Assembly: GCA_036768485.1 (NCBI GenBank)
Contig: JAVLUZ010000693.1
Span: 711,042-775,041 of the forward strand
From: Mermis nigrescens
Taxonomy: Eukaryota > Nematoda > Enoplea > Mermithida > Mermithidae
Direction of reading: 5' to 3'
Length of the DNA stretch: 64,000 nucleotides
Shown: positions 1 through 64,000 of the stretch, in pieces
How positions within the stretch are numbered: the first letter of the stretch is position 1
How the letters are laid out: every line of letters begins with the position of its first letter
Translations under genes and position numbers: made by a program
Notes under the pieces: model-generated
The model's input: only the letters and a program-made list of their open reading frames with translations
Told to the model about the DNA's origin: nothing
Database searches by the model: none

Positions 1-634
1 GTAATATCATAAATCTCAAAAATGGGGAAATAAGGTTCTAATAAAAAATTTACTGGTTTATTACCCTCTAGCCTTTCAAATACAACCCCTGGTTGTGTTT
101 AATGCAACAAAAATCTATTTTTTATTTTCTTTGCATGGATATCCATCCACCATGCGCCTATTCGTTGTACCTCTTCTAAAAAGTAGTTTTTTCAGAAAAT
201 AACATACATGTTTAGAAAGAGCATAAAAATTGACTAAATAAAAGTAATAACTGCTACAGCATGTAAAGTAATACAGGCTATAACTTTTTGCTATGATGGT
301 GCACTTCGACTGCAAAACCATGATGGTAAACAGAGGGTTAAAGAGCATATATTCACAAGATTTTCTTGTATTATTCTGTTGATTGATCCTTAACATTGTT
401 TTTCGTTGTAAATCAACTATGTAAATACATACAAATAAATCTTTTGAACTATGTATATATATTCGTGGGAACAACGTTTTGCCCAATAAATTTGAATAAA
501 AGGCTCCGATTCATATCAAGAGCATCAATTGAGCGAAATAATGTACCTGCTATGCTACATACCCGCATTATGTACCTCAGAGCATGAATGATAAATGGTC
601 GAGGCAGATACTGAAATAAAGAATAAACCTTGAT
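1..634. repeat. dispersed ~630 bp repeat, copy 1
   Basis: This stretch is closely similar, in the same orientation, to 16630-17266. Both begin with GTAATATCA, share GGTTGTGTTTAATGCAACA, and end with GAAATAAAGAATAAACC. Here the window edge cuts the left side, and the minisatellite begins right at the right edge, whereas the second copy is followed by unrelated sequence. I see no terminal inverted repeat and no convincing reading frame. Its class is unknown; it may be a fragment of a longer transposon. Confidence 0.8.
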
Positions 635-635
635 C

Positions 636-1920
636 GTTATCTTTTTTTAAAAAGTTACATCAATATCTTTTTGAAAAGCAACCTCGTTATCTGTTTTTTC
701 AATAGTTACATGGTTATCTTGTCTTGAATTGTTACATCGACGTATTTTTTTAAAAGTTACATCGTTATCTTTTTTGGAAAGTTGCTTCGTTATAGTATTT
801 TTGAAAAGCTACCTTATCATCTTTTTTGAAAAGTTACATTGTTATCTTTCCTTTGAAAACTTACATCATTATCTTGTTTTCGAAAAGTTACAATGTTATC
901 TCTTTTCCAATAAGTACACCATTATCTTTTTTGAAAAGTTACATATAAATCTACCTTTTGAAAAGTTACAATGTTTTCTTTTTTCTGCAAGTTACATCTA
1001 ATCTTTTTTGAAAAGTTACATCAACATTGTTATCTTTTTTAAAAGTTACATCTTTATCTTTTTTGAATATCTATATCATTATCTTTTTTTAATAGATACA
1101 TTGCTATCTTTTTTAAAGGTCACATCGATATTTTTTGGAAAGTAACACATTTATCTTTTTTTCTAAAAATTTACCATTATCTTATTTTGAAAAAATTACA
1201 TCGTTATCTTTTTGAAAAGTTAAATTGATATAATTTGTTTTGAAAAGTTACATTATCTTTTTTGAAAAGATCCATATTATCGTTTTTCTTAAAAAGCTAC
1301 ATTGTCATCCTTTTTGAAAATTTACATCTTTATCTTTTTTTCTGAAAAGTTACATCGTTATCATTTTTTGATAAGTTACATTGTCATCTTTTTTGAATAT
1401 ATTCACATCGTCATCTTTTTAATATTTACATTGTTATCTTTTTTTTGAAAATTAACATTGCTATCTTCTTTCAAATATTCACATAATTATCTCTTTTAAA
1501 TATTTACATCGTTATCTTTTTTTGAAAGGTTACATCGATAAATTTTTCGGAACGCTACTTTTTAATTTTTTTGAAAAGTGGCATCATTATCGCTTTTTCA
1601 GAAGCTACATTTTCATTTTTTTTAAAAGTTACGCTTTTTCTGCAAATTACCACGTTATCTTTATTTTGAAAAGTTGCATTGTTATCTTGTTTTAAAAAAT
1701 GTTGCACCGTTATCTTTTTTTCGAAAAGTTGCGTTCTTATCTTTTTGGAAAAGTTACATTGTATCTCTTTTTTCAAAAGTTACATCGTTATCTTCAGAGA
1801 AATTGCATCGTTATCGTTTTTTGAAAAGTTACATTTGTTATCTTTTTTTGAGAAATTACATAGTTATTTATTTCGAAAACTTATACTCTTATATTTTTCA
1901 TGAAAATTTAGGTCAATATC
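636..1920. repeat. degenerate 24-25 bp minisatellite
   Basis: About fifty imperfect tandem copies of a unit close to AAAAGTTACATCGTTATCTT plus a T run. Unit length drifts by a few bases, mostly in the T and A runs. The Phe/Lys/Leu-rich open frames across it on both strands are translations of the repeat, not genes. Confidence 0.93.
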
Positions 1921-2876
1921 TTAGCTAAGAGCAGGGGTCTGCATTGACATATAATTTCATTCGCGGAGGAGTCCGAAATATTCCAAAATTTACTCCATTC
2001 AATGTGGCCTATTTATTGAATTTGCATCATATCTTCAGGGCGGTAACAATTTGCATTTTCCGAAATGCAAGAATGACTACAATCGATGTACTTTTTTAAG
2101 CTGTAAAGGTCGCGTTTTTTGAAATGTTAGATTAAACATCATTTGATTTTTTACATTGATTGTGCCCCTTATTCTGTAATTTTACACTGATCGCAGTGGA
2201 ATCAGTGTAAAATTTTAAATGATCTTATCGGCTTCCCATATAAACACAATAGACTAACGCATTTTAAACATCGCCGAAAACTTCCACTTAGCGTAGTGGT
2301 AAGACGTATGATTGTCGTCGAATCATCACAGAGTTCGATTCCTGCCTGCCGCAAGATTTTTGTTTAGCTTGCACATACTGAAGTATGTCACAGCACTGTT
2401 TAGATGCTTGAAATTTAGTCTATATGGACGGTTTAGTGCATTAAAAATGAAATAATGGCGGCCGCTCGCTTCCACTCAACTTTTCTGTCTAATTACAGTA
2501 AATCACCCAATTAGGCATACTGTAGCCTCTAAAAAATTTACTGAAAAAGCTATCAAATAAATGAAACAGACTATAGTCGCAACAATAGCGATGCTTTGCA
2601 ACATTAATTAAAAGTATGTGTATGAGGTCTCGTTATGCAAAATTGTGTTACCTATATGTACTCATGCACACTGACTTGAAATCACTTGAGTATTGAAACT
2701 TGATTTTGTACAAGGTATCGTTTATTTTTTTGCAATTATATACACACCAGCCAATTTATAGGAGAGATTAAAAATGCTTTAGGTGTGCAAGAGATATCCT
2801 AAAAGAGCCATTATTGATAATGCATTTACATATGTATGTTGTTTACGAAGCTAAAATGAGTTTTTCAATTAAAACT
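1921..2876. other. intergenic stretch, little recognisable
   Basis: AT-rich sequence between the minisatellite and the HMG-box gene. Apart from the tRNA-like remnant at 2284-2354 I see no gene, repeat or clear promoter motif. Confidence 0.5.
2284..2354 (+). pseudogene. tRNA-like remnant with Pol III A/B box resemblance
   Basis: TAGCGTAGTGG resembles an A box or D arm, and GAGTTCGATTCC resembles a B box or T loop at the right distance. Between them TGATT/AATCA forms a perfect five-pair anticodon stem around the seven-base loop GTCGTCG, which would read anticodon CGT. The T stem and acceptor stem do not pair. It is more likely a decayed tRNA or the head of a tRNA-derived SINE than a working tRNA. 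Confidence 0.3.
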
Positions 2877-2886
2877 TTGTTTTCAG
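2877..2886 (+). promoter_or_regulatory. strong 3' splice-acceptor motif upstream of the HMG gene
   Basis: TTGTTTTCAG matches the nematode acceptor consensus and lies 41 bases before ATG 2927. It could be a spliced-leader trans-splice site or the end of a 5'UTR intron. No SL RNA is visible in the window. Confidence 0.4.
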
Positions 2887-3046
2887 TGCAGTTACTTTAC
2901 AAATATAAATTGTTTGGCTCCGTTTTATGTCGTTTTCGCTGTTTTTGTTCCATAATTTTAGATACGTCTACACTTTATTCCATAATACCTGTACAATTAA
3001 GTCAGCATCGCACATTGCAGCATTGCTTAGCTTATTATTTGTAACC

Positions 3047-3121
3047 ATGTCCGTTTTGCATAAGCCACTAAGGTTTCCGCCGCCCAGGCGCCCAATGACA
3101 TCGTGGGTTTGTTACGTTAAA
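3047..3121 (+). CDS. HMG gene exon 1: N-terminus and start of box A helix 1
   Basis: Encodes 25 residues ending PPPRRPMTSWVCYVK, the classic opening of an HMG box (R-P, small residue, aromatic). The open frame reaches back to ATG 2927, so that start is a longer alternative. The natural donor is AAA|GTGAAT after 3121, leaving phase 0. Confidence 0.7.
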
Positions 3122-6100
3122 GTGAATTATGTCAATCGAAAGAATGAATTGGGATGTCGGTTAGTTTAGCTTATGTAATTTTTGTTTCAGCCGTAGAGCA
3201 GAATAAGCTTTCTTCCTGAAATGAAGGGTTTAAAAGCTTCAGACATTTTAGAAAATGTGCTGGTAGTGGTAACGCGAAAAAGTGCTGTCATCAAAAATGC
3301 GAATTTAGCATAAGTTTTCAAACGTATTCCTTACAAATAATGGACTCTTTTAGATCATGTTTATTTTCCGCAACCTCAAATTTATGTTTCTTGCGTTTTG
3401 AGAAAAATACGGGTCAAACCCAATTTATGCCCATTTCTGAGAGTATCCGTAAGTATTCTGCACTTTTTTACGCCATTTTCACCGTACAATGAAGAATTTT
3501 GGGGGTTTTTAAGTTTTTCAGAAGGACTGGAAAGATTCAGAAAATTAGACAGCTCATTAAAAAGAGCGTCAAATTTTCTAGCTATCTGCTAAAAATATTT
3601 TGAAATGTGTCAGAAACTCCCAAAATAATAGCTGAAAACATCAAAAGCTATAGTATGATAGCCTTCCTGGCGGCCATATTAAAAACTTAAATTCTGCACT
3701 GTATCACGCAAATAGGATATCATTCGAAAGAACATTTTTTGGGCTTTCCAAAATATGCTTACACAATGAAAAATATAAAACATAGCGCGAGTAAAACGCA
3801 TTCCTTATGGAGGCAGCTATATTCGAAAAAATTTAATTGAAATTGCAAGACGAACTCTTAAGAAACAGGAAAAAGAAAGACGTATAAAGTTTAGCGCACA
3901 AAAAATATTGCTATCTTGCTACTTTTAGAAATAGGAAACGAAAGCTGTATGCTGTGGGGACTACGCAAAATAAGGGCGGTTTCTGAAGTACAGCATACTG
4001 TAGCCATAAGCTAGCACAGTTTTTCGACAATAGTAGCTTCATTCATGAATATTCTATTCATCAAAACACTATATTTTATTGCAGTTCGTGCAGTGGTTCC
4101 TTGAGTTAATTCTAAAAATGGCCATCCTAGCGAAAGCAATCTTCAATGGACGGGAGGTTTACTTGCGTTTGCTTTGCAGTAATACTGTAGGTACACAATA
4201 CCATTCAAGTTGCACTTATTTTTTCTGAAAGCCAATTAAATTTCGTCATTTTTGTATTTATTTTTTCTTTTAGCACTTTGTAGATCAAAAGTTAGATGCC
4301 TAAATGTGCAAAATTTGTCAGTTTGTGTGCGGCATATTTTGATAAACATTATTATGACGCACATATGTAACGACAAAAATATTTTCATGCAGGATATTGC
4401 TTGTAAAGTTTGAATTACACCATCTAATGTGTTTACTTAGAAGTTAAAACCCATCCAAAGTGTTATCCTGCTCAAAAAACGTGAATGTGTATCGTCTTCC
4501 GCCCACTTTGTTGAATGCCGGCTGTTATCCGGTGGCGGATCCAGGATATTCTGGCAAGGGGAACCCTGAATTTTCATAATAGCGTCAAGAAATTGTCCAA
4601 AAAATTCCTCCAATGTATGCTTAAAGTATCGTTTTCTTGCCGTCTCTTGATAGACATAATCGTTTGTGATCCGATAAAGTTAAATAATTTGGACAGATTT
4701 CTACAAAAACCAAGCAAAATTAAGTACCTAATTAAATAATACTGATCTATTATTCGTGTCATATCTACTTGATATATTATGCAAAAGTTATGACTACAAA
4801 CAATATAGGCACGCAAAATAGGTAGAAGTAAAAAATCCTTATTCTGTGCATAAAGTAATCTTCCGACTTTAAAATAATGTTTTTATAGCGCCAAGAAAGT
4901 CAGTAGGTGTACTTAATGAAAAATTTAAAAATCATGATAAAAATGGCTAAAATAATCAAATGATGCACGTCATTCTATGTTGCGCCGAAATTATTTTTTA
5001 CGACAGTGAGTCGGGAAAAGTGGTACCCGCCCCCTAAATACGCTCTTGCTGTTATCCAAACTATTTTTTCATTGTGTAGCGCATTCGCATATTCTTTGCA
5101 TTTCTCTGAAAGTTTCGTCATTTGAATTGTATGATTCTTCAAAATCTAGACTACCAACGATTATTTTTAAAACATTAGCCGAAGAATGGGGCCGAATGAA
5201 TCAAAAACAGCGAGAGCCATACGTCCGCTTGGAGCAGGAAGATAAACGGAGGTAACTTGACATATTTTGCATGAAGCGGCTTTTCAGCTTGGGAATCAGT
5301 TATAAATGTCTCATTAATCGTTAATACTCGTTTATGGTCTTTACAATTAGACATAAGTCTTTTATCACACGCAAATGTTTCAATTTTAATATTATTTTTC
5401 TGTATCTGTTTTTCTTTTTTCTTTAATCTTATCGCTTACTACATTCGTACCTAACCCTTTATTGAATTTGTTAAAATCGCTTACGTGAGTTTTTAGATTA
5501 TTTTAAAAATAACAACTTGATCCTACTCTCGTTTGTTTCGATAAAAAGCTGATACGGGTTATAAGGTTGATATCTGGCATGCATATGGTTGCTTCAAGAT
5601 TTATGAAACTTACAGATGATAGACATGAACAGAAAATTAACAAGTCCTGTGAGATAAATAGTCTTGCCAGGGGGCTAGTATATTCAGCTACCATTCTAAA
5701 CTAGAATAATTTAGCCTATCTCACTGCCTGGAAATCTTGTTTTTACGCGGGAAATGCTTATTCACCAGTAGTATACCGCGTCACTCTGACATCACATGAT
5801 ATAACGTAGCCTATGCTTTTGGGATTAAGGCCAGACTTATAATCGGATATGTTGACAGAAAAAAACAAGACAGAAACACGTTTAACACCCCGATTTTTTA
5901 CTTTACTCCTCCCATAAAAAATTAAATATTGATGTTGATGAATGCCATTCGCTATGACGTGTACTTCTTAGAAAGTACTTTTTTTATTGTGCTCGAGTTA
6001 TCTCGACTTCTAAATGGAGAAAATGGCGTACATACATTGACAGCATGGGAATTCCGGGGGATGAAATTATACAGTGCCTTTTTAAGTTAAAAAAGGTAGG

Positions 6101-9100
6101 TATGCATCAAAAACATCGTTTTTCAGCGTTTCTGGGGATGCTCTATCTTTGTAGAGCATAAAAACAATAAATTTCCGAAAAATGAAAAAAAGTTGGAAGA
6201 AATTAAACGTACGAAGGACGCGAAGTGCCAAAAATTTGGCACTTTTGAGCCAATAGATAGCTAAAAAGGCTTAAAAAAGCATCTTTTCTACAACTTTTCA
6301 GAATATTTTGGGAAAATTTCCAAAAATAGCCAATTCTGGGAGTGAACAAATTTTTGCAGGGGTTGACAATATTTTTAGGAGAAGGGGTGAAACCCCTCAG
6401 ATTATGTATGGTGGTGAACAAAAAATAGGACAAAAACATATTTTTTTTAAGATCCACCATAATGTAAACTTTAAAATCTGAAACAACTTCATAATTGAGT
6501 GTAAAGAAATTTGATTTGGGCCATTTTGCAGCCTATGAATCGTAGTACGTTTGTATGGTAAACTTCTCTTCCGCAAAATATTTGAGACATCAACCTATCG
6601 AAAACAGGGAAGAAAACGTTTTTCCCCTGAATGTTACACCCCTGATTTTGAACTTTAAATCTCCATAAGTAAGCATTATTGAGTTTTTAAACGTTGTTTG
6701 CTGCGACGTGTACCCCTTGAATTGTGCCTTATTTTTATTTTATTGAATTTTATGACTTATAACCGTAGAAGTTGGCGTTGAAATCCTATACAAAACCTAA
6801 TTTTTACACTGTCCTAGAGTATAAAATTTATATCCCTAGATCTAACTCTGTATTCGAAGTAAAAACATTTGCAGGCAAGCAAAAAGTAGCCCCAAGCCGT
6901 AGCACATTTTTACCAGGAAAAATTTCTTGGGACTCGTAACCGAAGTTGTTGGCAGACAAAAAAGTGCCAAAATGTCTTTTTTCAAGTGAATGTGAGCTTA
7001 CTCAGTTGTCTACAAATTAAAAAACTAGACCAAACAGAATGCAAAACTAAGGTTAGACAAGTCTAGTGTCCGACCAAAATTCAAAAAAGCTATATGTATA
7101 ACTTTACAGCTATACCATAGACGCTTTTTACACACCGGGTTGAACTGTAAAAAAAACACCCGCAGCAAATTTGTTTATTATCTATCTTTAAAAAAAATCC
7201 GCATCTCCCTGATATGTCCCGTTATAGCTGTAGGGGGTATACGTATGTTAGGGGTACATAAGCATATATGAGCATAGGGAATGATGGGTTATTACCCTTC
7301 CCTGAGCTATGAAAAACTGATAGCTACACAGCGATTTCGGCCGAAAAATTATTGCTGTATGGCCTTTTTGGACTTAGAAAATTAGCTATACACACTTTTT
7401 GGGCTAAGAAATGCTATTTAGTTGTCTTTTCTGAGTTTCAAAAGAATATATAGCTATTTTATCGACTCCAAAAAGGGATTAATAGCCATTTGTAGTCCAA
7501 AAAGGCTATTTAGCTATGTTTGTGAATCCAAAAAGGCTATATAGCTAGTTTTCTGACCCCAAAAGGACTACAGAGCTGTTTTTGCGTAGCACACAGCTAT
7601 CTAGCAATCTTTGGTTTTCACCCCTCCCTGAAAGTTTGACCTTGCGCACCTATATACCCAAGTATATTACAGGGACGCGCTAATGCGCTACCTATGATAT
7701 AGCGCAACTACATACGAGATCAGAATTGATTATTCGATTATATCTTTTATGAAAGCGTGCATATAATGTCATCGAATTCATGAAAAGTCATTGCTGTAGT
7801 CAGCTTCTCCTCTTTGCGAACACAAATGTACATATGGGGGTGTATGGTCAATTCAAATAGGGTAAAAGCTTTTGCAGAAAATGCAGACCGGAGATGGATG
7901 AAAAAATCACAAGTATTTCGAAAAACTGATGTAAATTCATAAGAATATTTATGTTTTCTCCCTTACCATACCAACTTTAAAATCATTTCAATTCAGTATA
8001 TCATCAGTTCAGCTGACCCCTGCCCTAAAATGTGACAAGCGGCCATGCAATGCATCTGTGACACATTAAATTAAATCAGGTAGGTACTTAATATACATAT
8101 ACAGGGTGTTCCACCTAAGTGTCACTGACTTAGTTTTCCTGCCATTAAGTCAATACTGATCGATAAATGATGAAACTTTACAGGAATCATTCCTAGGCAT
8201 TAGAATTTATTCTTACCAATTTTCATCACATTACATAAATCACGTCAATAATTATAAACTTTAACGTGATCACCACCATTTTCAATCATTTTGTATAGTC
8301 GTTGACAATATTCCAAAAGAACCTTTTCTCGCATTTCTACTGTAACTTCGTCAAATGCTTGAATTATTCGATTCTTCAACTCAGGAATGCTTGTTGGACG
8401 TGTGGTATAGACCTTTGATTTAATAAAGCCCCAAAGGAAAAAGTCACACGGTGTCTGTCAAATCAGGTGATCGTGGTGGCCAAGGCAAGTTACCCGATCC
8501 ACGACCCATCCACCTGTTTGGTAAACTGTTCGTCTAACCAATCACGAACCATTCGGCCCCAATGAGGCGGAGCGCCATCCTGCATAAAAATGACGTCGTT
8601 TTCAAGATTTTTTTCTGATAAAATTGGGAAGAATTGGTTTTGTAGCATGTCCAAGTAACGAGCACTGTTTATTGATTCATCAAAGAAAAATGGGCCAAAA
8701 ACCCCATGGTGGCCAATAGCTGCCCAGACAGTCGTCCTTGGGGAATGGAGCGCTTCTTCAGCAATCCAGTGTGGATTATTAGGCGACCAATACCGATGGT
8801 TATGTCGATTAACTCCACCATCCAAATGAAAGTGAGCTTCGTCTGAGAAAAGAAGATTCGCCAAATGATTGTGTTCACTTTCCATTCTTTCCATTTCATC
8901 ATGTGCGAATTCAAGGCGGTTTTGTTTATCTTCGTCGGTAATTTTTTGAAGAATCTGTATCTTGTATGGATGCCATTTAAGACCCTTTACGATTCTATGA
9001 ATTGTACCCAAACTAATCGTGAGGGCATTTGATGCTCGACGAATTGATGAGTGGGGATTTTCGATAAAATGCTCCTGAACCCGTTCAACATTTTCTTCGG

Positions 9101-12100
9101 AATGCGCTGAACGGCTCTGATCCCGTTTCCATAAGATTTCTATGCCACTTGCGAATGCTGTTTTTATCAGGAGGATCGCGGCCAAACTCAGTACGAAACT
9201 TTCTCTGCACCATAACAACACTTTGGGTCCATTCAAACCATGCGGCTACTTTTGCACGTTCAGTTAAAGAATAGGACATAGCTAATTTATCATAAAATAG
9301 CAAATGAGCTAGAGGTAGGTACGAAACTTTTACAAAAAAATCTTTCACGTGTACTCTATGTTTGTGTAAAGTTTCATTCAGATTACTTTAAAATTGTCAA
9401 CTTTACACAAAAACAAAACCGGTGATACTTAGGTGGAACACCCTGTATATTTATTTAAAATGAGCGGAATCCTTACACATATTAGATTTCATCGTAGAGA
9501 ACGTGATAGACTTATTGGGCGGCGCAGGCGATTAAAATTCGAGGCTCTGGATAGTCCCCTAAAAAATCAGCATATTCCCTTATTGAACTTTCGAGAATTT
9601 GTTTCGGCTTTTGCGGTTTTTTAATCTTGAGTATACATATTTTGACCCCATCACCTAGTTTTTGTCCTCTAACCTTAATAATCTGCACGCCTACTCCATT
9701 GCCCCCAGAGTTTCGGCTCTGCCCATGACTGTGCCGGACGTACAAACTTAAAATTGAGTTTTCCTGTAATGGGGTTCGACTGTAAGCATACGTTGTTAAA
9801 ATATATAAAGTGATACCGATTAAACTTTCGCCAAGAACAATTGAATGCAAATGTAATCGTCGGCGAAAGATGGTGAATCAAGAGCATACATTTTATTAGG
9901 GGAGATTCAAGCCCCATGAATTTTTTACTCCCCCACGCATTACCGATCTTTCGAAAATTTGTAGAAAAGATGCTGTTTATTGCGTTTTTAGTCACTAAAA
10001 ATTGTCACATTTATGGCGCTTAGTAAACATACATTTACTCATCTTTCGTGAAGTTTGACCGAATTTTATCAAAATTTAAAAAAATTTTCTCATGTTCTTG
10101 CGTTAGAAGACATAGCAACGTCAGGAACGCCGAAAATGACGTTTTTACGCATAACCAAACCAGTCTTCTTGAGGATGAAAAAACCGCGCTAGAAATTTGT
10201 TTGGCTTAACTCCCCAGACTTCCTATCCGTCTGTCTGTTTAAGGTGCGTAGCGTTGAGCGGGCAAGCTTTTTCGCACTGCAAAATCCTGCTCAGGTGGTC
10301 CGCCAAAGTTTAAAAGAATAATCTTTCTCTTTGATTTGATCAGATGCTCCTGACAAAGGGTTATATATGCAAAAAAGCTCAATGAAATGTACTAGGCGAA
10401 AGCGACTGTGCGTCGTTACACTATACGTGTTCTTGGGGTAGGGATGTAGCATGAGGTTTTAAACCCTGCCCCGCAGAATATCTGCTGACCACCCAGCATT
10501 GTCGATCTTCCGAAAAACTTGCCTAAACTGAGTTTTTAGCATTTTTAGCTCAAAAGTCTGAAATTTCGGGTGCTTTGCACTATATATTCATTGTTTTGAC
10601 CTTATTCTGTTGAGTTTACTCAATGTTTTCGAATTTTATCGAAAGTTTTTGCTCTTTTGTTCTGAAAAGCGTTAGTGTGTAAAATGACGGAAAAATGGTT
10701 TTGGTCGTGTGCGCTTCATACATGGGCAGCGACTAATTTTTAAAACGAGTAATCTAGGTAGTGTAAAATTGGCAAAAATTTCAGAAAAACATGCCAAAAA
10801 TCAAATTCTGATGATGTATTGATTTTTAGAGGACCTCAAACTCCTTTACGCCTACGGTTGGTGCCCATTGTTTTTGGATCCAAAGAGGTACTTTTTATAA
10901 ACTATCCCACGCTTTATCCCCCACCCGGAATTCCCAAGCTGCGCCAGTATATACGCTTTACACTCCTATCAACAGGTACAGCGATCAGAAAGCGTTGTGG
11001 GCGTCTAGATATCCCGGTCGAATTCCTTATCTAAGAAGACGCAGAAAGCACCCGGATGCTCCGAAGCACACGAGAACTTCCTTCATGTTATTTAGATCGG
11101 AGCAATTTCACATCGTCAAGCAGGCGAATCAGTCCTTTTCTGCCCTGGAAGTTGTCTCCGAAATCGGTAGAATGTGGCAAAAATTGACCGAGAATGAAAA
11201 ACAGCGTTTTAAGTACGAAAATGAGAACGAATTTGGAGCCAAACTATTGATTAAATTTTAAAAAATAATTCATTAAATAAAAAGAAGGGATATAAAATTG
11301 AAAAAAGTGAAGTAGCAAACCGATCATTCGAAAATTTTATTCTAGCGTGCTTTATCGGCTTAAAAACGGTGGTACACGCCAAAGACCATTTACTGACATT
11401 TCTAGCAGTCTTGTTTCTTTAGACCCTAAAAACTTCGAAAAGCTTTTTCTAATGTAAAAAAATTAAACTAAGTACGGTCAAAATATTGCTGTTAATGTGA
11501 CATGTTCAAATGAACTGCTAGAGGTACCTTTAAGCCAAAAATCGCTAGAATGGTTATAAGAATACCACAGTTTCTATGGTTTTCTGGAAAACGTAAAGTT
11601 CTGGGGGTCAACAATATATTACGAGATTCGGCAGCCATTCTGGTGAGTTTTTACTAGACAAATACGCATGGATGAGTGATTTTAGGGTAACTCCCACAAT
11701 CTAAAGACTCAAAATTCAGAAGACTTTTCAGCAATAGATTATTAGATATTTTTCGTTTATTCGCGATTTTTTGAAACCAATGGATAGAGCTCGATGAAAA
11801 ATGCTGAAAAAGTTTTTTTCGCACTCTACCATCAATTTTTCTGGACTATCTTGATATTTAAAATTTTTAAGACCCTGCTGCTGACCTGTCGTCTATACTC
11901 TGTGTCCCCCTAAAAGATAATTAGGCTAAATTTCCTGTTAGAAATATGGAAAAATTAAGGCCCGAAACAAGCAAATCGCAATTCTTTTGCAAATGTGCTT
12001 GAAATTCACCAAAAAGTGCCTAATATGGTAGCTTTTGCTACGTTTACACTATATCGTAAATCGTTTTAGAGGCCGAAAAAGGATTAAAAAAGGAGAGGCT

Positions 12101-13773
12101 CTGTGATTAATTCCTAGACCGGTTTTAGAACATGCGAAGGAACGTAGTTTTTAAGCTATTTTAGCATTCAATCCTGGATGCCATTTGGATAAAAAAAGCT
12201 CTCTGATTTATTTTCCATCAGGCGACTGAGCCGCAGGCCGGTCATGCTCTGCATTTCTGGTCCGGCCGGCCGGACCCTCACGCACATGTTTGGTTACGCG
12301 GGAGTGCATGGAAGAGCGGTTTGGAAGAGACATGTTAGTTAAAGTCAGGAAATTTTTGACCCCACGATTTTTTGTAAAAAATTTTTTTGGCAATTTTTTG
12401 GTGCTTTTTTGCCATTTTTGATCTACAATTGGAGGTCATATACCTCCTCCTTTAAATGGCCGCGGACCCTCTACCGGAAATTTCGAGTCATTACATATGT
12501 GGTGTTTGGAGCATACATAGGTAGTACTTGAATTTGGGGTATGAGTGATGCAAAATTGCAGAAATCCCCAAAAAAGGTGCCATTTATTGATCACCAGCAT
12601 TCGAAAAATTCCCGCTGCAGAATGCGGCAGACTCCCAGAATTAAATTTTGGCGGTTTTTTATTAAATTTCGCTCCAGCAGATCGCTCAGAATTAGACCGC
12701 TGTCCCTTTATGGCTGACATACATATAGTAGGCAGCTGCCAAATTTTAAGGGGAGGGGTCCGATGGGGTCAAACAGCCTGAAATAAGAACCAGAATCCAA
12801 TTCAGTGGCTTCATCAATTTTTTGAGGGTCTATATCACACATGGGCGTGGCGGGTTAAGGATTTTCACCCCCTCCCCCAGAACTTGCAAAACCCACAGAT
12901 CACTTTAGACCCTAGAATTCTATTTTTAGTAAAATTTTTTGGCGATTTGACTAATCCAGACCCCCGAGAATTTTCTTAGCTGCCCCTGTATAGTCCAAGC
13001 CATCCATGAGCAGCAAATAAAATCTACTGGAGGTCAGGGGTCTGGTTCGGTAAAAATGCCAGAAATCGTCAAAAATGTTACTAATAATAGAATTATGGGG
13101 GTCTACAGTAATCTGCGGGGAAGGGTTTAATTACGAGGATAGCGGCGGGTGGAAATCCCCCAAACCCCTTTCCCACGCCAACGTGTAGTCCAGACCGTGT
13201 ACTGACACCCTAATTTGAACAGGCAAGTAGCTTTGGGAGGAATAGGGGGACTAGTCATTTCCCTAATTTTGAAATTCTCGAGTCGATATTAGAAAGACCG
13301 TTGTAGTAGATTTTAGCATTATTTTGAGCTGATGGGCCCGAAATTTTCGGGCCATTCCAAAATGTTTCAAAATTATTTTTTTGTTTTTTTTTTTAAATTA
13401 TTTCTTCTCCGATAATAAGAGCTCGCTGGGAAACGCTAGCGAACTACCATTACTTTCATCTGTCTACATACAAGTATTTGCTGAGATATTTAATTTCAAA
13501 ATTTTAGTCCACCCAAATTCAGACAGCCTGCTACTGCAGTGCCTGAATTTTTAACCTCTCAGGAAGCTAGCCGACGAAGACCGAGTGCGATACGCGAGCG
13601 AAATCGCCAATTTTCGCATGAACATTGCGCTGGTTAAGGCGGACGAAAAAGCGCGAAAAATCGAAATGATTTCAAATCAGTTGAGGTTTAAACATCGCGG
13701 CGTGCAATACCGTCGATCGGTGCTGAAAGATTTGGGCGTTCAGGGTGTACTGGACGACAGGAATCGCGTCTAA
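3047..13773 (+). CDS. two-HMG-box protein, probably mitochondrial TFAM/HMG-5-like (four exons)
   Basis: Exons 3047-3121, 5113-5251, 10976-11212 and 13563-13773 encode about 220 residues. Box A runs from RRPMTSW through LAEEWGRM to EDKRRYSDQKALW. Box B runs from DAPKHTRTSFMLF through IGRMWQKLTENEKQRF to DEDRVRYASEIANF. A basic tail of about 45 residues follows. Two tandem boxes plus a basic tail, in a protein of this size, fit TFAM and nematode HMG-5, which bend and coat mitochondrial DNA. The same open frame extends up to ATG 2927, adding 40 residues rich in F, H, S and T with no Asp or Glu, as expected of a mitochondrial presequence. Junctions 2/3 and 3/4 restore split codons exactly. Junction 1/2 is one base out of phase with canonical sites (see findings). 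Another HMGB-type protein is possible. HMG identity is firm; mitochondrial role is inferred. Confidence 0.8.
3122..5112 (+). other. HMG gene intron 1
   Basis: The stretch 3190-4330 is a dispersed repeat whose inverted, partly diverged relative lies at about 43060-43700. Shared blocks include the ATGGCxGCC region near 3670 and the cluster around the CTAGCT motif near 3590. The rest is AT-rich with no recognised exon. A missing micro-exon that would repair the exon 1/2 phase could be here, but I did not find one. Confidence 0.5.
5113..5251 (+). CDS. HMG gene exon 2: box A helices 1-3
   Basis: Acceptor TCTCTGAAAG ends at 5112. The frame reads SSFELYDSSKSRLPTIIFKT, then LAEEWGRMNQKQREPYVRLE and QEDKRR. 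The W-x-x-M and EPYV.L...DKRR pattern is a standard HMG helix 2/3. Donor CGGAG|GTAACT leaves phase 2. If one extra residue is placed at the exon 1 junction, the spacing from RP to the box A tryptophan is 35 residues, exactly as in HMGB1 and TFAM. Confidence 0.8.
5252..5879 (+). other. HMG gene intron 2, proximal part
   Basis: AT-rich; nothing recognised before the composite repeat that starts near 5880. Confidence 0.5.
6028..6410. repeat. dispersed repeat inserted in R1
   Basis: Absent from the matching position of copy R4 (around 42110), so it is an insertion. Relatives lie at about 28966-29400 and, in the other orientation, at about 10420-10740 and 30070-30480. Shared traits are GCATGGGAATT, a GCTAAAAA-GC-TTAAAA block, and G runs at the ends. 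Confidence 0.6.
7345..7610. repeat. ~35 bp tandem repeat
   Basis: Several imperfect copies built around CCAAAAAGGCTATATAGCT, spaced about 33-37 bases. Each unit carries the self-complementary core AGCTATATAGCT or a variant. Confidence 0.75.
8102..9445 (-). mobile_element. Tc1/mariner-superfamily element, 1344 bp, defective
   Basis: Terminal inverted repeats CAGGGTGTTCCACCTAAGT (19 of 19; 23 of 24 when extended to ..CAC) lie at 8102 and, reverse complemented, at 9445. Both ends are flanked by TA (8100-8101 and 9446-9447), the superfamily's target duplication. The single internal gene runs on the minus strand and is broken. The intact ends could still be mobilised by an active relative. It sits in intron 2 of the HMG gene, opposite to its transcription. 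Confidence 0.93.
8245..9279 (-). pseudogene. Tc1/mariner-superfamily transposase pseudogene
   Basis: From ATG at 9279 the frame begins SYSLTERAKVAAWFEWTQS, followed by FGRDPPDKNSIRKWHRN, the helix-turn-helix part. The catalytic core shows FSDEAHF (first Asp), MQDGAPPHW (second Asp) and WPPRSPDL..CDFFLWG (third Asp). About 42-43 residues separate the last two, longer than in classical mariner. Three lesions are visible: loss of about 30 bases between METGS and SEENVERV near 9120, a one-base shift near 8500, and a 4-base tandem duplication (GACA) just before the last catalytic motif near 8458. The C-terminus ends GGDHVKVYNY then stop at 8245. It cannot make active transposase as read. Confidence 0.9.
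9448..10975 (+). other. HMG gene intron 2, distal part
   Basis: Contains a dispersed repeat at about 10420-10740, related to 30070-30480 and in opposite orientation to 6028-6410 and 28966-29400. Shared block: TACGTGTTCTTGGGG. The remainder is AT-rich with short open frames that I do not recognise. Confidence 0.5.
10976..11212 (+). CDS. HMG gene exon 3: end of box A, linker, most of box B
   Basis: Acceptor ATCAACAG ends at 10975. The first base completes the AG left by exon 2 to Arg, giving DKRRYSDQKALW. The linker contains RRRRKHPDAPK. Box B begins HTRTSFMLFRSEQFHIVKQ and continues to NEKQRF. Donor AA|GTACGA after 11212 leaves phase 2. Reading through the donor gives a stop at about 11259, so the splice is needed. 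Confidence 0.88.
11213..13562 (+). other. HMG gene intron 3
   Basis: Mostly non-coding. About 12400-13210 holds several short repeats with one-sided G or C runs (for example around GGGCGTGGCGGG near 12844 and CCCCCTCCCCC near 12880). Their relatives lie near 23470-23630, 31780-31960, 49930-50030 and 51060-51230. About 13290-13500 resembles about 38880-39120. Confidence 0.5.
13563..13773 (+). CDS. HMG gene exon 4: end of box B and basic tail
   Basis: Acceptor ACCTCTCAG ends at 13562. The first base completes AA to Lys, giving KQRFKKLADEDRVRYASEI, a perfect HMG helix 3 continuation. The tail is basic (KADEKARKIEMI, FKHRGVQYRRSVLK) and ends DDRNRV then TAA at 13771-13773. This exon is clearly richer in GC than its surroundings. 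Confidence 0.88.
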
Positions 13774-13994
13774 CTTTCAAATTTTTATAACATATTTGGA
13801 ACACGCAGATATTTATGTGATAAATCATATTCAGCGGTCAATGTGTGTCTTGTTAGGTCTTTATATTGTATTAATGTATCAGTATTTTGAATCTCGATCT
13901 TAGCTGCATTTACTAATTATCGCAATATAAATCAATATCACGAGTAAAATGCGTTGCCTTTAGTAGTCCATAACAAAACACCTGTTGTAAGGCG

Positions 13995-14335
<341 letters not shown>

Positions 14336-14345
14336 TAATAGTCAT

Positions 14346-16629
14346 AAAAATAATGACAGCAATGGACATCCAATAATTATAATAATTCTTAAAGATAAGT
14401 GAAGATTCTTTAAATTAAACAGGTTTCTTAGATATGCTTACCAATTAATAATGTGTTTTGGTTGCTTCCGGGTTATATTGACACGGATTTAATTCTGGGG
14501 CCCAAAAGGTGCCGAGCAATTAGCGTTTTTCTAATTCTGGGGAGTCCAGCAAGACCCCATAGCCCAAACCGTCACCCGACCCCGATTTTGGCAAAAATCT
14601 GCGAAGCGATTTTTAGGGGCTTCCTTGCTGTTTTTGTCCTTCGAAAATTAGAAGTATTACGTGCACCTCTTACGACCGACTTATTCTCCCCAAAATTTTG
14701 ATCTGCAGCAATATGGAGCGAACGAGTGCAAAAATTTTCAAAGGTAAAAAAGCTGTCCGAAAGTGGATTGTAGTAGCCAACAGCATAATTTTTCGATGTT
14801 TTTCTTTGAGCGCTGTTCATTGATATCATAAAATTCCTTAAAATACGAGAAATTGCAGAAAATTTATTTCAAGGCGGTCTTTTGTGTCTGAAATATCCAC
14901 GTCGAACTCCATTCGCCAACGCGCGGTTAAAGTGTATGGAGAAAAATACTTCGGAAGTCTAAATTACGTAGACATTAGTGAGTGCTCATTTCTACACTTA
15001 GTGCTCATTTTTATCAGTCTGGGAATAAATGAACACCGTCAGAGAGATGCATTCTTCAATAGACCATGTGAGATCGTAATGTTATATGAGATATAATTTA
15101 AAATATATTATAAAAACAATCATATGATATAGCATAATCAAAGACTCATGGAGTTTTTTGATCAATTGTGTTAGCAGAATTAATTGTGGCTACCTGAAAT
15201 TTAGTCTGGTCTTACCTTGATCAGAGTCCAGTCTGAAAAGTTGTGAAATAAATAGCTCCTGAAATGCAGTAATCTTTATGTTTGCGACGGTAGGATGATT
15301 AAACCCTCTGTTTACCGTGCCCTACGTTGGAGGAATAATGAATCGTTTTATTGGCATTTTTTCTGTTCTTCATTATATAAATACAGGAGCCGCTCTATGT
15401 CTACAAAATCAACTTACGGATGTTATCATCTTCGGGATTTACTTAGGTACCTGAACTGCTCTCAGCGCTGGTCCTTTTCGCATAGTCACTGAATAAATTC
15501 GATTCTCTGGACCCTTGTAGACCTACGGCTTCAACTCCCTCAGTCCTAATATTGCTGACCGCTTTTAGTTGGGAGTTTCAGCAGCTACGCCCTAGATCCT
15601 AAAGTACCTACCTAAATTCCGGATTGCCGCGAGGTCAGTTGACCTATCTCAACCCAGCTCAAGTTGATTAATTAACATGTTTTCAAAGTTTACACTTGTC
15701 TTGAAATGTTTTTTGGTTCCTAATCAGTACAGCACTCTAGACCTTAAATACAACAACAGCGAGCTCTCATCTGGTCAATCATCATAAATAATTAAATAAG
15801 GTTTTTGGCTAATTTTAGGGTTGAGAAGAGAATATTAAATTTTGAACGAAATGAATAATTAAAAGTATTCACTTTTCCAATCTACTAAAATAATAGAAGT
15901 CCTCGACGAAGGAAAGCCGACCAACCTGACCATCGGTATAACAAACCCCTGGGTGGGTTTTATAATTTTATTCGGAAATGTACACATGGCAGTAGCCGGG
16001 AAGCAAAAACAAAATATCACTAAACGCTATTTGCCATGGAATCATACACTGAAAAATGATACGGCGACTAACTAACATGAACCAATTCATTCATATCAAA
16101 TTTAAGTGCATCAATTGGCGTGTTGACGCGCACATAAAATAAAAATGGACGATATTATTGGTTATGCAAATACTAATATGGAACAAGAACGTGAAATAAT
16201 ACAATACACGCGTTTTACTAGGATGATAATAGTAACGCAGGGAAATCGAACGTTCAATAACTCTTACAAAAGTAAATTACTGATGTTAGCTTATACGTAA
16301 CTCTGGTTTGCCGGACAAGTATCTAAAATGATTTTGTAATAAAAATTAGGGATTTATTTGAGAACTGAAGGCATAGCCACGAGCTCACCCATCCGCAGAT
16401 GTCTACTCGAAAATAGCTTTGTTAACCGATACAGTACCAAGCTGTTGTCGGATGGAATACGCGAAGTAATGGCAGATGTTCGCACCGTGTAACTCTCGTA
16501 GTTACAATTATCCGTGTGTTCAAAACATTGTCTAGCCTCGTTTAGGTTTCAATTACATCGTTTTTAATGGTTTTGCTTGATGGGAAGTTATAGATTAGGA
16601 AAAAATAAGCATTTTTTGCCCCATTTACA
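14346..16629. other. intergenic, nothing firm
   Basis: Short open frames on both strands. One hydrophobic frame at 15299-15446 ends at a GT donor, but I cannot identify it (see findings). A few CCCC/GGGG-flanked short repeats occur near 14540-14590. Confidence 0.4.
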
Positions 16630-17266
16630 GTAATATCACAAAAACTCAAAAATGGGAAAATAAGGTTCTAATAAAAAAATTTAGTGATTTATTCCTTTCC
16701 AGCTTTTTAAATGCGACCTTTGGTTGTGTTTAATGCAACAGAAATCTATTTTTCTTGTCTCTGCATGGATATCCACCAGGCGCCTATTCTTATGCTTTGT
16801 TTAGTTGTATCTCATTCAAAAATTTATTTCACAGAAAATAAGATACACATTTAGAAAGAGCATAAAAATTGCACTAAACGGAAATAATAATTGCTACAGC
16901 ATGTAAAGAAGGTGTACTTCTATACATACTATGAGTTTTTGCCTTGATGAAGCACTTCGACTGCAAAAGCATGATCGTAAACGGAGGATTAAGGAGCGTC
17001 ATTCATAAGATTTTCTTGTATTATTTTGTTGATTAATCCTCAACATTGTTTTTTCGTTGCAAATCAGCTGTGTAAATACGTACAAATAAATGTTTTGAAC
17101 TCTGTATGGCGGGAACAATTTTTTGCCCAAAAAATTTAAAAAAGGTTCCGGTTCATATCAACTGCATTAATTGTGCGTAATAATGTCTGCTATGATACAT
17201 ACCTACCTCAAAGCATGAATGATAAATGGTCGAGGCGGATACTGAAATAAAGAATAAACCCTTGAT
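16630..17266. repeat. dispersed ~630 bp repeat, copy 2
   Basis: Second copy of the sequence at 1-634, same orientation, diverged by substitutions and small indels throughout. It carries no intact reading frame. Confidence 0.8.
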
Positions 17267-20200
17267 TTTGTATAAAAGTTTGTAAAAACTTTTTTTGCCT
17301 GTTTCTTCCAACGTGGTGATTTGCATCGGGCATTCGCATCGGGTTTGGCTTAAAAAAGTAACGAAAAGCACGTCAGATTATATATATCGCAATACACGAA
17401 ATTCGGTTTGCCGTAGCCGAGTGATATCGTAACTAACGCCTTTTGACATTAAATCTCTTTGGAATAGAGGATAAATTGTTGGAAACTTAATCTAATTCTG
17501 AGTCGCTGCGCGTATAGACAATTCGCTACGGGACCGTAAAAACGTTATGTCTTTTCGAACGGAGAGCAAAATTGAAATAGGGCGTACGTGAACCCGGATC
17601 GTCTCATCGCACTGAATCAACACTGTTTTCAGGTCTTATATGAGATGACATTAAGCCCGTTCATAATTGAAAAAACTATACAAATGGTAGACATATTTAT
17701 ATTATTTTACGATTTTCATTTTATTTCCCGTAGTCTTGTTTTTTCGTTATTCTGCAATTTTTGTATTTTGCGCTAGTTTTTATTTATTTTTTATGTTTCA
17801 GTTTATTATTTTTAACATTTACTTTTGTTGTTGTTTGTACATATTTTAATTACGAGAAAGTGCAAGGCTTATTTATATTAGGTTTCTGCTACGATGGTAT
17901 GTTGCACAATGACTCGTAGGATCCACAAATTCTAGTGGTTATATTCCAAAAAATTTCTGGCGCCTGCACCGAGTCTTATAAAGCATTCGCTTTTTATGCT
18001 TAAAGTGTGTTCAATTATCAAAAGATTCTCCGATTCAACATTTATTTGGCAAATTCGGTTCACTTTTAATTTTTGCCATTCGCGTATTTTTAGCTAATTA
18101 TATCGTTGTTAATCATCAATTTAAATTATTATTAATTATTCTTTACAATTTGACCTAAGTAATTTAATTTGATTACTTCAATTTAAACCTAATTTTTATT
18201 CTATTTTTAACTTGCTTTATCTGGATTAAATTATTTTACTCAGTCTAACTTAATTATTTAATCGATTAAGTTCTAACTTATTTAACTCACTTTAACTTAA
18301 TTATTCAATTAATTAAATTCTTCTAATTTTTGTTCTTCGAATAGCCCTTAATCCTGAAGACGGGCCATTTCTGGTTTGCAAATTTAATATACATTTCTTT
18401 TGTAAATATTCTTTATTTTTGTTAGCCCTGACAACGTTATTTCTATCAAAATCGAATAAGTTTCACAGCTTACGTAGGTTTGTATTGATTTTAATAAGAA
18501 GCTGAGCAATTACTCATCGAAACTTCTGAGCTTCAATCATTCTCGGATCCACAATGGCTAATTATTCTTAAAGTTTGGCATGCCAGGCTTTGCATGAAAA
18601 ACAAATGAGTTTGACTTCCTCACATTCATTCTCAGTTTAGCGTTCGTTTTTTCGCTCTTAATGGTCAGAAGCGGATATCATCAGACGAAACTACTACTTG
18701 CTCGAATTTTTTCCTCCCTGGCGTTATAACTAATTGGAAGGGAACGAGCTGAAATGCGAATTTAATTATCTGGCACGATGCCAGAGGCGAGTTTCATCGT
18801 GCTCGCGTTGACGTGTTGTATTACGAATGAGATATTCCTCTCGTTGAAATTTTCTCCGATTTCTAGTCTTAAAAAAGTTTTTTTCGTATTTTTAGTTATA
18901 TTTTCAAATTATATTTCGTGTATATGATGCTGCATTTTTTAAACAGTTGGATGTCATAGGATGGTCTATTTCTGTCTTTATCTGTCACTTTTATACAATT
19001 ACAGTACTATTGGCGTCTTCGTAATTTCTTTTGTGAGAAAAGCAATCAAAAGCTTGAAATGTTATTTTATCTTATGTTCACTGTGGAGTTCATAAACTCA
19101 ACTTCCTATTAATAAGCACCTATTTTCTATTTAAAGTTTTGCAGTGTTTCCCCACCCGCTTTTCTCATATTAGTCAATTTGTCGTCAATTAGCAAAATAA
19201 TCCGATGAACGTAACGTAATATTAGGGACTCCTAAAATCAGTGTGACCGAAATTACATGTTCTCAACGAATAAAATCTCTTTTTGACCATAGTCTTTTTC
19301 TAATCGCCCCTCATAGTCAGAGCTAATGGTCAAAGTGCAAAAAAACGGGGCGAAATTGGAAATCTTTGCCTCTATAACTTGAGAGTAAAGAAGAATAACA
19401 AATTTAAAAAATAAACAAAATAAGAAAATAAAAAATATCTAATGTTATAAACTACACAATGTTTTAAAATCCTATGTAGAAGGTACCTATGGGTCCGCCA
19501 GAGTGTAATTATGCCTGATTTTTCTGGGAAATGATTAAGGGCTTATCGATCTCATTTTTTTCGTACCTATCTAACGATTTTTTCAAGCCTTTCTTTTTGA
19601 CGCGGTTATCCTTAAAATTTAATTTATTCAATGACTTTTACGCGTATAAGAAACAATAACTGCTTAAAATGCAGATCACCGCTATTTTTATCGGTCTCGC
19701 AGCGAAAATAAGATTCAAGCCAGGTTGATCTCAAAAAATCGTTCGGTTCAATTTATCTTATGCCTCACGCACTTTATGATGTCATTTGATCGATGGACGA
19801 TTAATTTAGGTATGTAAAAATGTCGTCAAATTCTGCGATCAAGTCGCTTCCGGAAAAGTCAGCTAACCAACCAAAAAATGTAAAAGACGAGTAAAATCGT
19901 CATGAGCCTAAACAAATCATATTTTTTCCGGTTACTCAATTCGAAATAGACGCATTTTACGAGCGCACTATTGGGAAATGATTAGGGAAGGTCGAGGATT
20001 AATTTATTTCTGACAGTAATAAAAATGCCGAAAATGGCTTTGATTGATAAAAATGATGTAGGCTTATACTCAGATACTTATTCAATCCTATATTCCGCGT
20101 TAAATAGATGAGATTTGTAAATTTTTTGCTTTTCTGGACACTTCCCTCCTTAAAATTTAACATATCAACGCGACTCACATGTGAGCTAAACTTCGAAACC

Positions 20201-22569
20201 GAAACTGGATTTGAATGCCGCGCGCACCCGTATTTAAGTGGTCTCGTAGCGAATGCGCAGGCACATAGCTGGCCGTCCTACCTTTTTGGGGTTCCAACAG
20301 CGATTATTGGGGGACTAAGCCTAAAAAGGCCATAAATAGCACAAAATAACGTGTGAAAAGTCCTATTTTTCTGATTTTTCTGAATTTTAGGGGGGTCCGA
20401 ACCCCCATCCCTCACCAGAGATACGTGCCTGCGAATGCGGAATGTAAGGAAGCAATTCATTTTTTATCCTAGCCCTCGAGCCAAAGAGCTGATTTTTTTG
20501 ACAAGACCTATTAATGCTTAACTCCTAATGCCAACAAACATTCCCTATTCCCATTATCAATCACAAAATATATATTCCTTACCATTCGCAACACATTAAT
20601 ATAAAACTACCCACAGTATGCCAGATCCCTACACCTACGCATGTATTCAATCTCATTCATAAGCTAGAAGACGCGATGTACCGATGCAAATGTAATTGAC
20701 TCGTTTCATTGATTGATCGCTTAGATTTAGTGATTTTTGGGCGAATAAAGCGTCGAACAAAATTAGATTTACGACGCGTAACGATTTTTCGTCCTTGAAA
20801 AAATTGCCAAAAGCGACACCTCCGATAAACCTCTTATCAAATATCTGGCAGCTAATAAAAAATTTGCATGCCTCCGCTTTTATATACATACTCCGCCTCT
20901 TATATACAATACGCGTAGGGTTATTTCCCAAAAATTTTCTCTTCATATTTTCGTAAGCGCGTCAAGTTTTTCTACAACAGTAAAATTCGTCGTGCGTACA
21001 TAAACATCTTGAGGCTATTATCTACATTATACAGCGAAGAAATTAAGCTTCGGATAGGCTAAGCTAACTAAGTTACGGATATATGAGCTGGAATACATAA
21101 TTGAAATCGACGCGCAGATGCAAAAAGCCGAAGAATTCGCATTAAGTGCTTTTTGCGCTTTAGCCGATGGCCATTTACATGCTTTAATGGCTAATTTTCG
21201 ATGAGGAGTCTGAAAAAGTGCTTACGCATTTCTCGTATATTGTCCGCTTCACGGGCTTATGATTTATAGTGAGTATTGCTCTTACAATATTATCCATTTC
21301 ATAGCGAATGCTACTGTAATAGTATTGCTTGTTTAAGCTGCTTTATTTAGAATTATGGTGTCCGGCTAGAACATAATTTTTTCGTTGGACAAAAGAGTCA
21401 GCTCCGCAATGAGCCGTGAATAATCTTTTCTATTATATTTTCTGCCGATATTTTTAATTTTTTAAATTATTTCTTTGCGTAATTCTGGATCTTTAAACGT
21501 TTATTATTTTCAACTTGATGTATATTCAGCATTTTTCGTATAATATTTTAAAGTGCGAATAGCTAACAGAAAAATTTAGAGAGTGGTCAATTTGGAAAAT
21601 ATAATTTGAATATATTTTATACATTTTTTAGAAATAACGTACTTACGTAATATTTTATGTAATATTCGTGAACTCTGTTTCTGCTTATAAAGCGTGGAAA
21701 CTTCCAGAAAAGGATTGAATAATATGATTTTCTATTTTCTTTGTGGACGATGAGTCTGAAATTCTTGATTCTATCTCTAAGATTCTATTTCGAAAGCAGC
21801 GATCAAGAGAAATTTTTAAAGGCACACAAGGAACATTCTATCTAGTCAGCGCGTGCAATTGACGTGGAGAAAATAGGATTCTACCAACCAATAATTAGCT
21901 GGCCTTACGAAATTCGGAAGCGACAAAATCTTTTCAGCAATATTTCAGTCAATAGATAATTCTAATATTATTAAATGATTCTGATGGGTTACGAGCCTGG
22001 TGTGACCAGAAAAATATCGGCAAAGGCGAGAGTTTGAGGGGTACAGACTACAGACCCACAGAATGGAAAGTGAACTATTTTTTGGAGAAAATGAGGCATA
22101 ACGAAGGCCGGAAAATTTAATGAAAATAAAAGTTTTAAGTAAAGTGCACTAAAAGGATCAGCAGAACTGTAGTAGTACACTATTTTAGGATTTATGACAG
22201 TTTTTGAGATAAGTCTTGGCCTAAAAAATCTGGCTGACTCACCCCATCCAGACCGGCTGATCCCTCAAACTGATCATGTTGCGAGTACGCCTCAATGAAT
22301 TTGTATCACATATCTGATATGTAAAACGGGGGCAGTGGACCTCATCCGTAAGATTCCTGAGTAATAAGTGAAATATATACTTTTCCCCTAATTTCTACCC
22401 GATTTTGCCGCTTTTGTGCTCTAGTGAATCGATGATGCTTTGGTATGACGAAATAAATAACCATATAATATTATTTATGTTTATATCTGATATAACAATT
22501 TAGTGATATTTATCAATAAACATTTATTCATGTAATATCTTCCATCAATTCTTTCTTCTGCTTTAGTCC
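17267..22569. other. intergenic, AT-rich, nothing recognised
   Basis: 5.3 kb in which I recognise no gene, RNA or transposon on either strand. 18060-18350 is very AT-rich with repeated TTAATT words. Confidence 0.4.
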
Positions 22570-22835
22570 CGACCACAAGTGGGCGTGGGGAGTTTGGGGT
22601 ATGCACTCCCCAAAAATCAAAATTACCTCCCCAGAAACCGAAAGTACCCCCTCCCTGAATTCGATTAATGAAAATTTTATCTGATTTTTTCCGCAATTTT
22701 TCGATGCCAATGAATGGTGCTCGATTAGAAACGTTAAAAAATGGTGTTTTTCCGCCATAACACCTATTTAAGGCAATTTTTTGACCTTTGAAAAATATTG
22801 CACCTTCCAGAATTCTGGTGCCGTCCAACTATGGT
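22570..22835 (+). repeat. ~260 bp dispersed repeat F, copy F1
   Basis: Begins CACAAGTGGGCGTGGGG and ends near CTATGGTCC. The core holds GATGCCAATG, GAAACGTTAAAAAATGGTGT and a TTTGACCTTTGAAAAA block. Other copies are at 28711-28965 (+), about 32442-32706 (-) and 53395-53640 (+). It looks like a small non-autonomous element. Confidence 0.75.
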
Positions 22836-24764
22836 CCCGATGTTTTGATGTGTTAATGTCTAAAGGTATGCTTAGCATGGTGCCAATAAGCCTAATCATG
22901 CGATGAATGCAACAGGGCCCATTCGCGAATGGTTTTGAACACAAATCAAACTTTGTATTTTTCATACGTCAAGCTTGCGAATACTTTTCAAAATCTAGCT
23001 TCATTGAAATTTCGCGGGAATGAAATATTAGAAGCGAACTCGAGCGTGGAGGGAATTTTCCTATTGATCTTTTTGCATTGTCTTAGAGAAATTCGGTTAT
23101 TGTTCGATTATACGAGTAAATCGTTTCTCGAATTTTATTTTCTAAATTTTTTATTCAATTATTCTTTTATTCATTTCTTAAAAATAACAGCACATCAATA
23201 TTAACAAAATTTTTATCAATTTAATCATTGATTTAAATTTAGTGATCGCCGAAATTAGTTGGGAAATAAAATAAAAAACGCTTTTTCATTATTTTTGGTA
23301 ACTGACGTCTTAAATCGAATTATCGATGAAAAACTAAACTTTATTTCGTAATTTTTGATTCGACTGTTGTTTTTCAACCAAATCTCTTTTTGACGATGGC
23401 TGCAACGTTCACATGGGCCTGAGGCATCTAGGTGCTTCTTAGACTGGACCACTAAATCTTAAGGGACCCACGAATGGAGTCCACCATACATGGGCAGTAC
23501 AAAAATTCCTGGAGGGTCAGGATAGAATATAGTTATCTGGGTCTGCAGTAATCTGCCGGGGTTGTTTCAACTTCTGAGGGGGTGGGGTACAAACGACCCC
23601 CTCTCACGCTCATGTGTGGAGTCCACTAAAATCAGATTTAACAATTTTCTTAAGTTTAGCTTCGCGTGTTTTTGCTACTAATAGAAGGCTTGATGAGAAA
23701 GGCTGAACGTAGTATTTGGACCCAGCATTAATTTTTTTGGCAATTTTTAACCTATAAAAGTTTTTGGAACATTTGGACTTAGGCGATGCCCATGTATAGC
23801 CGCTAAAGAATTTTCAGAGACATGATGTACGACATACGTAAGAGCGTGCTGAGCTAGAGACCCCTTGAAGTAATTTTTCAGAGTTGCATTATTTTCTGCT
23901 GGTAAAAAAGTCAAAGGCATCAGTAACACAATATGAGTAATCTACGTAATAAACATCTGTACTAAAAAGAGTATATACTTGAACTATCAAGCGAATAAAC
24001 GAAACCACGAAAAAATTATCAGGAATTTTTATAAAATATTGCAGATAAAAATGATAAAAAGAAGCATAAATTAATTTTACTTCAAAAATTGAGATAGACT
24101 GCGTTGTGGATGTTAGATTTTGAGTCGGTATAAATGTGCTACATATAAATACAAAATAAAGTAAATGAAATATAAAGTAAAATAAAATATAGTATAAATA
24201 AAATGCTATACAATATCAATAAAAAATATAGTATAAGATACGCAATCTATTCACCCGCCCATATGTGCGGTCTAACTCACCCCAAATCCCACCACGCTCA
24301 ACCGCAATTAGAACATGTACATGCAGTGAAATAACTGTAAGCTCCGGAAAAATGAAAATTGCGTTTAATTCAATTTCGAGTAGTAATCGACCATATTAGC
24401 TCTTACGGCTCAAATGAGCAAATCATTCAAAATTCAAGGCCCACGAATGTGGCGAATGTCAATTTTTAGGGCAGTAAAAGAATCGATTTTACTCTACTTT
24501 TTGCGCTCGCTTATTAAATTATCCTCAGCTTGTTCACATGGAAACAGGCTACGCATAGCACTTTTCTTACTTCGTTTTATTTGATTTACTGCCCAACATC
24601 CTCTCGAGTAGTTAACTTAATTTTTGCCTCTTGAGCCTGCTGCTCTTTTCGCGACTAAACATAGTCCGGGGACTTTTCATGCGAATTCACCTCGAAAATT
24701 CTCATAATCATATCAGTTTTTTGGACATTTAAAATTTAGGAATGATTTCCAATTTTGTAACTTA
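22836..24764. other. intergenic with one G-run repeat
   Basis: About 23470-23630 resembles 13020-13200; shared traits are GGTCTRCAGTAATCTGC and a run of G followed by CCCC and CATGTGTGGAGTCC or similar. Otherwise nothing recognised. 24130-24250 is low-complexity AATATAAA-like sequence. Confidence 0.45.
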
Positions 24765-27447
24765 CCATAGGTAGCGCGTTAGCGCTTACCTATAATATAC
24801 TTGGGTACCCCTGAACACCTTTTCAGCTCCCCCTATAGCAACACTGGGATACTTCTGCATTGTGCGGTTTTTTTAAAGATAGATAACAAAAAGAATTCCA
24901 TGTTGCCATTTTTATAATTTTTTTACACTTCTACCCGGTGTTTAAAGAGCGTGTAAGGTTTTGCTGAAACGTTATAACATATAGTTTTTTTTTAAATTTT
25001 GGTCAGTCACACGACTTTTCGAACTCAGTTTTGCGTTATGTTCAGTCTGGTTTTATGATATTGTAGACGAATGAGTAAGCTCGATACGATATTTTTTATT
25101 TTGACGAAAAGTTACGTCAATTCAGGATGAGGCACTGCAAAGATTGTAAAGAATCTGTAGGGTGACAAACCACATTTTGGCCTCTTTGCTTGTCTGCCAA
25201 CAAATCCAGTTACGAGTTCCAAGAAATTTTTCAGCCAGCAAAAGTGTATTAAGGCCCACGGGGTACTTTTAGGTCACCTGCACACTATCTTACACTCCAT
25301 ACGGATTTAGATTCAGGAGTTCAAACTTTACGCTCTTGTGGATGTTGTAAAAAACATATTTTGTCTCAGATTTCTCTGTCAAGTTCTCCGGTTATAAGTC
25401 GGGACAAACTGAATAAAATGAAATTAGAGTACGTTCTAACAACTACATGTATCAGCAAATTGCCTTTGAAAACTCAATATTGAGTAAAATCTAGCGGTGT
25501 AAAGCTCGAGATCAGGGGTGAAACAAGAAGGAAACAAATTTTGTTCCCTTTTCTGATTGGTCCATAACTGAAATATTTTGCGGAACGGAGTTCATCGCAT
25601 ACACAAACGTACTACGATTCAGTGGCTACAAACTGGCTCCATCTAAACTTTTCTACACTAAATGGGTAGTTACGTTCAGATTTTTAAAGTTTACGATGTG
25701 GTGGATGGTGGAAAAGTACGTTTTTGCTCCTTTTCTTTGTCCGCAAATCACATTGTTTAGAAGTCGAAATAAGTCGAATAGAAACAAATGAAAGTACTTT
25801 TTAAGAGGTATACGTCACAGCAAATTATGTATATTTACATCAATATTGAGCTTTTCCGGAGGTGTAGAGTCAAGAATCTAAATGTTAAACGTGTTTCTGT
25901 CTTGTTTTTTCTGACAAACTTTCCGCTTTTGAGTCCTACACATAATCAAAAGTCAAAAAAATGGACCAAGGGTCAAACGTGATCCGCCAGTTGCGTGCGT
26001 TTGTTTACACTCTACAGTAATGTAAAGTGGTTTACATCTAATATTTGTCAGTCGGCGCACCGTCGCGGAGAGATAATGTTTTAATAAATATTGGTCGAAA
26101 TATCACAGTAATATCAAAATTACGAATCCGAGTAAAATCTTCTTTACACTAAGAGGTTGTATAACGCTTACAATGCAAATTAGCTTAAGTTCTAGAGCGT
26201 TGCGAATATTTAATGTTTTTTCAAAATGTGCTATGTAACGTCAGAATAACCAATCTGACTTTAAGTCTACCCTACACCCAGTAGTCGTATAACGTCTACA
26301 CTATTCTATTAATTTTTGATGTGTAAAGTTGACACTACATAATTATTGTACCTCCAGAGCGTTGCGAAGAGTGAATTTTTTCAAAATATGTCCCGTAATG
26401 GTCAGGATTACGAAATAGACTGCTTATTTTCTTTACACCCAGCAGTAGTGTAAAGTTTACACCAAAAATCTAACTTCAAGTTTTTGAGCATTGCACGTGC
26501 TTAATTTTTGTGAATGTTCCATGTAACGTTAGGATTAAAAATCTAAATCGTAAGTGTCCTTTACACTCAAGTATTTTGGTAAAATTTATGCCGAAAACGT
26601 TCGATTTGTTTGAATGATGTAAGGTTGTCTTGTTTAACAAAGATAATGCGAATCTTAAGACTAATATTGTTTTCCACGTTCTTGAACTGATGTCATTATT
26701 GAGGCATGTTACCGTATGTGTTTATCGACTTATTTAATCGAATCATGCAGATTGAAAGTAGCGTACTAGCTAGGGAAAATGGTCCGATTAAAGTAAAAGG
26801 ACGAATATACTTGGAATTATACATCATTAGGGGCATAAAAGGAGGGGACTGCCTGTAAAATTGTAAGAATCCACTAGAAATACGACTTTCGCTGAAAAAT
26901 GAAGAAAATCGAAGTACATTCTGCGGCTTCTAAATAAGCGTGCCTTCACAAAACGTGGTCCATTACCTCAGAAAAAGAGATAATAAGGAAGCTTTGATGT
27001 GTTTTAAAACCATTTTAGTTTCTTATCAGTGTCACAGTTTTCTTTCAAATATCTAACCAATATTTTGTTAATCGTCAATGGCTCCATAAATGAATTATGA
27101 CAAGCTCACCATCTTGTTAATAGTTGCCCCATAACAATGCGTGCCATGTTAACGTAAGAATGCACATTATGTTGTTTTTTGATTAGCGATCGTTTCTCTT
27201 CTAGCAATAAGCTATCATGTTATTTATTTTTACGTCGGAAGTGCTTGTCCCTTCTGCAGGCCGCAAAATATACTTCGATTTTTTGCATTCTTGAGCGGAA
27301 GTCGTATTTTTAGTAGATTCTTACAATTTTCACAGTCAGACATAGGTAACTTTTCCCTAGTCCCCTACTTCTATATCCTAAATAATGCATGATTCCAAAT
27401 ATATTCGTCCTTTTTGTCCCATCGGAGTATTTTTTCTTGCTAGTGTA
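24765..27447 (-). mobile_element. composite foldback repeat, full-length copy R2
   Basis: Left end is a hairpin, ATAGGTAGCGCGTTAGCGC followed by TTACCTATAATA. Next comes unique sequence shared with R1, R3 and R4. A degenerate tandem block (about 26050-26600) has units of about 130 bp holding GTGTAAAGT and TTACGAATC words. The right end is a foldback unit with arms at 26765-26937 and 27258-27447. The reverse complement of one arm matches the other through ACAAAAAGGACGAATATA-like, GAGGGGACT and AAAATCGAAGTA blocks. No reading frame of note, so it is non-autonomous by appearance. Confidence 0.8.
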
Positions 27448-28440
27448 ACAATATCTTTATCTGTCTTAAAGATTATTTACTGTTAAAGTCAGAAAAGTCG
27501 GCAATACGATTTGTAAAATTCGAGTTCGCTGATATGTTTTCTTACTTTTGCCATACGCTTTTATTTTATTGTTACATAATCATCATAAATGGGCATCAAC
27601 TGGATTCTGATATTAGAATAAATTTGATATATCGAAACCAATAAAATGAATTAAAATAAAATTTATATAAATTGAATCACATTCTTAGTCAAATTCTTAA
27701 AGATCAAAAAGTGCTAAAAAGATTTTTCAGCAAAGAGCAACAAATACTATTTTTTTCAATTTTCTAATCAAGTTTTATATAATGGCAATAAAAAACTGCA
27801 AAAAACGAAATAAATCCTGAAAATTCAATTCTGATGCTTTCCGGATTCTATAATGTCAAGAACCATTTTCAGACTTTCCCAAGGCTCATATCTGGCCATT
27901 TATTGATAACGGAATAGTTGGAAATATTGTAATATTTTTCTACTTCTACTGTTCTATTTTAATTTTTATCTAACGCATTTAATTGTCATATTTTATTTAT
28001 TTTCAATTGTTATTATTTTATATTTTAATTATAATATTTATAGATTTATTTTATTTTATCTTTTTTCGTCGAATTTATGTAAATCAAAAATTCGTTTTAT
28101 GAGTCGTTTATTACACGATTTAGAATTACTATTCATTCGGTACGATTATTTATTTTTATTAAGAGTATTTGACACATTTGTTTTAAATTTTTCTAAATTT
28201 GTATTTTTAAAACATATTTAGTTTTTATAATAAGCTTTATTTTAAATAAATACCATCAACAGTACTTTATTATTTTTTACAATAAATTTTGTGTATAATG
28301 AGCATTGATCTCTTTTCTCTATACTTACATTGATTTTATCATTTATAGCGGCCAGCTATTGGGAAAATAATTAGAGGGAAATTTTCCAGCGCGTAACAAC
28401 CGGAGATAATTGATTATTGATTTAATATGTTTCATTAATT
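27448..28440 (+). other. AT-rich upstream region of the channel gene
   Basis: Extremely AT-rich (especially 27960-28300). I see no repeat copy and no exon. If the promoter is local it would be here, but no motif stands out. Confidence 0.4.
28380..28389 (+). promoter_or_regulatory. acceptor-like motif before the channel start codon
   Basis: AATTTTCCAG, 51 bases before the ATG at 28441, is a good 3' splice site. It may be a trans-splice site or the end of a 5'UTR intron. An in-frame TAA lies between it and the ATG. Confidence 0.35.
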
Positions 28441-28604
28441 ATGCAAATTAGCCCTTTTAATTTGCGCCTTGACATCCATATTTTTATTTATTCCATTATC
28501 GTAATTTCAACAACGGAGGACCAGCAAGTAGACGACCATAATCATTGTTTGAACGACTCGGAACTTTTGGACTATTTAACCTTGGATAGGGCGTCTTACA
28601 GCAG
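28441..28604 (+). CDS. channel exon 1: signal peptide and mature N-terminus
   Basis: First ATG after an in-frame TAA. Encodes a hydrophobic stretch ([13 protein letters not shown]), then an acidic start ([10 protein letters not shown]) and [11 protein letters not shown], the usual opening of Cys-loop subunits (xLLxxY). Donor AGCAG|GTAAAC leaves AG, completed to Arg by the first base of exon 2. The Asp at residue 11 inside the signal is slightly unusual. Confidence 0.82.
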
Positions 28605-31600
28605 GTAAACCAAAAAACGCTTTTATGCATTAAATTTGAGTTTTTGATGGAATTATGTCGTTTTTTGACGACCTGCTGACAGAGATAGTGTTAGAAAGTA
28701 AGCATACCTGGCTGTAAGGGTTGGGGGTATGCACCTCTAGAAACCAAAATACCACCCCTAGAAATCAAAATACCCCCAACAATTTATTTTTTGAATATCG
28801 TTTTGTTTTATTCGCAATTTTTGATGCCAATGGATACTGCTCGATGAGAAACGATGAAAAATGGTGTTTTTCGCCATACCACCATTTTAAAGTCCATTTT
28901 TTACCTTTGAAAAAGCTTGCACCACCCCACCCAGAATGTTGGGTGCCGCACACCTATGGTCGTAAACATACATACACAGCATGGGAATTTATGGGGGGGG
29001 TGTACTCCGGCCAATAGATTTATAGAAAATGCCTTTGTTTGCCTATAAACGAAGGGTACGTTTCAAAAACAATGTTATTTGATGTTTCAGACAATGCTTG
29101 TTCTTTCTAGAATATAAAATCGCGAAAAAATATAGAAAAATGTTAACAAAATTGAGTACATTAAACAAAATATAGTCAAAAAATGTGAATATCGTGCAAA
29201 GCACCGAAAATTTGAGATTTTTTAGCCAAAAATGAGCTAAAAACGCTTAAAAGGTACACTTTTTGCAACTTTTACCAACTTTTATTGAAAATGGATAATT
29301 CTATAAGGGTGTCGCAGCCATTTTGCGGGCGGGGGGCTCAGTGATCATACTGGAGGAGGGTCAAACCCCAAACCCCGCCCCCGCAAGAACACGTCTGGTC
29401 GTAAGCACGAATGTGCAACCTGAGAATTCTGTGGATGGAAAGGTGTTGGCTTGCAAATAGGCGAGGGCGGTTCTGACGCTCACTTTGCTCCTCGAACTTG
29501 AAATGCTCCTCAGATCCGGTCGTAGACCCCTGTAGTTAAATTTTATGCGATATCCTACCTCGACTTTACCCCAGCATAAGTATACTCAAAACTTCGATTA
29601 CTGCCTATGCATGGGGTTTAGTTCCGAAAATTATATTTAAAATATGTTTTATGCACTTACAAAAAATGTGTGCACTTCATAGACACCTGTCTTCTACGGT
29701 TTTAACACTGCTCTTTCTTAAACGTAAAAGACGAGTCAGTACGCTATTTTTCGCGGTCAGTAATTATTCTAGGAGACAAACCTCAGGAATGATCATGGTC
29801 GGGATACTATTTTGTTGCAAAAGTAGGCAATTTGGATATATAACGTAATAGCTCGTCTCCAATTTTCTGATTTTTAGGCTTTTAAATTGAAACCTATCGC
29901 GATTATAATAACTAGTATTATATTTTGTTTACTGTAGAAATTTTTTTCATAGTTTGGCCCGGCATATTAAAATTTTACTCGCGTTTATGCGCTATCAGTC
30001 TTTGTTTATAATTTTTTTTTATTCCAGGATACAAAATAACGATATTATGTTTTACAGTAGTGCTATATATAACCATACGTGTTCTTGGGGGTTAGGGCTT
30101 TGTCCCCTCCCCAAAATCGCTTCTGACCTTAACCGCAAAATGGCTGCGACCCCAGAATTGTCGATTTTTTGTGAATATTGTACAACGTGTGCCTTTTTTT
30201 AGCATCTTTAGCTCATTTTTTGCTCAAAAGTCTCAAATTTTTGTCGCTTGGCGCCAGATACAAATTTTTTGAAGACATTTAGTTCGATTTTTATTGATTT
30301 CCTTTCTTTTTTTCGAAAAATTTTTTTTCGAAAAAACGAGCATTTTTAAAATGTCTAGAAACAGTGTTTTCGGCGTGTAACCGTCGTTTTTCAGCCCGAA
30401 AATGACACTTTAAAAAATGTTCAAAGCCTGACTACCCAAAATTCTCATGCTGTACATGTATTTATAAAACCCTCTCTGACTACCGTGAAATAGGAGTCCC
30501 GGTCATCAAATTGGCATATTTCACGTTTATCGCACAATGCGTAGATGAGAAAACCGCGCTTTGGTCAATGATTGGCGCAAATTTGTGGGTCTTTTGCTTT
30601 TTGATAGCCTACTATGCATACACGTAACGGCTCGTAAATTGCGGGCTTGCCGGCTATTTTTAGGGAGGCGCTTTCAAAAATGGCTAAAAAAACCCTAAAA
30701 ACAGCCAAAAAAGTCAGTTTTTTTAAAAAAATGGGGAGGGGGTTCGAAAATTTTCTGGCTTTGTGGGGGATGTGGGGGACGATCGATTTCGGGTGGGGGA
30801 TCTCCCCATCCCCCCTTACATGAATGCCACCAGGTGTTTTACTTAGCTGCTCAAACCTATTGTTTTAATTCATTGTAGCAGGTTCATCTACGTATGCTTG
30901 AGTACAGTAAGTGCTTTTAGATTATACAACTAGTTCCAAGACTGTTTCAGAGATTAAGAACTACGATACGTATTTGAAAAGAGCATGAAAAGTCACACAC
31001 TGTATTTTAAGGTTTAATTTTTTGAAAAATTTCAAATTTTAATCAAATATCAATACTTTTTAATTTTTAATTAATTTTATTTATACTTCATTAATTTTTT
31101 GGCATAATTTAATTGAATTTAATTTATTCAGCCTTCGACATTAAAAAACACGCATTACGCGTGAGGTTATGAGGACGCCTTCCGCAAATTTTCAAGGGAA
31201 TAAAGTGACAGGCTACGTTTATTAAATATTTAGTTACCGGGCAAAACAGGACGCCCCAAAGCGAACATATTAAATGAGTATCCTAATCGTAGAAATAATC
31301 ATGCACGAACGGTTAGGCAAAAATTTTGGAGAAAATGCAGAAATTCTAAAAAAGTCGAAATTATGGGCTCTAGCTTATCTGCGGGTCTTTTGGATTCTGG
31401 TATCAGAAAGCAAAGAGGAATAGTTTGACAGGTCTGGCTGGACTCGGCTCGAAGTAGATAGGGAGAATTTTCTAAAGAATTTAGGGATATCTTTCACTAT
31501 TTGATTGTAATATAAATGATTCTAATGATAATTAGTAGGCCAAGAGATTTAGATTGGTCTAATAATTGTTTTGAATTGACTAATCCTAGGGTCTAAGTAA

Positions 31601-34600
31601 CATATTATTTGTACATATTTTATGTTCACATTTTTCTTTTTATTTAAGCATGATAATCTGGAAATGTCGTATTTTTTCACGAAAACTTTCGCGTCTCTTT
31701 TAAAGTCAAAAGCCTACCTCCCACCCGACTAACTTTACTATTCTTCCCCAAAGACAATGTGTTGTGTTGTGACCAAACATAAGCAGTGGCCTAATTCAGG
31801 CGAAGCCTGGGTAGAATGAAACCGGTACAAATCCCAAAAAACATGCCAAGAATATAATTCTGGGGGTCTCTTGATTTAAGAGGTCTACTAAATTTCGGAA
31901 GGGTAAAACACCCCCCACCCCTCCAACAAACCTCTACCCCACATTCATGTGTAGTTGTAATGTGACCGTCGCGAAGTATCCTGCCTAATCAGTGATATAA
32001 ATAGATATCTTCATGCCTTGTAATAAGTCTTCCGCTAAGCATTTAAATTATTCTGATCATTCTGATACTACCAAGGAAAAATGCTTTGATGGAATAAATA
32101 TGGACGATCATACTTAGATGTGGATTATTGACGATAAAAAAGAAGCCCACAAAGAAATAGTCACCTAAGTACGCAAAAAATCGTAATAATCTACTGAAAA
32201 TCAGACTTTCTAAGCAACACAAAAATCGAAGTATATTCTGCAACCTACGGAAGGAATATGCGCTTTAGTTTGAGAAATTAATAGCACTACACTCTATTCT
32301 TAAAAAAAGACTGATCAATCTTCTGAATTAAAAAGGCAACGAATCATTTTGTTCACTAACCCTATGTGAATGCAACTCCACACGACCGATGTAGCAATGG
32401 CGTATTAACTCGGAAAAGCCTTAAACATGATGAAACAGGCCAGCACCGTGGGCGGCACCAAAATTATGCAGGTGCAATATTCCTCAAAGGTAACAAAATA
32501 GCCTTAAAATGATGGTATAACGGAAAAACACCATTTTTCAACGTTTCTCATCTAGCACTACCCATTGGCATCAAAAAATTGCGAAAAAACAAAAAAAAAT
32601 TTCAAAAATTGAATTTTGTGGGGTATTTGTTTTCTGGGGGTGGGGTAGTTTGGTTTCTTTGGGAGGTGCATACCCCAACAAGTCCCCCACGCCCAGGTGT
32701 GGCCAGCCCCGACGAGTATAGGACACGTAAAGAATAATCAGCGAGATAAACGTGCAAACAAATGCAACAGTGCATGGTGATAGAATGGGAATCTGAATAG
32801 TTCACACAAGATGCCAAAACAGGAGCGAGTCTGCATCGTCACACTAGACTGACTTGTGTAAACTGTAAGGCAATAATAAACAACGCGATCTGAATGTCAT
32901 TATTTATCCACTGAGCCATTCACAATTAACCGAATATCGATTTTGAATTGTCAGGAAAATACGGTGCTAACGTACAACGAAATCGGGCATTTAGTATAGG
33001 ACAAAGCTTCCTATAAGCTCTTCAGCAAACCAGAGAGAAGTGTTTGATAAGTCGCCTTCTTTACTTCAGCCACAGAATATACATTGATTTTTGTGTTACT
33101 CCGAAAAAGCCTGACTTTCACCAGATTCTTATGATTTTTTGCACGCATAGGTGACTTTTTCCTAGTCCCGTCCTTTTAAATTTTCAATAAGCCGCAAGTT
33201 CAAAGTTGCAAGTATTTTCGTCTTTTTTTATTCCGTAGGAGCGTTCCTCCTCGGCAGTGCCCTAATGTGCTTTGATTAAATCATTCAGTAAACTCATCCT
33301 AATTCTCATCCTGATTTTATGACAATAGTTTTTACAAAAAATTAAATTACTCTCCACAACGTTTTGAAATTAAAATTAATTTTCAGTGTAAATTTTAGGC
33401 TACCATTGACTCAAAGATAATCTGAAGTTAGATTCCTAATCCTGACGTTACGGAGAACAATTTGCAAAAAAATTTACCTTGTACAATTTTCTGGATATGA
33501 AATGAACCTTCGGTGTAAAGTTCACACAAACACTATATGTAAAGAAGATTGCTGTCAAATTTGTAATCCTGACCGTAAAGAAAAATCCTGATGTCTTGGA
33601 TAACATTTTCAAGAAAATTGAACTTTCAGCGACATTCTGGAAATAGTGTTAATCTCCAGTGTAAACTTAACGAAACTGCTGATTCTACAGAATTCCCAGA
33701 GTAAGATTTGCAATCCTAACATCCCGAACAACATTTTAGAGAATAGTGACCCTCCATAACTCTAGAAGCAAAATAAATTCAAGTGTAAGCTACTTTACAC
33801 CTCTTTTTAGTACAAATTAATTTCCAATAGAACGTGTGACTCATAAGTCATAAGGCATGCTTAGGGCTAAAATCATGTCCCTACTCATAAGTAAAAAAAG
33901 ATAACGGGCAAATCGACGGAGAAATGTGTTTTCCGACCCCGATTAGAGCATTATAAATCGAGAAATAACTCAATATTGCGTGTAAAGAAATACATCCAAC
34001 CGCTACGTCTAACCCTTAGGGTATTCTTCATTTTGACATTAGTCCGAACATCTTAATTTATAATAGGAGAAGTTAGTAGACAAAATGATTGCAAAAATAT
34101 TTTTTCACCCAAGACTTAGTAATTTACACCTTTTGAAATAAAGCAATATTCGAGTGTAGAAAAATGCAAACAAGTGCAGGTGTAACCGGACTTTAGAAAA
34201 TTTCATACTCTACAATTCTGTAAAATTAAATTGCAGGAGGCGTTTACGCTGACTTGTCAAAACATTGTCCTTGAAAGCCGTCAAAAGTTCACATATATGT
34301 TATAACGTTGGGCTTAAACTTTACACGCTCATTACAAATTTGGTATTGAGTTTGGACAAAAAAGTGCGCATAGTCTTTTTTACTTATCTGATGATTAAAA
34401 ATTGCACCTCCCAGTGTTGCTGTAGGGAGCCTTCATACGTGGGGTACTCAAGTGTATTATAGGTATGCGCTAAGGCGCTACCTATAATATTAATTTCAAA
34501 ATGTTTTGATAGTTATATGAATTCGAATAAATTAGCGAGAGGTCGTCGTAACGACGATACACGAGAGAACAAAAAACAAAGGAAAACACCAGAAAATTGA

Positions 34601-37600
34601 ATAAAGTAAGTACCAAAATAAATAAAACTAAATTATTAATTAATAACATGAATGATAGAATAGTGATTAATATAAAAAACACACATTCGGTGTAAAGGAA
34701 AAATCGAGGAGGCGAAAATTATATTAGGATGTATACTTAATTTATTACTAGTTCGATTAAAACGTTTTTAAAACTCGATTACATTTGTACAGGGTCTCAA
34801 TTTTAAGAAAAAAGACATAAACAACCTTGCTTAAGTAATATATACTCAATTCTTTAATCTTATCTTAATGATGTTATAATTAATACGGAATTAAATTGAA
34901 ATTAGTCAAAAAATTTTCAGATACAAATTGCCAGAACCGACCGTATTGGTAAGAATAGAAATGTGGGTCCAGGAAGTGACGTCGGTGAACGAGGCGACGC
35001 AAGATTTCGAAGTCGATTTGTACATCAACGAAATATGGCGAGATCCGGCTTTGAGTTTCGGGCATAAAAATCCGTGCAAGCCGTCGCTGACCCTCGATTA
35101 CACGGTCAGGGAGAAAATTTGGACTCCAAACACCGTTTTTATCAACAGCAAATCGGCCGACATACACAAATCGCCTTTTATGTAATATATAGCTGGCAAT
35201 CGCTCAGATTCTGGAAATCCAAGAAATTTAGAAGTTAAATAGTGCCGAAAAATTAGATGTAGCGACAAGACACTAAATTTTACGCTTGTTATCGAGGATT
35301 ATAACTGAACTCTAGACCTCTATTAGACCCTCACCCCATTTACACGCATTGGGGAAATGGTGACAGGGAGGTATAAACCCCGTTGAGGGGTTCAAACTGC
35401 AGGCACTGTCGAGCAATTTCGGCACAAAATAGTGTATTTTCAAGCAATCTCGACTTAATTTACCTAATAAACCCAACTACTGTAGTATAAATCCTAAATC
35501 TCACCCCTCCCAGGCACCCTGACCTTGCTCATCGTTTCCTTATCCTCCACCCCATCACGCCCACATGTGTAGCCGACTGACATAGTTTAACTTTTGATTT
35601 TTATTCCGTTTGTAAATTACTTCTGATTTTTTAATGTATTTTTTTGTTCAATTTATAATTAACAATCAGTATTTTTTTTACTTTTTCTCTCCTATTTTCT
35701 TAGCTACCCAATTTTTTTTTAATTCAACTGATTGAAAGTTTTACTCGACGTATGTTTTAATCGGAGGCTAATCAGATTTTGATCGGTAAGAAAGGCGGAA
35801 ATCCGCTTGATTCCAAAAGTCCGATATATTTTTTAAGAAAATCCCGCCGTTAACATGAAATATGAGTTCTTTCCAGTTGATCTCAGGCTCCCGATTTGAT
35901 TGAATCGTAGCTGTTTAGAATTATTACGCATAATTGAGGATTATTTTGAATTTTGGCACTAAAGTGTGTTAACGAATAAATAATCGTTAATGTGATAAAA
36001 ATAATAGTCTCCGAAAGGCGAAGGGTGACTAAAGATAAATTCGAAATTGTTTCTCTTTAAATCTTCTAACTCCTAGAATTATTTAATGAACCATACGTTT
36101 CATCGGTGTGCGGAAATTGTGGTATTCTTTTTAGACCTTATAAGACGGGGATAGGGCGTCACCCCATCCAAAATCGGCACTCTCCATCCCCCAAAGACTA
36201 AGATGATTTGCCCCCTTTTTATCAGAGACTTCGTTTTTAGGTCATTTCTTGATAATTGCTTACTATTATTAGACAAAAATCTGAGGTTATTTATGCCTCT
36301 ACCTAATTAAAACAAGGCTAGCTGCTCCCTCCATAATTTAGATTTGTAGTCCGTTTTCAGGATACCAGCTAGAGAGCCGTAAGCACGCATTGGCGTGGGG
36401 GTATACACCCCCATAGAAGTTGAAAAATTCCCCGTAGATTACTGTGGACCCAGACTATTTTTAGTAACATTTTGGGCGAATTTGGGCGATATCGCCTCTC
36501 CCAGAATTTTCTTGCTGCCAGCGCTCGCTCCCCTGCATAGTGCACTTTGCACACCTATACGCGCTATGCTTTGCTCGCAAGGTGCGCTTCACGCACCTAC
36601 TTAAAATTTATTGATTTACTTTTCAATAAATTATTAAATTTGAAGAAATTTTTATTTATTCCTATAAATTTATTTACGTATTAAGACGAAATCGTGAGTA
36701 GGAAGCGCCAATTGCTGGAGATCTTGAGTCAGAGATCTCAAAGTTGAATCGTTAAAAACAAATAAAAAAATTGTTTTCAGACGGAAAGCATACTTTTTTT
36801 GACGTTTCACGCCATGATTTATCGACTTGCAGCAAAAATGGCGAAAAAATTGGACAATAAATTAGAAAATCTAATCTCGGGGGTCTTTTTAATTTTGAAG
36901 GTTTCGGCTTTCCTCAGGGTCGGTCTTAAGCATTTGGGGGCCCTGCGCTAAGAATTCGGAAAATCAAAAAAATCAAAGAATCAATGAAAAGAATCAAATA
37001 ATCCTATACCCGTACGCTCGGCGCAGCTTTTAAAAGTTATTAAACATTCCAACCGAGCAATCCTGGGTCCTGTGTTAATTATGAAAGTATTTTATGTAAA
37101 TTTAAAAATTTTCGTCAAATTTATGCCAAAACATGCTTGAATTTTATCAATTCTAGTAAAAATGCAACAAAAATTTGTAAAATTTAGGTAGAACAACGTT
37201 TAAAAGCGTGAACGATTGCTTGTATTTGTGCACTAAGCGCGTTTGTTGGAGCAAACGGAGCGGAGCGCCGAAAATTTTTAGAATTTGTGCCAAATTATTG
37301 AAAATGTTATGAGGCTGAAAAAGTGGTTTTCGCCAGATAAATCATTTCGAGAGTCATGAAAATGCTTACTGCTAAAACGCATATTTTTTACGCCCAAACA
37401 TGGACGTCTACCAGGCCGTTAAGGAACTAAATAAATGTAACTTATAAGTAGGTACGTAGCTGTGCGGGATAGGGGTCAATTAGTCCGCCAAAATATGGAA
37501 AGTATGAATTTTCTTTTTACCATTACCATTGTCCCCTATGAAAAAAATTGAAAATTCATGAAGCGAATACCGCCAGAATAGATTTCAGGTATCATTTCGA

Positions 37601-40600
37601 AGTTATAAACCCAAAGTTTTCGGGGTGATTTGCGCCGGATTTATTGATTTTGGACAATTTTTGTCTCCCAAAGGGCCGAAATTGAGTGAAAAGATCAAAA
37701 TTTTCCGCCGCTCTGCGCATAAATTATTCGTTTTCAGTGTTGCTTCTTTTTACAATCAACGATCTGAATTCACTACCTACAAAAAATTTTTCAGTGGGAG
37801 TCCAAGTTTGGATTAAATGTTTCCAAATCATTGTATTGGCAATCTGGAAAAAAGTTTTCGAATTTAATTGAAATCGGCATCTGTGGCTCTAATTACTCTG
37901 CAGAATCCGGATGACTCCCCACCAAATCGGTTAGACTGGATTCAATTTTAACATTTCCTCTTTTTATTCACATCATAATATAAGCATTTTTTCATTATAA
38001 TTATTTTCTTTAAATTCTGCCGTTTGTCCGAGATTTTCAGCATGCATAACTATGTTTTTAGGAATATATTCTTGATGGTCTACCCGAATGGGACGATCTG
38101 GACGAATTACCGCCTTAAAGTAAGATCCTGTAATAAGCAAAAAATCTGATTCGCACGATGTGAACGCGTGCAAGCTGAACGAAAAATTATAACATTATTT
38201 TGAATAAGTAAGTCAATAAATTGAGTCAATAAGTAGTAAGTAAATCTGATAAATTGATGCGAGGTGTCCATCTTCTTTCTTTACTTTTTTTACTAATTTA
38301 ATTTATAGGCTGGTCATAGGAGTGTAACCGCTGTTGAATGCATATCATATCTACAAATTTTCATGTGCCTTTGCAATTGCTATAGATTATTCGATTCCGT
38401 TGCGTTGTCGTTTCGCTTTTCTTCATACTTTTCCAGATGACTCAGTCACAAATGTAAGGGCAAGGACTGGTCTGGGCAGGCATGGACCTGACATGCACAA
38501 TTATGAGACAGTAGCGGTGCTGTGGAGGCGATGGATTAGGGGGCCTAGTCCTCCCCTGATTTTGGAATAGAAAGAAGTCATCAGTGCGAGAGAGCAGAAA
38601 GAAAACATGCTTGAAAATAAGTAAATAAATAAAAATCAAATACTAAATAATCAGAAGTGCAGCATAGAATTAGTAAGAAAGAAACAAAAATGGACGCGTG
38701 ACATAGACACAAGTGTACCTAAACAAATTATATTATGAGAGATTACGTATTTTATGAGGTGCTGAAGTCTAAATGAAACAGAAAAAGTAGGCAGGATTAG
38801 TACAATTTATTTTACCAGAGTCCCTTGAAGTAAAAAATCAGAAAATTCCTGAAAGCTCATCTAAAAGGTCAGCTTGAATAAATATTAGCGCACTTTTGAC
38901 CTAATAAGCCTCATATTTCCGGGCGCTTTGCGCCATCTCATCAACGTGCAACGCATTTTTTAATATAATTCTAATGAATTTACTGTTTTTAAAATTTTTT
39001 CATTGCTTAGATCTCGCTAAAAGCTCACAAACGCCATTATATTAGCCTTTCTACGAGTAGTTGCTGAGATATCCGACTTCAAATTTTCGTCCTCCCTAAA
39101 TTCAGGAGGTCAGCTACACCCCTCTTCCGGGAGATAGGGATTGAAGTTTTAAAGTGTCATTTTATGGGCCTAAACATAGTGTTTGCGCGTCAAAAACGTC
39201 ATTAATCGGCGTTTTCGACGAGGATCTATTGACCTTGAGCGTAAAACCTTTCAATTTCAAAACATATAAGGAAAATTCGAGTAAATTGAACAAGAATATG
39301 GTCAAAAGATGAGTATATGGCGTCGAAGTTCCGAATGTTTGACACTACACGCCGTTTTCACACATACTGAAGAAGTTGGTACATTTATGCTCGTAACGTT
39401 TGGATCCACTTGTACTTATGAAAAACTAAAAATAATAAATAATCTCAATTCATTGCGCTTTCAGAAAAGGTAACACAAATGAGATTATACTAGCAAAAAA
39501 TGCTTTGATGTAACAAAATAAGACTAATATACTCTGGGAGGAATTGAAAGGAGGGGACTAGGAAAAAGCTACCTATTGTGCATGCCTAAAGTCGCAAAAA
39601 TCTGGTAAAAGGTAAGACTCACTATAAGCAACGCCGAAAATCGAAGTATATTCTGCGGCGTGCATATTGAATTAAATTACTGAACCATAAAACGGATTGA
39701 ATATAGCAGCAAGTTAGCTATGCAGTGGTTATGGGAAAGTAGATGGAGTAAGCCAGGACCTAGTTTGTAAGTCAAGCAACACGAAAGGCGTTAGCTTACG
39801 TGAAACAGATTACGTGTAGGTATGCTTGTATGCAGCAACGATTGTGTGCACTAACCGATTGACGCCAGGTTTACTTGCTTTAATGCTCATGATAACAAAA
39901 TAAAAGATCTTCAAATGCAATTGCAGTTACTTTTATATCAATCACGATACGAAGCAAGTCAGCATTGCATTTTGCAAGCAATTCAGAAGTGTATATTTTA
40001 GATTATGTATATACACTGCTATGATAAGCATCGATAAATTATTTAAAGAAGGTTACATTTCTTCAGAGGCCGCAGAATATACTTCGATTTCTTGAGAAGC
40101 CTAAAAAATGTCTGATTTCTAACAGATTTTGCGACTCTTAGGCATATACTTGGGTGGCTTTTTCCGAGTCCCCTCCTTTTACATCCTTAATAATCCATAA
40201 TCCCAAGTATATTCGTCTTTTTTGTTCCATAACAGCATTTCCTTGCTAATACCTTACTTTTAATTAGCATGATTCGAGTAAATCAGTCAGTAAACACATA
40301 CAGTAACATGCCACAATACTGACAGCGGTCCAAGAAAGCGGATGTTCTGAGCATGAGCATTGTCTTTTTAAACAAGACAATCTTACCTTATTAAAACAGA
40401 TCAAAGGATTCCAGCATAGGCTTTACGCAACTATTAGGTGTAAAGAACACTTTCAATCAGATTCGTAATCCAGACGTTACGTGGAACATTTTGAAATAAG
40501 TTAAGCATCTTAAACGGTCTAAAACTAAAATTAATTTTCAGTATCATTTTTACAGCAACGCCTGGGTGTAAAGAAAACATGCAATTAGATTCGTAATCCT

Positions 40601-43600
40601 GGGCCCGATTTTTCGAAGGAGTTAAGTGTCACTTTAGCTAAAGTGTCACTTTATAAATTGACACTTGCGTAAGTGCGTTTTTTCGAAGCCACACTTGTGA
40701 GACCCACTTTGATTGAAGTGCTACTCCATTAAGTGCCACTTTAGACTCTAAAGTGGCAAGTGCACTTTATTTTCCTAAAGTGTCACTTCAAAATGAAAAA
40801 GTAGAGCTCGGTCTTTCAAAGAAAATAAAGTGCACTTAATAAAGTTGCACTTTATTATACACATTACCCTTCTAAAGGGAGGTAGGGTCCTCCCTTTAAG
40901 TCGCACTTTAACATTTTATTTGTTAACCTACCGTTATTTTTACTTATATGTAAGCATTTTTTGCGCTAAATGGTGCTATCCATTTCATACAAAAATAATT
41001 TTTCGTGTAGTTAAAGGGGTGTAAAGCGAGGTTAGTGCACTTCCTTGATGAAGGGACGGAATGGGGAGGAGGGTGCAACCGGCTAGAGGGGGTTTCCCCC
41101 ATCTGTCCCCCTGTTACATGTATGATGCCTGCCTTTGTACCATCAATGTTTTATTTCAACGCTTCACTTGTTTAATTTGCTCGTTTATAGGTTTTAAAAT
41201 AATTTATGGCACGTCGTTGGATTCGTTTTTTCTGTGTCGTTAAAAACCGTTGCTTCCATTTGCACCAAATATAAATGGAATAAAAATAAATGGCAAAAAA
41301 TCACTGTGAAAGCAGATTAAATGAGTGTAAAATATCAAAAAACGGGAAACACAACCCAATTTTCGAAAAAGTAATACTCAGATCAACAAAATGGATTTTT
41401 CCGAAACAACTCACATCGGCTGCACGAAAAAAGGCGCTGAACGACTTAAAGTGGTAGTTTATTCAGTGGAGCGTGCAATTCCCTTCGAAAAACGTACTTT
41501 AGAGCCCTACTCTATAAAGTGACACTTGAGCCTAAAGTGGCACTTTCAAATAAAGTACTACTTTAAATAAAGTGCGGCTTCGAAAAACCGGGCCCTGACC
41601 TTACGGACCATATTTTGCAAAAAAATTACGTTCTGCAACGCTCAGGAAGTAAAATAAATTTGTTGTGTAAACTTAGCACAATCACAATAAATGAATAGTA
41701 CAAACTTTACACAACTACTGGGCGTAGAGATGACGTACAGTCTGATTCGTAATTCTAACGTTACGTAGAACATTTTCAAGAAAAAATTTAGCTTCTGCGA
41801 GGCTCTAGAACTAAACTCAATTTGCAGTGCAAACTTTACACAACAAATGAGTGTAAAGAAGATTACAGTCGGATTCATAATTCTGATATTACTACTGATA
41901 TTACGATAAGCATTTATGAAAAAAATTAAGTTTCCACAATGGCCTGGCGTAACATAACTTTAACACCGCCAATCATAGATTTTACACCTCCCAAAAAAGC
42001 TAAATATTGATGTAAATAAACGGAATTAGTTGTGACTTGTATCCCTTGAAAGAGAACTTAATTTTTATTCTATTAGACCTATTGACTTCTAAATGGAGAA
42101 AGTGGCAAACAACAAAACGGACAAAAACGTATTTTTCCACCACCAACCACATTGTAAACTTTAAAAATCTGAACCTAACTCCCCATGAAATATAAGGAAT
42201 CTCGCTTTGGGCCAGTTTGTAGCCTTTGAATCGTAGTACATTTGTGTGTGGCAAACTTCTGTTCCGCAAAATATTTGAGACATTGATGGGTCAAAAAAAG
42301 GAAGGAAAGGTGTTTTTTGCCCTATATTAGACCCCTGATTCCGAACTTCACACCTTTACATGTAATTCAATATTAAAGTTCTTTTAAACACGATTTACTG
42401 CGACGTATAGCTCTAAAAACGTAATCTATTTTAATTTTATTCAGTCTATCCAGACTTATAACCTGAGAAGTTGGGGGAGAAATCTTAGACATGACCTATT
42501 TTTATATGTTTACTAGAAAGTGAAGTTTAAATATTAAGATCTGACTCCGTAATGAGTGGACATAAGTTTGCTGTTAAGCCGAAAGTATCCCTTAAGCCGT
42601 AGTACATTTTTATCAGAAAAAATTTCTCAAGACTCATAATTGGAGTGGTTGACAGACAAAAACGAGGCCAAAATGTGTTTTTTCACTTTTCCTCCGAGGG
42701 TAAGTCACTTTTCAAAAAAAAATTAAAAAATACATCTGAACTTCCTCACTTTTCTTCAATTTGGAAAAGAGCCAGACTAAACAGAATGCAAAAATTGAGT
42801 CAGAAAAGTCGTGTTGACGACAATAATTTAAAAAAACATATATGTTATGACGATACAGTAAACTTTACGCGCTCTTTACTAATCGGGTAAAACTGTAAAA
42901 AAGAAAAAACGGTACAGATTTTTTAGAATTATCTATTTTTTAAAAAACCGCGTAATACAGAAGTGTCTCGTTATAGCTGTAGGGGTCAGTCACTTTTTAG
43001 GGGGTCCAAGTATATTATAGGTACGCGCCAACGCGCTATCTATGATTATGCACTTACAGTATAAGTGTGGGCAAATGCTGTACACCTCCTCACCGTTGAA
43101 TAATGCATTTTAGTGAATTAGATACATTTAAGATTAACACAAGTACCACTCTGATGGATTTTAATAGAACAAAATGTCGAGGGTAGATGATTTTAAAACG
43201 GAACTATTTTGCCAAAAAAAGTTGTGCTAGCTTATGTCTACACCATACTATCCTCTAAAAACTGCTCAATAGTTTGCATGGTCGCTACAGTATACAGGTT
43301 TAGTTTCATATTTTGAAAATTAGCTCAATAGTTAGATATATGTGTGCTCTAAATTTCACCCTTTTTGTTGTTAATCTTTTTGAATAATTCATCCTGCAAT
43401 TTCAATTTAATTTTTATCCAATATGGCTGCCCTCATAAGGTACGCATTTCACTCGCGCTTTATTTTATATTTTTACCCTATTTGCTTGATTTAGTAAACA
43501 ATTCAAGTTAATCATTATGGCCGCCAGGAGGGCTGTTTCAACTGTGACTTGTGACGTTTTCGGCTATTATTCTATGAGTTTCGGACGTACTTAAAAATTT

Positions 43601-46600
43601 TTTCCAGTAAATAGCTAGAAAATTTAGTACTTCTTCCAATTAGCTAAGTCTCTTGTTCTGAACCATTTCTGATCTTTTAGGAACGTTCAAAAACCATCAA
43701 ATTTATCCATTGTAGAGTCAAAACGGCGTGAATTTTAAGCAAACAGATAGAAAAGACGCTCAAAACAGCACGTTTTCTACGAATTTTTTTAGGAAAATCG
43801 GAAGAAGAATAAAAAAATTGCTGGGCGGGAAATCATCTCTTGGAGAGTAGAACTCCCTCCTCAAAATCATGTGTGCGCAACATCCAAAATCAGAAAAACC
43901 CCAGAATTTTATTTTTTCCGTTTTTTTATTCTTCCCGTGATATTTTTTTTGATGGCAGTGCACAAAGGTCAGATGAGAAACGTCGAAAATGGGTATTTTC
44001 CGCCCAATATTGGTCGTTGCTTATGCATAATTTAGAAAATCATCAATAATCCCTTCACCTGGATTTGTTTTCAAGCCTTTTTTGGCAGAGTCGCGCTGAA
44101 ACCGATAAAAATCAAGTTGGAGTAATGCCATTTATTTGTAAAATACATCTTTAAACTTGTTGGACGTCCAAACTACTAATTTCTGCCATTTCGTGTTGAA
44201 TTCCATTGCTTTTTTGCAACGTTTCTGCAGTATTTTTCTTTTAGTTATCTTCTCTTTCGAACTTGTCGGTATTTATTTATGTTTTTTCATGTGCTATTTT
44301 TTATAATATAAATGATTTATGCACAAAACTTTGAACATTTTGGCTCCCCAGCTGACCGGACCGTGCAATATGGACCTGAAAGCGTTTCCCATGGACACCC
44401 AACAATGTTTGCTCACGTTCGAAAGCTACAATTACAATAATCAGGAGGTGCAAATGATATGGAATCCGACTACGTTAACTCCGATCGCAATGTACGGCAA
44501 AACGGCTTTGCCCGATTTTTTCCTTATCAATACGACGCCTCATCGCAAAGCGGCCGTAACTTCATTATTATCTTATTTTAGTTTATTTTATTTTATTTCA
44601 ATTTTTTGTTTCATTTTATTTTATACGACAAACTAAATTACTTGAAAATTTTCGTAACTCGTTCAATTTAAAAGAGAGCAAATCAGAACTAAAAATTAGT
44701 TTAAATAAGAGTAAAGTCGTCGTCAATGCTCCGGGTTACTAGTATAATTTGAATGTTTATATTCGTGTATTGTTATTGTTTTGTATCAGAAGCGAATTCG
44801 TTAGCAATTTTTAAGTGATTTTTTGATTTGTCATTTTTTAGTGATTTTGAGTGACAATTTATTTTATAGTGATTTTAGGCACTTTTAATGAATTATGGGA
44901 TTTCTGATTTCCTAATTATTGCAACAATTTTTCGTAGTGACTTTTTAGCATCGTTTATTGTAATTTCGCAAATTCTCCGGCTGATACATATTTATTCCAA
45001 TGTTAATTATTATCTGTATACTTTATAATTATTAATAAATATAAATTCTTATTAATTAATAGTAAACTTATTGCCTCAGTGCACAATACAGGAAATCGAG
45101 TAGTATTTCAAGGGATTAAACGTTCTATTGTTTATATTTCAGAAATTCCGGCGCCTTGCGTCAGATTTTCGCTAAAGTTAGAGATATAAAACCATTATTT
45201 TTGCACACAATTACCAACAATTTTACAATTTTGGTAAAAAATCCTGCCTATCGCTCATTTAAAAAAAGAATGTAAAACGGCCAAAAGTTATTTGGCGCCT
45301 AAATATAAGATTTTAAGATCTTTTTTATCATAAAGAATCTAAGTATCCTTGCAGAAATATCGGCGTAGTACGTGAATTTGTTCATTACGCGCAAAATACT
45401 ATTTTTCCTAGTTTTTTTATATTGTCATAGTGAGGAAAACTTCAAATTTTCAGGAAATATCTTTTGGAAAAACGGGCATATTTTTCAAAATTTTCACCAT
45501 GGAAGACCCACCGCAAAGCGCCGGAAAATCGCAAAAGTTTAAGAAAACGAAAAACATAATACTGTAATGTAATAAGACACAATAAAAGGTTTGTAAATAA
45601 ATATTGTGAAAATATGATAGTAATACAAATAAACAAATAAAAAAATATGAATATATAGTCAAAAATAATTAAAACGTAGTGGTTTTTCCATTTATGAGAT
45701 GAAATAAATACAGGTTTGGGGTAAAATACGACTTTAATTATATAAAAAATTATTTAATTTATTGTTTTTTGGCAATTACTTAAAATAAGTAACATAGAAA
45801 AACAAGTAGCTCTAAAGATGAATTAAAATTGAAATATAAAATTTAGTTCGGGAATGGTGAGTTATATGAATAAACCGTTTTTGGACAATAAAATTTTTAT
45901 CAATTGTTCATGAATTAGGTAAATATATAATGATTAAACCTAAAAAGATTCAATTTGTCAATAAATTATATGAGACATTTAATTTGATCAATCAATTGAT
46001 TGATAATATAATCGAGTATACTTATTAATTAGTATGCAATAATTCCATTCATTTCACACTTATTATTAATTATATTATCAATTAAGTAATAACTACAATT
46101 TATTATATTATCAATTAATTGATAATATATTTGGAATTAATTCATATTATAATAAATTATAATCATTGATCAAATCATAAAATAATTGATAATGTGTGAA
46201 ATTAACGGATTTAATTGCATACTAATCAATAACTATAATTTATTATATTATCAATTAATTTGTAATATAATAAATTGATAATATAATAAATTATAGTTGT
46301 TAATTAGTGTAAAATAATTTCGTTTATTTCACACATATTTTTAGCTCTATGCGGCCGGTTATTGGGACGAATTGACGGCTTTCTTTTATTTCGAAAGACG
46401 CTACGGTTGGTACGTGTTGCAAGGCTACTTGCCGACCTATTTAACCGTTTTCATATCGTGGATTTCGTTTTATTTGGGCACCAAGGCTATGCCCGCCCGG
46501 ACCATGCTCGGGGTCAACGCCTTGCTGGCCATCACACTTCAATTTGGCAACATTATTCGAAATTTGCCTAGGGTTTCCTATGTCAAGGCCATTGATGTTT

Positions 46601-49600
46601 GGATGCTGAGGTATGAAAGTGGATCGGTTTTTCGGAGTTTTTTTTTAAATTTCAAAACATTTAATTAAAAAATGATATAAAATTTAAAAATTTTAAATTT
46701 ACAATCGCACTCTTCTCGATTTCTGGTTTTTAGAGTTTTAGCTTCACTTTTAAATTTTTAAATTTTAATTAACCTCGATTCAATTTGAATTTTTTAATCG
46801 AAATTTAAATTTTGATTTAGCTTTTAGTTTTATTTTAAATTTTTATTTTTAGCGGTATGACATTTGTGTTCGCGTCGCTGTTAGAATTGGCCGTCGTGGG
46901 ATATTTGAGTAAGACGCAAGATGCTCGGGAGGCTACGGCGCTGAAACGATTACACAGGGAAGAATCGCTCATGTTAACTAAGTGGACCAGGACTTCAAGT
47001 TTATTGGACGAAGAACGCCCTAAGCTCATCGTTGCTCAACCTCAATCAAGCATCAACTCCACGGTCTATCCGCCGTGTTCCGGCTATTTACTGGTAAATA
47101 AGTTAATATAATTTTAAAAAATTTTTGATTTTGAATTATTATTCTTGAATATTCGTGAATGTTTTTCGATTCTTTGTTACAGTAATTATTTTCAATTTCT
47201 GTGATCATTTTTGGTAGGTTTAGATTATAATTGCGTTTCACTAATTATAATTTACCAGTTATTCGGACGAAAAATGGCTTAGCAAGCGATCTTTTACGTA
47301 CCTGTCAAAAAATGCTATAATTGGGCGTTTTATTCGTTTTTTTTTAATTCTTGATTTGCTTGCTAATTTATTTTTCATCGCATTTTGATCCTTTTATCCA
47401 TTCTACAAGAACAAACCGATTATTGAATTTAAACACATGTTTTTGTTTATTTTTAAACTTTTTATTTACAGTTTTTAATCTTAAAATACTCTTGCGATAA
47501 TGCTGGCAAAAGAATTTGAAATTCCGAAATTTTGAGCCCGTTTACTTTTGAATATTTTTTTAAATTCATTAATTTTGAGAATTCAGAAATTCTGGTATTG
47601 TCAGCGAATATAGAGACCAATACGCATAAACAGCTTTAAGGCCAGACGTGCTCGTGGGCGGTTGGGGGCTTTTATCCACCCAAAATGGAAAAATAGAAAA
47701 TTGTCCGGCGAAAATGAGATAAAATGAAGACCAAAAATAAAGAAAAATTGAAAAATTTCTGCAAAAGTTCTTTAAATTGATCAGAAACTGTCGAATAACG
47801 TAGTTTTAATGTTATTTTAGCATTTATACTACTTTATGCGGCCATTTTACCCCTAAAAAACAAATTTCTTGACATTCCCCTACACACATTTCTATAGGAG
47901 GAAGGGCGAAGGAGGTATTACCCATACATCAGGGTCCAAGACTCGATTCACTGTCAGACGATTTCGAATTATCAAGCATTTTCTGCATAATTTTTGGGAA
48001 CGAAAGTAGCAGAGACGTTAAAATTTGTTGCCGACTTTCACATTTCTGTTTTGTTTATTTATAGAATGCCTAGAATGAGGTTAAAATGATCTAAAAAGTC
48101 AAAATTTTCGATGAACTCGATACATTTACAACTTACAAAACTGACGAAACGAGTCAGATTCGGATGAAAAGCATTTAAAAAATGCAGTTTTTTCACATTG
48201 AAGCATTTTATATAGGTTGTTTGAACCATTTTTCATATTTAATCTGCAAAAAAGGCTGGAACTTTAAATTCAGTGGTCCCAAATATTAAGATTTCACCCC
48301 CTGAACTTTCGACTTTGGGAAACTATGCTTCCTTAGACCGGCTGACCCCCCCCACCCCTTCCAGTTCAGCCATGATCTGCGTTTATTGGTTAAGACCCTT
48401 AGAATCCGCTAAAAATAGATTTTAATCTCGAATGGTTTTACTATGAATAAAGTGTGTATTTTATTTTGCTTATTAAGTAGTATGCTATATTATTTGTTAT
48501 TCATTGTATTAGTTCATTTTTTGGAATTTTTTCTGCATAACGAGTACAGTTTTACGCCGTTTGTGCGTTTTCAACTAAACTTTACTGCTGGATAATGCGT
48601 TATTCCGACTTTTTTATCAGAGTTTTAAGTCTCGTAGCTCAAAGGTTCGATAACGGATTCAAATATTTATATTAATACAATGTAAATATAATAAAACAAG
48701 ATTTGCTAATTTATAAAGCTTTTTGATAATTTTTTAGTCAAATTTGGCCTTGTAAAATGTCTGCAATTAAGTCGGGGAACGCCGGAAACTTTTCGTGCTT
48801 TTATGACAAATTAGTTTTTTCAGGAATCCTTGAAATTCTATGAAATATTGATACAAAAGACCTTTCTCATCGCGATCTAATGATCGTAAAAATTGGGGTC
48901 TAGTGGGTGTCCTGGATTCTTAGGGAGAGCTTTTTCCATATTTAGATATTAACATTTTGTAATTTTCTAGATTTTTCTATATTTAGATGTCTTCTAAATT
49001 TCCTTTTTATACTTTGTTTTTTATATTTTGTTCTACATTTTTCTATATTTCTATATTTTTCTATTATTGAATATTTATTTTCTACATTTTGCTATATGCT
49101 CACGCACCAATCCGGAAATCGTCCAGTTGGTTGTTAGGCCAAAGAAACCTCACAAAATGGCACAAATGCTGAAATAGCTTCAAAACATGCTTATTCCACA
49201 ATTTCGGGCCAATTTCATGCATTTTTGAAACAAGGTTCGATATTCATCAATTTCCGCCAGAACCTTTCGACTTCCGTCCTCCCACGTGCATGCCCAGTGC
49301 CGTCAGCCGATTCAAAAAAAGAAAAGAAAATTGGTCCAAAGTTGAAAATGTTTAAAAATCTTTGAAATTCCAGAAATTTTAATTTAAAATCGATCTAAAA
49401 TTTAAGATATCCGAAAATCACAAAAATTTCTAAAAATTTAAATTTAGAATGATCCAAAATTTAGAATATTCGAAGATAATAAAAATTCAAAAAATTTAAA
49501 TTTGAAATTGGTCCAGAATTGAGCATATCCGAAAATCACAGAAATCTAAGAAATTTAGATTTAAAATTGGTTTAAAATTTTAAATATTCGAAAATCATGA

Positions 49601-50930
49601 AAATCCCAAAAAATTTGAATTCAACAGGAATCGGTGACATGCCAACGAAGCGGCTCGTTCGAACGAAACGAACGCCTGAGACCCGTCGACAGCGGCGTCG
49701 CTTTGCCGTGCTGTCCGTCGAATTGCCTACGCGCGTGCAACTATTCAAACTGTTCGTCGCCGCCGCCTTGTTGCTGTTGCTGGCGGCGCGCGTCCGCAAG
49801 TCGCCCTTCGCGCAGCCTAACGCCGGACAACGGCAGCCGCGACGCGTCCGGTCGACGGCACTGGCGCCGGCGGCGGTACGGCGGCTCGCAGCGCGTAAAA
49901 TTTATACACAGCATTTAAAGGCGCCGTTGCTAACACGCGTGGGCGTGAGAGGGTTGGGGAGTTTGGATCACCGAAATTGGCAAAAAAAACCTCTTGCAGA
50001 TTACAGATTACGGTAGACCTAAAGCACTAAATTATGTCCTTTTCGATTTTTTCAAGTTTTGCTGCATTCAGACCCCACAGAATTCATTCGCTGCCCATGG
50101 CATTGTAGCAGAAGAGGTGCTACTGCACAAAATTAAATACATCATTCGAGGTTTAACCCGTGAACTTGATGTTATATCGTCTATTAGGGCGGAAAGTGAG
50201 CAAGAGCCGTAGGTGGACGCTTATCCCACACGCTATTCGGAGCTGAACATCTGGGAAACCGGTGCGGGTTGAATTTCGCTCACGTAAAGGCGAGAGTGTG
50301 AAGTGCCCCTCGTTAGACTTCATGGGTTCAACTTCTAATCATCCATTTCACTTTGTGTATTCAGCACCTCTCCTACTGTATGATGGTGAGTGATAAGATT
50401 TTTCAGTGTAGAAAAACTGTTTAAGTTTCTCGTCTTCCGGATAAACGTGTTCTTGCGGATTTTGCACTCCCCTTCACCAAGATTCCGGTGTCCGGAAGAC
50501 CCCAAAATTAAAAGACCCCCAGAACTGAATTTTTGGCACGTTTTTGGGATTTTCCCCGGTTTTTCACCACCCAGACCCTCCTCCCTTAGAATTTGGATGC
50601 TGCATGGCACACACTCGTCGCTCTGCCTGTTGCTCATTTTAAAGGATAAATCCCTAAAATTCAAAAAATACAATTCTACTATATTCAAATAGTATTTTTT
50701 AGCGGTCGAGCTCGAGCTGTTGCCGGTGTTGCCCTCAGGGTCGCCGCAGACGTCGCACTGGACAAAGCGACGCCGACGGTGGGCGATGGGCCAAAATTTG
50801 CGACCCTGATTCGATAGATTATTTTTCGGCCGTCGCGTTCCCTACCGCATTTTTCACCTTCAACGTCTTCTACTGGGGTTATTACCTCAAATTCGCCGAA
50901 CGAGTGCCGGCAGAATTGCGCGGACTGTGA
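28441..50930 (+). CDS. Cys-loop ligand-gated anion channel, ACC/LGC/MOD-1-like (eight exons)
   Basis: Eight exons: 28441-28604, 34921-35181, 38062-38119, 44352-44555, 46345-46610, 46853-47093, 49628-49894, 50703-50930. They total 1689 bases, giving 562 residues and a stop, with every junction in phase. Domains: hydrophobic signal at about 10-24; extracellular domain to about 250; Cys-loop C166-(13)-C180 with FPMDTQQ inside; TM1 at about 251-273; TM2 at about 280-301, preceded by P279-A-R281; the M2-M3 linker [16 protein letters not shown]3 at about 312-338; a long Cys/Arg-rich cytoplasmic loop; TM4 at about 526-549 ([13 protein letters not shown]). PAR before TM2 is the known anion-selectivity signature. 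The protein would act as a pentameric chloride channel in the plasma membrane of neurons or muscle. The M2-M3 segment looks most like nematode acetylcholine- or amine-gated channels; the ligand is not provable here. Further cytoplasmic-loop exons cannot be excluded. Confidence 0.92.
28711..28965 (+). repeat. ~260 bp dispersed repeat F, copy F2
   Basis: Shares GATGCCAATGGATA, GAAACGATGAAAAATGGTGT and the CCATACCACCATTTTAA block with F4, and the same order of blocks with F1. It starts about 105 bases past the exon 1 donor. Confidence 0.8.
28966..29400. repeat. dispersed repeat with G-run ends
   Basis: Directly follows F2. Contains GCATGGGAATTTATGGGGGG and, at the far end, a C/G-rich stretch ending AACACGTCTGG. 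Relatives are at 6028-6410 and, inverted, at about 10420-10740 and 30070-30480. Confidence 0.6.
30070..30480. repeat. dispersed repeat, inverted relative of 28966-29400
   Basis: Begins CATACGTGTTCTTGGGGG and shares the TAGCATCTTTAGCTCA and GTCTCAAATTT blocks with its relatives. Confidence 0.6.
30732..30811 (+). other. G-rich block with quadruplex potential
   Basis: GTGGGGGATGTGGGGGAC is followed within 20 bases by GGGTGGGGG, then CTCCCCATCCCCCC. Four runs of three or more G on the plus strand (the RNA-like strand of the channel gene) could form a G-quadruplex; the trailing C runs could instead pair with them as a hairpin. Confidence 0.5.
32067..34492 (+). mobile_element. composite foldback repeat, full-length copy R3
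   Basis: Opposite orientation to R2. Foldback arms at about 32067-32245 and 33060-33260; tandem block at about 33300-33830 (GTGTAAA / TAATCCTGAC words); terminal hairpin ATAGGTATGCGCTAAGGCGC followed by TACCTATAATATT at about 34458-34491. Repeat copy F3 has landed inside the foldback loop. Confidence 0.78.
32442..32706 (-). repeat. ~260 bp dispersed repeat F, copy F3
   Basis: Reverse-complement copy of F1/F2, ending GGGGGTGGGGTAGTTTGG then CCCCCACGCCCAGGTGTGG. It is nested inside R3, so F elements moved after the foldback family had spread. Confidence 0.75.
34921..35181 (+). CDS. channel exon 2: extracellular beta-strands
   Basis: Acceptor AAATTTTCAG ends at 34920. Encodes [20 protein letters not shown], then [16 protein letters not shown], and [20 protein letters not shown]. 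The W.DPAL and WTPNT.F.NSK motifs are hallmark Cys-loop extracellular sequence. Donor TTTAT|GTAATA leaves AT, completed to Met by exon 3. Reading through gives an immediate stop at 35183. Confidence 0.95.
35182..38061 (+). other. channel intron 2
   Basis: AT-rich. About 36380-36600 and 36880-36960 hold short G/C-run repeats. 36541-36600 contains a direct repeat around TGCGCTTCACGCACCTA / TGCACTTTGCACACCTA. No other exon recognised. Confidence 0.5.
38062..38119 (+). CDS. channel exon 3: 58 bp micro-exon
   Basis: Acceptor TGTTTTTAG ends at 38061; donor CTTAAA|GTAAGA follows 38119. The first base completes AT to Met, then 19 codons read [19 protein letters not shown], the strand just before the Cys-loop in this family (IFLM...NGT.W.NYR). 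It supplies exactly the part missing between exons 2 and 4 and sets phase 0 for exon 4. The opposite-strand open frame at this position is a shadow. Confidence 0.95.
39486..43048 (+). mobile_element. composite foldback repeat, full-length copy R4 (interrupted)
   Basis: Foldback arms at about 39488-39665 and 40067-40252, each with GAGGGGACT or its complement and the CGAAGTATATTCTGC block. The tandem block starts near 40430 but is split by the element at 40601-41595 and resumes to about 41900. The distal part matches R1. The terminal hairpin ATAGGTACGCGCCAACGCGC followed by TATCTATGATTA lies at about 43016-43048. Confidence 0.8.
40601..41595. mobile_element. 995 bp element with GGGCCCG ends
   Basis: Terminal inverted repeats GGGCCCGATTTTTCGAAG (left) and GGGCCCGGTTTTTCGAAG (reverse complement of right) differ at one base. 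The insertion splits AATCCT..TGACCTTACGG in R4, which is continuous in the equivalent repeat units, so the boundaries are clear to within 1-3 bases. Subterminal zones on both sides are packed with AAGTG-N-CACTTTA words in both orientations, as expected of transposase-binding repeats. No transposase frame; superfamily unassigned. Confidence 0.85.
43060..43700 (-). repeat. inverted relative of the repeat at 3190-4330
   Basis: Reverse complement shares, in order, the CTAGCTATTTACTG-like, ATGGCCGCCAGGAGGGC-like and TCAATTTAATTTTT-like blocks with HMG intron 1. Confidence 0.55.
44352..44555 (+). CDS. channel exon 4: Cys-loop and ligand-binding strands
   Basis: Acceptor GGCTCCCCAG ends at 44351. 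Encodes [19 protein letters not shown] (C166 to C180, 13 residues between), then [12 protein letters not shown] and [27 protein letters not shown] corresponds to the loop B region. Donor GCGGCC|GTAACT, phase 0. The frame runs past the donor into a low-complexity tail that is intronic. Confidence 0.95.
44556..46344 (+). other. channel intron 4, very AT-rich
   Basis: About 45960-46330 is a mosaic of AT palindromes around TTATATTATCAATTAATTGA and its complements, ending directly before the exon 5 acceptor. No gene in it. Confidence 0.7.
46345..46610 (+). CDS. channel exon 5: TM1, TM2 and M2-M3 linker
   Basis: Acceptor TATTTTTAG ends at 46344. Encodes [20 protein letters not shown], then TM1 ([20 protein letters not shown]), the selectivity turn AMPAR, TM2 ([19 protein letters not shown]) and [16 protein letters not shown]. 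Donor CTGAG|GTATGA leaves AG, completed to Ser by exon 6. The PAR triplet indicates anion selectivity. Confidence 0.96.
46853..47093 (+). CDS. channel exon 6: TM3 and start of cytoplasmic loop
   Basis: Acceptor TTATTTTTAG ends at 46852. Encodes [20 protein letters not shown] (TM3), then a charged loop ([19 protein letters not shown]). Donor TTACTG|GTAAAT after 47093, phase 0. Confidence 0.94.
47094..49627 (+). other. channel intron 6 with several repeats
   Basis: About 47640-47850 is a dispersed repeat with relatives at 51450-51660 and 52215-52360. About 47990-48345 is a diverged copy of the inner ends of the palindrome arms (60120-60440 and 61640-61960). 48955-49100 is CTATATTTTTCTATATT low-complexity. 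49310-49620 is a ~62 bp tandem array. Confidence 0.65.
49310..49620. repeat. ~62 bp tandem repeat abutting exon 7
   Basis: Four to five imperfect units built on AAAATTTAAATTTAAAATTG, ATATCCGAAAATCACAAAAA and variants. The array ends within 10 bases of the exon 7 acceptor, so the acceptor lies in repeat-derived sequence. Confidence 0.75.
49628..49894 (+). CDS. channel exon 7: Cys/Arg-rich cytoplasmic loop
   Basis: Acceptor AATTCAACAG ends at 49627; donor CAGCGC|GTAAAA after 49894. Exactly 89 codons, phase 0 on both sides. The frame is [20 protein letters not shown], then a segment with 10 Cys in the whole exon, including [10 protein letters not shown] and PPPCCCCW, then Arg/Ser/Gly-rich sequence. 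It is markedly GC-rich in an AT-rich locus. A second frame (+1) is also open across it, so the choice rests on phase and on the matching Cys-rich start of exon 8. Confidence 0.78.
49895..50702 (+). other. channel intron 7
   Basis: Starts with a G-run repeat (ACGCGTGGGCGTGAGAGGG near 49935). A perfect GTGAGT donor at 50385 follows a frame with some coding character (50230-50384), but its phase does not fit between exons 7 and 8. Confidence 0.5.
50703..50930 (+). CDS. channel exon 8: end of cytoplasmic loop, TM4 and stop
   Basis: Acceptor TATTTTTTAG ends at 50702. Begins [20 protein letters not shown], continuing the Cys/Arg theme, then [18 protein letters not shown] and [13 protein letters not shown], the family's TM4 signature (ID..SR..FP..F..FN..YW..Y), and ends ELRGL then TGA at 50928-50930. 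The correct frame is masked by longer frames in other registers. Confidence 0.92.
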   Translation, partial: RSSSSCCRCCPQGRRRRRTGQSDADGGRWAKICDPDSIDYFSAVAFPTAFFTFNVFYWGYYLKFAERVPAELRGL

Positions 50931-53394
50931 AATTGCATATATCAAAATTTTTATGCGCTCCGTATAGATGGATGTATGACTTACGATTCGGTGCTTATTG
51001 AGATAGCAAACGTTAAATACTGTATTGCATGACGTTTCATCATGCAAGAAAGACACGTGCATATATGAGCGGCAGCCAAATTCAGGAGGTGGTGGGGGTT
51101 AAAACCGGAAAAAATTTCAAAAAGCATACCAAAAAATCAATTGTGGGGATTGTCGATTTTGGCGGGGGAGTGGGGTTTCAGATTTGGGGTGTAAAAACCC
51201 TCGAGCCCCCCATCCCCACTTTAATGTGTGGACACATGCTCAGTATGGGTATCTCCCATACAGAATGTGTTGCCCCGAATCCCCAAAAATGCAAGAATTT
51301 TTACACCTCTTAATTGTCTTTTGAACAAAAACCAGCATTTTCAAGCCATTCCGAATGCTTTTTTTACCATTATATTCTTGGCTAAAAATATATGGCCCCT
51401 TACTTCCCGCTCTTCGCTTGTACAAATGGCCGACTACCAAACGTGGGCGTTGGAAGGGGGGGTTGGCGAGCATTCGCAACATTGGGTTTTGAGGTGTAGA
51501 CCCTCAGAATGGAAAAATAGAAACTTTTTGGGTAAAATGAGGCAAAATAAATGTCAAAAACGAGTGAAAATTGAAAATTTCCTCCAAAAGTGCTTCAAAT
51601 TGACTATAAAATGTGTAATAACGTAGGTACTTTTACACTATTTTAGTGCTTATACCAGTTTTCGAGGTCCTTCTGGCCAAAAGAAAGCTCAATTTTTGAC
51701 CCCACCTCCAAATCGGTCATGCTGTGCGCCTTTGCTCACATCCCCATCAACTCGATTTTTATCCGTGTATCTGCATACATATGATAAGATTTGTATGTGA
51801 TTTGTTATAATCATATTGTTACGGTCAATGTTAGCTTTAAATCCACGTTTAGGTACCTACTTATACTTGTCTGCATATAATTTAGACGCTACCGATATAA
51901 TTTTGATACTTCAAAGTAAAACAAGTCGAAAATTTGGTATGATCGCACTTCACAGTTTAGAAGAATGTACGAGAGGTTAATTGGCATCCGTTTGAAATAG
52001 AATTCAGCTGTTTATAGTCCAGATCTTGCATGCACCTGGGGATGATTGAAGGTCTATAGTCTGTTTCACACAAGTATGGGCAAAAATTATAAGAAAAATG
52101 TCTGACAAAAAGCTGACAGATTGCGATTATAGCATTGATTAGATATATAATTATCGTGATCCGTCTGCTAACTTTCGAAAAAAATATGCCTTAACTTATG
52201 TAAAATTGACTAAAGCAAGACCCCTTTAAATGGAAGAATGGAAAATTTTCTGGGTAAAATGAGGCACAATAAAGGACAAAAGTGGATGAAAATTAAAAAC
52301 TTTCATCAAAAGTGCTTCAAGTTGATCAGAAACTATGTAACGACGTGGTTTTAAAGCTGCATATGGCAAGTGAAAATTCGCCAACAAAACTCGTAGAAGA
52401 AAACCGCAAGGCTACATGAAACAGACTGCACGATATTGTACGTACTCCTATAAAAAATATAATGTCCAGAATTGAACTGGATTCCGCATCAAGTTTCGCA
52501 TAACTTTTGATATAAATTTCAGGAATTTTCGTCGACAATATGCCAATATAGATTACGATAATTATATATGACGATGCTATAATCGCAATCTCTCAGCTTA
52601 TTGTCGGTGATAGTTTGTTTCTAAAGATTATGCCCGAATCCGTTTGAAACAGAGGGCAAAATATTACACAAGCTTCCATTTGTACGTCAGCTTTACAAAA
52701 ACGGAATTCTGTCTGCAGTTGCGCTAATTTTATCGGGAGAGAGCGGTCGTTTCAATCGATGGTGTCTCGTTTTCCTGATATCTTATGAGTTAAATTACAG
52801 TGCTGTTTTATCTACTTACCCCGTCTGTAGTACTTAGTTAACTCATTTGTGGTTGAACACTAGCACCTTCGGCTCTCCGGAGAACACGAAAATAAGTGCA
52901 AGTGAATAGTGATCGAAACCATGTCATCCGGATAGCGGACTCCAGTACTCGTAGAAAGTGATTTCGAAGAAAGATCGACTTCAACTGAAAAATCAAATGC
53001 CACAATTACTTCCAATGTTAGGACTGAACTAATCATTGGAACTAAATATCTAGATTTGCCTATTATTTGAGCGATAGTTAAAATAAAGGGCCCTTTCAGT
53101 CGGCAGTGCATGTAGAAGAGATAACCGACGAAGTGCTAAAGAATTGTGGAGATTGAAAGTGTACCATTAATGAAGCAGACTAGTGCGAGAAGTATGTTCC
53201 TATAGGTACTTTTTCTATTACGTACCTACAAACTTAACAAACTGTAGGTAAAATTAAAAGTACCTATGCCTGAAGCTTAAAACATGATCCCAAAGGGTAA
53301 TTCGCTTTTCAACCCAATATTAATTCTACAAAATAATGACTTGGAAAATATGTACATATTTGATCAAAATGACTCAACATTAATGGGCTACAGT
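50931..53394. other. 3' flank of the channel gene, repeats
   Basis: About 51060-51230 is a G-run repeat ending near CACTTTAATGTGTGG. About 51450-51660 and 52215-52360 are relatives of 47640-47850 (shared AAAATGAGGCA and TTGATCAGAAACT-like blocks). Around 52860-53110 the minus strand has an 83-residue open frame without family features. No gene recognised. Confidence 0.5.
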
Positions 53395-53640
53395 TACACG
53401 TGGGCGTAGGTTTGGGGTTTACAACCCAAGAAGGCCGGATACCACCCCCATGAATTGAAATACCCCCTCAGAATTGAAATTTTTGAAATTTTGTTTTCAA
53501 TTCTTTGATGCTAATGGATAGTGCCCGATGAGAAACGTTGAAAACTGGTGTTTTTTCACCATACCACCATTTTAAGACCATTTGTTTACCTTTGAAAGAC
53601 CTTGCGTACCCCAGAATTTTGCTGCTCAGACCTGTGAAGA
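53395..53640 (+). repeat. ~260 bp dispersed repeat F, copy F4
   Basis: Begins TACACGTGGGCGTAGGTTTGG, contains GATGAGAAACGTTGAAAA and CCATACCACCATTTTAAGA, and ends near the start of composite copy R5. Confidence 0.8.
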
Positions 53641-55010
53641 GAGTCAATTCATTCATAAATAATGATCGTAATATCAGATTAAAGTCAGAAATTAAGAAGC
53701 CGACTAAAATCTTCCTTACACTCGGTGGTCGTGTAAAGTTTAAACTGAAAATTAATTTTAGTTCTATAACGTTGCGGAAACTTAATTTTTTCCAAAATAT
53801 TATATGCAATGTAAGAATTACGTATCTGACTGTTAGTTTTCTCTATACTCAGCAGTTGTGTGAAGTGTCACTATTCATTTATTGTTGAGGTGTAAAGTTT
53901 ACACTACAAATTTATTTTACACTAAAGCGTAGCGACACGTAAATTTTTTTCAAAATATGTTTTGCAAGGCCTGGATTACGAGTCTGACGTTATCTTTACA
54001 TCCAGTAGTTAAGTGAAGTTTACACTGAAAATTAACTTCAGTCCTAGAACATTGCAGAAGATTGTGTTTTGTGTTTTTTTAAATGTTCCATGTAATTTCA
54101 CAATTACGAATCTTGGTGTAAGTGTTCTTTACACCTAGTAGTTGCGTGAATTTAACGCTGAGAACATTTGATCTGTTTGAATAAGGTAAGGTTGTTTTGT
54201 TTAAAAAAAATAATGCCAAACTTCAGAACAATATTGATTTCCGCGTTCTAACTGCTGTCATTATTGTAGCATGTTACTGTATGCCTTTACTGCCTGATTA
54301 ACTCAAATCATGCTAATTAAAAGTAGGGTACTAGCAAAGAAAAAAGCTCCGATGGAACAAAAAGGATGAATATACTTGGAATTACGCATCATTAAGGACA
54401 TAATAGGAGGGGACTATGGAAACGTTACCTATGTTTACCTGTGAAAGGTGTACATAAGAATCTATTGAAAATTAGACTTCCACTAAAAAAGGTAAAAGTC
54501 GAAGCATATTCTGCGACTTCTGAAAAACGCGTGCCTTCACAAAAAACTATTCACTGGCTCAGAAAAAAAGATTATAAGGAAGCTTCGATTGTTTTAATAA
54601 GCGATTTACTTTCTTATCAATATCAAATTTCACTACCATTTACATAGTTAATCGTCAATGACTGGATAAGTGAATTATGACAAGCACACCATCTTGTTAG
54701 TTGCTGCCCCATACAATGCATACCATACTAGCGTAACAATGTACATTATGTCGTTTTTTATTATTGATCGCTTCTTTATCATGTTATGTATTTTTACGTC
54801 GGAGGTGCAACTCTATTCTGCAGGCCGCAGAATATACTTCGATTTTTAGCGTTTTTCAGCAGAAGTCTAATTTTTAATAGATTCTTACAACTTTCACAAG
54901 CATTGATATTTAAGATTTCCCTAGTCCTTTCCTTTTATATCCTTGATGATGCCTAATTCTAAATATAGTCCTCTTTTTTGTTCCATCGGAGCACTTTCTC
55001 TTGTTATTTT
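53641..55010 (-). mobile_element. composite foldback repeat, truncated copy R5
   Basis: Same orientation as R2. Tandem block at about 53650-54190 with ~135 bp units (GTGTAAAGTTTACACT, GAACATTGC and TTACGAATCT words), then the foldback unit with arms at 54329-54520 and about 54820-55005 (ATGGAACAAAAAGGATGAAT and its complement). The GCGC hairpin end is missing. Confidence 0.78.
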
Positions 55011-55561
55011 AAAAAATAATCAGAATCGATCCTTCAACAGTTAGAAAATTTTCATAAAATTTACATAAGTTTGCACGTACGAGTATAATCAGAAGTACGT
55101 ATCGCTTTTAAAATCAAATATGATTAGAACATAAAGAAGATAAGAATCGTTTATTCTTTGTAAATTATTTTATGACCACACTACCACTGCCAAAAGTGCC
55201 GTCAGCCAGGAAGCTTTTTAGACTGACATTGAAATTGCTATAAAAGTCAAAATTAGCTTAAAAACTCCCGTAATTAACAATGTATGGTCGATTGCATGCA
55301 TTTTTGCAACAAAGTTATAAGTTTAATTTGTTTTTCACCTCAAAACTATTCTTCGCAGAATTTTTCATCTTATCCTTCTGAGGGATCTAGAACCATAAAT
55401 TCTCCCTGATCACGATACAAGAATAGCAATTAATAGGCTCATAAAGTTTTACTGTGCAGAATTTTATTATCGTTGGCGGCCTAGAAATCATGTTATAATT
55501 AATAACTTGATTGATCTTTATAGATAATAAATTAGTTTTTAAGCTATTACATTTTGCAATA

Positions 55562-55904
55562 GCCAAAAACCGCGAATTCTATCATTCGCTGTTTTCAAGT
55601 ACCTCGGAGAAGGTGAACGTATAGGTCAGTGTCGCAGAGAAAAGCGAAGGCAATTTTGGAAAATGGGCTCAGTCATTCGCAGAGCTACTGAACCCATTGA
55701 TAAAGTAGCAGTACGAGATGTAAAATCGGCGTCAGAAATTCCTGTAGAGGCCACAGATGAGACGAGGAGCCCATGTGTGCGAATGTGTCTAAAAGAAAAA
55801 GCAGAAATCAACGGAGGGTTTCAGTATAGAAGAAATCATGGCTCACATGGTATACATAATCAAGAAGGACGAATTCGAAACAGACGATGTTTACTGTCTT
55901 TGTG
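55562..55904 (+). other. coding-like patch, unknown product
   Basis: After the acceptor-like TTTTGCAATAG (to 55561) one frame stays open for about 110 codons. It contains FKYLGEGERIGQCRREKRRQ and FWKMGSVIRRATEPIDKVAV, then VKSASEIPVEATDETRSPC, and ends at TGA 55902-55904. Composition is polar and mixed, unlike the surrounding AT-rich noise. A GT donor candidate lies near 55849. I recognise no family; it may be an exon of another gene or part of a decayed element. Confidence 0.25.
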
Positions 55905-56960
55905 ACGTATGTCTAAGTCAGTGTTACAAGCTGGTTTATTCTTGTACCTTAGATGTACACTATTCGACCATGAAATTTGTTTCAAGCAATAGTATATGAT
56001 AAATGCTCCATTTCAAAGTCGCTTTTTAAGGAGACAGCTTTTCTTGAATCGTTTCAAAGTTAAAACTTTTTCGTAAATTGTTATTTTTGTATGTACACTT
56101 ACAGACTGGCTGATATTTAAGTCCTCTCTTCAAACATGAATGGCCTATCCCGTTTAAAGAAAGCAGAATGGAAAATGGTAAGCCTGTCCTGTTTTATATA
56201 AGTAGCTCGTATTATGGATCGAAGAGGAGCCGTCTACGTACTTTAATTCTGCTTTCATATCTGCTTGATCCGCAAAGCAAAACAAGATGGCTTATCATAT
56301 ATAATAAATGCCCAGTTTTATGTAGGTCACCTTCAATTTCTTTAAATATATCTAAAAAATCAGCTGTGTGGTAGTAAGTTTAATAAGCTTTTCGATCAAG
56401 TTTTTGCATGCTTTAAGATAACTGCAGCTTTAAGTTTAAGTTAGCTGTTATCTGAATGTCCTAATACCGTTAATCCTAGACACCATAGTCTGATTTTTTT
56501 CAAGCCTTAAATCCAACACGCGGGAACTCGGTTAGAACCATCAATGCGAGAAAATATGTGTGCCACACTTGTTGGAATGAGGCACGAAGAGAAATTTAAA
56601 AATTGCTTGAAGGATTTGGCCTATTAAGGCGTGTAAAAGTGAAATTCGTCGTTCTCTTTGAGATCCGAATTGCGTCCATGTCATCACATTTATTGCACAT
56701 GGAAAGCTTAAAAAATAGGTCTTTCTGGTCGTTTTTACTCGCAAGTGTTGCTGAGTTGTCATGCTGACATTATTAATTTGATCGACCATTTGTTTCGAGA
56801 GGCCGTGACAGTACCGAGTGGCAAACTCGGACAGTATTACCGAAATTATACGCTCAGCGTGGCTGGTCTGGGGGTCAAGCGGTCTGAGGGAGCCATTAGC
56901 AGTATAGCCTGCGTCCCTAGGGTTACAACGTTATAACATATACAGTGTTATAAGATAGGC
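55905..56960. other. region with short coding-like frames, unassigned
   Basis: Short frames such as MRENMCATLVGMRHEEKFKN (plus, from about 56543) and CHADIINLIDHLFREAVTVP (plus, near 56757) look less random than the background but have stops and no family match that I can see. Confidence 0.25.
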
Positions 56961-56962
56961 GA

Positions 56963-57100
56963 TGACGTCATAATCTGCGCCCTGGCCCAAAATCGAGGTC
57001 GCGCCAGGGCGCAAATGGCCTGGGGGCCTGCCAGGACCTGCCCGGGGAGGGCGCGCTCCAGCCCAGGGCCAAGGGCCCAGGGTCAGGGGAGGGGAGGCAA
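56963..57100. other. GC-rich island beside a perfect CRE octamer
   Basis: TGACGTCA at 56963-56970 is a palindromic CREB/ATF site. It is followed by about 125 bases dominated by GGCCC, GCCAGGGCGC and GGGCGCGC words, against a background of about two-thirds AT. It could be a promoter-proximal element or simply a GC-rich repeat; no adjacent gene start is visible. Confidence 0.35.
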
Positions 57101-57169
57101 TAACACAGGGGGTTATTACCCAGGGCGTTATTATCCAAGGGTTTATTTTTGAAGAGGCGTAAGTCAAAA

Positions 57170-57965
57170 AACCAGCGGTCGAATCGGGCTCGAATTTACA
57201 GAGTATATCAAGTATATGTTAGGTATCTTATGTACAAACTTTTAGCACGCAACCTACAGTATACCAGCATCAGTTTACACTTTTGCGTAACTCAAGAACC
57301 ACTGGTCAAATTTTGTTCAAATTTATAGGATATGATGTATATAGGCGATTCATGCTACGCACAGAATTTCAGCGCGCAGTCTACAGTATACCAATTTACT
57401 TTACACTTTCTTATATAGCACTATATTTCAAGAAATATAGGGCGGATTCAGCTCAAATTTTCAGAGTAGGGTGAGCACATGTTGCATGTGTTATGTTATT
57501 GATATGGACATGTAATCTACAGTATACCAATTTACTTTACACTTTCTCGTATAGCACTATATTCCAAGAATCAATAGCCGGATCTTGTTCAAATTTTCAG
57601 GATATTATGCGTATAGGCAAGGCATGCTATGTACAGAATTTTAGCGCACAGTCTACAGTATACCAGTTTACTTTACACTTCCTCGTATAGCACTATATTC
57701 CAAGAATCACTAGCCGAATCTTGTTCAAATTTTCAGGATATGATGTATATAGACAAGGCATGCTATGTACAGGATTTCAGCGCGCAGTCTATAGTATACC
57801 GTTTACTTTACACTTTCTCGTATAGCACTATATTCCAAGATCTACTAGCCGGATTTCGTTCAAATTTTTAGCATATGATATATAAACCTTAGCTGTCTTA
57901 TGTACAAAATTTTAGCGCACAACCTACTGTATGCTGTTTTTTATTTACACTGTCTTTACAATGCT
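57170..57965. repeat. ~135 bp tandem repeat, about six copies
   Basis: ACAGTATACC or a close variant recurs at 57256, 57383, 57519, 57654 and 57791, with spacings of 127-137. Units also share TCGTATAGCACTATATTCC and TTGTTCAAATTTTCAGG. The array lies just outside the left palindrome arm. Confidence 0.9.
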
Positions 57966-58249
57966 TGATTTTCTTAGCAGTACTTGTCTAATGATGCCAT
58001 TACGAGTTATTTTTGCCCAAAATAAGCAACCAGTAGAGGCAAACATTGCTCAAATTTGATCATCATGCCATTTTGAGCTTCTCAAAGTTTATCAGAAAAC
58101 ACATGAAAAATGCCAATCTTTGCCTGCTGTTCAACTTGTGGAAATTTTTAAACCCTGAGCTAGGGTTTACTTTACAAACCTCCACACAAAATTCATTAAT
58201 GAATACCTAACTTCATCCATGTCATCAGTATTGATCTAAAATTAGCAAA

Positions 58250-58420
58250 GTTTGGAATAATTTTGCAGAGTTTGGAAATTTTTTGAAAAGTCTAGAAATT
58301 TTTTTGTAAATTTTGGAAATTTTTTTGTAAAGTTTGGAAAATTTTTTGCAGAGTTCGGAACTAATTTTGCGTGCTTAAGCATAAGAATTTTGCAGAGTTT
58401 GGAAAATTTCTTGTAAAGTG
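58250..58420. repeat. 20 bp minisatellite, left arm outer block
   Basis: Units close to TTTTTGTAAAGTTTGGAAAT, alternating with GCAGAGTTTGGAA variants. Contacts the 3' end of the TBP-like frame. Confidence 0.9.
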
Positions 58421-58666
58421 AATTGGAATTGCTCAAGCATTGTTGAGACTATTTTATAGGCTATATGCACCTCATGCTTGTGTTTTGCAACTGTAAGAAT
58501 CATTTTTCCGCTTGTAAAAAGCGAAAAGGTTACATTTCTAAATTTGTATACTAAACCAGGAAACAATTCTACTTCGTACATGCATTTCCCATTTACCAAC
58601 TCATAAAATTTACACAGATTAATACGATACCCTAAATAAGCAGAACCCACAAATAGGTGGCATTTG
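58375..58666 (-). CDS. TBP C-terminal-half-like exon, left arm copy
   Basis: After an acceptor (reverse-strand CTGAAATCAG) the frame reads KCHLFVGSAYLGYRINL, then YEVELFPGLVYKF and SLFTSGKMILTVAKHKHEV, and ends in STMLEQ. This follows the second repeat of TATA-binding protein (VGS....PI.L, YEPELFPGLIYR, F.SGK..LTGAK). The two Phe that wedge into the TATA box in that repeat (in ELFPG and just before SGK) are present. TBP-specific length would need a first repeat about 90 residues upstream; I find none in the arm or spacer. After LEQ the frame enters the minisatellite and stops. It may be a captured exon, a degenerate TBP-like factor or a domesticated half-domain. Confidence 0.6.
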
Positions 58667-59319
58667 CTGATTTCAGAGTTTATAAAAATAATTTTTTACG
58701 TGATTGAGAAAAATTTTTTTCCAGTGATTTCAGTGATTCAAATTGAGGAAATACGGTATAATAAGCACAAAGTTGGCATAACAGTTAAGACTCATTTCAG
58801 CAAAATTTGATATGTGTCTTGTGACTTAAGTAAACGATGCGTAAGGATTTCAAGATTTCTTTGACCATACGATTAAAAAGCACTAAAGCTGTTCAAGTTG
58901 CGTGCCTATGGAGGTGAAGTTATTGCACATAAAGGTGACAAGCTAAAGCATAACTAGGAGACTGTGTATCTGCAAGAATAAACATGAAAAGATGAAATAA
59001 CCCAAAAGTACTGAATTTTTTACCTATAACCTCCTGAAATTCAACAAATTTCATGCAGAGTTTAGAAATCGTCTGATTAGAAGATTTTAGGTATGATTGA
59101 TTCTTTACAATTTCTTATGTAAACATATAATTTTATTGATTAAATTAAAGAACAAGTGTTTGTGATTTTTGTCTTATTGGTTTGATTGGAAATTGCTTTC
59201 GAGATAGTATTACTTAAATACAATAGAAAAATAAGTGCTACACGAGTTTTAATCGTTTTTGTATAAGGCTCTTGAGAATTATTTTCTCAACACGCTAAGA
59301 ATGTTTTTGATTTAAGTGA
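58667..59319. other. left arm sequence between TBP-like frame and second minisatellite
   Basis: No further gene recognised. If the TBP-like exon has an upstream partner on the minus strand it should lie here or further in, but no first-repeat signature (such as a second SGK..CTGAK block) is visible. Confidence 0.5.
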
Positions 59320-59625
59320 ACAAGTTTTTGTATTTTTTTGTAAATTTTTTGTAAAGTTCGGAAAAATTTTTGTAAAGTTTGAAAACTTTTTTGTAAAGCT
59401 TGGAAAATTTTTTGTAAAGTTTGGAAAATTTTTTGCAGAGTTTGGAATTAATTTTGTGTGCTTAAGCATAGGACTTTTGCAGAGTTTGGAAATTTTTTTG
59501 TAAAGTTTGGAAATTTTTTTGTAAAGTTTGGAAATTTTTTTGTAAACTTTGGAATATTTTTTGTAAGGTTTGGAATATTTTTTGTGGAAGTCGGAACAAA
59601 ATTTGTAAAATTTAGAACAAAGCTT
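59320..59625. repeat. 20 bp minisatellite, left arm inner block
   Basis: About fifteen units close to TTTTTTGTAAAGTTTGGAAA. It creates the spurious FGNFFVKFGNFFVKFGNFF-type frame. Confidence 0.93.
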
Positions 59626-60497
59626 GTAAAAGTCATAAGAAAGTTTTATAAATGTTCAGATATCCGAATTCAGCCACAATTAAAGGGGTATATTTGCCCA
59701 TATTGCATCCAAAACCTTGTTTTTATTGCCTAACTTAATAAGGCAAGTTCTAGAGATAAGTATACTGCTAGGCATCTGAACATAAATTTGTATTTGTGAG
59801 GCTGCGTTATCTGGCTTATTGGGAAGGTGTACCATGATATCAGCTAGTATTGCACTGTGCGCTTAAAATTTTGCTTGTTAATTGATAACGATCATGATAA
59901 AGATAGCCTAAGAACACATCAAATGTGCCAGAAATACACATATTGTATACACAAAACTATTCAAATTCCACACTTTATTGTGATAGCGTGAGGTGCACGA
60001 GTTAGCTAACTTGTATTAAAACTTGCAACATTAAGTGAGCAATTTAGCAACAAACCAGCATCAGGCTGTATGCTTTGTGTCTGTATCGTAAAAAATATCA
60101 CATTAGTACAGGTTTATGTTTATGGCATAGTTTCCCAAGGTCAAAACTTCAGGGAAAGGGATACAGTCCTGAAATTTGAGAACACTAATTTAGAGTTTTA
60201 ACTATTTTTTGCGATTGACATATGAAAAATAATTAAAACATCCTATACAAAAGCTTATAGTGCAGAAAGCTGCAATTCTTTTTATCGAGTTCTGACTAGT
60301 TTTGTCATCTTTGTAAGTTGAAAATATAATAATTCATTGCAAATTTTGACTTTTAAGCTCATTCTATGCATTTTATAAGTTAAAACAGAAATGTACTACT
60401 TGGCGTGAAGGTTCGCTAAAATCGTCTAACAGTGTTTAAGCCTGAGGAAGGGGGATTCCCCCTATAGAAAGCTGTGCTTTTCCTGCTGCTATGAGGC
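59626..60497. other. left arm inner section
   Basis: No gene seen. 60120-60440 matches 47990-48345 in diverged form (reverse complement), with shared GGGAAACTATGC-type and TTTCTGTTTT.ACCTATA-type blocks. 60440-60497 (CCTGAGGAAGGGGGATTCC.. to ATGAGGC) is the inner tip of the arm. Confidence 0.6.
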
Positions 60498-61584
60498 TCA
60501 GCCTACCGCCTACCATTAAGCAAAATTAATCTTTTCTTGCTACAAACCATAGGGCAAACAGCAGATGATGCTAAGAATTTGTGCTGTAAGCAATAATACT
60601 GTTAAAAATAGATTGTAACACTATCAGCACCCCTGATAAGCACATATTTGGCTCATGCAGGATAAGTAGTTGTTGTAAGCTATAGCTTTTTTGATCGGTG
60701 GGTCTAAGCCAATATGATTCCATTTCAGGCATGCAGGGCTGCTCATGTATGCAGGCATGCGCATTGTAGCCTGCTTGTGAGAAAAATAACAAAGAGAATC
60801 CTTTTTTGCAAAAACTGACCAGAACAATTAATGCACACTGCTTTTTCTTCTTATTTAGAGCAATTTTATCTAAAAAGGTTTCCCTCAGGCATGTTCCACA
60901 AATATATCAACAATACCTCAGTAAATTTGATTAATTGCGACACTGACTACTGAAAATTTCGATTTTCATCATGTTATAGTTCCTAAATGCACTGAGTTTT
61001 GGGGTGCAGCTTTAAAGTATTAGTTGGATTGTGCACACAACCTAATGCTGATACATTTTCTGTATAAATGTCAGTCAATGTTACAGGACAAGGACCATAT
61101 AGCTTCACAGAAACATCTTTTGATTTCATTCAAACGCCCTATACACGACCCTTCCACGATCCTGATTTATACAATTAGTATTACACAGTATGCACTGACC
61201 AGTTTGTTACCAACTAGTATATCAATACATCAGTATACTTAATGATAATAACAGATACACAAACTGACTATGTGCGCCAGATGAGTCAATGAGATGCATG
61301 TGTTTCTGAACAGCTTAAAATCAAAGAATGTCAATGAGTACATCATAGTGAGTATATTGAGACACAGTACTTTGTTATTTGTTGCATGTTAAGTCAGTAC
61401 AGATAAGGTATGATATACATTGGTAAGCACTATGCCCCTGCAACCCTGCCTAAAAGGCAGCCCAGCAAATCTCTACTCCCTTTGCTCATGTTTTGTTTCA
61501 CTGGCCTACATAAACGCCATTTTTACATGTATTCTGCAGATAAATGCTTGTCTCTTCTTTTTAAGCATCACATTATTTTCGGGT
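60498..61584. other. palindrome spacer
   Basis: 1087 bases, single copy in this window. Short open frames on both strands (for example 60571-60827 minus and 61024-61242 plus) show no family feature. No transposase or integrase motif found. Confidence 0.6.
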
Positions 61585-62464
61585 GCCTCATAGCAGCAGG
61601 AAAAGCACAGCTTTCTATAAGGGGAATCCTCCCTTCCTCAGGGTTAAACTCTGTTAGACGATTTTAGCGAACCTTCACGCCAAGTAGTACATTTCTGTTT
61701 TAACCTATAAAATGCATAGAATGAGCTTAAAAGTCAAAATTTGCAATGAATTATTATATTTTCAACTTACAAAGATGACAAAACTAGTCAGAACTCGATA
61801 AAAAGAATTGCAGCTTTCTGCACTATAAGCTTTTGTATAGGATGTTTTAATTATTTTTCATATGTCAATCGCAAAAAATAGTTAAAACTCTAAATTAGTG
61901 TTCTCAAATTTCAGGACTGTATCCCTTTCCCTGAAGTTTTGACCTTGGGAAACTATGCCATAAACATAAACTTGTACTAATGTGATATTTTTTACGATAC
62001 AGACACAAAGCATACAGCCTGATGCTGGTTTGTTGCTAAATTGCTCACTTAATGTTGCAAGTTTTAATACAAGTTAGCTAACTCGTGCACCTCACGCTAT
62101 CACAATAAAGTGTGGAATTTGAATAGTTTTGTGTATACAATATGTGTATTTCTGGCACTTTTGATGTGTTCTTAGGCTATCTTTATCATGATCGTTATCA
62201 ATTAACAAGCAAAATTTTAAGCGCACAGTGCAATACTAGCTGATATCATGGTACACCTTCCCAATAAGACAGATAACGCAGCCTCACAAATACAAATTTC
62301 TGTTCAGATGCCTAGCAGTATACTTATCTCTAGAACTTGCCTTATTAAGTTAGGCAATAAAAACAAGGTTTTGGATGCAATATGGGCAAATATACCCCTT
62401 TAATTGTGGCTGAATTCGGATATCTGAACATTTATAAAACTTTCTTATGACTTTTACAAGCTTT

Positions 62465-62765
62465 GTTCTAAATTTTACAAGTTTTGTTCCGACTTCCACA
62501 AAAAATATTCCAAACCTTACAAAAAATATTCCAAAGTTTACAAAAAAATTTCCAAACTTTACAACAAAATTTCCAAACTTTACAAAAAAATTTCCAAACT
62601 CTGCAAAAGTCCTATGCTTAAGCACACAAAATTAATTCCAAACTCTGCAAAAAATTTTCCAAACTTTACAAAAAATTTTCCAAGCTTTACAAAAAATGTT
62701 TTCAAACTTTACAAAAATTTTTCCAAACTTTACAAAAAATTTACAAAAAAATGCAAAAATTTGTT
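62465..62765. repeat. 20 bp minisatellite, right arm inner block
   Basis: Units close to TTTCCAAACTTTACAAAAAA; mirror of 59320-59625. Confidence 0.93.
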
Positions 62766-63418
62766 CACTTAAATCAAAAACATTCTTAGCGTGTTGAGAA
62801 AATAATTCTCAAGAGCATTATAAAAAAACGATTAAAACTCGTGTAGCACTTATTTTTCTATTGTATTTAACTAATACTATCTCGAAAGCAATTTCCAATC
62901 AAACCAATAAGACAAAAATCACAAACACTTGTTCTTTAATTTAATCAATAAAATTATATGTTTACATAAGAAATTGTAAAGAATCAATCATACCTAAAAT
63001 CTTCTAATCAGACGATTTCTAAACTCTGCATGAAATTTGTTGAATTTCAGGAGGTTATAAGTAAAAAAATTCAGTACTTTTGGGTTATTTCATCTTTTCA
63101 TGTTTAATCTTGCAGATACACAGTCTCCTAGTTATGCTTTAGCTTGTCACCTTTATGTGCAATAACTTCACCTCCATAGGCACGCAACTTGAACAGCTTT
63201 AGTGCTTTTTAATCGTATGGTCAAAGAAATCTTGAAATCCTTACGCATCGTTTACTTAAGTCACAAGACACATATCAAATTTTGCTGAAATGAGTCTTAA
63301 CTGTTATGCCAACTTTGTGCTTATTATACCGTATTTCCTCAATTCGAATCACTGAAATCACTGGAAAAAAATTTTTCTCAATCACGTAAAAAATTATTTT
63401 TATAAACTCTGAAATCAG

Positions 63419-63710
63419 CAAATGCCACCTATTTGTGGGTTCTGCTTATTTAGGGTATCGTATTAATCTGTGTAAATTTTATGAGTTGGTAAATGGGAAA
63501 TGCATGTACGAAGTAGAATTGTTTCCTGGTTTAGTATACAAATTTAGAAATGTAACCTTTTCGCTTTTTACAAGCGGAAAAATGATTCTTACAGTTGCAA
63601 AACACAAGCATGAGGTGCATATAGCCTATAAAATAGTCTCAACAATGCTTGAGCAATGCCAAATTACTTTACATGAAATTTTCCAAACTCTGCAAAATTC
63701 TTATGCTTAA
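63419..63710 (+). CDS. TBP C-terminal-half-like exon, right arm copy
   Basis: Acceptor TCTGAAATCAG ends at 63418. The first 80 or so codons are the same as in the left copy through STMLEQ, including VGSAYLGYRINL, ELFPGLVYKF and SGKMILTVAK; visible differences start after LEQ, where the frame meets the minisatellite (QCQITL here, QFQFTL left). Starting one base after the acceptor implies a phase-2 junction with an upstream exon that I cannot locate. Both copies point outward from the palindrome centre. Resemblance to TBP is seen in the motifs; function is not inferable from half a saddle. Confidence 0.6.
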
Positions 63711-63850
63711 GCACGCAAAATTAGTTCCGAACTCTGCAAAAAATTTTCCAAACTTTACAAAAAAATTTCCAAAATTTACAGAAAAATTTCTAAACTTTTC
63801 GAAAAAATTTCCAAACTCTGCAAAATTATTCCAAACTTTGCTAATTTTAG
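63665..63850. repeat. 20 bp minisatellite, right arm outer block
   Basis: Mirror of 58250-58420, directly 3' of the TBP-like frame. Confidence 0.9.
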
Positions 63851-64000
63851 ATCAATACTGATGACATGGATGAAGTTAGGTGTTCATTAATGAATTTTGT
63901 GTGGAGGTTTGTAAAGTAAACTCTAGCTCAGGGTTTAAAAATTTCCACAAGTTGAACAGCAGGCAAAGATCGGCCTTTTTCATGTGTTTTCTGATAAACT

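Follow-up and report, generated by a model that had tools for sequence, protein, structure and literature searches.

Polintons are placed close to the origin of many eukaryotic DNA viruses; to our knowledge, little is known about their transcription. Adenovirus-like linear DNA viruses with protein-primed replication give rise to symmetric, end-duplicated defective genomes, in which one end is present twice, the interior is lost and the ends needed for replication stay intact; foldback elements and MITEs are non-autonomous and have long inverted arms; and mirusviruses are large viruses with an HK97-type capsid. The TATA-binding protein (TBP) is found in 59% of mirusvirus genomes (PMC10132985), sporadically in integrated viral elements of the mirusvirus-like type in Cymbomonas (PMC10675990), and is virus-coded in giant viruses (PMC4602308, PMC11464507 and PMC12085832), for one of which it has been proposed to steer the RNA polymerase II of the host toward viral genes (PMC12085832). 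Giant viruses and mirusviruses are thus known to have TBPs of their own; for Polintons, the literature searched described none, and the main text of a study on vertebrate Mavericks (PMC8097293) mentions neither TBP, nor a transcription factor, nor a palindrome.

Here, we analyzed a stretch of 64,000 nucleotides from Mermis nigrescens (the window; contig JAVLUZ010000693.1, positions 711,042 to 775,041), which ends in a palindromic element. With a probability of about 80%, and judging from sequence comparisons, we take this element to descend, as a palindromic and non-autonomous derivative, from a Polinton/Maverick family with a TBP gene of its own. The giant palindrome announced in a preliminary description is real: its near-identical arms differ at 33 of 2416 aligned columns, 4 of which are gap columns (left segment, 58086-60497; right segment, 61585-64000), and the spacer between them, given as 1.09 kb, measured 1087 bp (60498..61584). 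The arm length of at least 2.4 kb given there was too low, since the related palindromes L013 and L014 can be aligned with the window from 56895 and an AGCAGT terminus begins at about 56898, left of 58086, so that the left arm (56898..60497, + strand, from terminus AGCAGTATAGCC to the spacer) is ~3.6 kb long. The right arm (61585..64000, - strand) is cut by the end of contig C653 at 64000 (775041), which is why sequence past that point cannot be read and the right terminus lies off the contig. The six bases adjoining the left terminus (GCCATT, 56892..56897) are the predicted left copy of a target site duplication, the right copy being absent from the assembly.

Each arm contains tandem repeats. 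Subterminal repeats of ~136 bp (57258..57935) resemble the end of a complete TBP element (matching L018 8101-8681), and 21-bp repeats are found 3' of the left half-TBP frame (58247..58360; these are also present in full-TBP loci), in a second left-arm block (59342..59585), in the right arm (62497..62747) and 3' of the right half-TBP frame (63725..63839). The longest frame in the palindrome has 122 aa; frame lengths, and Pfam searches with both TBP frames and a third frame, gave no integrase, protease, ATPase or polymerase gene in it, and the L018 stretch containing the integrase is missing from it by alignment. Scanning the window for Rfam families and for tRNAs gave no match.

The two TBP-like frames face outward (58378..58695, - strand, 106 codons from stop to stop; mirror frame 63390..63707, + strand) and, as the preliminary description had recognized, each resembles the second TBP repeat only and keeps both DNA-wedging Phe positions. 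The profile search suggested there scored far from background (Pfam PF00352, 1.6e-15 for each frame). Among 43 PDB sequence matches at E<=1, the top 35 were TBPs or TBP fusions, with repeat 2 as the best-matching stretch, and the remaining 8 were Cas9 chains (E 0.34-0.45). One of the top 35, 4wzs_D, carries only the label ECU04_1440 protein. The predicted fold, also proposed earlier as a check, was TBP-like (mean pLDDT 77.6), the first 44 Foldseek rows all containing TBP (best E 3.5e-5). A six-frame scan of the window using a TBP profile built from three sequences found no other match better than E 0.13, and therefore no TBP repeat 1: instead of two tandem repeats, each frame has repeat 2 alone. 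Searches with the half frame against 5.8 billion proteins and against viral contigs gave no match.

The genome-wide copy count proposed earlier returned more than 2000 TBP candidates in 524 Mb and the spacer at at least 8 places, window included, matched at >=80% along most of the spacer, with scores for 40 of 99 candidates; such counts, including those for PolB, are minimum values, scoring having been limited to the best candidates. The loci around 11 intact TBP candidates contained a complete TBP gene, with both repeats, next to a candidate packaging-type ATPase, the starts of the two genes adjoining each other in 11/11 single-TBP loci (L016-L026) and in L027, and other Polinton/Maverick genes were present in the three loci read further. 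Parent TBPs showed two tandem PF00352 repeats, in two stretches (8.9e-41, obtained for L017, and 3.7e-41). The retroviral-type rve integrase (7.2e-14 in L017, 3.1e-14 in L018) was accompanied by a chromodomain in both loci, and L017 further encodes an adenovirus-type cysteine protease (PF00770, 1.9e-5; 24.9 bits for a cut-off of 21.3) and a candidate Pox_A32 ATPase (1.2e-4; 22.0 bits, slightly below the cut-off of 22.8). For DNA polymerase B (PolB, protein-primed in Polintons), 5 loci had a match separated from a 173-aa TBP frame by 14,218-14,220 bp and 3 loci had one at 8-10 kb from a TBP frame of 188 or 197 aa, all measured between match positions. Candidate frames for a double jelly-roll major capsid protein, chosen by place, had no Pfam match, and one of them had no credible PDB match (best E 0.52, an ion channel).

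The only full-TBP copy read at both ends, C161:8850444-8862725 (12.3 kb), has ends AGTAGTATACCGTGC (AGTAGT) with 5'-AG, long inverted repeats of ~1.2 kb (1225 columns at 96.6%) and the 6-bp target duplication CCTGAC on both sides; inspection by eye of its frames of at least 120-140 aa found no long PolB-like frame. Altogether, we are highly confident that in related elements a complete TBP with two repeats stands beside Polinton-type genes, and that the palindromic derivatives contain one end of such elements duplicated head to head, those of the window's kind being found at several loci.

The dN/dS of the element TBP gene was 0.11-0.13 between three subfamilies, and the L017 stretches KFPG, LLIFKSGK, LFPG and LLFTSGK include four Phe residues that we take, from known TBP positions, to be the DNA-wedging ones. 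In the tree, element TBPs branched beside eukaryotic TBPs (support 85/80, long branches), separately from the host TBP, which corresponds to two exon-like frames at C73 grouping with animal TBPs. The idea of an amplified host exon, raised in the preliminary description, was rejected on account of this separation; that of a captured gene in a foldback transposon came close as regards gene capture by a transposon, the element probably being a Polinton/Maverick derivative. A protein search with a single 172-aa element TBP returned 2 proteins and one with the TBP alignment 3091 proteins, most of the 120 listed looking like ordinary archaeal or eukaryotic TBPs, while the alignment had no match in viral contigs.

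A nearly uniform TATA box appears to precede the genes of these elements. In L016, L017 and L018, 18/19 TCTATAAATA sites lie 3-42 bp ahead of an ATG that opens at least 90 codons, and L018 alone has 5 such sites for 0.06 expected by chance; the sites of the three loci are not independent, since these are related copies ~16-20% apart. At the single PolB start that was read, the sequence found ~85-95 bp ahead of the first ATG is GGTATAAAAGG and not TCTATAAATA. No clear box precedes the TBP genes of L030 and L031, and the one at the TBP gene of L039 is TATATAAG. A TATA box of the TCTATAAATA kind could also be served by the host TBP. The parent-element TBP would read the uniform TCTATAAATA box before element genes and then recruit host TFIIB and Pol II, a proposal to which we give even odds. 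A more tentative possibility is a private initiation system, in which TBP and TCTATAAATA might act on morphogenesis-type genes and the other TATA box of the polymerase gene might depend on the host TBP, creating an early/late switch that palindromic derivatives could parasitize in trans.

Alternatively, the element TBP might act against the host, competing for TFIIB or DNA and damping transcription of the host or of rival elements, with the host TBP serving the uniform TATA box. This would fit with the conservation in L016-L018 of YEVELFPG, presumably the counterpart of the TFIIB-contacting stretch, and with a TCTATAAATA box that conforms to the general TATA consensus. We nevertheless consider it unlikely: a box with all ten bases fixed, ahead of many genes of the element, would be more than the host TBP needs, and in the giant virus of PMC12085832 the viral TBP was proposed, together with TFIIB, to redirect the host polymerase to viral genes.

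A sister of the window palindrome, L014 on C47, has the same ends AGTAGTAT and its own target duplication (AATATG, 6/6), and is therefore mobile and not an assembly join. L013 has one shortened end and a 6/6 duplication (AATATT), a weaker case because this sequence is AT-rich and because as many as 195 pairs of ends were compared at each locus; L035 has 5/6, and none was seen at L036 and L011. The end-motif scan for target duplications found 2 pairs among 31 loci. Among 150 matches listed, a hand count gave 18 neighboring TBP pairs less than 10 kb apart, 15 outward, 1 inward and 2 tandem; once 4 pairs that looked like duplicates, their spacing and scores being identical, were removed, 11/14 were outward (binomial 4e-5, a post hoc value for pairs several of which copy one palindrome and are not independent events). 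Junctions vary among palindromes, with homologies of 4 bp (L012, L010), 5 bp (L027) and 1 bp (L015), and an unpaired loop of ~90 to 640 nt is found at four of them; the junction of L010 lies at L010 3791, and L010 has a later insert of other repeats. The next-to-nil homology at L015 speaks against our reading.

We rather favor an origin of the palindromes during replication, when a strand would fold back or change template where homology is minimal or absent, so that one end is doubled and everything else deleted, and the two remaining ends would continue to be usable for replication and integration in trans. Instead of element replication errors, two insertions in opposite orientation, or chromosomal recombination between inverted repeats, would also be expected to give inverted pairs, in a genome made of 84% repeats and with target duplications missing at L036 and L011. 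Such an origin seems improbable given that a single 6-bp duplication surrounds the whole palindrome in L014 and, more weakly, in L013, that the window palindrome occurs with the same spacer at other loci, that neighboring pairs are mostly outward and that four junctions have an unpaired loop.

As for the half frame, it has most probably lost repeat 1 and become a passenger or debris. The regulator derived from TBP envisaged in the preliminary description, a functional half-saddle protein acting for example as a dimer or a dominant negative made from palindromic elements, was not supported and is very unlikely, related loci having complete two-repeat TBPs. In its favor, the frame is open across the match in the 12 best genome TBP matches, its 228 core bases are unchanged in 7/8 arm comparisons and its dN/dS against L018 is 0.10. 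However, L004 has 4 changes and the absence of change in 228 bp is near background because the compared arms diverge by only 0.9-2.6% overall, so that in these recent copies the frame is not clearly better conserved than the surrounding sequence; divergence from L018 can predate the loss of repeat 1; Val replaces the Gly of TGAK that is invariant in A2; and there is neither an ATG ahead of the TBP portion nor any TCTATAAATA in the palindrome. An assembly artefact at the contig end, raised earlier as a possible join of two haplotypes and suggested by the cut right arm and an assembly heterozygosity of 6.6%, is hardly credible and as a join is ruled out, since the arms differ at those 33 columns and the palindrome recurs with its spacer inside contigs C47, C192, C221, C45 and C61, one copy being complete with its 6-bp target duplication.

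If true, a Polinton lineage equipped with a TBP gene and nearly uniform TATA boxes would make Polinton transcription testable, and it would show that a general transcription factor can travel in an animal among the genes of a small mobile element, much as happens in giant viruses. The palindromic derivatives would offer a series of junctions, formed naturally, in which replication errors of such elements can be read. Compared with vertebrate Mavericks (PMC8097293), the parent elements share the rve integrase, the adenain-like protease, probably the packaging-type ATPase and, in longer copies, PolB, as well as (AGT)2-type ends and 6-bp target duplications, and they add a complete TBP gene and, apparently, a uniform TATA box. 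Giant viruses have genomes of hundreds of kb, protist or algal hosts, and TFIIB and other transcription genes, whereas the elements here are small, of Polinton type and in an animal genome, with TBP as the sole transcription gene recognized; mirusviruses differ by their replication and capsid system. Like adenovirus-type defective genomes, the palindromes have one end twice and the interior lost, but they are integrated and multi-copy, and probably arose by the mechanism proposed above. With foldback elements and MITEs they have long inverted arms and non-autonomy in common, and they differ in deriving, ends and arms alike, from a single recognizable Polinton end whose TBP gene is cut.

The palindrome with nearly identical arms reported in the preliminary description was confirmed, its arms (58086-60497 and 61585-64000) showing 33 differences in 2416 columns of an arm-arm alignment and flanking a 1087 bp spacer. 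Each arm carries an outward-facing frame of 106 codons from stop to stop, and the claim that this frame resembles only the second TBP repeat also held: the Pfam TBP model matches the half frame of each arm at 1.6e-15, comparison with PDB sequences aligns it with the second repeat of solved TBPs, and the first 44 PDB rows for its predicted fold (pLDDT 77.6) are TBP-containing entries. A profile scan across the window for a first TBP repeat found none. The palindrome's left start had been placed too far right, however, since two relatives carry the left arm as far as about 56898, where the window element begins; its right end lies off the contig, C653, which ends at the window's final base.

When aligned with L018, a related Polinton/Maverick copy with a complete two-repeat TBP gene, the window arm matches at 5042-5781 and 8101-8681, the integrase region in between being absent. 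Apart from 21-bp repeats, the inner part of the arm has no match of at least 150 bp in L016-L026 (the loci with one match each to the window half frame); part of this region matches the palindrome L028 at 78%, and among the retrieved loci the spacer matches only other palindromes. Elsewhere in the window, a 251-aa frame at 8493-9245 (-) gave weak Pfam matches to DDE_3 (5.2e-4) and a Tc3-type HTH (0.017), both below the cut-off, and is probably a Tc1/mariner-like transposase relic, while an HMG box frame at 10830-11258 (+; 3e-10) is possibly an exon.

TBP genes of 171-173 codons were found in L016-L026, and an ATPase gene start adjoins the TBP gene on the opposite strand in 11/11 of these loci, the two starts being 45 bp apart in L017. 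The scan for such starts took in 17 loci (L010, L012-L015, L016-L026 and L027) and also detected TBP with an adjoining ATPase start in L027, where the ATPase frame is broken, TBP without an ATPase start in L010, and no TBP start in L012-L015. A Pfam scan of ten frames of L017 and L018 identified TBP (8.9e-41 and 3.7e-41, each match split into two stretches), integrase cores (7.2e-14 and 3.1e-14), each with a chromodomain, an adenovirus-type protease (1.9e-5) and, slightly below the cut-off, a Pox_A32 ATPase (1.2e-4); four of the ten frames had no Pfam match, including one that is capsid-like by position only, and a capsid-like frame of L016 had no credible match in the PDB. Genome-wide, PolB (PF03175) gave 1062 candidates, the best 80 of which were scored: at least five matches are separated by 14,218-14,220 bp from a TBP frame of 173 aa (twice on contig C61, and on C69, C190 and C248) and at least three lie 8-10 kb from a 188- or 197-aa TBP frame (C93, C49 and C47). 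Since PolB matches are found near TBP frames, longer element copies probably encode a polymerase; among frames of 120-140 aa or more, no long PolB-like one was seen in the parent copy on contig C161.

A candidate TATA box, TCTATAAATA, occurs at 19 sites in L016, L017 and L018, and 18 of these, which are not independent since the three loci are related, lie 3-42 bp before a same-strand ATG opening at least 90 codons (15/18 at 24-42 bp). L018 contains 5 TCTATAAATA sites versus 0.06 expected, and its TBP gene has TATAAATA about 30 bp before the ATG. At the one PolB start examined, in C69, GGTATAAAAGG is located 85-95 bp before the first ATG; the TBP gene of the repeat copy L039 has TATATAAG upstream, and no clear box precedes the L030 and L031 TBP genes. 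Because PolB, L030, L031 and L039 deviate, we limit the claim of a box before genes to the main subfamilies. The window has two TCTATAAATA sites versus 0.39 expected, neither inside the palindrome. They lie at 28035-28044 (-) and 48056-48065 (-), two or more were found in 7/100 shuffles, and they may mark further Polinton fragments or be due to chance.

Between L016, L017 and L018, TBP dN/dS is 0.11-0.13, which fits a working protein. As for the half frame, its 228 bp core is unchanged in 7/8 arm comparisons and carries 4 changes in L004, overall differences between the compared arms being 0.9-2.6%, and there is no clear excess of conservation in the core. Its dN of 0.040 and dS of 0.416 against L018 are as expected if the complete TBP genes accumulated most of that divergence. 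The Gly of TGAK, invariant in the compared sequence set A2, is replaced by Val in the half frame, which is probably debris.

Long inverted arms were also found in L010, L012, L013, L014, L027, L028, L030, L035, L036 and L037, and by mapping in L011 and L015; L019 has inverted arms at 68%. When placed on the L018 or L017 sequence, arms from L010, L011, L012, L015 and L027 correspond to the TBP-side element end twice; since loci were selected via TBP, palindromes of the opposite end would escape notice. The junctions differ among these five: L018 4268 to 4905 with shared TTAC in L012, L017 about 4613 to 4527 with ACCA in L010, L018 about 3961 to 3433 with CTTTG in L027 and L017 4509 to 4391 with 1 bp in L015, L011 being symmetric about a foldback repeat. 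This repeat, at the palindrome centre (4807-5125), is 82% self-complementary. Target duplications were compared in L011, L013, L014, L035 and L036; L012 has a gap there and the window element ends off its contig. They match at 6/6 in L014, 6/6 in L013, where one end is shortened, and 5/6 in L035, and none was found at the palindrome ends of L036 or in L011, which lost its right terminus. A terminus was looked for in L037 and not found. The right end of L013, AGAAATATAG at 8477, falls short of the normal terminus by about 0.5 kb, with AATATT flanking both ends, and integration of a shortened end is possible. Arm-arm identities in L036 and L037 (97.4% and 95.4%) are above identity to the window (about 82-91%), whereas the arms of L035 (87%) are not clearly closer to each other than to the window, which suggests occasional homogenisation between the arms of one copy.

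The genome-wide copy count proposed in the preliminary description was carried out on an assembly whose 860 contigs total 523,963,438 bases; the Mermis nigrescens genome paper gives 524,220,005 bases, 867 scaffolds and 83.98% repeats, with 0 occurrences of 'maverick' and 'tata' in its available main text (PMC10989877). The window half frame retrieved 2022 candidates, the best 150 of which were scored, all below 1e-36, and by hand count 56 of these 150 lie in a frame that measures 172 or 173 aa from stop to stop and is uninterrupted across the match. With the Pfam TBP model, 2552 candidates were retrieved, and all of the best 150 scored pass the cut-off.

In a tree of 31 proteins, the TBPs of L016, L017 and L018 cluster with those of L030 and L031 and with P0004, a database protein of 171 aa and 49% identity, with the source label lgn, that may derive from the same species as the window. 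This group sits beside eukaryotic TBPs with support 85/80, and the two groups taken jointly have 93/96; the L039 TBP falls on the eukaryotic side (94/95), and two exon-like frames of a host TBP in L029 resemble animal TBP and fall with animals. Several branches are long, and these placements are unsure. L030, L031 and L039 are repeat copies that may or may not lie in Polintons. In L030 (1-5528), a 2.1 kb inverted repeat at 98.9% flanks a TBP frame of 186 codons together with a second frame also present in L016. L039 and the 188-aa TBP rows form a distant subfamily, such frames lying 8-10 kb from PolB at no fewer than three loci, and L039-type TBPs may represent a separate capture. P0002 and P0010, metagenomic TBPs with a basic loop inserted in repeat 1, share a very long branch and are perhaps another viral TBP group.

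Within the Polinton/Maverick literature covered, which did not include the 2023 nematode polinton paper, no TBP gene in Polintons was found. The available text of PMC8097293, PMC11071308 and PMC10120064 has no TBP passage, nor TATA where that term was checked; that of PMC12220804 lacks 'tbp' and has 'tata' solely within an author name, that of PMC4028283 has neither 'tata' nor 'transcription factor', and that of PMC7786948 has TBP in its reference list alone. In the portions of the sources consulted, viral TBP genes are recorded for phycodnaviruses (PMC4602308), Megavirus chilensis (PMC11464507) and a Chrysochromulina virus (PMC12085832), and TBP is present in 59% of mirusvirus genomes (PMC10132985) and in elements of an alga (PMC10675990). 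The complete parent copy, C161:8850444-8862725, terminates in AGTAGTATACCGTGC and is flanked on each side by CCTGAC, its inverted repeats aligning over 1225 columns at 96.6%; vertebrate Mavericks are described, in the available part of PMC8097293, as having (AGT)2-type ends and 6-bp duplications.
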